From a virus, in the IMG/VR virus record IMGVR_UViG_3300025425_000069, positions 1 through 36,516 of that record: DNA of 36,516 bases, one strand, 5' to 3'. Positions within the stretch are counted from its first letter, which is position 1. Every line of letters starts with the position of its first letter. Of the stretch, positions 1 through 36,516 are shown one piece after another. The notes below the pieces were generated by a model that was not told where the DNA came from, did not search any database, and worked only from the letters and a program-made list of their open reading frames with translations. Made by a program: the position numbers and the translations under genes.

Positions 1-10
1 TGACGTGTTG

Positions 11-556
11 TCAAGCCACCAACGCTTTTAGCGCATTGCGTATTTTCCAAACGATCAATCTACCCGCTTCATCTGGCGACATATCAAGCCCGACTTCCAG
101 CGCACGAAGTTGCTGCTTTGCTAAGGGGCGCGTGAAATGTCGGTATGCCTTGAACACTTCGGGGTTTCCGTCGCTTTCGTCATGCCCGCCAAAACCGCCT
201 GCAAGGCAGGATTTATAGCCAAACGTGCCGATCTCAGCAACGTAAGCGGCCCGGACTTCCTGAAACGCCCTTGCCGCTTCGAGTTGCGCTTGGTTTATCT
301 CGCGCTTGTGGTACAGGACGCCCGCCATGTCTGACGCTCTGTCAACGTCTGGCTGGTACTCTTTGCCTTTTACCCATACGCCCCTGCTTTGGCGCTCAGG
401 CGTGGGCTTGTTGCTTTGGCGCTCAGGCGTGGGCTTGTTGCTTTTCCGCTTCGCCACGGCGCGGAGTTGCAGCACTTGGCCCCCAGACACCTCTGGAACG
501 TCTGTGTGATCGTTTGCGCGGCGCTTGTTGCGGCGTCTTTGTGCTTTACTCGCCAT
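11..556 (-). CDS. Hypothetical protein, last gene of the left-end minus operon (181 aa)
   Basis: I do not recognise this family. The N-terminus is very basic (Lys/Arg-rich over about the first 40 residues), followed by two back-to-back copies of the nonapeptide SNKPTPERQ and then a more ordinary mixed helical C-terminal half. The start is ATG at 556, chosen because GGAG sits 7 nt upstream and the preceding gene ends at 546, an 11-base overlap. It is the last gene before the left edge. In a circular genome the terminase small-subunit gene would follow within about 25 bases, so a packaging or DNA-binding role is conceivable but only inferred. Confidence 0.6.
   Translation of the reverse strand: MASKAQRRRNKRRANDHTDVPEVSGGQVLQLRAVAKRKSNKPTPERQSNKPTPERQSRGVWVKGKEYQPDVDRASDMAGVLYHKREINQAQLEAARAFQEVRAAYVAEIGTFGYKSCLAGGFGGHDESDGNPEVFKAYRHFTRPLAKQQLRALEVGLDMSPDEAGRLIVWKIRNALKALVA
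385..438 (-). repeat. 27-bp perfect tandem duplication inside the 181-aa gene
   Basis: Bases 385-411 and 412-438 are identical 27-mers, followed by a 6-base start of a third copy. The unit is in frame and duplicates the nonapeptide SNKPTPERQ in the encoded basic linker. It looks like a recent slippage duplication. Confidence 0.9.
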
Positions 557-725
557 CCATGGACTCCAACATTATTTCAGCTTTGCAGATTTTTAGAATG
601 CCGATAGCCAGCGCGACCGACATTCCCGGCCCAGCCCGCTCGTATATTAAATCCTTAATTGCGTCGGCAAGGCTGTCTGCGATGTCCTCTTGCCTGCCGC
701 TGCCGTTGATTGCTTTGAGTGTCAT
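546..725 (-). CDS. Hypothetical small protein (59 aa)
   Basis: Unrecognised small protein with a central acidic amphipathic helix (SLADAIKDLIYERAG) and a second helix ending in MESMDGE-like acidic residues. The ATG at 725 overlaps the stop of the DUF7220-like gene as ATGA and has an upstream GGTAGGG purine tract. A longer reading from 863 is possible but would overlap most of the neighbouring gene. Translational coupling supports expression; function unknown. Confidence 0.6.
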   Translation of the reverse strand: MTLKAINGSGRQEDIADSLADAIKDLIYERAGPGMSVALAIGILKICKAEIMLESMDGE

Positions 726-910
726 GCTCGCCCTACCTTTCTGAATATCGCCCTGAGTATCCAAGCGCGTGTAAATGACAGCGCGAAGAACATGGCGGTG
801 ATTGCTGCTGATTGAGATGGCGAGAACCCCAACACATAGACGGTTGCGGCCCATGAGACGCAAAGGCCGATGATTGCGTTTGTCAGGGCCTCGAGCGCGT
901 CAATTTTCAT
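722..910 (-). CDS. Small two-helix membrane protein, DUF7220-like (62 aa)
   Basis: The product has two hydrophobic segments, about residues 10-28 and 35-52, and ends in a basic cytoplasmic-type tail with the pattern S-x-TRAWILRAIFR. Small phage membrane proteins of the DUF7220 type share this layout (aromatic-rich first segment, then R-x-x-x-LRR-x-F), and that is the basis of the call; their function is not known. The ATG at 910 is fixed by an ATGA overlap with the preceding gene's stop at 907-909. It is one of a chain of coupled small genes. Confidence 0.6.
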   Translation of the reverse strand: MKIDALEALTNAIIGLCVSWAATVYVLGFSPSQSAAITAMFFALSFTRAWILRAIFRKVGRA

Positions 911-1563
911 GCTTGCCCTGAAACTCGGTTTGCCACGCGCGGACCAACGGCTTTTCGTATCACTGACAACTGCGCCGCAAGTCCGTCCCACCTGTTCTTC
1001 TCTGCGGCTGCACTTGCTTTGATTGTTTCCAGTTCTTTTTCCAGGGCTTCTGATTTTTCCAGAAGTTCGCGAAATGCTGCGCGGGATTTATTGAATGACA
1101 ATGAAAGGCTTTCCATGTCCTCGTTTCCACCATCCGGCCCAAACTCGGCTTCTCTGATCAGCATCACCCAACCGGGACGAACACCAAGAACCTCGGCCAA
1201 GGTGTCGTCAGTATCGCCCTGTCTGTATTTTCCGTCGTCAATATCGTAGCACTCTGCAAGCATCGTGAATATGTCGATGCGCTGGCGTTTTGTTGGCTCT
1301 GGCGTTTGTGTCTCGGCTTTCACGGGTTTCATTGGAACCACCTTTCTTTTTGCTTCGCAGCTTGGGCATCTGAGTTTGTTCTTTATGTACGTCCACCCCA
1401 TTGTGAGCGCCTTGGCGCGGGCTTGGCTTTCGTTGGGGCGCGCCGGCCGACCGCCGATCTGTTTGGTGACATAGGCGCAAGGTACGCATTCATCGCGGTT
1501 GCAATCGTCGCAGATAATTTTAGCCCTACTTTGGCCCTGCGTGTATTTTATGCCTTCAATCAT
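907..1563 (-). CDS. Zinc-ribbon-containing hypothetical protein (218 aa)
   Basis: The N-terminal third carries two cysteine pairs, CDDC and C-x2-C about 8 residues later (DECVPC), and a further CPSC about 40 residues on. This suggests a zinc-binding module. The C-terminal half has a helical region with LAEVLGVRPGWVMLIREAEFG, resembling a recognition-helix segment, and then a long coiled-coil-like stretch (LLEKSEALEKELETIKAS). The start at ATG 1563 is preferred over the more upstream in-frame start because TTGGGG lies about 8 nt before it and it overlaps the previous gene by only 8 bases. A DNA-binding role is inferred, not shown. Confidence 0.6.
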   Translation of the reverse strand: MIEGIKYTQGQSRAKIICDDCNRDECVPCAYVTKQIGGRPARPNESQARAKALTMGWTYIKNKLRCPSCEAKRKVVPMKPVKAETQTPEPTKRQRIDIFTMLAECYDIDDGKYRQGDTDDTLAEVLGVRPGWVMLIREAEFGPDGGNEDMESLSLSFNKSRAAFRELLEKSEALEKELETIKASAAAEKNRWDGLAAQLSVIRKAVGPRVANRVSGQA

Positions 1564-1795
1564 CAATCGCCCCAATCGCTGCTTTGATTTCTGCGTCTGC
1601 ATCGCGCCCTAGCTGCACCAACGCGGTCCGCAGGGCGTTGACGTGGACCCCAGCGGCCAGGACGGTTGCTGCCGACTGATAGCCCCATGTAAGCCGCCCG
1701 ACAGCGTCTCTGACCTGTTGCTCCATTTCGGGGGTGGGTTCCTGTGCCAAGCTGACTTCGCTTGTCGGCTGCGCGTCATACGGCGGGACGCTCAT
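1556..1795 (-). CDS. Hypothetical protein (79 aa)
   Basis: Unrecognised, mostly helical acidic protein. The ATG at 1795 overlaps the previous stop (1792-1794) as ATGA, which fixes the start. No membrane segment or cysteine motif is visible. It sits in the same tightly coupled operon as the zinc-ribbon and replication-associated genes. Confidence 0.55.
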   Translation of the reverse strand: MSVPPYDAQPTSEVSLAQEPTPEMEQQVRDAVGRLTWGYQSAATVLAAGVHVNALRTALVQLGRDADAEIKAAIGAIDD

Positions 1796-2181
1796 TGCTT
1801 CATTGTCCAGACGGCCCCGCATGTGGCTTTTCGGTGGTGCAGCAAGTCAAACAGCGGCCCGCGAAGTCTGCAGCCGATTGTCTTGATGTGAATTTCTCGC
1901 CCAAGACCCCGGCAAACCGCGTCGGTGATCTGCCGCGTTGTCATTTCCTTTTTAATCACCCGCAGAATTTCGGCATCTATTTCACGGCTAAACGGTTCGC
2001 GGCCTCTGTTTTGCATTGAAGGCGCTTTGCCCTTGTGACCCTCCATCCGAGCGGCCCGCATCATAGCAAGCCCCATTGCGTACTCGTCAACCTTGGCGTC
2101 AGGTAGGTTGGCCGGGATAACACCCGCCGCCATGGTGGACGCTTGGGCGTGGCGGTTGTCGGTTCTCTGAGTGATGTTCAT
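1792..2181 (-). CDS. Hypothetical protein with predicted HTH-like C-terminus (129 aa)
   Basis: The C-terminal 65 residues read EILRVIKKEMTTRQITDAV followed by a KTIGCRLRG segment, the spacing of a helix-turn-helix with a recognition helix; the N-terminal half is low complexity. The ATG at 2181 overlaps the zinc-ribbon gene stop as ATGA. A regulator or replication accessory DNA-binding protein is a reasonable guess from context. I cannot name the family. Confidence 0.5.
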   Translation of the reverse strand: MNITQRTDNRHAQASTMAAGVIPANLPDAKVDEYAMGLAMMRAARMEGHKGKAPSMQNRGREPFSREIDAEILRVIKKEMTTRQITDAVCRGLGREIHIKTIGCRLRGPLFDLLHHRKATCGAVWTMKQ

Positions 2182-2372
2182 ATCGTGTCGTTCCCTTCGT
2201 CTTTGCAGTGAAAACATTTCCATGAGACGCCGTTGCCATCGACTTCGACGCGCAGGCACTTTTCCAAATGCTTGCGCCGGGTGTGGCTGCACTTTGGGCA
2301 GGTTGTCTTGCGGCTTCCCGGTTGTGGCGGTGTGATGCCGTTGAATTGCATTGCTTGCTCGACTGCATTCAT
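2178..2372 (-). CDS. Stand-alone primase-type zinc ribbon protein (64 aa)
   Basis: The protein is little more than one zinc ribbon: TCPKC then SHTRRKH, and about 20 residues later WKCFHCKDEG. CPxCSHxRxK...W.C..C is the pattern of the N-terminal zinc-binding domain of phage primase-helicases (T7 gp4-like, CHC2-like), which recognises the primer start site. Here no TOPRIM or helicase domain follows, and none was recognised elsewhere in the window. Both ends are ATGA overlaps (2369-2372 and 2178-2181), so the short length is the designed length rather than a truncation by the window. It could deliver DNA to a host primase or be a relic. Confidence 0.7.
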   Translation of the reverse strand: MNAVEQAMQFNGITPPQPGSRKTTCPKCSHTRRKHLEKCLRVEVDGNGVSWKCFHCKDEGNDTI

Positions 2373-2749
2373 TTCTTGGCCCCAATCTTTTCTGCGTGGC
2401 GGGCTATGCCGTTTCTGATTGCCGTGTGGTCGAGGTTGAAATACCGCCCGATTTCCGACAGCGAATATCCGGCAAAGTTGGCTTCGTAGAAAACCTGAAA
2501 ACGGGCTGCGACGAGATACGTCGAACGGTCCCGGCGCTGCATTTCGTCGGGGTTCAAGCCCTTGGTTGCGGCCACCCGGCGATGAATGCGGATTAACTCG
2601 GCCTCTGGCACGTCCTCGCAGTCCTGAGAATAAACGCCTTTGCGGTAAGCGCTGGTTGTCATTGCGTCGAACAGGGCACGGCGTTCCGATGCGTGACGGG
2701 ATTCCATGTCATCAAGCGTTTCACGGATAATTTGAGAGTGATTGCTCAT
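2369..2749 (-). CDS. DnaA C-terminal-domain-like DNA-binding protein (126 aa)
   Basis: Residues about 75-120 (R-x-TYLVAARFQVFYEA, then YSLSEIGRYFNLDHTAIRN) match the layout of DnaA domain IV, the helix-turn-helix that binds DnaA boxes, where the signature is SLxEIGRxFgxrDHTTV. The rest of DnaA (AAA+ ATPase) is absent. The protein could therefore bind DNA at the phage origin or compete with host DnaA for its sites. The ATG at 2749 overlaps the upstream gene's stop at 2746-2748 as ATGA. It lies immediately next to the HTH replication gene with iterons, which supports a replication role. Confidence 0.7.
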   Translation of the reverse strand: MSNHSQIIRETLDDMESRHASERRALFDAMTTSAYRKGVYSQDCEDVPEAELIRIHRRVAATKGLNPDEMQRRDRSTYLVAARFQVFYEANFAGYSLSEIGRYFNLDHTAIRNGIARHAEKIGAKK

Positions 2750-3297
2750 GCTGCGCCCTCCCGCCGTGCTGAGAAATAGGGGGCGACAACATCGCCGTAT
2801 TTCGCTTGCAACATCCCGTAAGCGTCATTCGCAAACACATCGACAAACGCAGACACAGATGCGCGGCGATACTGGTCCAACACATCACGGCCAGCCATTG
2901 CGCCGATAGAGGCGGCCATATGCCCCCACACGTAACCCTCTGGCACGGCCTCACCTGCCGACATGCGGCGAACCATCGCCTCTTTTTCGTCGGGCTGGTA
3001 TTGCTGCAACTTGGCACCCGATTGCGAAACGCCCTTGGGCATTGCATCGACAAACTCAGATTGAACGGGCCAAGCGTAGCCTTTGTGATTGTCGCGGATC
3101 GCTGTGAAGGTTTTTTCAATATCCGAGTTGAACCGCACTTCATCGCCAACTGGCAGGCGACGGGCAAAGGCGTCGGCGATATTCGCAACGTGCTTTGCCA
3201 TCGCTTCGTCGCTCAAACCTCTTGGCGGGGCAAATCCGCTTAGAAATTCAACAACCGCCGATTTCGCCTTGGCCCTACGTTCTTCAAACTTCATCAT
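2746..3297 (-). CDS. Hypothetical replication-operon protein (183 aa)
   Basis: Unrecognised. It is soluble and mostly helical, with no cysteine cluster or membrane segment. The start region has two in-frame ATG codons (3297 and 3294) followed by TGA of the upstream gene, i.e. ATGATGA; the first gives a 4-base overlap. It lies between the HTH replication gene and the DnaA-like gene. A DnaC-like helicase-loader position is suggested by context only: no Walker A motif is present, so I do not assign that function. Confidence 0.55.
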   Translation of the reverse strand: MMKFEERRAKAKSAVVEFLSGFAPPRGLSDEAMAKHVANIADAFARRLPVGDEVRFNSDIEKTFTAIRDNHKGYAWPVQSEFVDAMPKGVSQSGAKLQQYQPDEKEAMVRRMSAGEAVPEGYVWGHMAASIGAMAGRDVLDQYRRASVSAFVDVFANDAYGMLQAKYGDVVAPYFSARREGAA

Positions 3298-3797
3298 TGC
3301 TCTTGCTCCTTCAATAATTTCAAAACATTCTCTGAAACCCCAAATCTAGAAATCCTCCCCATTCCCCCTTGGGGGTTAGGGGGTTTTTCATTTACTGGTT
3401 TACTTACAGAGTTAGTCGGCAAAATTTGCCGACAATGACTACGTGAATTTGCCGACGGTGATTGCGCAGTTCTGCCGACGGCAGATTTTGCCGACGGTGA
3501 ATCAACATCTGGCCCAAATGCAGGGTCGCACCCCAAAATGTAGGAATTGCTGGAATACTTGCCGCTGGCCGCTTGGAACGCCTGAGTGACTACTTTCAGC
3601 AGCCCTTTAGCCTCCAAAATTGCTATCTGGTCGTAGACAGAACGCACCGACATTTCGCAGTCGCGGCCAAGCGTTTCCTTGCTTGGAAAACAGCCGTAGT
3701 CGGGGTGGTAGCGGTCGCACAAGTGCCACAACACAACCTTGGCCGCAGGCTTCAATCCACGTTGTTTAATAGCCCAGTTTGTTGCATCGTGGCTCAC
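3294..3797 (-). CDS. Helix-turn-helix replication protein, lambda-O-like arrangement (167 aa)
   Basis: The N-terminal 75 residues form a winged helix: AAKVVLWHLCDRYH, then CFPSKETLGRDCEMSVRSV and IAILEAKGLLKV, the HTH_36/replication-initiator pattern. A low-complexity Ser/Ala/Thr-rich linker follows, then a short C-terminal segment. The linker is encoded by DNA packed with TGCCGAC repeats (see iterons at 3415-3495). This is how lambda places its origin inside gene O. The start is GTG at 3797, forming GTGA with the resolvase stop. Role inferred: origin binding and recruitment of host helicase. Confidence 0.7.
   Translation of the reverse strand: MSHDATNWAIKQRGLKPAAKVVLWHLCDRYHPDYGCFPSKETLGRDCEMSVRSVYDQIAILEAKGLLKVVTQAFQAASGKYSSNSYILGCDPAFGPDVDSPSAKSAVGRTAQSPSANSRSHCRQILPTNSVSKPVNEKPPNPQGGMGRISRFGVSENVLKLLKEQEQ
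3415..3495. other. Iteron cluster, candidate replication origin
   Basis: Four direct copies of TGCCGAC begin at 3427, 3450, 3473 and 3489 (steps of 23, 23 and 16 bases), three of them preceded by TTT and two followed by GGTGA. One inverted copy at 3415-3421 makes a perfect 19-base palindrome at 3415-3433: a 9-base arm, one central base, and the inverted arm. The cluster is inside the linker-coding part of the HTH replication gene, as lambda ori lies inside O. A C5/G5 hairpin and T-rich stretch flank it at 3363-3388. Origin function is inferred from repeat structure and gene context. Confidence 0.7.
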
Positions 3798-4204
3798 GAT
3801 ATCGCCCCCCGCAAAGGGACGGAAACCATCGACGGGCGCAGTGTAATAGCCACACGTCCCAAGGGCGGTTCAGCGCCAGAAATAACGGGCGCAGCCATGC
3901 GAAATATGTTATCATCAACACCGATAAAGCGGGCGATTTCATCCCGTGCGCCCTTCATGCGGTGCACAAGGTTATCATCGTCATAGGCGTAGTTTGCGGG
4001 TGGATAGAACGCCATCTCAAAGCCGATACTGGCGTCGCCCATCTTGCGTATCTTTTGCTCAAGCAGGGACACCCACACAGCCCGCTGGTGCAGCTTCTTG
4101 GCCTTGTTTACCTTGGTCCAGTGATGTCGGGCGTTTGGTGATAATTCGTTGGGGGGAAACGGCACTGAAAAGCACTGTATCTGCCCTGTGATAGCGTCAG
4201 CCAT
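3794..4204 (-). CDS. rusA: RusA-like Holliday junction resolvase (136 aa)
   Basis: Phage RusA family endonucleases cut four-way junctions as dimers during recombination and before packaging. The signature is visible: an N-terminal F-x-FPP-x-x-x-SPNAR-x-HW loop, and the catalytic aspartate cluster YDDDNLVHRMKGARDE followed by GVDDN. This is the D-x-DN ... D ... DD arrangement of the family. Length is typical (about 120-140 aa). The start is ATG 4204 rather than the in-frame GTG at 4213, because the upstream 46-aa gene ends at 4197 (8-base overlap). Neighbouring genes are replication functions. Confidence 0.8.
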   Translation of the reverse strand: MADAITGQIQCFSVPFPPNELSPNARHHWTKVNKAKKLHQRAVWVSLLEQKIRKMGDASIGFEMAFYPPANYAYDDDNLVHRMKGARDEIARFIGVDDNIFRMAAPVISGAEPPLGRVAITLRPSMVSVPLRGAIS

Positions 4205-4337
4205 TCTTGCCACCCCGCGCTAATATCTCATGCGTGACGGCGTACAGGCGGTGACGTAGCGCAACCACACCGGGCTGGCCTTGGCGGGCCTGTATGCGGC
4301 GCTCTAGCGATGAGCGTAAGCGTTCTAGTTCAGCCAT
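4197..4337 (-). CDS. Small coupled hypothetical gene (46 aa)
   Basis: A short reading frame from ATG 4337 to TGA 4197, starting MAELERLRSSLERR and ending ARGGKNG. It has a strong Shine-Dalgarno GGAGG 9 nt upstream, overlaps the GapR-like gene stop by 8 bases and the resolvase start by 8 bases. It is therefore a genuine link in the translational-coupling chain despite its size. The product is basic and helical; function unknown. Confidence 0.65.
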   Translation of the reverse strand: MAELERLRSSLERRIQARQGQPGVVALRHRLYAVTHEILARGGKNG

Positions 4338-4611
4338 TGGACAATGCCTCCCTATAGAGGTCCAGCACCGCAGATTCTTCCGAAAGTTTATCGGGATCGG
4401 TCGCGCGTTCTTTTATGATCGTGCGCACGGGCCGCTTGAGATAGCCGCGCCCGCTCAATTCAGCGAACACCTCTTTCTCGACTTCCTTGATTTCTGCAAT
4501 CTCTGCCCGCAGGCGTTCGATGCGCTCTACGAATGCCCGCAACTCTGACGCTGCAACCCGGTGGCTGTCTGTCTGCTCAATAGCTGATCCGTCCATGCGA
4601 AAATCTTTCAT
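4330..4611 (-). CDS. GapR-like DNA-binding protein (DUF2312, 93 aa)
   Basis: GapR of alphaproteobacteria is a small nucleoid protein that clamps overtwisted AT-rich DNA and stimulates type II topoisomerases. This protein has the family pattern: AASELRAFVERIERLRAEIAE, then EVFAELSGRGYL, then RPVRTIIKER and a C-terminal ESAVLDLYREALS. Length matches the family (about 80-95 aa). A phage copy beside an origin and replication genes could manage supercoiling during phage replication or mimic the host protein. The start is ATG 4611; a second ATG at 4596 is possible as the ribosome site is weak. Confidence 0.8.
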   Translation of the reverse strand: MKDFRMDGSAIEQTDSHRVAASELRAFVERIERLRAEIAEIKEVEKEVFAELSGRGYLKRPVRTIIKERATDPDKLSEESAVLDLYREALSNG

Positions 4612-4642
4612 AACCGTTTAGGTTGTGGTGTGAATAAAAGGA

Positions 4643-4723
4643 CGGGGGAAACGCCTGAGCGCTCAACCCCCGCCAGTTGATCCGCGCGGGAGGTCGCGGA
4701 TAGCCCGGCACATGAATGCCGGG
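4643..4723 (-). terminator. Three consecutive hairpins between methyltransferase and GapR-like genes
   Basis: This is the only sizeable gap (127 bases) in the left operon. Hairpin 1 pairs 4643-4648 with 4667-4672 (CGGGGG/CCCCCG) around a 10-base palindrome; on the minus strand it is followed by TCCTTTTATT, a weak intrinsic-terminator tail. Hairpin 2 pairs 4681-4686 with 4695-4700. Hairpin 3 pairs 4704-4710 with 4717-4723 (7 perfect pairs, 6-base loop). Attenuation or RNA processing between the regulator/methyltransferase part and the replication part of the operon is the likely job. Confidence 0.45.
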
Positions 4724-4738
4724 ATGCTGTAAAGGGGG

Positions 4739-5329
4739 TCATGCTGCGGCATCCATGCTGAGAACGCCCCACTGTGATGCGATAGCGCTGGCAATCCCGG
4801 GATAGGTCCGGCTGCGCTCTTTCCAGCGATCAGGCCCGGGGCTGGCAAGGTGGCAATCCGCACGGGCGTCTGATGCTGTCATGTGGCTTGTCGGGGTCAA
4901 TGCTGGCAGGCCGCGCGTCCAGAAGCAGGTGCGCTTCTTTGCCGTGTCGCCGAACTGCCAAGGCTGGCACGTGAAGTCAGGGCCGCGACCGACGATCTCA
5001 CGGGCGTAGCGGTGCATTACGGGGTTTTCCACTGCAACCATGGGGGCGTTTGCGTTGAGGCACTCAAGGAAAAACGCCGCGCCCTGGCGCATGTCATCCC
5101 ATAGGTCGCGTTCTGCCAGCCAGCGCACGCCGCTGTTGCAAAGCCGGGTACATGGCGGGTGAGCGATAACCCCGGCCCAACGCTTGCGCAGAAGATCCGA
5201 CACGTCGCCTTGAATGTGCGGGCCGTCGACCTCGGTTGGCAGCAGGTCGCAGGATACCGCGTCGATACCCTGCGCAATCATTGCGTCACGGACTCGGCCA
5301 GAGTATTCACATGCTATCAGCCAAGTCAT
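4739..5329 (-). CDS. Putative DNA cytosine-5 methyltransferase, short form (196 aa)
   Basis: The N-terminus LIACEYSGRVRDAMIAQG resembles the AdoMet-binding FaGiGG-type start of Dcm-like enzymes. The motif IV region is AHPPCTRLCNSG, giving the catalytic Pro-Cys with PPC-T. A VAVENP segment corresponds to the ENV motif, and FGDTAKKRTCFW corresponds to motif VIII (QxRxR-like). Canonical enzymes are over 300 aa with a target-recognition domain, and at 196 aa that domain is not evident. It would modify phage DNA against host restriction or alter gene regulation. The start overlaps the adenine methyltransferase stop as ATGA. Dcm-like by pattern; specificity unknown. Confidence 0.6.
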   Translation of the reverse strand: MTWLIACEYSGRVRDAMIAQGIDAVSCDLLPTEVDGPHIQGDVSDLLRKRWAGVIAHPPCTRLCNSGVRWLAERDLWDDMRQGAAFFLECLNANAPMVAVENPVMHRYAREIVGRGPDFTCQPWQFGDTAKKRTCFWTRGLPALTPTSHMTASDARADCHLASPGPDRWKERSRTYPGIASAIASQWGVLSMDAAA

Positions 5330-5949
5330 TGCGCGGCCTCCACCGGATAATCACCGGAGCGCTCAAGGCGCTTTCTGCAAGGTGCAATCCAGTCGAACGC
5401 AGTCTGGCCCGTGCGGTCATTGTTCCGCCAGATCAGCCAGCAATACGCAGTGGCCGTGCTGCCCTTGTGCATCACAACGCGTTCCGAGAATTGCAGAATG
5501 TCGGTCGGTGCGCCCGTGCTGAACAGGTCGTTATACCGCCCGATACCCTCAAGAAACGCGGTGCGGACAATGACGGCAACGCCGTGGCGGCTGGTGTTGC
5601 GCGCCTGAGTGATGAATTGTTGCGCAAGACGAAATGGCGGGTTTGTTATCGTCCAGTCTACGATACCAATCGGTTCTGCGCCGAAAAGGTAATCCTGCAC
5701 CGGAAAGCCAGCGCCATAGTCGTGAATGTCCGATGCCTCTACCGTACCGAAGTATTCACGCAGCGGCTTGACCATGTGGCCCCGGTTGGCGGCTGGCTCA
5801 CGGCAGGTTATGTCTGGTGTCTGATATCCCCGATCAACGATCCACTCACACAGGGCGCGTGTGGCCCAGCAAGGGGTCGGGAAGTCCCCTAGGCTATCGT
5901 GTGGCTCATTATCTTGCTGCATAACCGCAGAGGATCTATTCTGCGTCAT
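5326..5949 (-). CDS. Putative DNA adenine-N6 methyltransferase (207 aa)
   Basis: The enzyme has the phage-type opening GDFPTPCWATRALCEW. An AdoMet-binding region follows around CREPAANRGHM with an acidic residue at the end of the next strand (VEASDIHDYG). The catalytic NPPF tetrad appears in DWTITNPPF, which indicates amino-methylation (usually N6-adenine). It is coupled to the cytosine methyltransferase downstream (ATGA at 5326-5329). Together they likely protect the genome from restriction. There is no recognisable cognate endonuclease, so these act as solitary methylases. Confidence 0.75.
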   Translation of the reverse strand: MTQNRSSAVMQQDNEPHDSLGDFPTPCWATRALCEWIVDRGYQTPDITCREPAANRGHMVKPLREYFGTVEASDIHDYGAGFPVQDYLFGAEPIGIVDWTITNPPFRLAQQFITQARNTSRHGVAVIVRTAFLEGIGRYNDLFSTGAPTDILQFSERVVMHKGSTATAYCWLIWRNNDRTGQTAFDWIAPCRKRLERSGDYPVEAAQ

Positions 5950-6014
5950 GCCGTCACCTCAAGCGCGGCCAAGCCGTCTGCGCCGAAGTGGTGGTATAGG
6001 GCTGTGCGTGTCAT
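5946..6014 (-). CDS. Possible 22-aa coupled micro-ORF
   Basis: ATG 6014 to TGA 5946 gives MTRTALYHHFGADGLAALE plus three residues. It is joined by ATGA overlaps to the regulator upstream (6011-6014) and the methyltransferase downstream (5946-5949). The overlaps make it plausible as a translated linker peptide. The TALYxHFxADG sequence recalls the first residues of small GIY-YIG-type phage proteins, so it could be a remnant. Weak evidence either way. Confidence 0.35.
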   Translation of the reverse strand: MTRTALYHHFGADGLAALEVTA

Positions 6015-6274
6015 GCTGCACCTGCCTTGGGTGACTGCCCTTGAATATCATCTCGGCAATCCACAGATGGTGTATTATGAAAAGGACGCTGACTGAACAG
6101 TTCGGGGGGGCAAGGGATGCCCGCCGCATTTGCAAGCCCCGTACAGGTTTTAAACCATGACGGGGGGAATGTTCCGCGCACCACTGCATTGCTCACAGCC
6201 GTTGGCAGAACTTGAAGCGCCGATGCCATTTTCTGGCGTCCGACCTTCTCAGCGAATTGAATGGTTGTTATCAT
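6011..6274 (-). CDS. Small HTH regulator, Cro/CI-position repressor (87 aa)
   Basis: Residues about 4-40 (IQFAEKVGRQKMASALQV, then TAVSNAVVRGTFPPSW) form the helix-turn-helix seen in alphaproteobacterial phage regulators of the Cro/YdaS-like kind, with TAVSNAVV as recognition helix. The protein is too short for a CI-type C-terminal oligomerisation/cleavage domain. The start is ATG 6274 because a TATAAT -10 box ends 6 bases upstream (minus strand), so transcription would begin at or next to the ATG. It faces three operators and is divergent from the plus-strand operon, the position of a lysis-lysogeny or early-timing switch. Confidence 0.7.
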   Translation of the reverse strand: MITTIQFAEKVGRQKMASALQVLPTAVSNAVVRGTFPPSWFKTCTGLANAAGIPCPPELFSQRPFHNTPSVDCRDDIQGQSPKAGAA

Positions 6275-6310
6275 GAGGGCATTATATCCACCATATGTGG
6301 ATAATTGCAA
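6275..6310 (-). promoter_or_regulatory. Leftward promoter for the HTH regulator, probable leaderless transcript
   Basis: On the minus strand, TTGCAA (6310-6305) and a perfect TATAAT (6286-6281) are separated by 18 bases, with the regulator ATG beginning 7 bases after the -10. No Shine-Dalgarno precedes the ATG. Operator O1 fills the spacer and touches the -10, so binding there should shut the promoter off. Confidence 0.65.
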
Positions 6311-6358
6311 TACCACCATTTGTGATTTAGTGCTTGCATAATCCACGATTGGTGGATA
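6285..6358. promoter_or_regulatory. Three-operator array O1-O3
   Basis: Three related inverted repeats with the form ATCCAC-N5-GTGGAT. O1 at 6285-6303 is perfect over 7-base arms (TATCCAC/GTGGATA). O2 at 6312-6326 is degenerate (ACCAC/GTGAT). O3 at 6341-6357 is perfect over 6-base arms (ATCCAC/GTGGAT). Centres are at 6294, 6319 and 6349. The array sits between divergent genes, like lambda OR or OL, and each promoter spacer contains one outer operator. Binding by the adjacent HTH protein is inferred. Confidence 0.75.
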
Positions 6359-6362
6359 CCTT
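6334..6362 (+). promoter_or_regulatory. Rightward early promoter
   Basis: TTGCAT at 6334-6339 and TACCTT at 6357-6362 are spaced by 17 bases, and operator O3 lies exactly in the spacer, mirroring O1 in the opposite promoter. The -10 is a poor match, so the assignment is tentative. The first gene starts 33 bases downstream with a GGAGG ribosome site. Confidence 0.45.
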
Positions 6363-6394
6363 AATCCTCAAGCAATCAACCTGGAGGACGAACT

Positions 6395-6595
6395 ATGACC
6401 CCGCATTTCTACACCGACGCGAACGGCAGGACTGCCAGCCGCGAAGAAATCACAGACTACCGCACGAAGGCTGAAAAGGCTTTCTGCGCTGGCTTGTCAC
6501 GCCACACAATGCCCGCCTGCCCTGCGCCATGCTTGTCGCTTATCGTACATAGCTGGGTAACGCCCGCTTATGTTATCGACGCGGTGCGGACATGA
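6395..6595 (+). CDS. Hypothetical protein, first gene of rightward operon (66 aa)
   Basis: Unrecognised. CTGGAGGA lies 8 nt before the ATG, a strong ribosome site. The product has three cysteines, two in the ACPAPC segment, and no clear HTH, although the position is that of Cro in lambda. It is joined to the next gene by ATGA at 6592-6595. As the immediate product of the rightward promoter it may be an early regulator or host-takeover factor, but the sequence gives no direct sign of this. Confidence 0.55.
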   Translation: MTPHFYTDANGRTASREEITDYRTKAEKAFCAGLSRHTMPACPAPCLSLIVHSWVTPAYVIDAVRT

Positions 6596-6957
6596 GCATT
6601 CACCACACCATTAACGCCGTTCTAGCCACGAGCAATCTGCAACAGATGGACGGCTACTGTGTCTGCGCATCATGCAATCGCGATGATCTGGAACGCAATC
6701 AGATCGTGCCGGATGGGCATGTAAATGCGCCTCTCTTGGCTGAATATGTTGAACGCTTCGATGGGGCGATCTGCTGGGATTGCTACGACTACACCGATCC
6801 CCTTCCCAAGCCCTACATCCCTGCTGGACACGTCAAATGCAGCACATGCGCCGATACCTTGAGCGGTGTTAGCTGTGACGATGATCGGGGCGGCAGGTTC
6901 ACCGAATGGTGCCTTGAGTGCGACGGGCATGGATACGTGCCGGGGGTAAGCCAATGA
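6592..6957 (+). CDS. Cysteine-rich putative zinc-binding protein (121 aa)
   Basis: Two zinc-knuckle pairs are visible in the first half (CVCASC and CWDC about 40 residues later), and a second set (CSTC, then CLECDGHGY) in the second half. The second set resembles a DnaJ-type CxxCxGxG/rubredoxin-like ribbon. Two zinc ribbons in one small protein suggest nucleic-acid or protein binding. Both ends are ATGA-coupled. Family not recognised. Confidence 0.6.
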   Translation: MSIHHTINAVLATSNLQQMDGYCVCASCNRDDLERNQIVPDGHVNAPLLAEYVERFDGAICWDCYDYTDPLPKPYIPAGHVKCSTCADTLSGVSCDDDRGGRFTEWCLECDGHGYVPGVSQ

Positions 6958-7097
6958 TCCGCCGCATTATCGCGTATTTCCGCGACATCTACACCGCAGC
7001 CGAAGAAATCCAAGACATGCAATTCGCACTTTCGGAGATGAAGCGCCGTGAGGTCCGCACCGCTGAACACCTGACAACATATGAGGCAGAGACATGA
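6954..7097 (+). CDS. Hypothetical small protein (47 aa)
   Basis: ATG 6954 to TGA 7097, flanked by ATGA overlaps on both sides. The sequence begins MIRRIIAYFRDIYTAAEE and continues as one long charged helix (EIQDMQFALSEMKRREV), so it is probably a coiled-coil peptide. Function unknown. Confidence 0.6.
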   Translation: MIRRIIAYFRDIYTAAEEIQDMQFALSEMKRREVRTAEHLTTYEAET

Positions 7098-7855
7098 TTA
7101 AATTTGACGTATTCAGCAGGGTTGCAGGCGCAGTCCAGTTTACCTCAGAAATTGAGCCAAGAGATAAAGACTTGGGCAGCGTGAAGCTAGGCCTTGCTGT
7201 CCGCTGGGCGGTGAAAAACGATGCCAACCTGCGCGATGCCAACCTGCGCGGTGCCTACCTGCGCGGTGCCAACCTGCGCGATGCCAACCTGCGCGATGCC
7301 AACCTGCGCGGTGCCAACCTGATCGGTGCCAAACTGATCGGTGCCAACCTGAGCTGTGTTAACCTGCTCTGTGCCAACCTGAGCGATGCCAACCTGCGCG
7401 GTGCCAACCTGATCGGTGCCAACCTGAGCTGTGTTAACCTGTACTGTGCCAACCTGCGCGGTGCCAACCTGCGCGATGCCAACCTGAGCGATGCTCACCT
7501 GCGCGGTGCCTACCTGCGCGGTGCCAACCTGAGCGATGCCAACCTGATCGGTGCCAACCTGGGCGGTGCCAACCTGCGCGATGCTAACCTGAGCGGTGCC
7601 AACGGCATCAACGATTACGTCAAGTGTATCCAGATTGAGCGGTACTCAATCACATACACCGCCGACATTTTGCAAATCGGTTGCAAACGCCACCTGATCA
7701 GCGAATGGGCCGACTTTGACGATCATCGGATTGCGGAAATGGACGGCAAAGGTGCTCTGAAATTCTGGCGCAAGTATAAGGCTTGGATTTTCCAAACGAT
7801 TGAAATGTGTCCGGCAAAACCGACTGTATACGTCAGACCGGAGGCAGAGATATGA
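7094..7855 (+). CDS. Pentapeptide repeat protein (253 aa)
   Basis: Residues about 42-172 are an uninterrupted run of A(N/D/Y)LxG/D/S pentapeptides (ANLRD, ANLRG, ANLIG, VNLLC). These fold as a right-handed quadrilateral beta-helix. The family includes DNA-mimicking gyrase-protecting proteins (MfpA, Qnr), but many members have unknown partners. The N-terminal 40 residues and C-terminal 80 residues (DYVKCIQIERYSITYT onward, with IGCKRH and HRIAEMDGKGALKFWRKYK) are non-repetitive. The C-terminal part resembles a domain often appended to phage pentapeptide proteins. The gene is ATGA-coupled to its neighbours. DNA mimicry near gyrase-dependent phage replication is an inference. Confidence 0.9.
   Translation: MIKFDVFSRVAGAVQFTSEIEPRDKDLGSVKLGLAVRWAVKNDANLRDANLRGAYLRGANLRDANLRDANLRGANLIGAKLIGANLSCVNLLCANLSDANLRGANLIGANLSCVNLYCANLRGANLRDANLSDAHLRGAYLRGANLSDANLIGANLGGANLRDANLSGANGINDYVKCIQIERYSITYTADILQIGCKRHLISEWADFDDHRIAEMDGKGALKFWRKYKAWIFQTIEMCPAKPTVYVRPEAEI
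7219..7605 (+). repeat. 15-bp periodic coding repeat with internal 75-bp duplication
   Basis: The pentapeptide array is a 15-base repeat of the form GGTGCCAACCTGCGC, repeated about 26 times with changes mostly in the last codons. A 33-base block at 7334-7366 recurs exactly at 7409-7441, five pentapeptides (75 bases) later, showing growth by segmental slippage. The unusual open antisense frames here are a by-product of the repeat. Confidence 0.85.
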
Positions 7856-7989
7856 AACAGAGCCACGGCCCTTGGGCATACCCGACACCCGCAAAAAAAC
7901 GCGAATACCGCGCCATGTCTGCAATCGTTTTCTTAGTTGTTTCTGTCGCCTGCTGGACCTTCGCCAACCATATTTGGGAGATAATATAA
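7852..7989 (+). CDS. Small single-pass membrane protein (45 aa)
   Basis: ATG 7852 overlaps the pentapeptide gene stop as ATGA. A basic N-terminus (PAKKREYR) is followed by one hydrophobic segment, SAIVFLVVSVACWTFANH, and a very short C-terminus. N-in topology is expected from the positive residues. Function unknown. Confidence 0.6.
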   Translation: MKQSHGPWAYPTPAKKREYRAMSAIVFLVVSVACWTFANHIWEII

Positions 7990-8189
7990 TGGGACTAACA
8001 GTCCAGTTTCACAATCCGACACACGCGACCGTTTTCGAGTTTGAGTTGGAGGGCAAGCGCCGCGCTTCGGTTCGCTTTCACAGCGCAGATTGTGAGGAAA
8101 TGCCGATCTACACCACGCCCGCCGCTGCTCACGCAATTGCAGACGCATTTAATGCCGCAATTTTGGCAAAGCTGGAGGTAGTCGCATGA
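7989..8189 (+). CDS. Hypothetical protein (66 aa)
   Basis: The start codon shares one base with the previous stop (TAATG), with GGGAG upstream. The small alpha/beta product (FHNPTHATVFEFELEG, later AAAHAIADAFNAAIL) is not recognised. The gene leads directly into the annealing-protein gene by ATGA. Confidence 0.55.
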   Translation: MGLTVQFHNPTHATVFEFELEGKRRASVRFHSADCEEMPIYTTPAAAHAIADAFNAAILAKLEVVA

Positions 8190-8950
8190 ACGCCGTTACC
8201 GAAACAAAACCCGCTCCGGTATCTGGCCTTGCGCTTCTGAGAGTGCCGTTTCCGGCCAACGCAATATCGAAGCTGCCTAAGCCAACACGCAAGCAAACCG
8301 ACGATGTGAAGGCAAACTTCAAGCTGGGCATTCGCTGCAACCTATGCGGCGCATGGCATCACAAGGACGTGGTGCATCTGGATTATGTCGGCCACGCCGC
8401 GTTGACGGATCGCTTGCTTGACTGTGACTTCGAATGGAATTGGGAACCTGTCGCCGTAGACGAACGTGGGCAACCAGCCTTGGACCAGACAGGCGGTATG
8501 TGGATTAAGCTGACAGTTTGCGGTGTGACGCGCCTTGGCTATGGCGATGCAGACGGCAAGCAAGGCGGCAATGCGGTGAAAGAGCGGATCGGTGATGCGC
8601 TGCGCAACGCTGCGATGCGCTTTGGTGCTGCGTTGGACCTTTGGCACAAGGGCGACCTTCACGCGATTGAGGCGCAAGACGTAGAGGACGAGGCAAAGCC
8701 CGCATTTGATTATGAAGCAGCCGCCAAACGTATCACCGGAAAACTAAAGGGTGCCGAAAGCATCGACGATCTGCGCGAAAGCTGGACAAGCGAAAGCAGC
8801 ACCATTTCGGAAATCCGAGCATCCAGTGGCGGCACATACTCAGCCCTTGAGCAAGTCAAGAACACTAGGAAAGCCGAACTGGACGCCAAGAACGACCTTG
8901 GCGGCGATGAAATACCAGACTTCGGCAGCAAACAGGAGCAACACGCATGA
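8186..8950 (+). CDS. Putative Rad52-like single-strand annealing protein (254 aa)
   Basis: The central domain has YVGHAALTDRLLDCDFEWNW, followed by a GGMWIKLTVCGVTRLGYGD strand pair and KERIGDALRNAAMRFGAALDLW. This order (HAxVTDRL, beta hairpin, then the KxAxTDAlKRAArxFG-like helix) is the Rad52/Sak-type annealase core. A CxxC (CNLCGAWHHKD) sits N-terminal. The C-terminal 70 residues are charged and flexible, ending near an SSB gene. Such proteins anneal complementary single strands in phage recombination and replication. Neighbours are SSB-like and NinB-like genes, which supports the call. Pattern-based assignment. Confidence 0.65.
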   Translation: MNAVTETKPAPVSGLALLRVPFPANAISKLPKPTRKQTDDVKANFKLGIRCNLCGAWHHKDVVHLDYVGHAALTDRLLDCDFEWNWEPVAVDERGQPALDQTGGMWIKLTVCGVTRLGYGDADGKQGGNAVKERIGDALRNAAMRFGAALDLWHKGDLHAIEAQDVEDEAKPAFDYEAAAKRITGKLKGAESIDDLRESWTSESSTISEIRASSGGTYSALEQVKNTRKAELDAKNDLGGDEIPDFGSKQEQHA

Positions 8951-9639
8951 ACAATATGACACCCGGCATGGGCCACAATTCGCCGCCTGATCCCATCGAC
9001 GCAATCACCGGATCGTATAACACCGACCGCGAGGAGGCCGAGAACTGGACGGACGGTAAGCCCGTCGAGAACGAGGCACAGATGAACGAGGTGGATGCGC
9101 TGCGCAAAGCAATGCGCCAGTGCCGCCTTGATCTTGAGGCAGGCCAGAAGGACGCCACAAAGCCACTACATGCCATCTACAAGGCAGAACAGGACCGCTG
9201 GAATCCAACCATTGAGGACACCAAGCGTATCGAAGGGTGCCTCGTTTCAACCGTCAACGTGTTCAAGCAAAAGCTGGCCGCTGAGAAGGCAGAAGCCGAG
9301 CGCAAGGCGTGGGAAGAAACCAACCGCCTACGCCGTGAAGCCGAGGCCAAAGCCGCCGCTGCGAATGCATCTGATATCGACGCGCAACGGGAAGTTGCCG
9401 CCGCCAAGCAATCCGTGATCGACGCAGAGAACGCAGCTAAGGCCGTTGCCAAGGATGCGCTCAAAGGGATGCGCACCGTTACGCGCTACAAGATAGACAG
9501 CCATAAAGCGGCGCTGATGGACATCTATACAAGCGACACCGACGCGATTGCCGCCTTCGTGGATGAATACGTTCGCCGCAATCACAAGTCCCGCGCCATC
9601 GAGGGCGTCCGCGTCTGGACCGAAAAGGAGGCATTCTAG
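8947..9639 (+). CDS. Coiled-coil protein of the recombination cluster (230 aa)
   Basis: The N-terminus contains GMGHNSPPDP, a tag seen in many alphaproteobacterial phage proteins. The middle (about residues 60-165) is a long charged heptad region rich in Ala, Glu and Lys (KQKLAAEKAEAERKAWEE). The last 60 residues form a compact alpha/beta domain (TRYKIDSHKAALMDIY onward). ATGA-coupled to the annealing protein; probably its partner or an associated nuclease regulator. Family name unknown. Confidence 0.6.
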   Translation: MNNMTPGMGHNSPPDPIDAITGSYNTDREEAENWTDGKPVENEAQMNEVDALRKAMRQCRLDLEAGQKDATKPLHAIYKAEQDRWNPTIEDTKRIEGCLVSTVNVFKQKLAAEKAEAERKAWEETNRLRREAEAKAAAANASDIDAQREVAAAKQSVIDAENAAKAVAKDALKGMRTVTRYKIDSHKAALMDIYTSDTDAIAAFVDEYVRRNHKSRAIEGVRVWTEKEAF

Positions 9640-9683
9640 GACGCCAACCACGGACGAAAATCAACAACAAATATCAAGGAAAA

Positions 9684-10046
9684 ATGAAGATGGTTAAAAA
9701 ATTGAAAGCAAAAACTGGCGAGTACCAAAAGGACGGAGAGACGAAAGCCAAATACGTCGAGATTGGCGTCATTATGTCAAACTACAAAGGCGAATACGCT
9801 TTGCTTGACCCTACGGTGAATCTGGCTGGAATTCTTTTGCAACAGAAGATTCTGGCCGATGCAAACGGTGGCCGATCTGGCGACCGCGTGATGGTGTCAA
9901 TCTTTGAGGACGGCAATCAGCGCGGTGGATCTGGTGACGGTTACGATCAATCGCCTCAAGGTGGGCAGTCAGGTGGAGGAGGCAATGCCAACTCAGGCCG
10001 TGATCTAGGGGATGAAATTCCATTTGCCCCTGTGACACTTATCTAA
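9684..10046 (+). CDS. Putative single-stranded DNA-binding protein, phage type (120 aa)
   Basis: The first 75 residues fit a small OB-fold (TGEYQKDGETKAKYVEIG, YALLDPTVNLAG, VMVSIFED). A Gly/Gln/Ser-rich flexible linker follows, then a conserved-looking acidic tip, LGDEIPFAP. SSB proteins end with an acidic DDxxPF-type tail that recruits partners, and DEIPF is the version seen in phage SSBs. AAGGA lies 5 nt before ATG 9684; ATG 9690 is an alternative. The location beside the annealing and NinB-like genes fits. Confidence 0.7.
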   Translation: MKMVKKLKAKTGEYQKDGETKAKYVEIGVIMSNYKGEYALLDPTVNLAGILLQQKILADANGGRSGDRVMVSIFEDGNQRGGSGDGYDQSPQGGQSGGGGNANSGRDLGDEIPFAPVTLI

Positions 10047-10477
10047 TGCCGACCCGCTCAATCATGGATGAAGCAGAGGCCCGGTCGCTGGCTGAATACC
10101 TGAGAGGCTTAAAGATGCCTTTCACGGTGACAGTCACCCCTGGGGCCAAGCGCAGCCTATCGCAAAACGCCCTGCTGCATCTGTGGTTTTGCGAAATCGC
10201 AGCGCAGACGTTTGAAACCGCCGACCAGGTGAAACGCGAATGCAAGTATTACCAAGGTTCCCCGATCCTAATGGCAGACGATCCGGCCTTCGTGGCTTTC
10301 GTGGGCAACCTTTCGCGCCTGACAGTAGAGGAAAAGATAGCCGCCATGGATTACATCGCCGTCACTTCGGTAATGACAAAGCCGCAACTGTCAAAAATGT
10401 GTGACGCGGTGCATCGCAAATATGCTGGGCAAGGCATTCGGTTAACCGATCCAGCGGAACAGGAGCGGGCAGCGTGA
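10046..10477 (+). CDS. NinB-like recombination protein (143 aa)
   Basis: The segment VTVTPGAKRSLSQNALLHLWF matches the core of lambda NinB (Orf), where a VxI strand is followed by RSLxQNxxLW. NinB binds single-stranded DNA and helps load recombinases at SSB-coated DNA. The later part (QLSKMCDAVHRKYAGQGI) is where NinB has its C-terminal helices. The start shares a base with the SSB stop (TAATG). Assignment rests on the core motif and on context with SSB and the annealing protein. Confidence 0.6.
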   Translation: MPTRSIMDEAEARSLAEYLRGLKMPFTVTVTPGAKRSLSQNALLHLWFCEIAAQTFETADQVKRECKYYQGSPILMADDPAFVAFVGNLSRLTVEEKIAAMDYIAVTSVMTKPQLSKMCDAVHRKYAGQGIRLTDPAEQERAA

Positions 10478-10661
10478 ACCAGATCAGCCCCCGCCCGCCA
10501 CTTGGCCAGAAAGCGCCTAAGCTATCCTCTGCCGAGATACGCGAGGGCAAGGAATGGAAGCGAGCGTCAAGGAACTGCCCTGTGCCATCTGCCGCAAGTC
10601 TGGGCCATCGGATGTACATCATGTCATTACCATGGGTCGCCGCCCTGCTTGGCGAGATTGA
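10474..10661 (+). pseudogene. HNH-type nuclease remnant, apparently frameshifted and truncated
   Basis: GTG 10474 (GTGA with the NinB-like stop) opens a frame reading MNQISPRPPLGQKAPKLSS and EIREGKEWK. From about 10554 the sensible protein continues in the -1 frame as VKELPCAICRKSGPSD and VHHVITMGRR, then stops at 10659-10661. LPCxxCxxxGPSDxHHxI is the first half of phage HNH nucleases (zinc pair plus HH). The second half of the HNH fold, with its own CxxCH and the catalytic region, is absent. Either a broken gene or two overlapping short genes; the former fits better. The first frame stays open to 10911 but its later sequence looks unnatural. Confidence 0.5.
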
Positions 10662-10669
10662 TTTTTCAA

Positions 10670-10686
10670 ATTCCCAAAAAGGGAAT
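10670..10686. other. Hairpin downstream of the HNH remnant
   Basis: ATTCCC at 10670-10675 and GGGAAT at 10681-10686 form a perfect 6-base stem with an A5 loop, preceded by T-rich sequence. It sits exactly where the nuclease frame ends, so it could be an old terminator or a deletion scar. Confidence 0.3.
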
Positions 10687-10724
10687 AACGCGGCCACGGC
10701 GTATCAGTGGCGACAAGCAACCCG

Positions 10725-10817
10725 ATGGGTGTTTGTTTTAACGTCGGCCCCCCAGACGCCCTGCTGTTCGCGCCCCGCCACATGCGGATGGACGGCAGGG
10801 CAAACAACAAAGGATAG
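10725..10817 (+). CDS. Possible 30-aa ORF
   Basis: ATG 10725 (or GTG 10707) to TAG 10817 reads MGVCFNVGPPDALLFAPRH and so on. The frame is the same as that of the HNH remnant, separated from it by two stops. The composition looks protein-like, but there is no good ribosome site. It may be a further fragment of a decayed gene. Confidence 0.25.
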   Translation: MGVCFNVGPPDALLFAPRHMRMDGRANNKG

Positions 10818-10821
10818 AGCA

Positions 10822-10911
10822 ATGGAACACATGATTAGCGGCTGGTGGATCATCCCCAGCACATTGATCGGGGCGGTGCTTTGGGCGCTGATTAAATGGT
10901 GGCTGACATGA
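10822..10911 (+). CDS. Tiny membrane protein (29 aa)
   Basis: ATG 10822 has AGGATAGAG about 6 nt upstream and ends as ATGA with the next gene. The product, beginning MEHMISGWWIIPSTLIGAV, is one hydrophobic helix bracketed by tryptophans (WW at 8-9 and WW near the end), typical of interfacial anchoring. Function unknown; single-helix peptides like this can modulate host membrane proteins. Confidence 0.5.
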   Translation: MEHMISGWWIIPSTLIGAVLWALIKWWLT

Positions 10912-11171
10912 GACACCCAACAGACGGCAACGCCATCGCCGCCGATGCACACTGCGACCAGCCCGACGAGATCGGGACCGAGGACTGCGACATCTGCGGG
11001 CGGTACCCTGAGCCTGACGAGGGCATGCCACGCGGATATAAGCCGAAGCCGTGCAAGGGCGTAATGCACTACGATGATGTTGAGGGGTGCACCTGCCACA
11101 TATCGCCCCCATGCGGTGCCTGCGTGAATAACCCCGTTACCTGCGACATCTGCGGCGAGATTGGAGACTGA
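10908..11171 (+). CDS. Cysteine-rich hypothetical protein (87 aa)
   Basis: Three C-x2-C pairs (CDIC, CGAC, CDIC) plus a CTC motif suggest one or two zinc sites. The start at ATG 10908 is fixed by the ATGA overlap. The ends GIGDICG-like repeats (EDCDICGRY and VTCDICGEI) look like an internal duplication of a knuckle. Not recognised as a known family. Confidence 0.55.
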   Translation: MRHPTDGNAIAADAHCDQPDEIGTEDCDICGRYPEPDEGMPRGYKPKPCKGVMHYDDVEGCTCHISPPCGACVNNPVTCDICGEIGD

Positions 11172-11172
11172 A

Positions 11173-11367
11173 ATGAAAAGCAACATAATTGACATAGACG
11201 GAGCCATTGAGGCTCGCACCGAAAAGGCCGCGCTGTTTCACACGGGCAACAAAGAGGAAGCCGCATGGTTGGCTTTGTCCCAGATTGAAATAGAAGAAAC
11301 GGGAATAGGCGGTATTGTAACTGTCACGCTGCCCGAATGGCTGGCGACGGAAAAAGGACTGATATGA
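11173..11367 (+). CDS. Hypothetical protein (64 aa)
   Basis: ATG 11173 follows GGAG by 7 nt, 1 base after the preceding stop; an in-frame upstream start at 11161 is less likely. The C-terminal part VTVTLPEWLATEKGLI is typical of small phage proteins that describe an amphipathic strand-helix unit. ATGA overlap with the next gene. Function unknown. Confidence 0.55.
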   Translation: MKSNIIDIDGAIEARTEKAALFHTGNKEEAAWLALSQIEIEETGIGGIVTVTLPEWLATEKGLI

Positions 11368-11615
11368 CACCGGGACAAACAGTAGATCGGTACACTGTGA
11401 CCAGAAACGAGAATGGCTTTGGCTTTAGTAACGGCATCGAGCCGGACGCCGCTGGCGGATTTGTCAGCTATGAAGATTACCTCGCCCAGCGTGAACAGAT
11501 CGAGGCGCTGCAAAAGCGGGTGATGGCGGCACTAGAGCGCCTCGACGCCTCGCTGTTTACGAACGCGGAACATCAAGCTATTCTACGCGCCACAGGAGGG
11601 CAGAACAATGAGTGA
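11364..11615 (+). CDS. Hypothetical protein (83 aa)
   Basis: Starts at ATG 11364 through an ATGA overlap. The N-terminal half contains a beta-like GFGFSNGIEPDAAGGFVSYE region and the C-terminal half is a helical, partly heptad segment (REQIEALQKRVMAALERL). Unrecognised. The stop lies 5 bases inside the next gene. Confidence 0.55.
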   Translation: MTPGQTVDRYTVTRNENGFGFSNGIEPDAAGGFVSYEDYLAQREQIEALQKRVMAALERLDASLFTNAEHQAILRATGGQNNE

Positions 11616-11923
11616 GGTTGACCGCCCATGCCTAAACTGCGGGCACACACTGCGGGCACACACTGAATGGATGCAGCGGATTGCGTAGCTACGGCACGTA
11701 TCAAACGCACGACACCGCGTATTGCTTGCGATACCTGCGAGATGATCGCGACGCCCTCCGCGCCCAGCTTGCCGAGGCACAGGCGCAGGTACAGACGGCG
11801 CGGGATGCGCTGGCTGACATGCTGGCATTGTTTTCGTCTGATGGTGTTTTGCTCAAAGATACACACCTTAACATGACCCTTAATGGCGCGTGCCTCGCCC
11901 TCCGCACCCCATCCCCTGATTAA
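11608..11923 (+). pseudogene. Zinc-cysteine coiled-coil gene broken by a 13-bp tandem duplication
   Basis: ATG 11608 (AGGAGG upstream) begins MSEVDRPCLNCGHTL. The reading frame then hits a perfect 13-base tandem repeat, and continues out of frame to a stop at 11688. If one repeat copy is removed, the frame runs on without interruption: NGCSGLRSYGTYQTHDTAY, then LRDDRDALRAQLAEAQAQV and on to the stop at 11921-11923. That restores a 100-residue protein with three clustered cysteines and a coiled coil. The gene is therefore whole except for the duplication. Slippage could reverse it (phase variation), or it may be a recent lesion. Confidence 0.7.
11638..11663 (+). repeat. 13-bp perfect tandem duplication causing a frameshift
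   Basis: TGCGGGCACACAC occurs at 11638-11650 and again at 11651-11663 with no spacer. Thirteen is not a multiple of three, so one copy shifts the frame. Confidence 0.9.
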
Positions 11924-11934
11924 CAGGGCATCGC

Positions 11935-12033
11935 TGCGGCTGCGTTAGCCGCATGGTCTGGCGTTTTGGTACGTCGTGGACCGTCTACCCAGAGCCGCCC
12001 CCACCGCGTGCGCCACATGAGGGCGGGGGCGGC
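11935..12033. promoter_or_regulatory. Two strong hairpins in the leader before the 223-aa gene
   Basis: The 129-base gap 11924-12052 holds hairpin A (TGCGGCT 11935-11941 with AGCCGCA 11947-11953, 5-base loop) and hairpin B (GCCGCCCCC 11994-12002 with GGGGGCGGC 12025-12033, 22-base loop). Hairpin B ends 19 bases before the ATG. No T-run follows either, so these look like leader structures rather than terminators. TACAAT at 12038-12043 could be a -10 box but lacks a good -35. Confidence 0.4.
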
Positions 12034-12052
12034 GCGCTACAATAGAGAGGAT

Positions 12053-12724
12053 ATGAGGATGGATAAAACAATGCAGGAAGCCTTGGCTATGGATGCTGCT
12101 ATGCTTGAAAGCATGGGCGCAGGGCCGCAGCCACTTGCCTTTGCACAGGATGAAATTTGGATGCAGCTTGACGATGCCCTGCTTGGGAAGTGGAGCGTGT
12201 GGGATGAAGGCGGAGAGTTACACGGGCAAGACTTAACGCAGGACGAAGCCCGCTCGATGTGCCGCGAATTAACCAAGGAACCCACACCCATGACCATCCC
12301 CACAGATGAAGCCGTAGAGCGCGTGGCGAAGGCTATACGCGATCAGAACCGCATCCATATGCAGCGAAACAATCCAAGCCGGACGTTTACCCGTGATGAA
12401 CTGACCGAGGATGAAACGCAGCTTGCCCGCGCCGCCATAGCCGCCATGCAGCCCAGCGTTGCGGCTGTTGAGCCTGATTTTTGCTATGACCCCTGCGAAT
12501 GGGAGTACACCCAGCCGTGGGCGGAAAGAAACGACATGATGGACGGCTGGTACGGCACGCCATTGAAGGTAGAGACGTTGCACAAGGGTGCGCCAAAATG
12601 GGGCGTCGAAGTCGCACTCGACACGGACGGCGACGGCGAGGAAGACGATTGGGAATTTCAGTGGTTTGACAGCGAGGAAGCCGCTATCCACGCCCTCGCC
12701 AAAGGAGCCACCGATGACCGCTAA
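12053..12724 (+). CDS. Acidic hypothetical protein (223 aa)
   Basis: Not recognised. The start is ATG 12053 after GAGAGG; ATG 12059 is an alternative. The N-terminal 75 residues resemble a small domain ending DLTQDEARSMCREL. A middle part begins MTIPTDEAVERVAKAIRDQN, the opening typical of short phage proteins, so this may be a fusion of two small genes. The C-terminal 60 residues are very acidic (DTDGDGEEDDWEFQW). The gene overlaps the next by 11 bases. Confidence 0.55.
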   Translation: MRMDKTMQEALAMDAAMLESMGAGPQPLAFAQDEIWMQLDDALLGKWSVWDEGGELHGQDLTQDEARSMCRELTKEPTPMTIPTDEAVERVAKAIRDQNRIHMQRNNPSRTFTRDELTEDETQLARAAIAAMQPSVAAVEPDFCYDPCEWEYTQPWAERNDMMDGWYGTPLKVETLHKGAPKWGVEVALDTDGDGEEDDWEFQWFDSEEAAIHALAKGATDDR

Positions 12725-12998
12725 ACCAGACACCACGCCGATGCGGGATAAATTGGCTGAAATTATTCAGTACGCAGACGCATATGACGATCCAAAAGCT
12801 ACGGCAAACCTGATCATCGCCGCCCTGCCCGATATGGTTCAGACAAAAGAGACGCCTCCCCAAACGCAAAAAACCCGCGCCCCATTACAGGACGCGGGCT
12901 ATTTATATCGGTCGTATGACCTACGGCAGTGGTCCGGCTCTCGCCTGTGCAGGATCTTGTCCAGAAACCACACAACGCGCCGCCAGCCGCCCCAATAG
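12714..12998 (+). CDS. Hypothetical protein reading through the convergent terminator (94 aa)
   Basis: ATG 12714 lies inside the end of the preceding gene. The first 45 residues (MTAKPDTTPMRDKLAEIIQ, later LIIAALPDMVQ) look like a normal small phage protein. From about residue 52 the frame crosses the terminator stem at 12868-12898 and then runs antisense to the last lysis-operon gene, so the C-terminal 40 residues are probably extra sequence. The original stop has probably been lost. This is the last plus-strand gene. Confidence 0.45.
   Translation: MTAKPDTTPMRDKLAEIIQYADAYDDPKATANLIIAALPDMVQTKETPPQTQKTRAPLQDAGYLYRSYDLRQWSGSRLCRILSRNHTTRRQPPQ
12868..12898 (-). terminator. Intrinsic terminator of the late/lysis minus-strand transcript
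   Basis: On the minus strand a CCCGCG/CGCGGG stem (12898-12893 with 12879-12874, 13-base loop) is followed directly by six T residues (12873-12868). It starts 1 base past the stop of the last lysis-operon gene at 12899. Plus-strand transcripts meet it with a weaker TATTTAT tail, so it may work in both directions. Confidence 0.8.
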
Positions 12999-13078
12999 GC
13001 CAGCCCGCACCAAGACATTCGCAGCCCCGTGGCGATGTAGCAGGTACGCCAGGACATATCATCAAGCCAGCGCATCAT
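12899..13078 (-). CDS. Small Trp-rich hypothetical protein (59 aa)
   Basis: Starts MMRWLDDMSWRTCYIATGL, with the first ATG (13078) in an ATGA overlap. A weakly hydrophobic centre (CGLAYWGGWRRVVWFLD) and basic C-terminus suggest a peripheral membrane peptide. Longer upstream readings overlap the neighbour and are less likely. It closes the lysis operon before the terminator. Confidence 0.45.
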   Translation of the reverse strand: MMRWLDDMSWRTCYIATGLRMSWCGLAYWGGWRRVVWFLDKILHRREPDHCRRSYDRYK

Positions 13079-13281
13079 GCGTCGTTGCCCTTGCTGCATT
13101 TGACTGACAGGAACAGAACCCGTGCACCGATATCGTCCGCAAGCGTCAAAAGCGCCTCGTGCTGGCCTTCCATGCGCTTGCGGCATGTCTGAGGCTTGCC
13201 GTAGACACCTTGCACCGTGGCGCGGCACTCTGCGTCTGTGTGGGATAGCTGCAAGCACATCGTGACAACCAGCATCCACAT
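13075..13281 (-). CDS. Small secreted-type hypothetical protein (68 aa)
   Basis: ATG 13281 follows the previous stop by one base, with AAAGAGG upstream. The first 12 residues (MWMLVVTMCLQL) are hydrophobic, then a soluble region with four cysteines spaced through it (CRATVQGVYGKPQTC). A short signal-anchor and disulphide-stabilised periplasmic part is possible. Lysis-cassette context hints at an envelope role; no family known. Confidence 0.5.
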   Translation of the reverse strand: MWMLVVTMCLQLSHTDAECRATVQGVYGKPQTCRKRMEGQHEALLTLADDIGARVLFLSVKCSKGNDA

Positions 13282-13282
13282 G

Positions 13283-13549
13283 CTACGGGCCTCTTTGCTT
13301 TTTGCCGGGAATTGCAATCATAACCAAAACCAATGTCAGAATGGCCTTTTGCGCAATGATCGGCCACACAATCGGCGCATCAAAATTGCGGGCAAACATC
13401 GTGTATAGGGTCGCAAAGCCAAGCAGAGCAAGAAACGCGGCAATGACGCGGCCCGCCGGGTAAATTCGGGCGTATTGGTGTGCCAGCCACCACGTTGCAA
13501 TCACAAGCGAAGTAGATGTTAAGTTGTTGGCAAAGAGCGCGAAAGTCAT
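13283..13549 (-). CDS. Three-helix membrane protein, possible holin (88 aa)
   Basis: Three hydrophobic stretches are visible: about 8-25 (NLTSTSLVIATWWLAHQ), 33-53 (GRVIAAFLALLGFATLYTMF) and 62-82 (WPIIAQKAILTLVLVMIAI), ending in a basic KKQR tail. This size and topology fit a class I holin, or an accessory/antiholin next to the other holin candidates. Coupled to the previous gene by ATGA. Confidence 0.5.
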   Translation of the reverse strand: MTFALFANNLTSTSLVIATWWLAHQYARIYPAGRVIAAFLALLGFATLYTMFARNFDAPIVWPIIAQKAILTLVLVMIAIPGKKQRGP

Positions 13550-13863
13550 TTGTTTTCTTCTTTCAAAACGATCTTGCGGACGCCCCGCACGGCTGCAATT
13601 CCACCCTCACCCATGACAAAACCAGCAGCGAGGTACGCCCATGTTCCAGCGTCTGTGAATTGATCCAGCAAATGCCCGACAATGCCGCCGAGAAAGATGG
13701 CTGATAAAGCGCCCGCAAAGCCTTCACTTAGCCGCCGTTTCCAGCTTGCTTCAGGGGCAAAGACGGCCCGGACATAGGCACCCGCAGCACCGGACAGGCA
13801 GAGCGCGGTGATTTGCTCAGGCGCAGCGCTGAACACCTTGTCAACAGTCTCCAAAAACGTCAA
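13546..13863 (-). CDS. Putative phage holin-like membrane protein (105 aa)
   Basis: The protein starts with an amphipathic helix, then has GAAGAYVRAVFAP near residues 25-37, a second hydrophobic region with SAIFLGGIVGHLL, and a third (WAYLAAGFVMGEGGIAAV). It ends with the charged tail RKIVLKEENK. The pattern of small and glycine-rich helices with a charged C-terminus is that of LydA/HP1-type holins. ATGA overlaps on both sides place it within the lysis cassette directly after the spanins. Confidence 0.55.
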   Translation of the reverse strand: MTFLETVDKVFSAAPEQITALCLSGAAGAYVRAVFAPEASWKRRLSEGFAGALSAIFLGGIVGHLLDQFTDAGTWAYLAAGFVMGEGGIAAVRGVRKIVLKEENK

Positions 13864-14105
13864 TTATCCTGCCCCACGCATCCGAATTTATCGCACTTGC
13901 GCGAAGTCTCTGCTACCCACTCGGCCAGCAGACGATCATTACCGACTAGGTATTCAACAGTCGCCCGCTTGGTTATGGGCGGTACCCGTTGCACGTCCTT
14001 AAACGCTGGATCACTCGACGGTTTCGCCTCGCACCCTGCCAAGGAGATAATCGAGCAAACCGCCATCGCTTTCGCCGCGTGTTTCGTTTTCAATAGATCG
14101 GGCAT
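13860..14105 (-). CDS. Outer-membrane spanin lipoprotein (o-spanin, Rz1-like, 81 aa)
   Basis: A basic N-terminus and hydrophobic stretch end in the lipobox LAGC (residues 22-25), so the mature protein is a 57-residue outer-membrane lipoprotein starting at Cys25. Spanin pairs link inner and outer membranes and fuse them in the last step of lysis. Its start (14105) lies inside the i-spanin gene in another reading frame, the overlapping Rz/Rz1 layout. Two further cysteines near the C-terminus (RKCDKFGC) may allow disulphide-linked dimers. Confidence 0.7.
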   Translation of the reverse strand: MPDLLKTKHAAKAMAVCSIISLAGCEAKPSSDPAFKDVQRVPPITKRATVEYLVGNDRLLAEWVAETSRKCDKFGCVGQDN

Positions 14106-14235
14106 CGCGTATTCCTTCGATTGTCTTGGTGGTGTTGCTGTTGTTGATCTTGGCCCGCTCGGCGTTGCGGATGTAGAAAAACGCGCCCAGCCCCATGACG
14201 CAGATCAGGCCAACCGTGATGACAACCCGCATCAT
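14011..14235 (-). CDS. Inner-membrane spanin (i-spanin, Rz-like, 74 aa)
   Basis: An N-terminal transmembrane anchor (VVITVGLICVMGLGAFFYI, residues about 4-22) is followed by a periplasmic charged helix (RNAERAKINNSNTTKTIEGI). That is the i-spanin layout, though shorter than lambda Rz. The start is ATG 14235 by ATGA overlap; the in-frame GTG 14244 is less likely. The 3' 95 bases encode the start of the o-spanin in a second frame. Confidence 0.65.
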   Translation of the reverse strand: MMRVVITVGLICVMGLGAFFYIRNAERAKINNSNTTKTIEGIRDARSIENETRGESDGGLLDYLLGRVRGETVE

Positions 14236-14423
14236 TTCGCCCACCCGCGTTTTACTGCAAAGGCGTATGCAATCTCAGTCGATGCGCCAAGAGCAAGGCC
14301 AAGCAATGCCAGCAAGTCAGGGTCGACGGCAATTTCTGCACCGACATCTTGCGGGACCAAGCCGTAAGCAACCATTGCTCCCGAAACGTAGCGCAAAATG
14401 ATGCGCGATATGGGTCCAATCAT
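14232..14423 (-). CDS. Pam3-gp28-like putative holin (63 aa)
   Basis: Starts MIGPISRIILRYVSGAMVA and has two hydrophobic segments (about 5-22 and 35-55) ending with EIAYAFAVKRGWAK. This matches the small two-helix proteins annotated as Pam3-gp28-type putative holins, which regularly follow the endolysin gene. ATGA overlap with the endolysin stop fixes the start. Of the three holin candidates in this cassette it is the best supported. Confidence 0.65.
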   Translation of the reverse strand: MIGPISRIILRYVSGAMVAYGLVPQDVGAEIAVDPDLLALLGLALGASTEIAYAFAVKRGWAK

Positions 14424-15049
14424 GGTTTGCCCTTTCCAAAGATAGACGCCAGCAGGGACGCCAGAACGACCCATAGGCTGCGTTGCGGGGGTTTCGCGGG
14501 GGTTGTGTCGATAATGGGCTTTGGTGCTTTCTGCGTGGCCCACGCCAATGACACAGCCCGCACATCATCAACACGGCGCTGCCAGCCACGGCCAAATGTT
14601 TTCCACAGCCTGCCGCCCCTGATACGGCGCATGAATGCAAGCCGCTCATCGCAAATATCGTTAATAACGTCAGGCGCGGAAAGCCCCCGTGCTGCTGCAA
14701 TGGTAGCAGGACCAACAACGCCATCTTGTGCCGTCCCGACAACCTTTTGCAGATACTTGCCAGCCCGTGACGGCCCGCTATTCACGGCAAAATCAGCAAC
14801 GGCGTAGTCAACACCTGACGGCAGAAGATCCGCACTCACAGCGTCCCAATACTGACGCTTATAGACAACCACGGCCTGAGACTCGGTCAGCGCCTTTAAG
14901 TCTGCAATCGTGCCGCCGGGTTTGATGTAGCGGCGAAACGTGGCAATCGTAATTCCCTTGTTCGTTGCCCCGCCGGGGTCAGCCGGATTGTTTACATACC
15001 CGCCTTCGTGCTTCAGTATTTTGGGGATTGCCCGCTCAGAATTATTCAT
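14420..15049 (-). CDS. Endolysin, glycoside hydrolase family 108 muramidase (209 aa)
   Basis: The N-terminus ILKHEGGYVNNPADPGGAT with NKGIT is the GH108 signature, with the EGGY glutamate as the catalytic residue cutting the glycan strands of peptidoglycan. Residues about 85-165 (DYAVADFAVNSGPSRAGKYL and VVGTAQDGVVGPATIAAA) are the paired predicted peptidoglycan-binding domain. The last 20 residues hold a hydrophobic helix (SLWVVLASLLASIFG) before a basic tail, suggesting a C-terminal membrane anchor that holds the enzyme until the holin fires. AAGGAG lies just upstream of ATG 15049. Confidence 0.9.
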   Translation of the reverse strand: MNNSERAIPKILKHEGGYVNNPADPGGATNKGITIATFRRYIKPGGTIADLKALTESQAVVVYKRQYWDAVSADLLPSGVDYAVADFAVNSGPSRAGKYLQKVVGTAQDGVVGPATIAAARGLSAPDVINDICDERLAFMRRIRGGRLWKTFGRGWQRRVDDVRAVSLAWATQKAPKPIIDTTPAKPPQRSLWVVLASLLASIFGKGKP

Positions 15050-15058
15050 ATCTACTCC

Positions 15059-15364
15059 TTAAAACCCACGGGCTTTGCGGTCTTTAATGATGCGGTAATT
15101 ATGGAAAACGACATAGGCAAATAAAGCGCATAGAATCCAGACCGCCCAAATAGCCCCGCCGGCCCCTGCGAGATAGGCACCGCCAATAGACACAACCAGC
15201 TTAACCGGCACCCAGCCTTTTCCAAGTTTTCGCATTAGCCACGCGACGATTCCATTGGCCTCTGTCGCGCCAGTTTTCATGCCGACAATCGTTGTCCACA
15301 CGTCCGCAATTTGCAGCGCGAGAAAAACAACCGCCGTTGCAATTTCAATCTCGGTGAGTTGCAT
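15059..15364 (-). CDS. Multi-spanning membrane protein (101 aa)
   Basis: Three to four hydrophobic segments are visible (ATAVVFLALQIADVWTTI, VPVKLVVSIGGAYLAGA, IWAVWILCALFAYVVF) with basic loops and a basic C-terminus. An aspartate-containing first helix followed by a GMKTGATEANGI loop resembles the DUF5658-like family. Its place before the endolysin suggests a holin/antiholin or envelope function, but the family has no settled role. Confidence 0.5.
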   Translation of the reverse strand: MQLTEIEIATAVVFLALQIADVWTTIVGMKTGATEANGIVAWLMRKLGKGWVPVKLVVSIGGAYLAGAGGAIWAVWILCALFAYVVFHNYRIIKDRKARGF

Positions 15365-15381
15365 TTCTTATCCCTCTTATC

Positions 15382-15732
15382 CTATCGGTATTTGAAAAAC
15401 AGAACAGCCAGCGCCATTACTGCCCTTCGAAACCTACCCACACCGTCGGCCATTAGCGCTTGGTGAAACTGTGCGCCTGCCGTGAACCGATCCCATCCGA
15501 TGGACAGAAAGTGATCGTGCAGCGCGGCCGCTTTTAAAAACCGCCGATCGTGCGGATCGAGTAGCCAGCGCCAGATCCAGGGGATCGAGACGTCGAACAC
15601 AAACCCCGCCGGCACCGTATAGGCCGCGCCTGTCTCGACGCAGCCCACATACCAGGTCAGAGGCTCTGTGATGCGGTAGCGGATGCCCCCGGCCGGCTCG
15701 TACCAGTCGCGGGCGCGGGTGTAGCGGCTCAT
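15382..15732 (-). CDS. DUF1353 family protein (116 aa)
   Basis: The family pattern is visible: VPAGFVFDVSIPWIWRWLL followed by AAALHDHFLS. DUF1353 proteins are common in tailed phages between tail and lysis genes, with no settled function. The HD in LHDHF and the fold suggest a metal-binding site. The ATG at 15732 overlaps the reverse transcriptase stop as ATGA, so the DGR and the lysis genes share one transcript. Confidence 0.8.
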   Translation of the reverse strand: MSRYTRARDWYEPAGGIRYRITEPLTWYVGCVETGAAYTVPAGFVFDVSIPWIWRWLLDPHDRRFLKAAALHDHFLSIGWDRFTAGAQFHQALMADGVGRFRRAVMALAVLFFKYR

Positions 15733-16838
15733 GTGTCGAGCAACTTCTTTCTTGCGTTTCTTTGCGCAATCATATGACGATCACTTAGCAGGGGCGGGGG
15801 TGTGAACGCCACGCCACCCAATATCTTCGATCTCAAGTTGTATGTGTCAGCGTGCCTGGCGTGCGCGACCCAAGACATAATCACGGGGTCGATCTCATCC
15901 CAAGTGATCCGGCCTTGGTGGTAAAGTGATGCCATCCGTTTCATCTTGCGCTTCATTCGGTTGATGCTGTCCTTGCGCAGCGCGCGGTGCGTTGGCCAGA
16001 TGCGGTACCCCAGAAAATCCAGCGCGCGGCCCCCGTCTCCGACTGGAAATACCTGTGTTTTGGCATTCGTGCGCAGGCCGAGGTGTGCCCATAGGAAATC
16101 TTCAATATCGCGGCGCACCAGGTGCAAGTGAGACTTGTCAGGGTGCACGATTGCGAAGTCATCCATGTAGCGCAAATATCGGCCCTCGCGCAGCGTGTGC
16201 TTCACAAAGTAATCCAGATCGTTCAGATAGATATTCGCGAAAAGCTGCGAAGTCAGGTTTCCGATCGGTATTCCGCGCGGCAATGTGTCGGATGGATCGG
16301 CGGTGCTGTCGATAATGCCGTCGATCAAGGTGAGTGTTTCCGAACAGGCGATCCGCCTGCGTATCTGACGCTTTAATACGTCGTGCGATATTGAGGGGAA
16401 ATATTTGGAAATGTCTGCTTTCAGCGCGCAAACGGACCCGTGTTTGCGATTGACCTCGCGCAGGTATGCCTGCACAGCGTCCGCGCCCCTGTGAGCACCC
16501 TTGCCCGGGCGGCACGCATATGACTGATCTATAAATCTGGCGTCGAAAATAGGCTCTAGGGTGGCAACCAGGGCATGCTGTACGATGCGATCCTTGAGGG
16601 GTAGCGAAGATATCTCGCGGCGCTTGGGCTCAAACACGAAAAAGAGATGATATGGGCCTGTCTGATAGGTTTTGTGAATCAGGCTGTTTTGAAGCTCGAT
16701 CAGGTTTGGCTCGAGGTTGGCGCGAAAGGTAATGACGTCCCTCTGGCGGTGCCGGCCTTTTGCGGTTTTCTCCCAAGCCGCGAGGAGCGAGGGCCACGAG
16801 GTCACGGCTTCCCATAGGTTATTAAATGTTTTGGCCAT
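15729..16838 (-). CDS. DGR reverse transcriptase (369 aa)
   Basis: This enzyme copies TR RNA with errors at adenines and starts mutagenic homing into VR. Motifs in order: EPKRREISSLPLKDRIVQHA (RT2), SYACRPGKGAH, the first catalytic aspartate in CALKADISKYFPSI (motif A), the DGR-type GIPIGNLTSQ (motif 4, with SQ in place of the usual fidelity residues), the catalytic RYMDDF (motif C) and LDFLGYRI (motif 7). Length is normal for DGR enzymes. ATG 16838 is preferred; an in-frame GTG lies at 16844. There is no maturase or endonuclease domain, so it is not a group II intron. It overlaps the DUF1353 gene (ATGA). Confidence 0.95.
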   Translation of the reverse strand: MAKTFNNLWEAVTSWPSLLAAWEKTAKGRHRQRDVITFRANLEPNLIELQNSLIHKTYQTGPYHLFFVFEPKRREISSLPLKDRIVQHALVATLEPIFDARFIDQSYACRPGKGAHRGADAVQAYLREVNRKHGSVCALKADISKYFPSISHDVLKRQIRRRIACSETLTLIDGIIDSTADPSDTLPRGIPIGNLTSQLFANIYLNDLDYFVKHTLREGRYLRYMDDFAIVHPDKSHLHLVRRDIEDFLWAHLGLRTNAKTQVFPVGDGGRALDFLGYRIWPTHRALRKDSINRMKRKMKRMASLYHQGRITWDEIDPVIMSWVAHARHADTYNLRSKILGGVAFTPPPLLSDRHMIAQRNARKKLLDT

Positions 16839-16844
16839 TGACAC

Positions 16845-17003
16845 TCTCGCAAATAGGGACGGCCGGAATGAGGGGTCTCCGCAAGCAGGTACTGCGACAC
16901 TCCGGCCTGTTTATTTTTTTCGGCACTTGGCCGAGGATTACAGGCCCTTTCGGGGGTGTTCTGTGCGAAAGCCCTTGAGCTTTTGCCTTCTGACGAACCC
17001 CGG
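16845..17003 (-). ncRNA. TR RNA 3' segment between TR and reverse transcriptase
   Basis: This 159-base non-coding stretch separates TR from the reverse transcriptase start. In the Bordetella DGR the equivalent downstream RNA is needed for cDNA priming and binding to the enzyme. Directly after TR, CCCC/GGGG (16998-17001 and 17008-17011) can form a short stem. A second CCC/GGG stem is possible near 16948-16956. No independent promoter or coding frame is apparent. Confidence 0.55.
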
Positions 17004-17122
17004 AAGCGGGGCGAAAGCCGATGTTCGTGTTCGCGTTCGAACGGGAATTGTTCAGGTTCAGGGCGAAGGCCCCAGCCCGAGAGCTATTGCTCCAATTGCC
17101 GCCACGGATCGGCAGGCGCTCA
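17004..17122 (-). other. DGR template repeat (TR), 119 bp
   Basis: The minus strand of 17004-17122 matches VR (17550-17668) at constant offset with 109 of 119 bases identical. All 10 differences lie at adenines of the template strand (plus-strand T at 17022, 17024, 17030, 17031, 17036, 17037, 17051, 17087, 17088, 17097). TR has 22 adenines, so 10 of 22 changed and 0 of 97 other bases changed. TR carries eight AAC/AAT codons in the VR frame, the usual DGR design. Its 5' end overlaps the avd stop codon. Confidence 0.97.
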
Positions 17123-17473
17123 TGCATGGCCCGCAACCCCTCCTTTCAGCGACTTAAACCAGCCGCCGATCATGCGGCCCACCTCATCCATGAGGCGAGA
17201 CCATGTTTCGTATTTTTTCAGGTCGATATACCGCAAGCCAAAGGCTGTTCGGATTTGTGAGCGCAACAAGTCAAGCTCTGCATCCAGATCCTGCATCGTG
17301 GTCTTTTTGTGGTAGCGCTTGTTGGTGACAATAATCAGACGCAGCACGCCCCACATAGCGTCCCTTATCTCGGCACCCAGGACGTGCCGTTCAAATTTTG
17401 GAAATTGACGCAGTGCAACATATCCATATGCAATCATCTCCTCGCATTTCTGTCTGATTTTCAGATCGTCCAA
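17120..17473 (-). CDS. avd: DGR accessory variability determinant, Avd (117 aa)
   Basis: Avd is a small basic four-helix-bundle protein that forms a pentameric barrel, binds the reverse transcriptase and TR RNA, and is required for mutagenic retrohoming. This protein is all-helical, with YGYVALRQFPKFERHVL and WGVLRLIIVTNKRYHKKTT, the pattern of Avd/four-helix-bundle (IVS-like) proteins, followed by LDLLRSQIRTAFGLRYI. It sits between VR and TR exactly as in the Bordetella phage cassette. The start is TTG 17473, supported by AAGGAG 8 nt upstream; no ATG is available near it. The stop codon falls inside TR. Confidence 0.9.
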   Translation of the reverse strand: MDDLKIRQKCEEMIAYGYVALRQFPKFERHVLGAEIRDAMWGVLRLIIVTNKRYHKKTTMQDLDAELDLLRSQIRTAFGLRYIDLKKYETWSRLMDEVGRMIGGWFKSLKGGVAGHA

Positions 17474-17497
17474 GCCGGCGCTCCTTGCGGTAATGGA

Positions 17498-17513
17498 CCG
17501 CGCTATCGCGCGG
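17498..17513. promoter_or_regulatory. VR-proximal hairpin/cruciform with GATA loop
   Basis: CCGCGC at 17498-17503 and GCGCGG at 17508-17513 form a perfect 6-base stem with a 4-base loop that reads GATA on the coding (minus) strand. Bordetella DGR target recognition needs a similar stem with a GRNA tetraloop just downstream of VR, and GATA fits GRNA. It lies 36 bases past the end of VR and after the target gene's stop. It could also act as a weak transcript-end structure, but no T-run follows. Confidence 0.7.
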
Positions 17514-17538
17514 CCTTCAGATTTCAGCTCAGCAGATT

Positions 17539-18573
17539 TCAGATTACGAAAGCGGGGCGAAAGCCGAAGCTCGTGAGCGCGACCGAACGGGAATTGCTCA
17601 GGTTCAGGGCGAAGGCCCCAGCCCGAGAGCTAACGCTCCAATAGCCGCCACGGATCGGCAGGCGCTCACTGGTTGTGGTAATGTAAAAGCCATCGCTTTC
17701 GATCGGCGATCCTGGCTGCATAAGGCCGAGCTGCTTCAACCGCTTGAGTGCCGCCGTGGAAACCGTGTTTGCGGTCATGCTCGAAAAGGCTGCTCCGTTC
17801 CCGCAGGTGAGCGTATCCGCAGCGGTGCCTGACGTAGCATACTTGACGGTGCCGGCCGTGCCCGGTGCCACTAGGGTACCATCAGAGGCAAGGATGGCCT
17901 GCCACGGCCCCGACCCGCTCAGGTCGGTAGCCAAAAGCACAGCGTCATTGTTGGGGATCACCTGAATTTCACTGTCAACGACCCGCATTCCCGGCGACCA
18001 CTCCCACACGTTGCCGTTGAGGTTCTGGATGCCGAATGGCGTTGGCGGGTAATTCCAGGCGACGGGGCCTGATCCCGCCCGAACCGGCGCGCCAAAGCTG
18101 CCTCCCGGCGTTGGATTGCCCGCAGCATTCACACCAAATTCGCCCTGCGCATTATAGGCGCGACCGTTGTTGTTGTTTCCACGCGGGAACCGGCCAGATG
18201 CGCGGGCGCTCAGTGCGATTGCCGCATACATGGCGTTTGTGCATACGCAAAACCCCAGACCGGAGGCGCGCGCGAGCGTGACGGCCTGATCGTGGTTGAT
18301 GCTGACTCTGGGCATGAGACCCGCCTGTGACACCATTTCGCCACTCACCTCAGCGGCCTGGTGGGTGCCGATCAGTATTTCATCTTTTTCAACGCCGCCC
18401 ACGATGAACGCCGGATGCACACCAGCCCCAAGGCTTGCGTCAAGGTCCTCTACGTTGAATTTAGAGATCCGATGAAAATAGCTGGGCTGGCCTTTGGTCG
18501 TGAAGCGCACCGTCATCTGCCCCTTGCTCATTGCCTCGACTTGCGTTCGCAAGTTGTCCTGGAGTGCGGTCAT
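17539..18573 (-). CDS. DGR variable protein, tail-tip receptor-binding protein (344 aa)
   Basis: The C-terminal two-thirds has the formylglycine-generating-enzyme/C-type-lectin fold used by DGR targets: an ASGRFPRG segment, the FGE hallmark GNVWEW at residues 187-192, and the terminal block LPIRGGYWS ... GFRPAF. VR covers residues about 302-342. Seven residues differ from TR's prediction: 311, 314, 326, 331, 333, 335 and 336 (six Asn codons became Tyr, Val, Ser, Val, Leu and Ser; one Ile became Phe). The N-terminal 130 residues likely anchor it to the tail. It lies immediately after the tail-fibre genes (TAATG overlap), supporting a host-receptor role as for Mtd of Bordetella phage. Confidence 0.92.
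   Translation of the reverse strand: MTALQDNLRTQVEAMSKGQMTVRFTTKGQPSYFHRISKFNVEDLDASLGAGVHPAFIVGGVEKDEILIGTHQAAEVSGEMVSQAGLMPRVSINHDQAVTLARASGLGFCVCTNAMYAAIALSARASGRFPRGNNNNGRAYNAQGEFGVNAAGNPTPGGSFGAPVRAGSGPVAWNYPPTPFGIQNLNGNVWEWSPGMRVVDSEIQVIPNNDAVLLATDLSGSGPWQAILASDGTLVAPGTAGTVKYATSGTAADTLTCGNGAAFSSMTANTVSTAALKRLKQLGLMQPGSPIESDGFYITTTSERLPIRGGYWSVSSRAGAFALNLSNSRSVALTSFGFRPAFVI
17550..17668 (-). other. DGR variable region (VR), 119 bp
   Basis: The 3' end of the target gene, identical to TR except at ten template adenines. The end nearest the stop is invariant and GC-rich (GGCTTTCGCCCCGCTT on the coding strand), the expected initiation-of-mutagenic-homing (IMH) element. Beyond it the two repeats diverge abruptly in both directions. 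Eight AAY codons of TR correspond to VR codons that now read Tyr, Val, Asn, Ser, Asn, Val, Leu and Ser. Confidence 0.97.
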
Positions 18574-18896
18574 TAGACTGCCCCCCCGTCCGGCGGCGCG
18601 GTAACGGTTGCAAGGTAGGCGCTATAGATGAGCGCATAGACCTCGGCTTGGGTTGCGGTTTGGCCCGTATCTTCGCCGGTTTCAGGGTTTATGATCGGGA
18701 TTGTGGCCACGGGATCAAAGGCCATGGGCACGGGTGACATCGGGATATGCAAAACAGGCCCATCCGGGCCGCCCACGATGGTTTCTTGCGAGAAAGTGAT
18801 GGCGGGAGTTTTGTTTAGCCGATTGTCAACGACGATCTGATTGCAGCGGACAAAGCTCTCTCCGGTCATGGGTTGCAGGTTGTGCTTATAGCTCAT
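18573..18896 (-). CDS. Tail-associated hypothetical protein (107 aa)
   Basis: The start is ATG 18896, with GGAGG about 9 nt upstream. The product has a beta-rich middle (VVDNRLNKTPAITFSQE and VLHIPMSPVPMAFDP) and a C-terminus rich in Ala/Thr. It sits between the tail fibre gene and the DGR target gene and shares a base with the latter's start. It could be a chaperone or linker for the receptor-binding protein; the family is not recognised. Confidence 0.55.
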   Translation of the reverse strand: MSYKHNLQPMTGESFVRCNQIVVDNRLNKTPAITFSQETIVGGPDGPVLHIPMSPVPMAFDPVATIPIINPETGEDTGQTATQAEVYALIYSAYLATVTAPPDGGAV

Positions 18897-18900
18897 TGGG

Positions 18901-19524
18901 TCATACCTCCGTGACCAAGCCGTAAACGGTAAGGCCGGATGCGGTGAACCGCGCGACCTCCGATCCGGCAATTACAATTGATAATGTGTCAGCAGCCGCG
19001 CTGTAGATGCCAGCCGTTCCGATGCGTAGAGCGGGGTCGGCAAGCGTCCCTCCTTCCAGTGTGGCGCGGCCACCGTTCACCTGCCCTGCAACTTGGCCAA
19101 TCATTGACAGGCTTTGGGATAGGGTCGCGTTAAGCGCCAAAAATGCCACCGCCGCAGGGTATCTGGCGACCTCAGTTGCAACAGGGCCGGAATCATGCCG
19201 GTAGCGGATAACTTCATCACCCGCAACGACCTGAAACTGAACCCCGATGGCTGTGCTGGATAGGCCTGCAGATGTGCTTGAATACACGTTGGCGTTTACA
19301 AAAGCAGCATCTCTAGCCGCCTCCGTTGCGGCTTGAGCGACGACCGTTTGATTTCGCAGCAATTCAATGCTTGCGCTCGTGGTGTTTAGGTATGCGCCAA
19401 GTGTATTAGATTGAGAAACCCATCCCGCAAGCGATCCGAGCAGCGCATCCGCCTTGGCTGAAAAGTCGACAGGGCTTGCACGACTTGGTGCAGGTGGTAG
19501 CAAAGAAACGGTGGGAGCGGCCAT
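18901..19524 (-). CDS. Tail fibre protein (207 aa)
   Basis: The N-terminus (TVSLLPPAPSRASPVDFSAKADALLGSL) is the form found in phage tail fibre/connector proteins that start with a short proline-rich peptide and then FSAKADAFL. A helical Ala-rich stalk follows (about residues 55-95), then a beta-rich C-terminal repeat (IGTAGIYSAAADTLSIVIAG) typical of trimeric fibre shafts. Its stop is 4 bases before the following gene. It overlaps the upstream gene's stop by one base. Confidence 0.7.
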   Translation of the reverse strand: MAAPTVSLLPPAPSRASPVDFSAKADALLGSLAGWVSQSNTLGAYLNTTSASIELLRNQTVVAQAATEAARDAAFVNANVYSSTSAGLSSTAIGVQFQVVAGDEVIRYRHDSGPVATEVARYPAAVAFLALNATLSQSLSMIGQVAGQVNGGRATLEGGTLADPALRIGTAGIYSAAADTLSIVIAGSEVARFTASGLTVYGLVTEV

Positions 19525-20420
19525 TAGATTAGTCCTTCTACTTCGATTGTTGCGTCGGATATCAGGGGCGACGAAAGCGTGATGTCAAAACGTCGGTAAT
19601 AGCCGTAAACGATTGTTCCAAGTTCTTCTTTTTCGTCACCAACCCACACGATTGGCGTGGTGCGATATTGGGCAAAAGTGTTTTGCGCTCTTCGCGCTAA
19701 CTCAGTGCTAATTCTTACGTCGTAATCAACCAATTGCGCGAATGCTCTTTCAACGATTATTGCATTGCCAAAAGCGTCACGCTCTTTCCGGCTATAATCT
19801 TCAATGGATATGCTTGTGCCGTAAACTGTAACGCCAAGATCAAACAACCGCCCAAGAACGATTTGACCGACCTGCGCAATCCCGCCCGCATTTGTTATAG
19901 TCACTGTTGTTGATGCGTTGAGAAATGGCGGTAGCGCCACCTCAATCACCTCTTGGCGCTGGACACCAATTGGCGAAAAGAAATAGGTTGACCAGTCAAT
20001 TACGCCAGTATCATCAAGCAGAACGTATGATTGAGAGAATACCAACCCATCGTCAGGGTCGTTAACTTCGACAAGCAGGGTTGATCCTTTCAAGCCAAAG
20101 AATGCAACTGCGCTAACAAATTCCCCATTGTGGTTTATTGTATATGTGATTGATTCAGCCTGAGAAACTACATCGCTCAGTCGTTTGTCGAATGCTTTGT
20201 AGCGATTGGTTGCACCGAGAAACAACCACTCAGTCGGGCTAATATCTGGTTGGTTTCCAGTGTTGCTGCCCGAGAGGCTCTCATAAATGTTATGTTCGTA
20301 AATAACCTGATCGTTAATGACATATGTGGTTCCGACCAACCAAAATGGCGCGTCTGTTTCCGGCACATTCGAGGACGTTAGATTTGCGTCGGTAACTTCA
20401 ATTGGCGGGATGATTTTCAT
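19524..20420 (-). CDS. Tail protein with carbohydrate-binding-like N-terminus (298 aa)
   Basis: The N-terminus has the carbohydrate-binding-module 5/12-like pattern: a W-x-x-GT-x-Y segment (WLVGTTYVINDQVIYEHNIYE) and then GNQPDISPTEW. A beta-sandwich middle (VALPPFLNASTTVTITNAGG) and a C-terminal all-beta region with YGYYRRFDITLSSP follow. This architecture is seen in phage tail-tip proteins that follow the tape measure. Ends 1 base from the fibre gene start. Exact role (tip baseplate versus fibre) is not settled by sequence. Confidence 0.65.
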   Translation of the reverse strand: MKIIPPIEVTDANLTSSNVPETDAPFWLVGTTYVINDQVIYEHNIYESLSGSNTGNQPDISPTEWLFLGATNRYKAFDKRLSDVVSQAESITYTINHNGEFVSAVAFFGLKGSTLLVEVNDPDDGLVFSQSYVLLDDTGVIDWSTYFFSPIGVQRQEVIEVALPPFLNASTTVTITNAGGIAQVGQIVLGRLFDLGVTVYGTSISIEDYSRKERDAFGNAIIVERAFAQLVDYDVRISTELARRAQNTFAQYRTTPIVWVGDEKEELGTIVYGYYRRFDITLSSPLISDATIEVEGLI

Positions 20421-20423
20421 TCT

Positions 20424-23400
20424 TTAAGTCCTCACTGCTGGTGCGCCGTCAATGTCCCATTTGCGGTTCACCTCGCTGGTGCGTTTGACGTATTTCACGA
20501 CCTCAACCATCACGCGACGCAGTTCGGCTACTTCTTCACGCAGCGCCTTGGCATCCATTGACCCACTGTTGCCGCGTGACATTTTTCGCTGTGAGTGATC
20601 AATGACAGTCTCGTTTGGGTGCAGCATGCTCAAGAAACCGCCCTTGCCATCCATGCCGCCTGAGCGTGACCCCAAGCCGGTGTATCCGCCGCCGTCAAAC
20701 GAGGGGATGATGCCTAAATCATTCAGGGAAAGCCGGATGCCTGAGAGCTGGTCTTTGGTGTTTTCATAGGCAAGCTGCGCCGCCTCAAGCTCCGCCCTGA
20801 CTTTGGGGTACTCGGCATTTGGAATGGAGAAGTACAAAAAGCCGTTTTCGCCCTGACTGTTCCACTGTTGCTCCGCCCTGGTCGTGCTTTGAGGGGTCTG
20901 GGCAAACAGCGCCTCTGCAGCGGCAACAAGGTCTCCAAGCTGCGAAATAGAGGCGAGAACCTGCTGCGCCTCGGTGGTGAGGGCGTTGATCTGGTTTTGA
21001 CGCGCCGCCGCAATAGCCGCGTTCTCTGCGGTGCTTTGGGCCTCGATCTGGCTGATTATAGCGGCCCTGATCAATTCAAGTTGACGCATTATTCCAGTGT
21101 TGGATGTGAGCAATTGGCCAATGCCTGAAACTGATATACCGCTTGATAGGCGGATCAGAAGTGCTGCGCTCAGGCTTTCATTGCCCTCGACGGCCCTTTG
21201 CACCAATTCCGTAATGTTTACAGTGTCGTTTTGCAGGCTTTGAACTGTGTTAAGCTCGTCGTTTGTCAGGTCTTGGGTGCCGGTGATGCTGGCCGTTTGG
21301 CCAGTGATCGCGTTGGTGAACGTCAAACCTTGACCGTAGATCGCCTGTAATTCACTGGTGGTGCGCTGAGTGGCGTTTGCGATGATCTTTGCGGCTTGGC
21401 TTTCTTCAGCCGTGATGATGCCGTCCTTGTTTCGGTCAACCGCATTTATTACGGCTGTAATCGCCGCGTCAGATGCCTTGCCTGCCAAAGACGCCCTGAT
21501 CTGTGCCGTTGTCATTTGCCCATTTCGGTCAATCGCCGATGCCAAAGCCGAAACAGTGCTTTGATAGGTGGAAAGGGTGGCCGATGTCTGAGCCTCCATC
21601 GCTGAAATTAAACCATCGCCATTCGCGTCAATAGCTGCTGCCAATCCCGCAGTTTGACCCTCAAGCCCAGCGATATAGCGAGCGCCCTCAGCAGAAAGAC
21701 CAGCAACAACACGGCCCGAATTATCAACCAACCCTGCCCGAATAGCCCCTGCGTCAGTTCTGCCCGCAACGACCTGCAAATTGGCGCTGTCTTGGATGAT
21801 ATTCCCGATGTTGCCGAGAACATATATTTGCTCTTGCAACAATTCTTGGGTGACATTGCCAGACATCAAAAGATCGCGCAGATGTTCTAGCGCAGCGGTC
21901 TGCACATCAAACAACAACGCCTGATAGTTAGCACCAAAACCAAGAGCCTCAGACACCGCAGCGGCCTCATTAAGCTGCCGACTGATACCCGCCTCAATAC
22001 GGCGCAACTCAGCAGCCGTTGACGCAAATCCGGCGCTATCGGTGGCCAAAGACTGCCCCGAACCGCCAAGGCTTCCAAGCGCGGTTACATCGCCGCTAAC
22101 GGCCTTTGCAAAGTTAGCCGCGAAGTCACGACCAGCGCTGGCGAGATCCGCCGCATTGCGAACGCCCCCGATGTTGCCAGCCGCAGTCCGTAGGCTGTCT
22201 GCCAACCTAAAGAATCCATCCGCCGATTGACGCGCTTGTGCAGCCGCTGCGTTTGACGCCTCGATCTGGCTATTAATTGGGCCAAGGGCCGCGTCGACAG
22301 CGCCAGCCACCAGTGCGCCCAGCCTGCTTGCCAGGCTGTCAATTGCCGGCAGAATAGAGTTGAACTGCCCCGACATCGACACCAGCGCCGCAAACATCTG
22401 CCGGCCGCTCTCGGTTGCGAGATTTTGCGCCTCGACCAGCGCCCGAAACTGCGCGCGGCTCTTTGGCATTGCCTGACCCAATTCGCCCATGGTTTGCGTG
22501 AGCTGGCGGGTCAAGGTGTCAAAGCGTTCCTGCTCTGAATAAAACGCCTGATAATAGGCTGTTGTCGCACTGGCAAAGTTTTCAAGGCCACCAAATGCAT
22601 CGACCAGCCCCGAGGCCGCAGCGGCCCCCCACAAGCTGAGATCGAACAGCGTACCGCCCAGGGTATCGATAATGGTGTTCGCGGCGTTCAGGGACGAGGA
22701 TAGGCGTGTCAGAGCGGCATAAGCGCCTTCGCCTTCACGCTGCAATGCTTCAAGGCCGGGTATCATACCCGCGAAGTCGTCGCCAAACCCTTGCAGCGCC
22801 TCGGTGACGGCCTTCTGTGCAGCTTCATCACTCAAGCCTTTGGTGCTGACCTGAATGGACGCGCTGAAGTCGTTGAATGCTGATGCACCGATGCCAAGCG
22901 CTTCCGACGCGCCCATCACCCCCATCTGCATTTGGCTAAGAATGCGCTCAAGTGGCCCTGCTGTCGCTGCGTCCAGATCGCTGAAACTGGTTCTGACTTT
23001 CTTTGAAAGCCCCCAGAATTTCTTCTTTTCAACCGTGTTGAAAGACTGAATAAGCGCGTCCATTCCGTCCACAGTAATGCGGATGCCAGCGTCCAATTGC
23101 TTGGTTTTGGTCTTGAAGAATGAGAACACTGCTGCCACAGCCGCGATAGGCAAAGCAACCGCGCCGATTGCAGCACCCAAGCCGCCAAGCATTGTTGCTG
23201 CCGACCCGATGCCGGTCACAGCAGACCCGATCGCACTAGCCGCGCCCCCAAGCCCGCCGGACATAAGCCCGCTGAACACGCTGGACGCGCCGCCAAGCAA
23301 GCCACCCGCGCCGCCAAGCGTGCCGATGAAGTTCCCCGCGCCCGCTGTCAGACCGCCAAGGATACCGCCGCCGCCGGGCGCGCCGCCGAGTTGACCCGCT

Positions 23401-25715
23401 GCTGCCGCTGTGCCGCCCCCACCCAAAGCAGCCGACAACGCCAGCTTGATCGGGTTGGCAATCGCCGTGGCAATCATCTGCTTGATCATGTTTTTGAAGC
23501 TGTCCAGCAGATCGCCAAAGTTGCGCATACCGCTCGCCACGAAGTCGCCGATTGCGTCACCGAATGCTGATATGGTCGGGTTGCTGTTGGCGAACTCTTC
23601 GTTCAGGTCTTTGACGGCTTTTTGGTATGCACCATCGGATAAGCCCGCTCCCACTAGCTGGTCCAGATTGGCAATCTCGGCGTTGTATTTCTTGAGCGGG
23701 TCCGCATCAAACTCTAGCCGCTCGATTTCGTCGGCCATGTTGCCGAACTCGTTTGCGGCTTCCCCAGCAGCCTTGCCCGCGCCAGAAGTAGTTGCTGTCA
23801 GCGTTTTGCTAAGGGCCGCGTTTGCGGCATTTATTTGATTGATTCTGGCAGTGGCGCTTTCTGCGCTATTGCCCAAATTTCCGAACGAAACCGCCGCACG
23901 GTCAGCGGCATCTGGGTCTGCTGGCCCAAGCCCCCCGAACCCCAACCTAGGCTTGAATACACTGGCCTGAATACCCGCTGTAGTATTTAGAAAGCCCATC
24001 AAAGCCATTGCTTTTTCAATGTTTACATTTAGGTCAGCGGCCAAAAGAGCAGCGCCCGTCCGGGCGGCGCTGAAGTCAATACCGCCGATGGTGCGCGAAA
24101 GGCGACCAGAAAGATCAACACCCTCAACTAACTGGCCGTTAAGAAATACCTGACCATCTTTCACGTTTACGATTCCACGATCAAGCATTGAAACTAGGTC
24201 CACAAGTTCTTGACGTCGCCCCACTTCATCGTCAGTCAAGAATGTCAGTTCGCGCTGCACCTGCTTGATGGCTTCAACCTTGATTTGCGCCTGAGCTAAA
24301 AGGTTTTCTGCATTTTCAAGTTCCGCGTTCCAGCTCGCTGTATCAGCAGTAATGCCCGGCAAGTTTAGCCCCTGTTCTGCCGCACGCGCCTTTACTGTGC
24401 GCAGTGTCTCCAATTCTTCTGTTAGGCGCTGAACATCAATTAGCGCCTCATTTAGGCCGCTTTTTTGGTTGAAATCTTGCTGGTTTAGCAGGCGCGTTGC
24501 GTCAAGAACCTGCAATAGGGATTCAGCCTCTGCACGCCGCACACGCGCGGCCTCTTCGGAAATAATGCTACCCTCTTTTGTCGACCGCGTGAGGATTTGG
24601 ATTTGAGTAATCTGGTCGCCCATTGCCAGCGTTCCGTTGTCGATAACCCTCTGCGCAATTTCGTTTGCTGTGGTAAGGCCCATAACATCACGGACGAAGC
24701 CGGAAACTGCCGATACCGCGCCTGAAATTGATCCAACAATGTAGCCAAACGCCGCCACAACATCCAGCGCCACGCCAGCGATGCTAAACAGCAACGCGCC
24801 AATGTTTTGCAACGCCTGCACAAACTTGGGGTCGGTCACTGTGCCAATGAGGTTTTCAATTGACGCCCGCAGCTTTTCAGACGCTGGACCTGCAATCTCG
24901 AATAGATCGCCCCACGCATTGCCAAGAGCGGCCAGAGCGCCGCCAAGGGTATCGCGTGCGGCTTCGGCAGACCCACCAAATTGCTTTGTAAGCTCGGCAA
25001 GGATAACCGCTTGAGCGCCTGCAACATCGCTTGTAGCCACCATCGCTTTGACGGCTTCTTTTTGCGCTTCCGTAAACTGGATGCCAGAACGGGAAAGCGC
25101 GGTCATGCCAAGTATAGGGTCGTTCAATGCTTTGCCGACTTGCAGCGCCGCCGAATTAAGGTCAGTCCCCATTGCTGTAGCAAGGTCCAGAACAGCAGTT
25201 GTGGCCGCGTTGAATGTGTCGCCTTTAACTGCTGTGAATGTCAGCAGTACCCCCTGCATAGCATTGGTGACTTCGTCACCGTAATTCGTGATGCCCTGCA
25301 AAGCCGCCGCGTGATTGTTCAGATCACCCACGGCCTTTCCGGCTGCGCCGCCGGTTGACGTGATAGCTGCTGCAAGCTGTGCCTGAGCCTTGTCAGATTC
25401 TACCGTTGCGGAAATAAACTTGCCCAGAGATGCGCTCGATGCGGCGAACGCTGCATACCCCGCAGCCATGCCAATAACCGCTTTTGTCGCCTTCAGTGCA
25501 GCCGCGTGTGCCGCGCCTGTTGCCTTGTTGAACTTCTCAACCTGTGGCGCGGCCCGTCCTGCACTGTCGCCAGCTTTCTTGAAACCCTTTTCGGTTCCAC
25601 CAACAGATTTTTCAGTAGCCGTACCCGCCTTGGTCGTATCCTCAAGCGCCTTCTTGCCTTTGAGTAGGCCAGTCGTATCGGCCCCAAGAATCAGATCAGC
25701 GAAATTCTGGCTCAT
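20424..25715 (-). CDS. Tail tape measure protein (1763 aa)
   Basis: The largest gene, typical of the length-determining rod of a siphovirus tail. ATG 25715 is chosen because AAGGA precedes it by 7 nt; an in-frame start at 25838 has no such site and overlaps the antisense gene. Features in order: KKALEDTTKAG and long Ala/Gly helical repeats; a TailLength-like segment with LAELTKQFGG near 290-300; hydrophobic helices in the 330-400 region; a Gly/Ala-rich hydrophobic region (LGGGGTAAAAGQLGG) around residues 770-880; three EF-hand-like loops near 1363, 1396 and 1427; and the C-terminal FDGGGYTG ... LHPNETVIDHS motif seen in tape measures. A separate DGGGYTG tail suggests processing or tip interaction. 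Confidence 0.9.
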   Translation of the reverse strand: MSQNFADLILGADTTGLLKGKKALEDTTKAGTATEKSVGGTEKGFKKAGDSAGRAAPQVEKFNKATGAAHAAALKATKAVIGMAAGYAAFAASSASLGKFISATVESDKAQAQLAAAITSTGGAAGKAVGDLNNHAAALQGITNYGDEVTNAMQGVLLTFTAVKGDTFNAATTAVLDLATAMGTDLNSAALQVGKALNDPILGMTALSRSGIQFTEAQKEAVKAMVATSDVAGAQAVILAELTKQFGGSAEAARDTLGGALAALGNAWGDLFEIAGPASEKLRASIENLIGTVTDPKFVQALQNIGALLFSIAGVALDVVAAFGYIVGSISGAVSAVSGFVRDVMGLTTANEIAQRVIDNGTLAMGDQITQIQILTRSTKEGSIISEEAARVRRAEAESLLQVLDATRLLNQQDFNQKSGLNEALIDVQRLTEELETLRTVKARAAEQGLNLPGITADTASWNAELENAENLLAQAQIKVEAIKQVQRELTFLTDDEVGRRQELVDLVSMLDRGIVNVKDGQVFLNGQLVEGVDLSGRLSRTIGGIDFSAARTGAALLAADLNVNIEKAMALMGFLNTTAGIQASVFKPRLGFGGLGPADPDAADRAAVSFGNLGNSAESATARINQINAANAALSKTLTATTSGAGKAAGEAANEFGNMADEIERLEFDADPLKKYNAEIANLDQLVGAGLSDGAYQKAVKDLNEEFANSNPTISAFGDAIGDFVASGMRNFGDLLDSFKNMIKQMIATAIANPIKLALSAALGGGGTAAAAGQLGGAPGGGGILGGLTAGAGNFIGTLGGAGGLLGGASSVFSGLMSGGLGGAASAIGSAVTGIGSAATMLGGLGAAIGAVALPIAAVAAVFSFFKTKTKQLDAGIRITVDGMDALIQSFNTVEKKKFWGLSKKVRTSFSDLDAATAGPLERILSQMQMGVMGASEALGIGASAFNDFSASIQVSTKGLSDEAAQKAVTEALQGFGDDFAGMIPGLEALQREGEGAYAALTRLSSSLNAANTIIDTLGGTLFDLSLWGAAAASGLVDAFGGLENFASATTAYYQAFYSEQERFDTLTRQLTQTMGELGQAMPKSRAQFRALVEAQNLATESGRQMFAALVSMSGQFNSILPAIDSLASRLGALVAGAVDAALGPINSQIEASNAAAAQARQSADGFFRLADSLRTAAGNIGGVRNAADLASAGRDFAANFAKAVSGDVTALGSLGGSGQSLATDSAGFASTAAELRRIEAGISRQLNEAAAVSEALGFGANYQALLFDVQTAALEHLRDLLMSGNVTQELLQEQIYVLGNIGNIIQDSANLQVVAGRTDAGAIRAGLVDNSGRVVAGLSAEGARYIAGLEGQTAGLAAAIDANGDGLISAMEAQTSATLSTYQSTVSALASAIDRNGQMTTAQIRASLAGKASDAAITAVINAVDRNKDGIITAEESQAAKIIANATQRTTSELQAIYGQGLTFTNAITGQTASITGTQDLTNDELNTVQSLQNDTVNITELVQRAVEGNESLSAALLIRLSSGISVSGIGQLLTSNTGIMRQLELIRAAIISQIEAQSTAENAAIAAARQNQINALTTEAQQVLASISQLGDLVAAAEALFAQTPQSTTRAEQQWNSQGENGFLYFSIPNAEYPKVRAELEAAQLAYENTKDQLSGIRLSLNDLGIIPSFDGGGYTGLGSRSGGMDGKGGFLSMLHPNETVIDHSQRKMSRGNSGSMDAKALREEVAELRRVMVEVVKYVKRTSEVNRKWDIDGAPAVRT
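21402..21629 (-). other. EF-hand-like repeats in the tape measure
   Basis: Three loops are spaced 31-33 residues apart: DANGDGLISAME (residues 1363-1374), DRNGQMTTAQI (1396 on, degenerate) and DRNKDGIITAEE (1427-1438). The first and last match the 12-residue EF-hand DxNxDGxIxxxE consensus that coordinates calcium. The middle has lost the glycine/acid positions. The repeats are embedded in long helices, so they may act as calcium-sensitive joints. Confidence 0.7.
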
Positions 25716-25776
25716 GTTTGATCCTTGCGAGAAATAGGCCGCGACCCTAAGTTGGGTGCGGAACCAATGGAGAATT

Positions 25777-25992
25777 ATGGTGGACGGAATTTTAGGAATT
25801 TTAGGTGCTGCCGCCCTAGTCGCGGGCGCGATGTTCACACTTGTCGGGTTTGCAAGCGGTGATTTTATTACCGTCTATCAAGGTGCCGCATTGCTGGCGT
25901 CTGGGCTTGGGATGCTTGCCACCTCCGAAGTCATCAAGACACTTAAACAAATCCGCGACCGCCTGCCTGCGCCGGATCAGACACCCCGCTAA
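25777..25992 (+). CDS. Antisense-oriented two-helix membrane moron (71 aa)
   Basis: ATG 25777 (GGAG 5-6 nt upstream) gives MVDGILGILGAAALVAGAM followed by FTLVGFASGDFITV and a second helix (YQGAALLASGLGMLATSEVI). A basic cytoplasmic tail (KTLKQIRDRLPAPDQTPR) completes it. It is the only plus-strand gene inside the 20-kb minus-strand tail/head operon and fits exactly between the tape measure and chaperone genes. That is the position and orientation of a moron. TTGCGA and TAAGTT (25724-25752) spaced by 17 bases could be its own promoter. Superinfection exclusion is a possible but unproven role. Confidence 0.7.
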   Translation: MVDGILGILGAAALVAGAMFTLVGFASGDFITVYQGAALLASGLGMLATSEVIKTLKQIRDRLPAPDQTPR

Positions 25993-26354
25993 CGGGATGC
26001 CTTGGGCCTATCCACCGGCGCGATTGCCAGCGCGTTGGTCCCGTTTTCGCGCTCGGCATGGTAGCCCTTGCACATATCGGACAGGATCGCGGTGTCGTCG
26101 GCGTCCAGCCCCTTGGCGGATGCATACGGCGCAAGAATATCCCAGTCCGTCGGGCCTTCCACCATGCCGTTGCTGCGCGTCGGGCCTAGATCAAAGAACA
26201 GCCCGATCAGGTATTCCTCTGCGTCCAGTTCCGGCAAGCCGAAGTCCTCCACGCCTGCATCTTTCCATTGATCCAAGCGACATCGCTTTTGATCCTTGGG
26301 GAAGGCGTGGAGATAGCCGATCTGGCGCGCGTAAAGGGTTAGCCCTTCTGCGCG
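25989..26354 (-). CDS. Tail assembly chaperone, T frame (made as GT by -1 frameshift)
   Basis: This frame has no good start codon of its own (the first candidate is a TTG at 26276). Its N-terminal part, GLTLYARQIGYLHAFPKDQ, lies upstream of that and overlaps the end of the G frame. Such a layout occurs when GT is produced by -1 frameshifting from G. The T part then reads DQWKDAGVEDFGLPEL and on to IAPVDRPKASR. Expected fused product: about 287 residues. GT and G chaperone the tape measure during tail assembly. It ends 4 bases inside the antisense moron. Confidence 0.8.
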   Translation of the reverse strand, partial: RAEGLTLYARQIGYLHAFPKDQKRCRLDQWKDAGVEDFGLPELDAEEYLIGLFFDLGPTRSNGMVEGPTDWDILAPYASAKGLDADDTAILSDMCKGYHAERENGTNALAIAPVDRPKASR

Positions 26355-26851
26355 TTTCCCATGCGGTTTGCCTGCGTTCCGGCAAATTCACCGATCTGTT
26401 TTGCAAACGGGTTATTCTTCATCTCGAACACTGGCGAGCCGTCTTTGTCTGTAACCTGCTCGCCGTCTGCGTTTTCCTTCACGCCCATTTCTGGGAATGT
26501 CAGATCGAGGAACCACATTGCATCCTCGGCAGTCGCGGGCTTGTCGCCGTTCATGACGTTCTCAAACCCGAAGATGAAAGGTGCAGCGCCTTCGCAAAGC
26601 TGGTTATGCACATCCTCCATGACGCGCGCCTCATCGTCCGTATTGTCGCCCTTGGCCTTTTTGGATGCCATAGCCGCCTTTTGCTTTGCCCGCATCTTAG
26701 CCTGCATAGAACGCGATGCCGTACCGCGCACGATTACCCGACAAGGCTTGTCGCCGTCCATCACAGGCTCACCAGACCACGGGTCAACGATCTGCATAGG
26801 CGTTCCGGTTTCAGCGGCTTCACGGCTGTTGTAGTTGGCGTTAAAATCCAT
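26339..26851 (-). CDS. Tail assembly chaperone, G frame (170 aa)
   Basis: A mostly helical, charged protein (QAKMRAKQKAAMASKKAKG in the middle and WFLDLTFPEMGVKEN later), located between the major tail protein and the tape measure, the invariant site of lambda G-type chaperones. It starts MDFNANYNSREAAE at ATG 26851 with AAGGA upstream. It ends GNAQKG a few codons after the slippery site. Most ribosomes make this product; a minority make GT. Confidence 0.85.
   Translation of the reverse strand: MDFNANYNSREAAETGTPMQIVDPWSGEPVMDGDKPCRVIVRGTASRSMQAKMRAKQKAAMASKKAKGDNTDDEARVMEDVHNQLCEGAAPFIFGFENVMNGDKPATAEDAMWFLDLTFPEMGVKENADGEQVTDKDGSPVFEMKNNPFAKQIGEFAGTQANRMGNAQKG
26354..26360 (-). promoter_or_regulatory. 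Programmed -1 frameshift site GGGAAAC
   Basis: On the minus strand the heptamer G GGA AAC sits in the G frame (after codon ATG) exactly as X XXY YYZ. Slipping back one base gives GGG AAA and continues into the T frame, which is open from there to 25989. Lambda uses GGGAAAG in the same gene pair. G terminates 5 codons after the heptamer. Confidence 0.85.
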
Positions 26852-26888
26852 TTTGATATCCTTGGGGTTCGGTTCAATGTGGGAGGCA

Positions 26889-26908
26889 GCGGCGAACCAC
26901 TCCGCCGC
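26889..26908 (-). terminator. Hairpin after the major tail protein gene
   Basis: GCGGCG at 26889-26894 and CGCCGC at 26903-26908 form a perfect stem with an 8-base loop in the 85-base gap after the major tail protein stop. No T-run is present on the minus strand, so it may be a partial terminator or an mRNA-end stabiliser. Confidence 0.4.
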
Positions 26909-26936
26909 CCCCCGATTACCCGCCGAAGCGGATTAG

Positions 26937-27422
26937 TTAGGCAGGTTCAACGTCCTTGACGGTCAAGGCGTTTTGCTTAAAGTTGTAAACCGCGCCCTCG
27001 AAAGAACTGTCGGTCGCTTGGTTCTCTTGGTAGCTATGAACATAGCCCTGAGCGTATTCCACAGGGTCAGTTGCAACCAAAGCACCCGCTGCCCCCGTCC
27101 CTGTGCCGATTTTGATAGCGCAAGCGCCGCTTGGCCCGTCGCACAGCGTCTTAAACGCAGCTTGGCCTGTTGCCAGTGCGCTGCCGTCGATGCGGAACGA
27201 GCCTTGGCTGTCAACACCGGATGCCGCGCCCTTGGTGCCTTTGGTAAAGCCGGTTTTAAGGTCGGATACGTCGATGTTTGCGTTGGTCACACCGAATTGG
27301 GGAAGTGTTTGTGGAAACTCCAATTCAACCCACGTCAGGGCCTCAAAGCCTGACTTGTCGTTGGTTGCTGGAAGTGCTGTTGAGTAGTAGATCGTCTTTC
27401 CGATGGAATTCCGAGTAGCCAT
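26937..27422 (-). CDS. Major tail (tube) protein (161 aa)
   Basis: Starts MATRNSIGKTIYYSTALPA at ATG 27422 (AAAGGG 8 nt upstream; an in-frame start at 27446 is less likely). The segments FPQTLPQFGVTNANIDVSDL, KGAASGVDSQGSF and YAQGYVHSYQENQ are those of phage tail tube proteins (the beta-barrel fold that stacks into hexameric rings). The gene lies upstream of the tail assembly chaperones and downstream of the tail terminator, as usual. High expression is expected; hairpins bracket the gene. Confidence 0.85.
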   Translation of the reverse strand: MATRNSIGKTIYYSTALPATNDKSGFEALTWVELEFPQTLPQFGVTNANIDVSDLKTGFTKGTKGAASGVDSQGSFRIDGSALATGQAAFKTLCDGPSGACAIKIGTGTGAAGALVATDPVEYAQGYVHSYQENQATDSSFEGAVYNFKQNALTVKDVEPA

Positions 27423-27456
27423 GATATTTGCCCTTTCATTTGGCAAAGCGGACAGG

Positions 27457-27470
27457 CCCGACTAATCGGG
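27457..27470 (-). terminator. Hairpin upstream of the major tail protein gene
   Basis: CCCGA (27457-27461) and TCGGG (27466-27470) form a 5-base stem with a CTAA loop, 35 bases ahead of the tail tube ATG. Along with the hairpin at 26889-26908 it frames the tube gene. No T-run is evident. Confidence 0.35.
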
Positions 27471-27540
27471 GTGTTGCTGTCCAAAGTTGAAGTGAAGTGC
27501 CTACCGTTCGCGCTACCGGCGCAGCCCGCAGGCGGGGCAA

Positions 27541-27744
27541 TTAGTCGGCGTCGATCCAGCCGATTGCGCGCCATGCGGCAGCGTCTTTTTGCAGTGGTGT
27601 GGCGATTGCGCCGACTGTGCCGTTGCTGGCCTTGGTGTTTTTCAGCCGAACACGAGCGGGCTTGGCGACCGCCTTTGGTGTCTCTGGCGCAGCGTCTTGC
27701 TCTATGGTTTCTTGATCCGCCGGAGCGGTTTTCTTGCGTGCCAT
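27541..27744 (-). CDS. Small basic hypothetical protein between tail terminator and tube genes (67 aa)
   Basis: ATG 27744 has GGAGG 8 nt upstream. The sequence is basic and repetitive with a disordered N-terminus (MARKKTAPADQETIEQDAA), then ARVRLKNTKASNGTV and WRAIGWIDAD. It is similar in place to small head-tail or tube-adjacent proteins whose role is unknown. Its start lies inside the end of the tail terminator coding region by zero bases but with 20 bases' separation. Confidence 0.5.
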   Translation of the reverse strand: MARKKTAPADQETIEQDAAPETPKAVAKPARVRLKNTKASNGTVGAIATPLQKDAAAWRAIGWIDAD

Positions 27745-27764
27745 GTTGGCCTCCGATGTTGTGA

Positions 27765-28166
27765 TTAGGACGCGCTGTAAGGGATGCGCACTGAGACGCG
27801 CCAATGCGGGCCGTCAGGATAGCCCTGCTGCACCTCTGGCGGGCCCATGATGGTGATGAAACCGCCGGTGACGGGCAGGCGCAGCGTGTACGGGAACAAG
27901 GCTGCGATGCTGTCCGCAATAGTTGTTGCAGCGGTTGAGAATACGCCGATCTCCGACATGATCGTGATCTGCGCAAACCCGCGAACGATTGTTCCGCCGC
28001 CTGTCAGTGTGCTGTCCGTCCGGCTCACTGGCACGTGGGCGAATATCAAATACGGATGCGGGGTTCCGGTTGGCACGTCCTTGTTCGGCCAGCCGATTGT
28101 CAGGGCCGGGGAAAGCGTTGCAAGCCTCTGCCCAAGCGCGTTTAAAATGGCGGTGTCAGTAATCAT
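27765..28166 (-). CDS. Tail terminator protein (DUF4128-like, 133 aa)
   Basis: Caps the tail tube and joins it to the head. The sequence starts with MITDTAILNALGQRL, contains WPNKDVPTGTPHPYLIF, and ends HWRVSVRIPYSAS. This order (helical start, GxPxPYL-like loop, terminal VSVRIPY strand) is that of phage tail terminators. The gene sits between the HK97-gp10-like protein and the tube gene, the expected place. ATGA overlap at 28163-28166 fixes the start. Confidence 0.75.
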   Translation of the reverse strand: MITDTAILNALGQRLATLSPALTIGWPNKDVPTGTPHPYLIFAHVPVSRTDSTLTGGGTIVRGFAQITIMSEIGVFSTAATTIADSIAALFPYTLRLPVTGGFITIMGPPEVQQGYPDGPHWRVSVRIPYSAS

Positions 28167-28603
28167 CTACGGACCTCGTTTGCACGTTTCTTGACGTGAG
28201 CGGGGAATTTCGCAGCATTCACATCGACAAAGAACCGCCCCGGCTGGTTATATGTCCGGCCCAAGCTATCGGTGCCCGTAAACCCGCTGTTAATGCGTCT
28301 GGCGTGTGGCGCACTCCATGCAAACGACATGGTTTCGCCGATTTCCAAGCCCGCGATTGCGACAACGAAGGCGTCTGCGCTTTCGCCGCCACCGTCTACG
28401 GACAGGCTGTTGACTAACTCCGCAGTTGTGCCCACGGGGATCTTCCCCTCGACAAAGGTGGTCGCGCCCTGAGTGATGCCGATCTGCGTTTCCTGCGCGC
28501 CTACAAGCACATCGCTGATAGACTGGCGCATCACGTATTCCATACCCTCGATGGTCAGATCGGCGATGTCCGACAACTGAGCGGTAAACGTCTTGGGTGC
28601 CAT
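28163..28603 (-). CDS. HK97 gp10-like neck/tail-completion protein (146 aa)
   Basis: Starts MAPKTFTAQLSDIADLTIEG. The middle has GAQETQIGITQGATTF, then GKIPVGTTAELVNSLSVDG and the closing FVDVNAAKFPAHVKKRANEV. Such a helix, then NSLxVDGG loop, then KFPxHVKxRANEV helix is that of HK97-gp10-like neck proteins, which link portal and tail terminator. The neighbours (terminator downstream, connector upstream) fit. Family by pattern only. Confidence 0.7.
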   Translation of the reverse strand: MAPKTFTAQLSDIADLTIEGMEYVMRQSISDVLVGAQETQIGITQGATTFVEGKIPVGTTAELVNSLSVDGGGESADAFVVAIAGLEIGETMSFAWSAPHARRINSGFTGTDSLGRTYNQPGRFFVDVNAAKFPAHVKKRANEVRR

Positions 28604-28625
28604 GCGTATTCTCCAACGCCAGAGA

Positions 28626-28640
28626 CCCCGCTTAACGGGG
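28626..28640 (-). terminator. Hairpin between the neck and upstream small gene
   Basis: CCCCG at 28626-28630 and CGGGG at 28636-28640 form a perfect stem with a CTTAA loop. It lies in the 66-base gap 28604-28669, after the stop of the 122-aa gene. T-tract absent on the minus strand. Confidence 0.35.
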
Positions 28641-28669
28641 CCTTTGGGTCAATGATGTGGGTGGTGTGG

Positions 28670-29035
28670 TTAGTCTTTTATCTGACCGTCTTCGGCCATC
28701 TTTTTTAGCCTGTAATACAAGGTCCGAGGAACCATTACGTCGAAACATCCTTTAGCTTCGGATGCGTCACTTTTGCCGACGATTTTTTGCAGTTCCTTTA
28801 ATGATGACTTGCCGAAATTTTCAAACTGTTGCCACCTTTGCTGCGCGGGTCTTGGCTTGAGGGTCGCCATTCGCCCTTCTGTTTCTGCGTCTACCATTTG
28901 GATGCAAAATTCATAGAATTTGCGGCAAGCTTCCATTTCAATATCAAGGTCTTCTGGCAGATTGTCCGGCCAAAAACCCCTCACCCACATAGCATTACTT
29001 ATCCTACCTGATACTTGCAGCTTTGTTTTCTTCAT
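28670..29035 (-). CDS. Hypothetical inserted gene between connector and neck genes (121 aa)
   Basis: Starts at ATG 29035 (GGGAGACGGG upstream). The product is soluble and helical, with a FEAGFWPDN-like aromatic loop (RGFWPDNLPEDLDIE) and a basic C-terminus. It is not a recognised head-tail component, is separated on both sides by gaps and a hairpin, and differs in density from its tightly packed neighbours. It may be a same-strand moron. The 29036-29143 interval contains no other gene and no strong structure that I can see. Confidence 0.5.
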   Translation of the reverse strand: MKKTKLQVSGRISNAMWVRGFWPDNLPEDLDIEMEACRKFYEFCIQMVDAETEGRMATLKPRPAQQRWQQFENFGKSSLKELQKIVGKSDASEAKGCFDVMVPRTLYYRLKKMAEDGQIKD

Positions 29036-29143
29036 TCCCGTCTCCCGAGGATCCACTTAAATGCGCGGCAGGCCGGGTGGATATTCCGGCTTTTCAGGTG
29101 CTACCCTATCCGCGCTGCAATGATACTCCATCCATTGATATAG

Positions 29144-30184
29144 TCAACTTCCCGGCCTCCGATACTGAGGGACGTATATCACTGTGCAGCGGCAACCGAG
29201 CGTTTGATCTGCGCCAGCCGCCGGGTCGTGGGGATAAAGCATTGTGCCGCCCGCTACGTCAAAACTCTCGTTTAGACCAACCTCAACGCCATCTAATGCG
29301 CGGTGATCGTGGCGCGGGTCTTTCGCTGAGTTATGATCCCACCGCTTTGAGATACTCTCGACTTTGCCGCCGTCCATAAGCTGTTGATACGCCTCATTGC
29401 GTCCTTGGGCTTGTGCTGTAAACGCTTCGTTCTTGGCAATCGTTTGGCCCCGTGCCTTCAACAGCCGTGCATCGTGGGCCTTGGTAATCCGCTCAATCGT
29501 TGACTTGTCCAGCGCCCTGCCCTCGGCAATCGCCGTGCGCACTTGCTTATCAAATCGCCGATCTGTTGACGTGTAGCGCGGCACCTGCTTGCCCTTCACC
29601 GTCTTGAAATAGTCCGCAATCTGCTCAGGGTCGTTGAGAATTTCACGCACCCGCGTTGATCTTTGCGCCCTTGGGCCGTCCAGCCCCAATATACCGCCCT
29701 CACGAACGCCTGTGCGGGGGTTTAGAACGCCTGCAAGCCGTCTTGCTGTGACTTGCGCCCCAACGCTCTCTTTCTGCGCCTGTAGGATCAATGCGCGGAT
29801 AGGCTCAACACCGGGTGATCCTATCTCTGTCACAAGCCTTGCGCCTGCCTCTGCGATAATTTGTTCAGCCCGTGGGTGCCTGCCGTTAAAGCTGAATGAA
29901 CCGGCGATGCCCTTGGGCAAGGTGACTGCTGCGCCGCCCGCATAAACCGCCGTGCGTATAGCTTCTTCTAGCGGCCAAAGCATTGCCTGATTGAACCGCA
30001 GCATCTCCACAACGCGGGCAAGGTTGTTTGCCTCGATAGCCTGCACCAATGCGGGGAAGTCTACTGCCCCGTGCGCGTTCTGCACCGCTGCCTCGAACGC
30101 CTGCCGGATCAGCGGGTCGTGCTTGGCAATCAGGTCGCGGATGATGCGCTGTTGCTGGCGAGATAGTCGGGTTGGTCGGGCCAT
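29144..30184 (-). CDS. Phage head morphogenesis (Mu F / SPP1 gp7-like) protein (346 aa)
   Basis: Starts MARPTRLSRQQQRIIRDLI at ATG 30184 (the in-frame codon at 30199 is not supported by a better site). The C-terminus carries the SPP1 gp7/Mu gpF pattern: KRWDHNSAKDPRHDHRALDG and DQTLGCRCTVIYVP, where the GCRC motif is common to this family. These minor head proteins sit inside the capsid near the portal and help assembly or ejection. The usual place next to the portal is replaced here by a location between neck and adaptor genes. Confidence 0.8.
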   Translation of the reverse strand: MARPTRLSRQQQRIIRDLIAKHDPLIRQAFEAAVQNAHGAVDFPALVQAIEANNLARVVEMLRFNQAMLWPLEEAIRTAVYAGGAAVTLPKGIAGSFSFNGRHPRAEQIIAEAGARLVTEIGSPGVEPIRALILQAQKESVGAQVTARRLAGVLNPRTGVREGGILGLDGPRAQRSTRVREILNDPEQIADYFKTVKGKQVPRYTSTDRRFDKQVRTAIAEGRALDKSTIERITKAHDARLLKARGQTIAKNEAFTAQAQGRNEAYQQLMDGGKVESISKRWDHNSAKDPRHDHRALDGVEVGLNESFDVAGGTMLYPHDPAAGADQTLGCRCTVIYVPQYRRPGS

Positions 30185-30254
30185 TGCACCCCCATGCAAA
30201 ATGACCCCGCATAATGCAGGGCTGTTTGGTTTGGTTTGTGATGTGGGTAGTGGT

Positions 30255-30598
30255 TTAGGGCTTCATAGCCATCCCCAACGCAAACGCCGTTTCCATCATC
30301 CGGTCAAACTCTGCAAAGCACTCAGGCGGCAAGGATGCCACGATCTGCGCAGACGCGGTGTCGCCCCTGTTTAGGTGCCAGGGAATGCAAAAGGCTTGGT
30401 ATTGGCTTACTGCCTTGCAGAAAGAATCGTATAAGGGTGATCCATCCGATATGCTTTTATTTCGCTGTAGCTGTGCGTTCCAACAGCCGCGCCTGTGTAT
30501 GTTTGAAATTCAATCTCAGTCAGCGCCGCGCCATGTGTTTTTGCAATATCGCTTAGGTGCATCGCCAGCTCGTCCGGTGTCATCTTGGGTTCGGTCAT
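30255..30598 (-). pseudogene. Frameshifted small head-region gene
   Basis: ATG 30598 opens MTEPKMTPDELAMHLSDIA and reads to EIKAYRMDHP, where the frame soon stops (30407). Just after DHP, the -1 frame continues without any stop as LYDSFCKAVSQYQAF, CIPWHLNRGDTASAQIV and FAEFDRMMETAFALGMAMKP to 30255. This downstream frame has no usable start of its own. Together they would form a 114-residue protein. A single missing C in the CACCC run at about 30430 explains it. No classic slippery heptamer is present, so a real lesion or a sequence error is more likely than programmed frameshifting. Confidence 0.55.
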
Positions 30599-30608
30599 CT
30601 GTGGTTCC

Positions 30609-31022
30609 TCAAACTGCAAGTTCAAGCCGGTACAATAGCACCGTTTCACCGGGCGACAAATACATAACTGAGATAATTTCCTCAAACTTGGTGCCTTCAA
30701 CTACATCACCCGGCGCAACGCCGACGGCGATGGTGTCAGATTTCAGCGGCGTAACGCCCGTGGCATTGATTGTCAGGGTGCGCTTTTTCATGCCCACCAA
30801 CATTCCCGTCATGTCACGCACGTCCTGCATTCTTTCAATCGCGGTGACGGGGAAAAGCTGCGGCTCGTTCACCGGGTCGGCTGGCGGGTCCCACGGGTTT
30901 GTCGGTTCATCCAGTTCAGCAGATGCGCGGCGGATGGTGCAGATGTAAGCGCCTGTGCCTGTAGCTTCGCCCGCTTCTATAAGTGCAGATGCGACATCAG
31001 CGGCGATTTGCGAACCGCTCAT
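30609..31022 (-). CDS. Putative head-tail connector / head-closure protein (137 aa)
   Basis: Starts MSGSQIAADVASALIEAGE at ATG 31022 by an ATGA overlap. The middle contains WDPPADPVNEPQLFPVTAI and the C-terminus TKFEEIISVMYLSPGETV, a beta-barrel-like pattern similar to phage head-closure proteins (SPP1 gp16-like). The gene follows the adaptor gene, so it is probably the second connector ring. Exact family not certain. Confidence 0.55.
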   Translation of the reverse strand: MSGSQIAADVASALIEAGEATGTGAYICTIRRASAELDEPTNPWDPPADPVNEPQLFPVTAIERMQDVRDMTGMLVGMKKRTLTINATGVTPLKSDTIAVGVAPGDVVEGTKFEEIISVMYLSPGETVLLYRLELAV

Positions 31023-31414
31023 GACCGCAACAACGTCTTGGTATTGCCGCCGATGAATGGCCTCATCATTCCGTCGATCCGCGTGCTTTTCGGCACCTGT
31101 GATCCGCCCTTGCGCCCGGTAAACTCCCACCGAATATCGCCAATGCCTGTCAGCACCTTGTCGCCCGCATCGCTGTAGGTTTTGGAGAACACGTAAGGCT
31201 CTGCCAACTCCAGACGCGCCGCCTCATACGTTGCGGCCTCTACGGCGTCTGGCAAGGGGTCCACGAACGCAGGCAGGAACCGCGCCACATACTCCGCCGC
31301 GATGTAGTCACCAGCCCGCACAAGTGCCGCCTCTGCGTCTGCGTCGGTCGCTGCTGTCGGCGCGCTGTCGCCCCTTGCAAGGGCGTATGCGCGGAATGAT
31401 GCAATATCAGCCAT
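31019..31414 (-). CDS. Head-tail adaptor, DnaT-like/gp6-type (131 aa)
   Basis: The sequence ADIASFRAYALARGDS and ADAEAALVRAGDYIAAEY, then EAATYEAARLELAEPY, is the pattern of proteins often annotated as DnaT-like ssDNA-binding but which occupy the connector position in phage head genes and bind the portal. The C-terminal IGDIRWEFTGRKGGSQVP and MRPFIGGN segments fit. Located between capsid and closure genes. Connector role favoured over replication. Confidence 0.7.
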   Translation of the reverse strand: MADIASFRAYALARGDSAPTAATDADAEAALVRAGDYIAAEYVARFLPAFVDPLPDAVEAATYEAARLELAEPYVFSKTYSDAGDKVLTGIGDIRWEFTGRKGGSQVPKSTRIDGMMRPFIGGNTKTLLRS

Positions 31415-31638
31415 TACAAGCCCGTGAAAATGGCCGCTTTGACCATCCCGCGCATGTCCTGAATATTGGTTCCCTTGGGGATCTCAACGCCGTGGGCTTC
31501 GGCCATGTCCCGCAAGTCGCCCTTGCTCATGGCGTCAATCGTTTCTGGCGTGAACGCTTCTGGTTCCGTTGGTGCCGTCGCGCCCATTGCCTGCGCTGTG
31601 TACCGCGCCTGCATGTCTAGCTGTTGCTTGATGTTCAT
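31414..31638 (-). CDS. Small head-operon protein with HeH/SAP-like helix pair (74 aa)
   Basis: Starts MNIKQQLDMQARYTAQAMG at ATG 31638 (GGAG 7 nt upstream; ATG 31644 is an alternative giving MNMN). The C-terminal 35 residues read MSKGDLRDMAEAHGVEIPKGT and DMRGMVKAAI. This helix-extended loop-helix pattern occurs in small phage proteins after the major capsid protein. Possibly a decoration or capsid-stabilising protein. Start shares one base with the adaptor gene. Confidence 0.55.
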   Translation of the reverse strand: MNIKQQLDMQARYTAQAMGATAPTEPEAFTPETIDAMSKGDLRDMAEAHGVEIPKGTNIQDMRGMVKAAIFTGL

Positions 31639-31664
31639 ATTCATTCTCCGCTGTTCTTTGTGAC

Positions 31665-31684
31665 GGGGCGAACAATGCCGCCCC
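31665..31684 (-). terminator. Hairpin downstream of the major capsid gene
   Basis: GGGGCG at 31665-31670 and CGCCCC at 31679-31684 form a perfect 6-base stem with an 8-base loop, in the 56-base gap after the capsid stop at 31695. There is no minus-strand T-run, so it may set capsid transcript levels by partial stop or RNA protection. Confidence 0.4.
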
Positions 31685-31694
31685 GCTTCAAAAA

Positions 31695-32723
31695 TCAGCC
31701 GTTGGTGACGATTGCCGCGAGGCCGATCAGCTTACGATCAATCACGCGGTCCCAGTTTGCAGCCAAACGAAGCTGCGCCAGAGTGGCGTTGCCGTCCGTC
31801 AGCGTGGTGTTGGTAAACGCGGTGCCGAACGGATGGATCACCCACGACTTGCGCTCCCACAGCGTCTCTACGCCTGCGCCGTTGCCCTGAGCCGCTTCAC
31901 GCTCCAGTTCCACCGGAACCTTCGTGCTGCGCTCGCCATAGCCGATGAGCCCAGTGCCGAACAGGTAGCTGGTGTAGGTCGCGGCGGCGTCAGTGTCGCC
32001 CGTGCCTGCTGCGGCTGTCATGGGCAGGCTGTCATCGACAACTAGACGGCGGCCAAGGAAAGACGGGATTGTAAGCTGCCCGTTGCTGTCCGCAAGGAAA
32101 TCAATATCGTCGTTATCGACCATGCGCTTGGCGACAACGGAATGCACGGCGAACACCGCGTAATCGTCATAGTGGTCGCCAGAGGTAAACGCCGCTGCGG
32201 TGAAAACTTCGCGCCCGAACAGGGTTCCGGTCGCAACATCCGCATTGGTAGCGCCTGCGACGTTGTTGACCATATCTCCGTCATCGTTTGCCACGTTGTC
32301 GGCAATGACGCCTTGCAACGAAGCGATGGTGCGGCGCTGCCATTGACGCATCCAGTAGGTTCCGAAGCGATTGCGAACCTGTTGCATGGGATCAGATCCG
32401 GCAAGTTCGCCTGTCATGTCCGCAGACGAATAGCCTTGGTTCAGGCTGGCCATGCGTGCAACCTGCGTTCCTGTCGTGACCTTCGCAGGCACGGCAATAT
32501 CGGTTGGATCGTCGGTGCCGTAGTTCGGCTCATCGGATGCGTCCAGATCCTTCCAGAACGGCAGTTCAGCAATGCGCCCGCCGTCTGAGAACATGCCAGC
32601 AAGCGCGGGGTTTGCAACTGCGATGCCGCTGTCAAAGAAAACAGTCTTTTCAGGGCCGTTTACGGCTGTGTACGAGGAATAGACCTCGGGGACATATACA
32701 TCAGAGATTTGTGTGGTAGCCAT
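31695..32723 (-). CDS. Major capsid protein (342 aa)
   Basis: Builds the icosahedral shell. The N-terminus ISDVYVPEVYSSYTAVNG with PEKTVFFDSGI, the central WRQRTIASLQGV-like W-x-RR region (FGTYWMRQWQRRTIASL) and the later SGDHYDDYAVFAVHS then RLVVDDSLPM are those of the HK97-fold coat protein family annotated as phage capsid proteins. The length is normal. RBS AAAGGA lies just upstream of ATG 32723. It follows the scaffolding gene and precedes the adaptor. Confidence 0.9.
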   Translation of the reverse strand: MATTQISDVYVPEVYSSYTAVNGPEKTVFFDSGIAVANPALAGMFSDGGRIAELPFWKDLDASDEPNYGTDDPTDIAVPAKVTTGTQVARMASLNQGYSSADMTGELAGSDPMQQVRNRFGTYWMRQWQRRTIASLQGVIADNVANDDGDMVNNVAGATNADVATGTLFGREVFTAAAFTSGDHYDDYAVFAVHSVVAKRMVDNDDIDFLADSNGQLTIPSFLGRRLVVDDSLPMTAAAGTGDTDAAATYTSYLFGTGLIGYGERSTKVPVELEREAAQGNGAGVETLWERKSWVIHPFGTAFTNTTLTDGNATLAQLRLAANWDRVIDRKLIGLAAIVTNG

Positions 32724-32741
32724 GAGGCTTTCCTTTCGAGA

Positions 32742-33455
32742 TTATGAGCCGGCTAATTGCCGGAATGTTTCGGGGTCGCTGTGGAATAGAGCCGTGCGCT
32801 CTTTGTCGCCCATCTTTGCGAACGTCTCCGCATTAGCTGGGGCGTTGCCGTTCTTGCCACCCGTTGCTCCGCCGCCTGAAGCGGGGGTCACGAAGTCCTT
32901 GCCTTCACCAGCAGCCCATCGCTTAACGTGATCGACCAAGGCCAGCGGCCCCATGTCGGTATCCACGAAGGGCTTGCCATCGTCGCCAATCTTCACATCG
33001 CCTGCCAGCATGGTGCGCGCCGCTTTTGCAAATGACGTGTTTGTGACGCCTGCGCCGTTGAGCGCGTCTGTCAGATCACGGTCTAATGCGTTTTTAAGCG
33101 CGCGGCCTTGCTCGGCTTCATATTTGCCTTTGTAATCGTCGCGCTCTGCTTCGAGTGTCTGGCGTAGCTTGATAAGCGCGGCCTCGTCGGCTTTCCCGTC
33201 CTTGAGTTTTGCCCACTTTTCAGCGTCAAAATCTTCGGGGAAGTCCTTGGCGAGTGCCTTGGCCGCATCGCGCTCGGAACGTGCCGCATCGCGGTCGGCC
33301 TTCGTGCGCTCATATGCTGATTTGAGATTGGCAACATCGGGGTGATTGTCTACGCCGGACACTTGCAAGATGAACTTGCCGTCTGTTTCGGTGTAGAAGG
33401 GCTTAACAGCATCATCAATGCCATCGAGAGTGTCGAGAACGGTATGCAAAGCCAT
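32742..33455 (-). CDS. Capsid scaffolding protein (DUF6651-like, 237 aa)
   Basis: Residues about 38-130 form a highly charged helical rod (AYERTKADRDAARSERDAA and LIKLRQTLEAERDDYKGKY), typical of scaffolds that drive capsid assembly and are later lost. The N-terminus (DTLDGIDDAVKPFYTET) and the C-terminal helix-turn (FAKMGDKERTALFHSDPET) probably contact the capsid protein. It is located immediately upstream of the capsid gene, as expected. The glycine-rich stretch around residue 200 looks flexible. Confidence 0.8.
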   Translation of the reverse strand: MALHTVLDTLDGIDDAVKPFYTETDGKFILQVSGVDNHPDVANLKSAYERTKADRDAARSERDAAKALAKDFPEDFDAEKWAKLKDGKADEAALIKLRQTLEAERDDYKGKYEAEQGRALKNALDRDLTDALNGAGVTNTSFAKAARTMLAGDVKIGDDGKPFVDTDMGPLALVDHVKRWAAGEGKDFVTPASGGGATGGKNGNAPANAETFAKMGDKERTALFHSDPETFRQLAGS

Positions 33456-33499
33456 CGGCTTAATTCCTTTAAGTTATGGGTGTGGCCTCGCCACGGTGA

Positions 33500-34834
33500 T
33501 TACAGGCTGTCAGCCCGAATATCGCCGCCCTCAATGAGAGCGTATTCTTCATCAAACGTGCGTTCTTGGCTGGCAATTCCGCCCGCCTGAATGCGCTCGT
33601 AATATGTCTCTTGTGCAAGCCCGCCGCTTTCGACTAACCCGAACAGCGCGACGGCATCTTGCGGCGTGAGCGTGGCGTCCAGCAAGTCCTTGGGCGGCGT
33701 GACCGTGATGGCCTCGATCACCGCATCCGACTGGACTAGCATCCGCGCGATGTTGCGCAATGACGCCTCTAGCAGTGAGCATGACGATTGAGCTACCGTC
33801 TTGAGGTTTGCCGTCTCAGACCGAAACCGCATCTTGCGGGCAGTGCCAGATTCATTGGCCTGCCCCGATTGCTCGAACAGCCGCGCGCCTGCTTGAATGG
33901 CGATTGTCCGATTATCTTGGATTGCCTTAAGGTGCGCCTGAATACCTGCGCAGGTTGGCGATACGTATTTCAGGTCCGGCGTTGTATTGTCATCGCCAAG
34001 CATTTCGTGAACCACGCCAGCGCCAACTGCAGTGGGTGCAGGCCCGTTGATTGCGACCAGCGTTTCCTGTCCGCTCATGTAAAGCTGCAAGCGGTAGTCT
34101 GCGGATAGCTGGTACATCGCCAGCGCGGCCCTTGCGATGCCGATCATTGGCGGGCTTTCAAGATCCGACCCCATATCCTTTGCAGACGCCACGGCAAACG
34201 GGATCGCGTTGAGTGCACCACCGCCAAGTCGCGTTGGCGTTACGTCCGTTTCGCCGTCAGGCTTGTGCAATGTCGCCGTGTAAACGCCATCGACAAGCTG
34301 CAAAACGCGGTATTTCTCTTGCTGCGCCCAAACGAAGCCATCACGCACTGCCTCGCTTTCGTTCAGGACGAAGAACCCGACGTCCCAGTTGATAATCGTA
34401 TCGCCGCGATAGCCTGCGAGGAATGGATCGCCGCCGCCCTCCGGTGCATCTGCAAGAACGCCGTAGCGCCCCGACACCAGCAAGTTGCGCGTGATGTTCT
34501 TGTGAAAGTCGTTGAGCGTAATTCCCTCGCCGTCAACATCCTCGAACAGATATTCCATGTTGCTGGGCAATTCGACCGCGATTTCCTCGCCGTGAATGAT
34601 ACCAACCATAGCGCCAACGCTAGTTGCCAGAACCTCGGGGAACTGAGCGCGCATCTTGTATGCCGCATATGCCGCGATGCCGTTGTCTGAGTGCGTCGTG
34701 TAGCCAGACGGCATGGGCAGGTATGTGGTGCCGCGTTGCTTTACGTCGCCCTCGCCTTGATAGGCGTCATAGCACAGCCGCCAATCGTCGAGGACTCGGC
34801 GCGTGATTTGTGGATGCAGCGAATTAACGGCCAT
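33500..34834 (-). CDS. Portal protein (DUF4055-like, 444 aa)
   Basis: Forms the dodecameric ring at the capsid vertex through which DNA enters. The sequence has RRVLDDWRLCYDAYQGEG at the start, TTYLPMPSG, then WDVGFFVLNESEAVRDGFVW and KMRFRSETANLKTVAQ near residues 340-355, which is the pattern of the DUF4055 portal family. Length is typical. The start directly follows the terminase large stop, and the scaffold and capsid follow, which fixes the identity. Confidence 0.85.
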   Translation of the reverse strand: MAVNSLHPQITRRVLDDWRLCYDAYQGEGDVKQRGTTYLPMPSGYTTHSDNGIAAYAAYKMRAQFPEVLATSVGAMVGIIHGEEIAVELPSNMEYLFEDVDGEGITLNDFHKNITRNLLVSGRYGVLADAPEGGGDPFLAGYRGDTIINWDVGFFVLNESEAVRDGFVWAQQEKYRVLQLVDGVYTATLHKPDGETDVTPTRLGGGALNAIPFAVASAKDMGSDLESPPMIGIARAALAMYQLSADYRLQLYMSGQETLVAINGPAPTAVGAGVVHEMLGDDNTTPDLKYVSPTCAGIQAHLKAIQDNRTIAIQAGARLFEQSGQANESGTARKMRFRSETANLKTVAQSSCSLLEASLRNIARMLVQSDAVIEAITVTPPKDLLDATLTPQDAVALFGLVESGGLAQETYYERIQAGGIASQERTFDEEYALIEGGDIRADSL

Positions 34835-36145
34835 CTAATACAATCCTTTGACCGTTGTTGTTGTTGTTTTCGGTTGTGATTTAGTCATCAATTCGGTGAT
34901 CGCCCAAACCAAGGCGTCGGCCCTGTCTGGTGAGCCTTCACCAATGTATCCGTCTTGCCCGATCAGGCACATTTGATCCTCAAGATCCGCCAAGCCGCCA
35001 ACGTGAGACACCCGCCCCTGTTCGTATAGCGCCGCGATAGGCTCAGATCTTGCGACCTTGCCGCGACTGGCCGTGACCTCTTTGTAGCTTATGCCTCGAT
35101 CAACGGTGCGTATGACGTGCTCGACCATAGCCCCGCCAAAGTTGCGCTCGGCCACGATCCTGTCAGCCTCAAATTCGTGGTAGGCCGCGACTGCCCGCCT
35201 GCCCCATCCGTCTGGCGATAGCTTGCAAGTCCGGTCTGCCAGGACATAGCCGCGCCCGTCGATACCAAGCCCCGCGACCACGATGCCAATGTCATCGCCG
35301 TTATCGTCCGCCCCGCCTGTGCCGCTGGGGTCCACCGCAACCACAACCCGCCGCATTTCGGGGGCTTCTTTGAGCCTGTGCGCGTCGAACATCTCACGGG
35401 TCCATAGCGCGCCCGGTAGATCGTCCAGCATCTCGGCTTCTAGCTCTTGCCTGCCTAGCCGCGTGTTGCCGTATCGGTTTTTCAGATCCTCAAGAAACTG
35501 CGCTGGCAGGTTGCCCGCGTTGTCAAACGTGCTGCCCCGCGTCACTACCGATCTGTCGCTGGCGATGATTTCGCGCAGAACAGGAATAGGCCGTGGTGTT
35601 GTCGTGACAATCACGCGGGGGTCATTGCCCGCCCGCATTGTAAATTGCAGCATGTCCCATGTTTGCCGCGCGCGCTTGTACTTCGCTAATTCGTCTACCC
35701 ACGCTGCGTCAAATTCTGGGCCTCGAAGCTGGTCCGGCTCAGTGCCGTTATAGCCAAGTGCCACCGCTCCGTTAGGCCATGTGATCCGCACGGGCTTAAA
35801 CCGCGCCGTTGGCTTTTGCCCGTCAGGGTAGATCGACAACAGCCGCGCCACCATGACCTCCTCAAGGTCTTTCTGCGTCTCCGCGATTAAAGCGATGCTG
35901 CGCGACCCCGCCTCAACGCGTTCCTTGACCCATTGCGCGCCCGCCTCGGTTTTACCAAAGCCGCGCCCCGCGTTGATCAGCCAGGTTGACCAGTTTCCCT
36001 CCGGTGCGAGTTGTTCAGGGCGGGCAAGAAAACCGCGCCAATCGTATATCAGCGCATCGGCCTCGGCGTCTGTCAGGCTGGCTACGAACCTGTCGCGGTC
36101 AGCTTTCGGTAGTGCCTTCAGTCTCTCCGCCGGGCTTTCTGTCAT
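34835..36145 (-). CDS. terL: Terminase large subunit (436 aa)
   Basis: The packaging motor. Walker A appears as NAGRGFGKTEAGAQW, Walker B as FDAAWVDELAKY (catalytic glutamate after the Asp), and motif III as MRAGNDPRVIVTTTP. The C-terminal nuclease half has VVVAVDPSGTGGADDNGDD, the RNase H-like metal site seen in large terminases, and a later DRADALVWA motif. Length is at the short end of the family. The start at ATG 36145 overlaps the small-subunit gene by 47 bases, with the portal gene immediately after its stop. Confidence 0.92.
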   Translation of the reverse strand: MTESPAERLKALPKADRDRFVASLTDAEADALIYDWRGFLARPEQLAPEGNWSTWLINAGRGFGKTEAGAQWVKERVEAGSRSIALIAETQKDLEEVMVARLLSIYPDGQKPTARFKPVRITWPNGAVALGYNGTEPDQLRGPEFDAAWVDELAKYKRARQTWDMLQFTMRAGNDPRVIVTTTPRPIPVLREIIASDRSVVTRGSTFDNAGNLPAQFLEDLKNRYGNTRLGRQELEAEMLDDLPGALWTREMFDAHRLKEAPEMRRVVVAVDPSGTGGADDNGDDIGIVVAGLGIDGRGYVLADRTCKLSPDGWGRRAVAAYHEFEADRIVAERNFGGAMVEHVIRTVDRGISYKEVTASRGKVARSEPIAALYEQGRVSHVGGLADLEDQMCLIGQDGYIGEGSPDRADALVWAITELMTKSQPKTTTTTVKGLY

Positions 36146-36503
36146 TTAGGAACTCACTCAGCTTGCCAGACGGTGACATTGTGCCATCCTCAGAGATGTG
36201 ATTGACGTTGCTTGTCTCACGCCATCCGCCCCGCGTCTTGAGCCAGAATATCGCCGCTGTAACTGCCGACGATCCATCGCCAAGCGCCTTGTTATAGAGC
36301 GACTGCGCAACCCGGCTGTTAGCCTTCGCCGTGGCCGTGTCCAGTTCCTCGCGGTAGTGCTTTTGCAGCGTGCTGCGCTCGATGCCGATCACCTTGGAAA
36401 TGTCCATCTGCGGAACGCCGTATGCGCTCATGCTTTCAACCATTTTGCGTTGTGCGTCTGTCGGCTTGTGGGCTGGCCTGCCGCCTTTGCTTTTATCTGG
36501 CAT
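36099..36503 (-). CDS. terS: Terminase small subunit (134 aa)
   Basis: Recognises the packaging site and feeds DNA to the large subunit. The N-terminal helix-turn-helix is visible as GRPAHKPTDAQRKMV followed by YGVPQMDISKVIGIERSTLQ, and the central helical core as KANSRVAQSLYNKALG with AAIFWLKTRGGW. This is the classical small-terminase layout. ATG 36503 is preferred over the in-frame TTG at 36509. It is the last gene at the right edge; in a circular genome its ribosome site would span the join. Confidence 0.85.
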   Translation of the reverse strand: MPDKSKGGRPAHKPTDAQRKMVESMSAYGVPQMDISKVIGIERSTLQKHYREELDTATAKANSRVAQSLYNKALGDGSSAVTAAIFWLKTRGGWRETSNVNHISEDGTMSPSGKLSEFLNDRKPGGETEGTTES

Positions 36504-36516
36504 AATCAAGCCGCCT

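Follow-up and report, generated by a model that had tools for sequence, protein, structure and literature searches.

A Probable Fused Remnant of a Lambda-Type Immunity Region, with a Cro Regulator and without cI, in a Phage Record

The cro mRNA of phage lambda has a leader, and, to our knowledge, all studies of lambda Cro have looked at it opposite CI. For phage PY54, both cI and cro were found to be leaderless by RACE, and Cro binds a single site (OR3), presumably without repressing its own gene (PMC4488713). In alphaproteobacteria, mRNAs without a leader are not unusual (PMC7566282). Mycobacteriophage D29, of the L5 group, became obligately lytic through a natural deletion of its repressor (PMC6550527). 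Paracoccus phage Shpa is described as lytic, forming clear plaques and lacking an integrase and the lysogeny genes (PMC5135824). Here we describe a phage locus that is very probably a fused remnant of a lambda-type immunity region, in which the regulator is Cro and cI has been lost. The locus resembles D29 in its repressor loss; we know of neither a Cro nor a fusion of two operator regions in D29. The parts and logic of the locus are of the lambda kind, and natural loss of a repressor is already known from D29; as far as we found in a limited literature search, the new elements are a Cro-only state, a conserved operator within cro, and the fusion, in several lineages, of OR to OL through excision of cI.

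The window, that is, the whole 36.5-kb stretch of DNA of an IMG/VR phage record, was compared with its relatives by regulator locus. The comparison set comprised 22 loci including the window and was obtained from a scan of viral contigs for the O1/-10 motif together with Cro-alignment scans; the remaining loci from the pattern scan of viral contigs were mostly matches in unrelated genes. The same operator/-10 motif was also seen at 263-284 of an unrelated contig, L019 (TATCCACAAAATGTGGATATAATG), with further partial copies upstream, in front of a gene with a Shine-Dalgarno sequence. A sibling contig (G001) is 99% identical to the window and reaches at least 1.5 kb beyond its left end, so that the window record is incomplete. 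The region upstream of gp66 in EBPR podovirus 2 carries the same operators in the same places as the window. Operators of the ATCCAC-N5-GTGGAT type were absent from the stretches examined of Sulfitobacter phages NYA-2014a and phiGT1, which are close to the window in their recombination genes.

Two other features of the window were observed in the course of this comparison. A diversity-generating retroelement occupies 15729-18573 on the minus strand, with a reverse transcriptase gene (15729-16844), a template repeat (17001-17122), and a variable repeat (17547-17668) at the 3' end of the ORF at 17539-18573. It appears to be active, since template adenines account for 10 of the 11 differences between the template and variable repeats, and the variable repeat contains 14 of the 21 differences that separate the window from G001 over 14 kb. 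The plus-strand gene at 7094-7855, which encodes pentapeptide repeats, contains a long array of 15-bp units at which the alignment to the sibling contig breaks, and this suggests that the repeat number differs between the two contigs.

The three palindromes that an earlier note had described as being of the ATCCAC-N5-GTGGAT type are indeed centered at 6294, 6319, and 6349; however, only the outer two fit this consensus perfectly. O1 (6286..6302, ATCCACCATATGTGGAT), which corresponds to OR1, and O3 (6341..6357, ATCCACGATTGGTGGAT), which corresponds to the outer OL operator (OL1), each match at 12/12 positions, whereas O2 (6311..6327, TACCACCATTTGTGATT) is imperfect, matching at only 8/12 positions, and was missed when three mismatches were allowed. 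O2 is homologous to the inner OL operator (OL2) and is possibly an OR2 hybrid. With at most one mismatch allowed, the consensus was found at three sites in the whole window compared with 0.04 expected from shuffled sequences; the third of these sites, at 6059-6075 inside the regulator gene, had not been included in the earlier note and is termed O4. A weight matrix trained only on the operators of the relatives, without the window sites, gave these same four sites the highest scores in the window (O1, 23.8 bits; O3, 21.3; O2, 16.9; O4, 16.1), compared with 8.7 bits for the next-best site and a maximum of 14.6 bits in 20 shuffled windows. On the strength of these scores, we take the four operator sites to be real. 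Nearly all relatives have a palindrome near -28 relative to the cro ATG, even where its letters differ. In the distant relatives Shpa, L041, L045, L046, and L047, the palindrome at -27 to -29 has another sequence, and most of these loci carry additional copies at distances of hundreds of bases; the type shared by Shpa and L045 is TGCTAA-N5-TTAGCA. Such variation in operator letters at a fixed geometry resembles that of heteroimmune lambdoid phages. Because the letters vary while the geometry holds, this pattern favors the palindromes as targets of the neighboring proteins, and it supports the earlier proposal that those of the window are operators of the adjacent HTH protein.

The outer operators lie in the spacers of two divergent promoters, in agreement with the earlier note. 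The putative cro promoter (PR, 6281..6310, minus strand) consists of TTGCAA (6310-6305), an 18-bp spacer containing O1, and TATAAT (6286-6281), and the putative rightward promoter (PL, 6334..6362, plus strand) consists of TTGCAT (6334-6339), a 17-bp spacer containing O3, and TACCTT (6357-6362). The latter aligns to the PL of L011 (TTGATT-17-TAGCTT). The first gene of the rightward early operon (6395..6595, plus strand; 66 aa, phrog_27755) is preceded by a Shine-Dalgarno sequence, GGAGG (6383..6387, plus strand), and leads to genes for a single-strand annealing protein and an exonuclease. AGGAG-like sites precede many other genes of the window as well as this one. On the cro side, a gap of 6 nt separates the -10 TATAAT from the ATG at 6274, and no purine-rich Shine-Dalgarno sequence is present, both as the earlier note had observed. 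We thus placed the predicted transcription start on the A of the cro ATG (6274, minus strand) from the -10 gap, the lack of a Shine-Dalgarno sequence, and the geometry of the relatives. When the 22 loci were aligned at the ATG, they shared a -35 beginning with TTG and a 17-bp palindrome from about -28; in most, some 6-9 nt separate the end of the -10 from the ATG, and a Shine-Dalgarno sequence was almost absent before cro. The gap between the -10 and the ATG varied, being 8-9 nt in L026 and L033 and ambiguous in L027, L043, L044, and L047. A longer regulator starting from the GTG at 6346 was ruled out, as the relatives start at the ATG. The cI side of the relatives appeared similar: in the eight loci with a callable start, the ATGs of cI and cro are 86-91 nt apart and cI has no Shine-Dalgarno sequence (the calls of L004 and L039 were left out, their ATGs having been chosen too far upstream), and in most the cI ATG follows about 7 nt after the end of TTGnnn-17-GAAnnn or a closely similar sequence. 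The lack of a Shine-Dalgarno sequence and the -10 that places the start on the AUG are the sequence signs of a leaderless mRNA, and, with the geometry kept in the relatives, a leaderless cro mRNA starting at or next to the AUG is well supported as a prediction for the window.

The regulator gene (6011..6274, minus strand) encodes 87 aa and is the first of a leftward operon with methyltransferase, RusA-like, and replication genes. Its product shares 52% identity with gp66 of EBPR podovirus 2. An AF2 model of the regulator (mean pLDDT 86; helices 4-11, 13-20, 24-33, and 38-51) showed a confident HTH core and a low-confidence tail (61-87). The best match in a Foldseek search was 3bd1 (Cro Xfaso 1, probability 0.99), followed by 5w8y, N15 Cro, and lambda Cro, with E-values above 0.1, and the profile search gave 3bd1 with an E-value of 0.038; Cro Xfaso 1 was the closest solved structure, followed by XPH1, N15 Cro, and lambda Cro, with weak E-values and a consistent ranking. 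The match to the Pfam Cro family (PF09048) scored 16.2 bits, below the gathering cut-off of 32.7, a limit set by the database that does not describe the biology of the protein; by sequence alone, the regulator would be a distant Cro at best. Because the profile and fold matches of this small HTH protein are Cro, and because a CI-like gene lies opposite it in the relatives, the regulator is Cro and not CI, and its identification as a CI-type repressor was excluded on the same grounds. The likeness to lambda cI transcribed from PRM drawn in the earlier note therefore does not hold, as the gene that stands opposite the regulator in 19 of the 22 loci, cI, is missing here. The predicted leaderless cro, and the presence of N15 Cro among the fold matches of its product, recall the PY54/N15 immB region, and PY54, with cI and cro both leaderless, is an experimental precedent; unlike the single Cro site of PY54, O1 lies within the cro promoter.

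In the relatives, the CI-like gene that diverges from cro encodes a small HTH protein and is located between OR, with three sites 25 and 26 bp apart, and OL, a pair of sites 29-31 bp apart that precedes the other early operon. This layout is like that of lambda in its divergent cI and cro, its 17-bp palindromic operators placed in promoter spacers, its second operator set at the opposite early promoter, the distance of about 44 bp from OR2 down to the predicted start of cI, and the prediction that cI is leaderless; it differs from lambda in that CI is about 88 aa long and has no C-terminal domain. The window departs further from lambda: cI, OR3, and PRM are absent, OR1 is fused to OL, cro is predicted to be leaderless, and a further operator lies inside cro. 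Likewise, the window shares with EBPR podovirus 2 the related Cro, the operators, the promoter-to-ATG geometry, and O4 (at +196 there), whereas EBPR podovirus 2 retains cI (gp65), OR2, OR3, a separate OL pair, and an integrase. A CI homologue was detected in 13 of the 17 records searched, the exceptions being the window, its sibling G001, the contig of L033, and Shpa. An HTH_3 gene adjoins in most of the remaining relatives, with none found next to cro in G005 or Shpa, and L047 has a divergent XRE-like ORF opposite cro. A search of the window record for CI, an S24 peptidase, an HTH_3 domain above the cut-off, or an integrase gave nothing convincing; the lone HTH_3 match (17497-17565) was below the cut-off and on the strand opposite to the variable-protein gene. 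A small ORF convergent with cI and overlapping its 3' end was noticed in L011 (9901-10071, minus strand) and L004 (5548-5730, plus strand, gp64); its product is alike between these distant relatives (RCDQ..F..GNPN..LPRY), and it is lost with cI in the window.

The origin of the three window sites was addressed by spacing and alignment. The operators of the window are 25 and 30 bp apart. When 6303-6375 was aligned to L011, z was 17.0 against OL and 5.6 against OR, and averaged over the relatives, the mean z was 9.6 to OL and 5.0 to OR; the same test classed 17 of 17 controls correctly (eight OL and nine OR). The alignment to OR of L034 gave a z of 9.9, and the descent of O2 from OR2 or OL2 is partly ambiguous. 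O3 is identical at 16 of 17 positions to the outer OL site of L011 (10195-10211, ATCCACGAATGGTGGAT), and the distance to the next ATG past the outer OL site is alike (54 nt in the window and 60 nt in L011). From the OL-type spacing of 30 bp, the alignment to OL, and the identity of O3 to the outer OL site of L011, we identified the three sites as OR1 plus an OL pair and not OR1-OR2-OR3, with only O1 being clearly of OR origin. A segment, which spans about 0.5 kb in L011, would thus be gone, and the putative junction left by the loss of cI lies at 6303..6314, with OR1 and its 25-bp OR1-OR2 spacing on the left and OL sequence on the right. The same junction was present in two other contigs, with identities of 100% (over 4.7 kb) and 99.2%, respectively; it is therefore not an error of a single assembly. 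With regard to the "three-operator divergent switch" of the earlier note, the operators and the divergent promoters stand, whereas the OR1-OR3 array does not: three operators are present, but O2 and O3 are OL by homology and spacing, and a cI gene diverging from cro is found neither in the window nor in its sibling. "Switch" is probably the wrong word too, because no opposing repressor was found in the record. Within this incomplete record, the repressor has been lost and the operators have been kept.

The same loss of cI apparently occurred in Shpa and in L033, independently of the window. Shpa has a Cro-family gene, an OR1-type palindrome at -28, and an OL pair nearby without cI; it differs from the window in its operator type and in the 117 bp between the starts of OR1 and the inner OL site. 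Its outer pair gave a z of 9.2 to OL of L045 and of 0.9 to OR. L045 itself carries an extra 267-aa gene with a TTG start (1305-2108, minus strand) between cI and OL, and the interval lost in Shpa may thus have held cargo. Contig L033 has OR1, OR2, and a pair of sites 30 bp apart that adjoins a non-repressor gene, and its OL assignment is weaker (mean z 4.3 compared with 1.4). The well-supported branches of a Cro tree force at least three gains or losses of cI, in a tree of 88 columns that is short of signal and has few well-supported forks. A search for further cI-less contigs resembling Shpa or L033 gave no new case, and L055 and L056 carry an XRE-type divergent gene.

The additional site inside cro, the candidate operator O4 (6059..6075), lies at +199 from the ATG. 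An equivalent site was observed at +196 in L004, L026, L032, and L038, at +199 in degraded form in L033, and at +229 in L040, in which the N-terminus is longer; the site is absent or degraded in L027, L028, L034, L036, L037, and L039. For the matrix used here, the offsets of L027, L033, and L039 were out of register, the only effect being a weaker matrix. O4 would likely serve either as a roadblock or in a loop of about 227 bp to O1.

Alternatives to both predictions made for cro were considered. For O4, overlap with the conserved-looking motif xPxVD and its absence or degradation in several relatives would be consistent with a by-product of protein conservation that is not an operator. We regard this as unlikely, since, for each locus, only 0-40 of 2000 redraws of synonymous codons reached the O4 score, the left half-site is kept while the encoded residues change (NTP, NPS, GSP, NSP, PTP, and NSQ), the site overlaps the coding sequence for the low-confidence tail of the protein, and L045, which has another specificity, carries its own operator type at +200 of cro (12/14 match). 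A role of O4 as an operator thus remains our preferred reading. It is very unlikely that TATAAT is a chance match and that a more distant upstream promoter gives the regulator mRNA a normal leader: the spacing of -35, palindrome, -10, and ATG is constant in most of the 22 loci, neither an upstream promoter nor a Shine-Dalgarno sequence is conserved, and the upstream space is occupied by the operators, PL, and, in the relatives, cI. The poor -10 matches in some relatives are the point in favor of such a leader, and we retain the leaderless cro mRNA.

The locus could alternatively be an intact lambda-like OR1-OR3 switch of a temperate phage, with CI encoded elsewhere or in the part that was not recovered, given that at least 1.5 kb of the genome is missing from the window and that three operators lie between divergent promoters as in OR. 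However, the O2-O3 spacing is 30 bp, as in OL, and not 26 bp, the surroundings of O2 and O3 are OL sequence, and cI of the relatives is always at this very spot; together with a record devoid of a CI homologue, an HTH_3 domain over the cut-off, an S24 peptidase, and an integrase, these observations make an intact switch quite improbable. Least credible of all is an ancestral cI-less arrangement into which cI was later inserted in the relatives. Such an origin draws on a Cro tree whose root and deep forks are poorly supported, but the CI-less loci are scattered among CI-bearing ones with three changes forced, the window and Shpa carry the OL element that lies beyond cI in the relatives, and insertion would need repeated splitting at one and the same place. 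Loss of cI from a lambda-type region is thus the history that we propose.

In the proposed history, the ancestor would have had cro and a CI-like gene diverging from OR1-OR2-OR3, with an OL pair governing the opposite early operon. The segment from about OR2/OR3 via cI to OL2 would then have been lost, possibly through a recombination event at the common CCAC half-site, leaving PR (with OR1) and PL (with OL2-OL1) back to back. After infection, PR and PL would both fire, and the cro mRNA, starting at or next to its AUG, would be translated without a Shine-Dalgarno sequence. Dimers of Cro may subsequently fill O1 and shut PR, turning off cro and the replication operon, and on O2 and O3 they would shut PL and hence the recombination operon; bound at O4 inside cro, they might form the roadblock or the loop to O1. 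Because nothing would hold the opposite state without CI, a negative-feedback timer run by Cro alone is more likely than a bistable switch. The window phage should be lytic, yet repressible by the CI of related prophages with the same operators.

For the family as a whole, we lean toward a view that we hold only somewhat more firmly than its opposite: in a widespread family of alphaproteobacterial phages, cI would have been excised repeatedly between OR and OL, leaving a fused PR-PL under a leaderless Cro, with an additional operator, conserved in the family, some 200 bp into cro and over the coding sequence for a disordered tail. The intragenic operator and the double leaderless arrangement represent further testable departures from lambda. 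Joining of two operator arrays would offer a simple one-step route from a temperate to a lytic phage, and the present comparison shows it in three lineages, including that of a cultivated phage. Natural phages that keep Cro and its operators without cI would show Cro acting alone, and would make the purpose of Cro directly testable.
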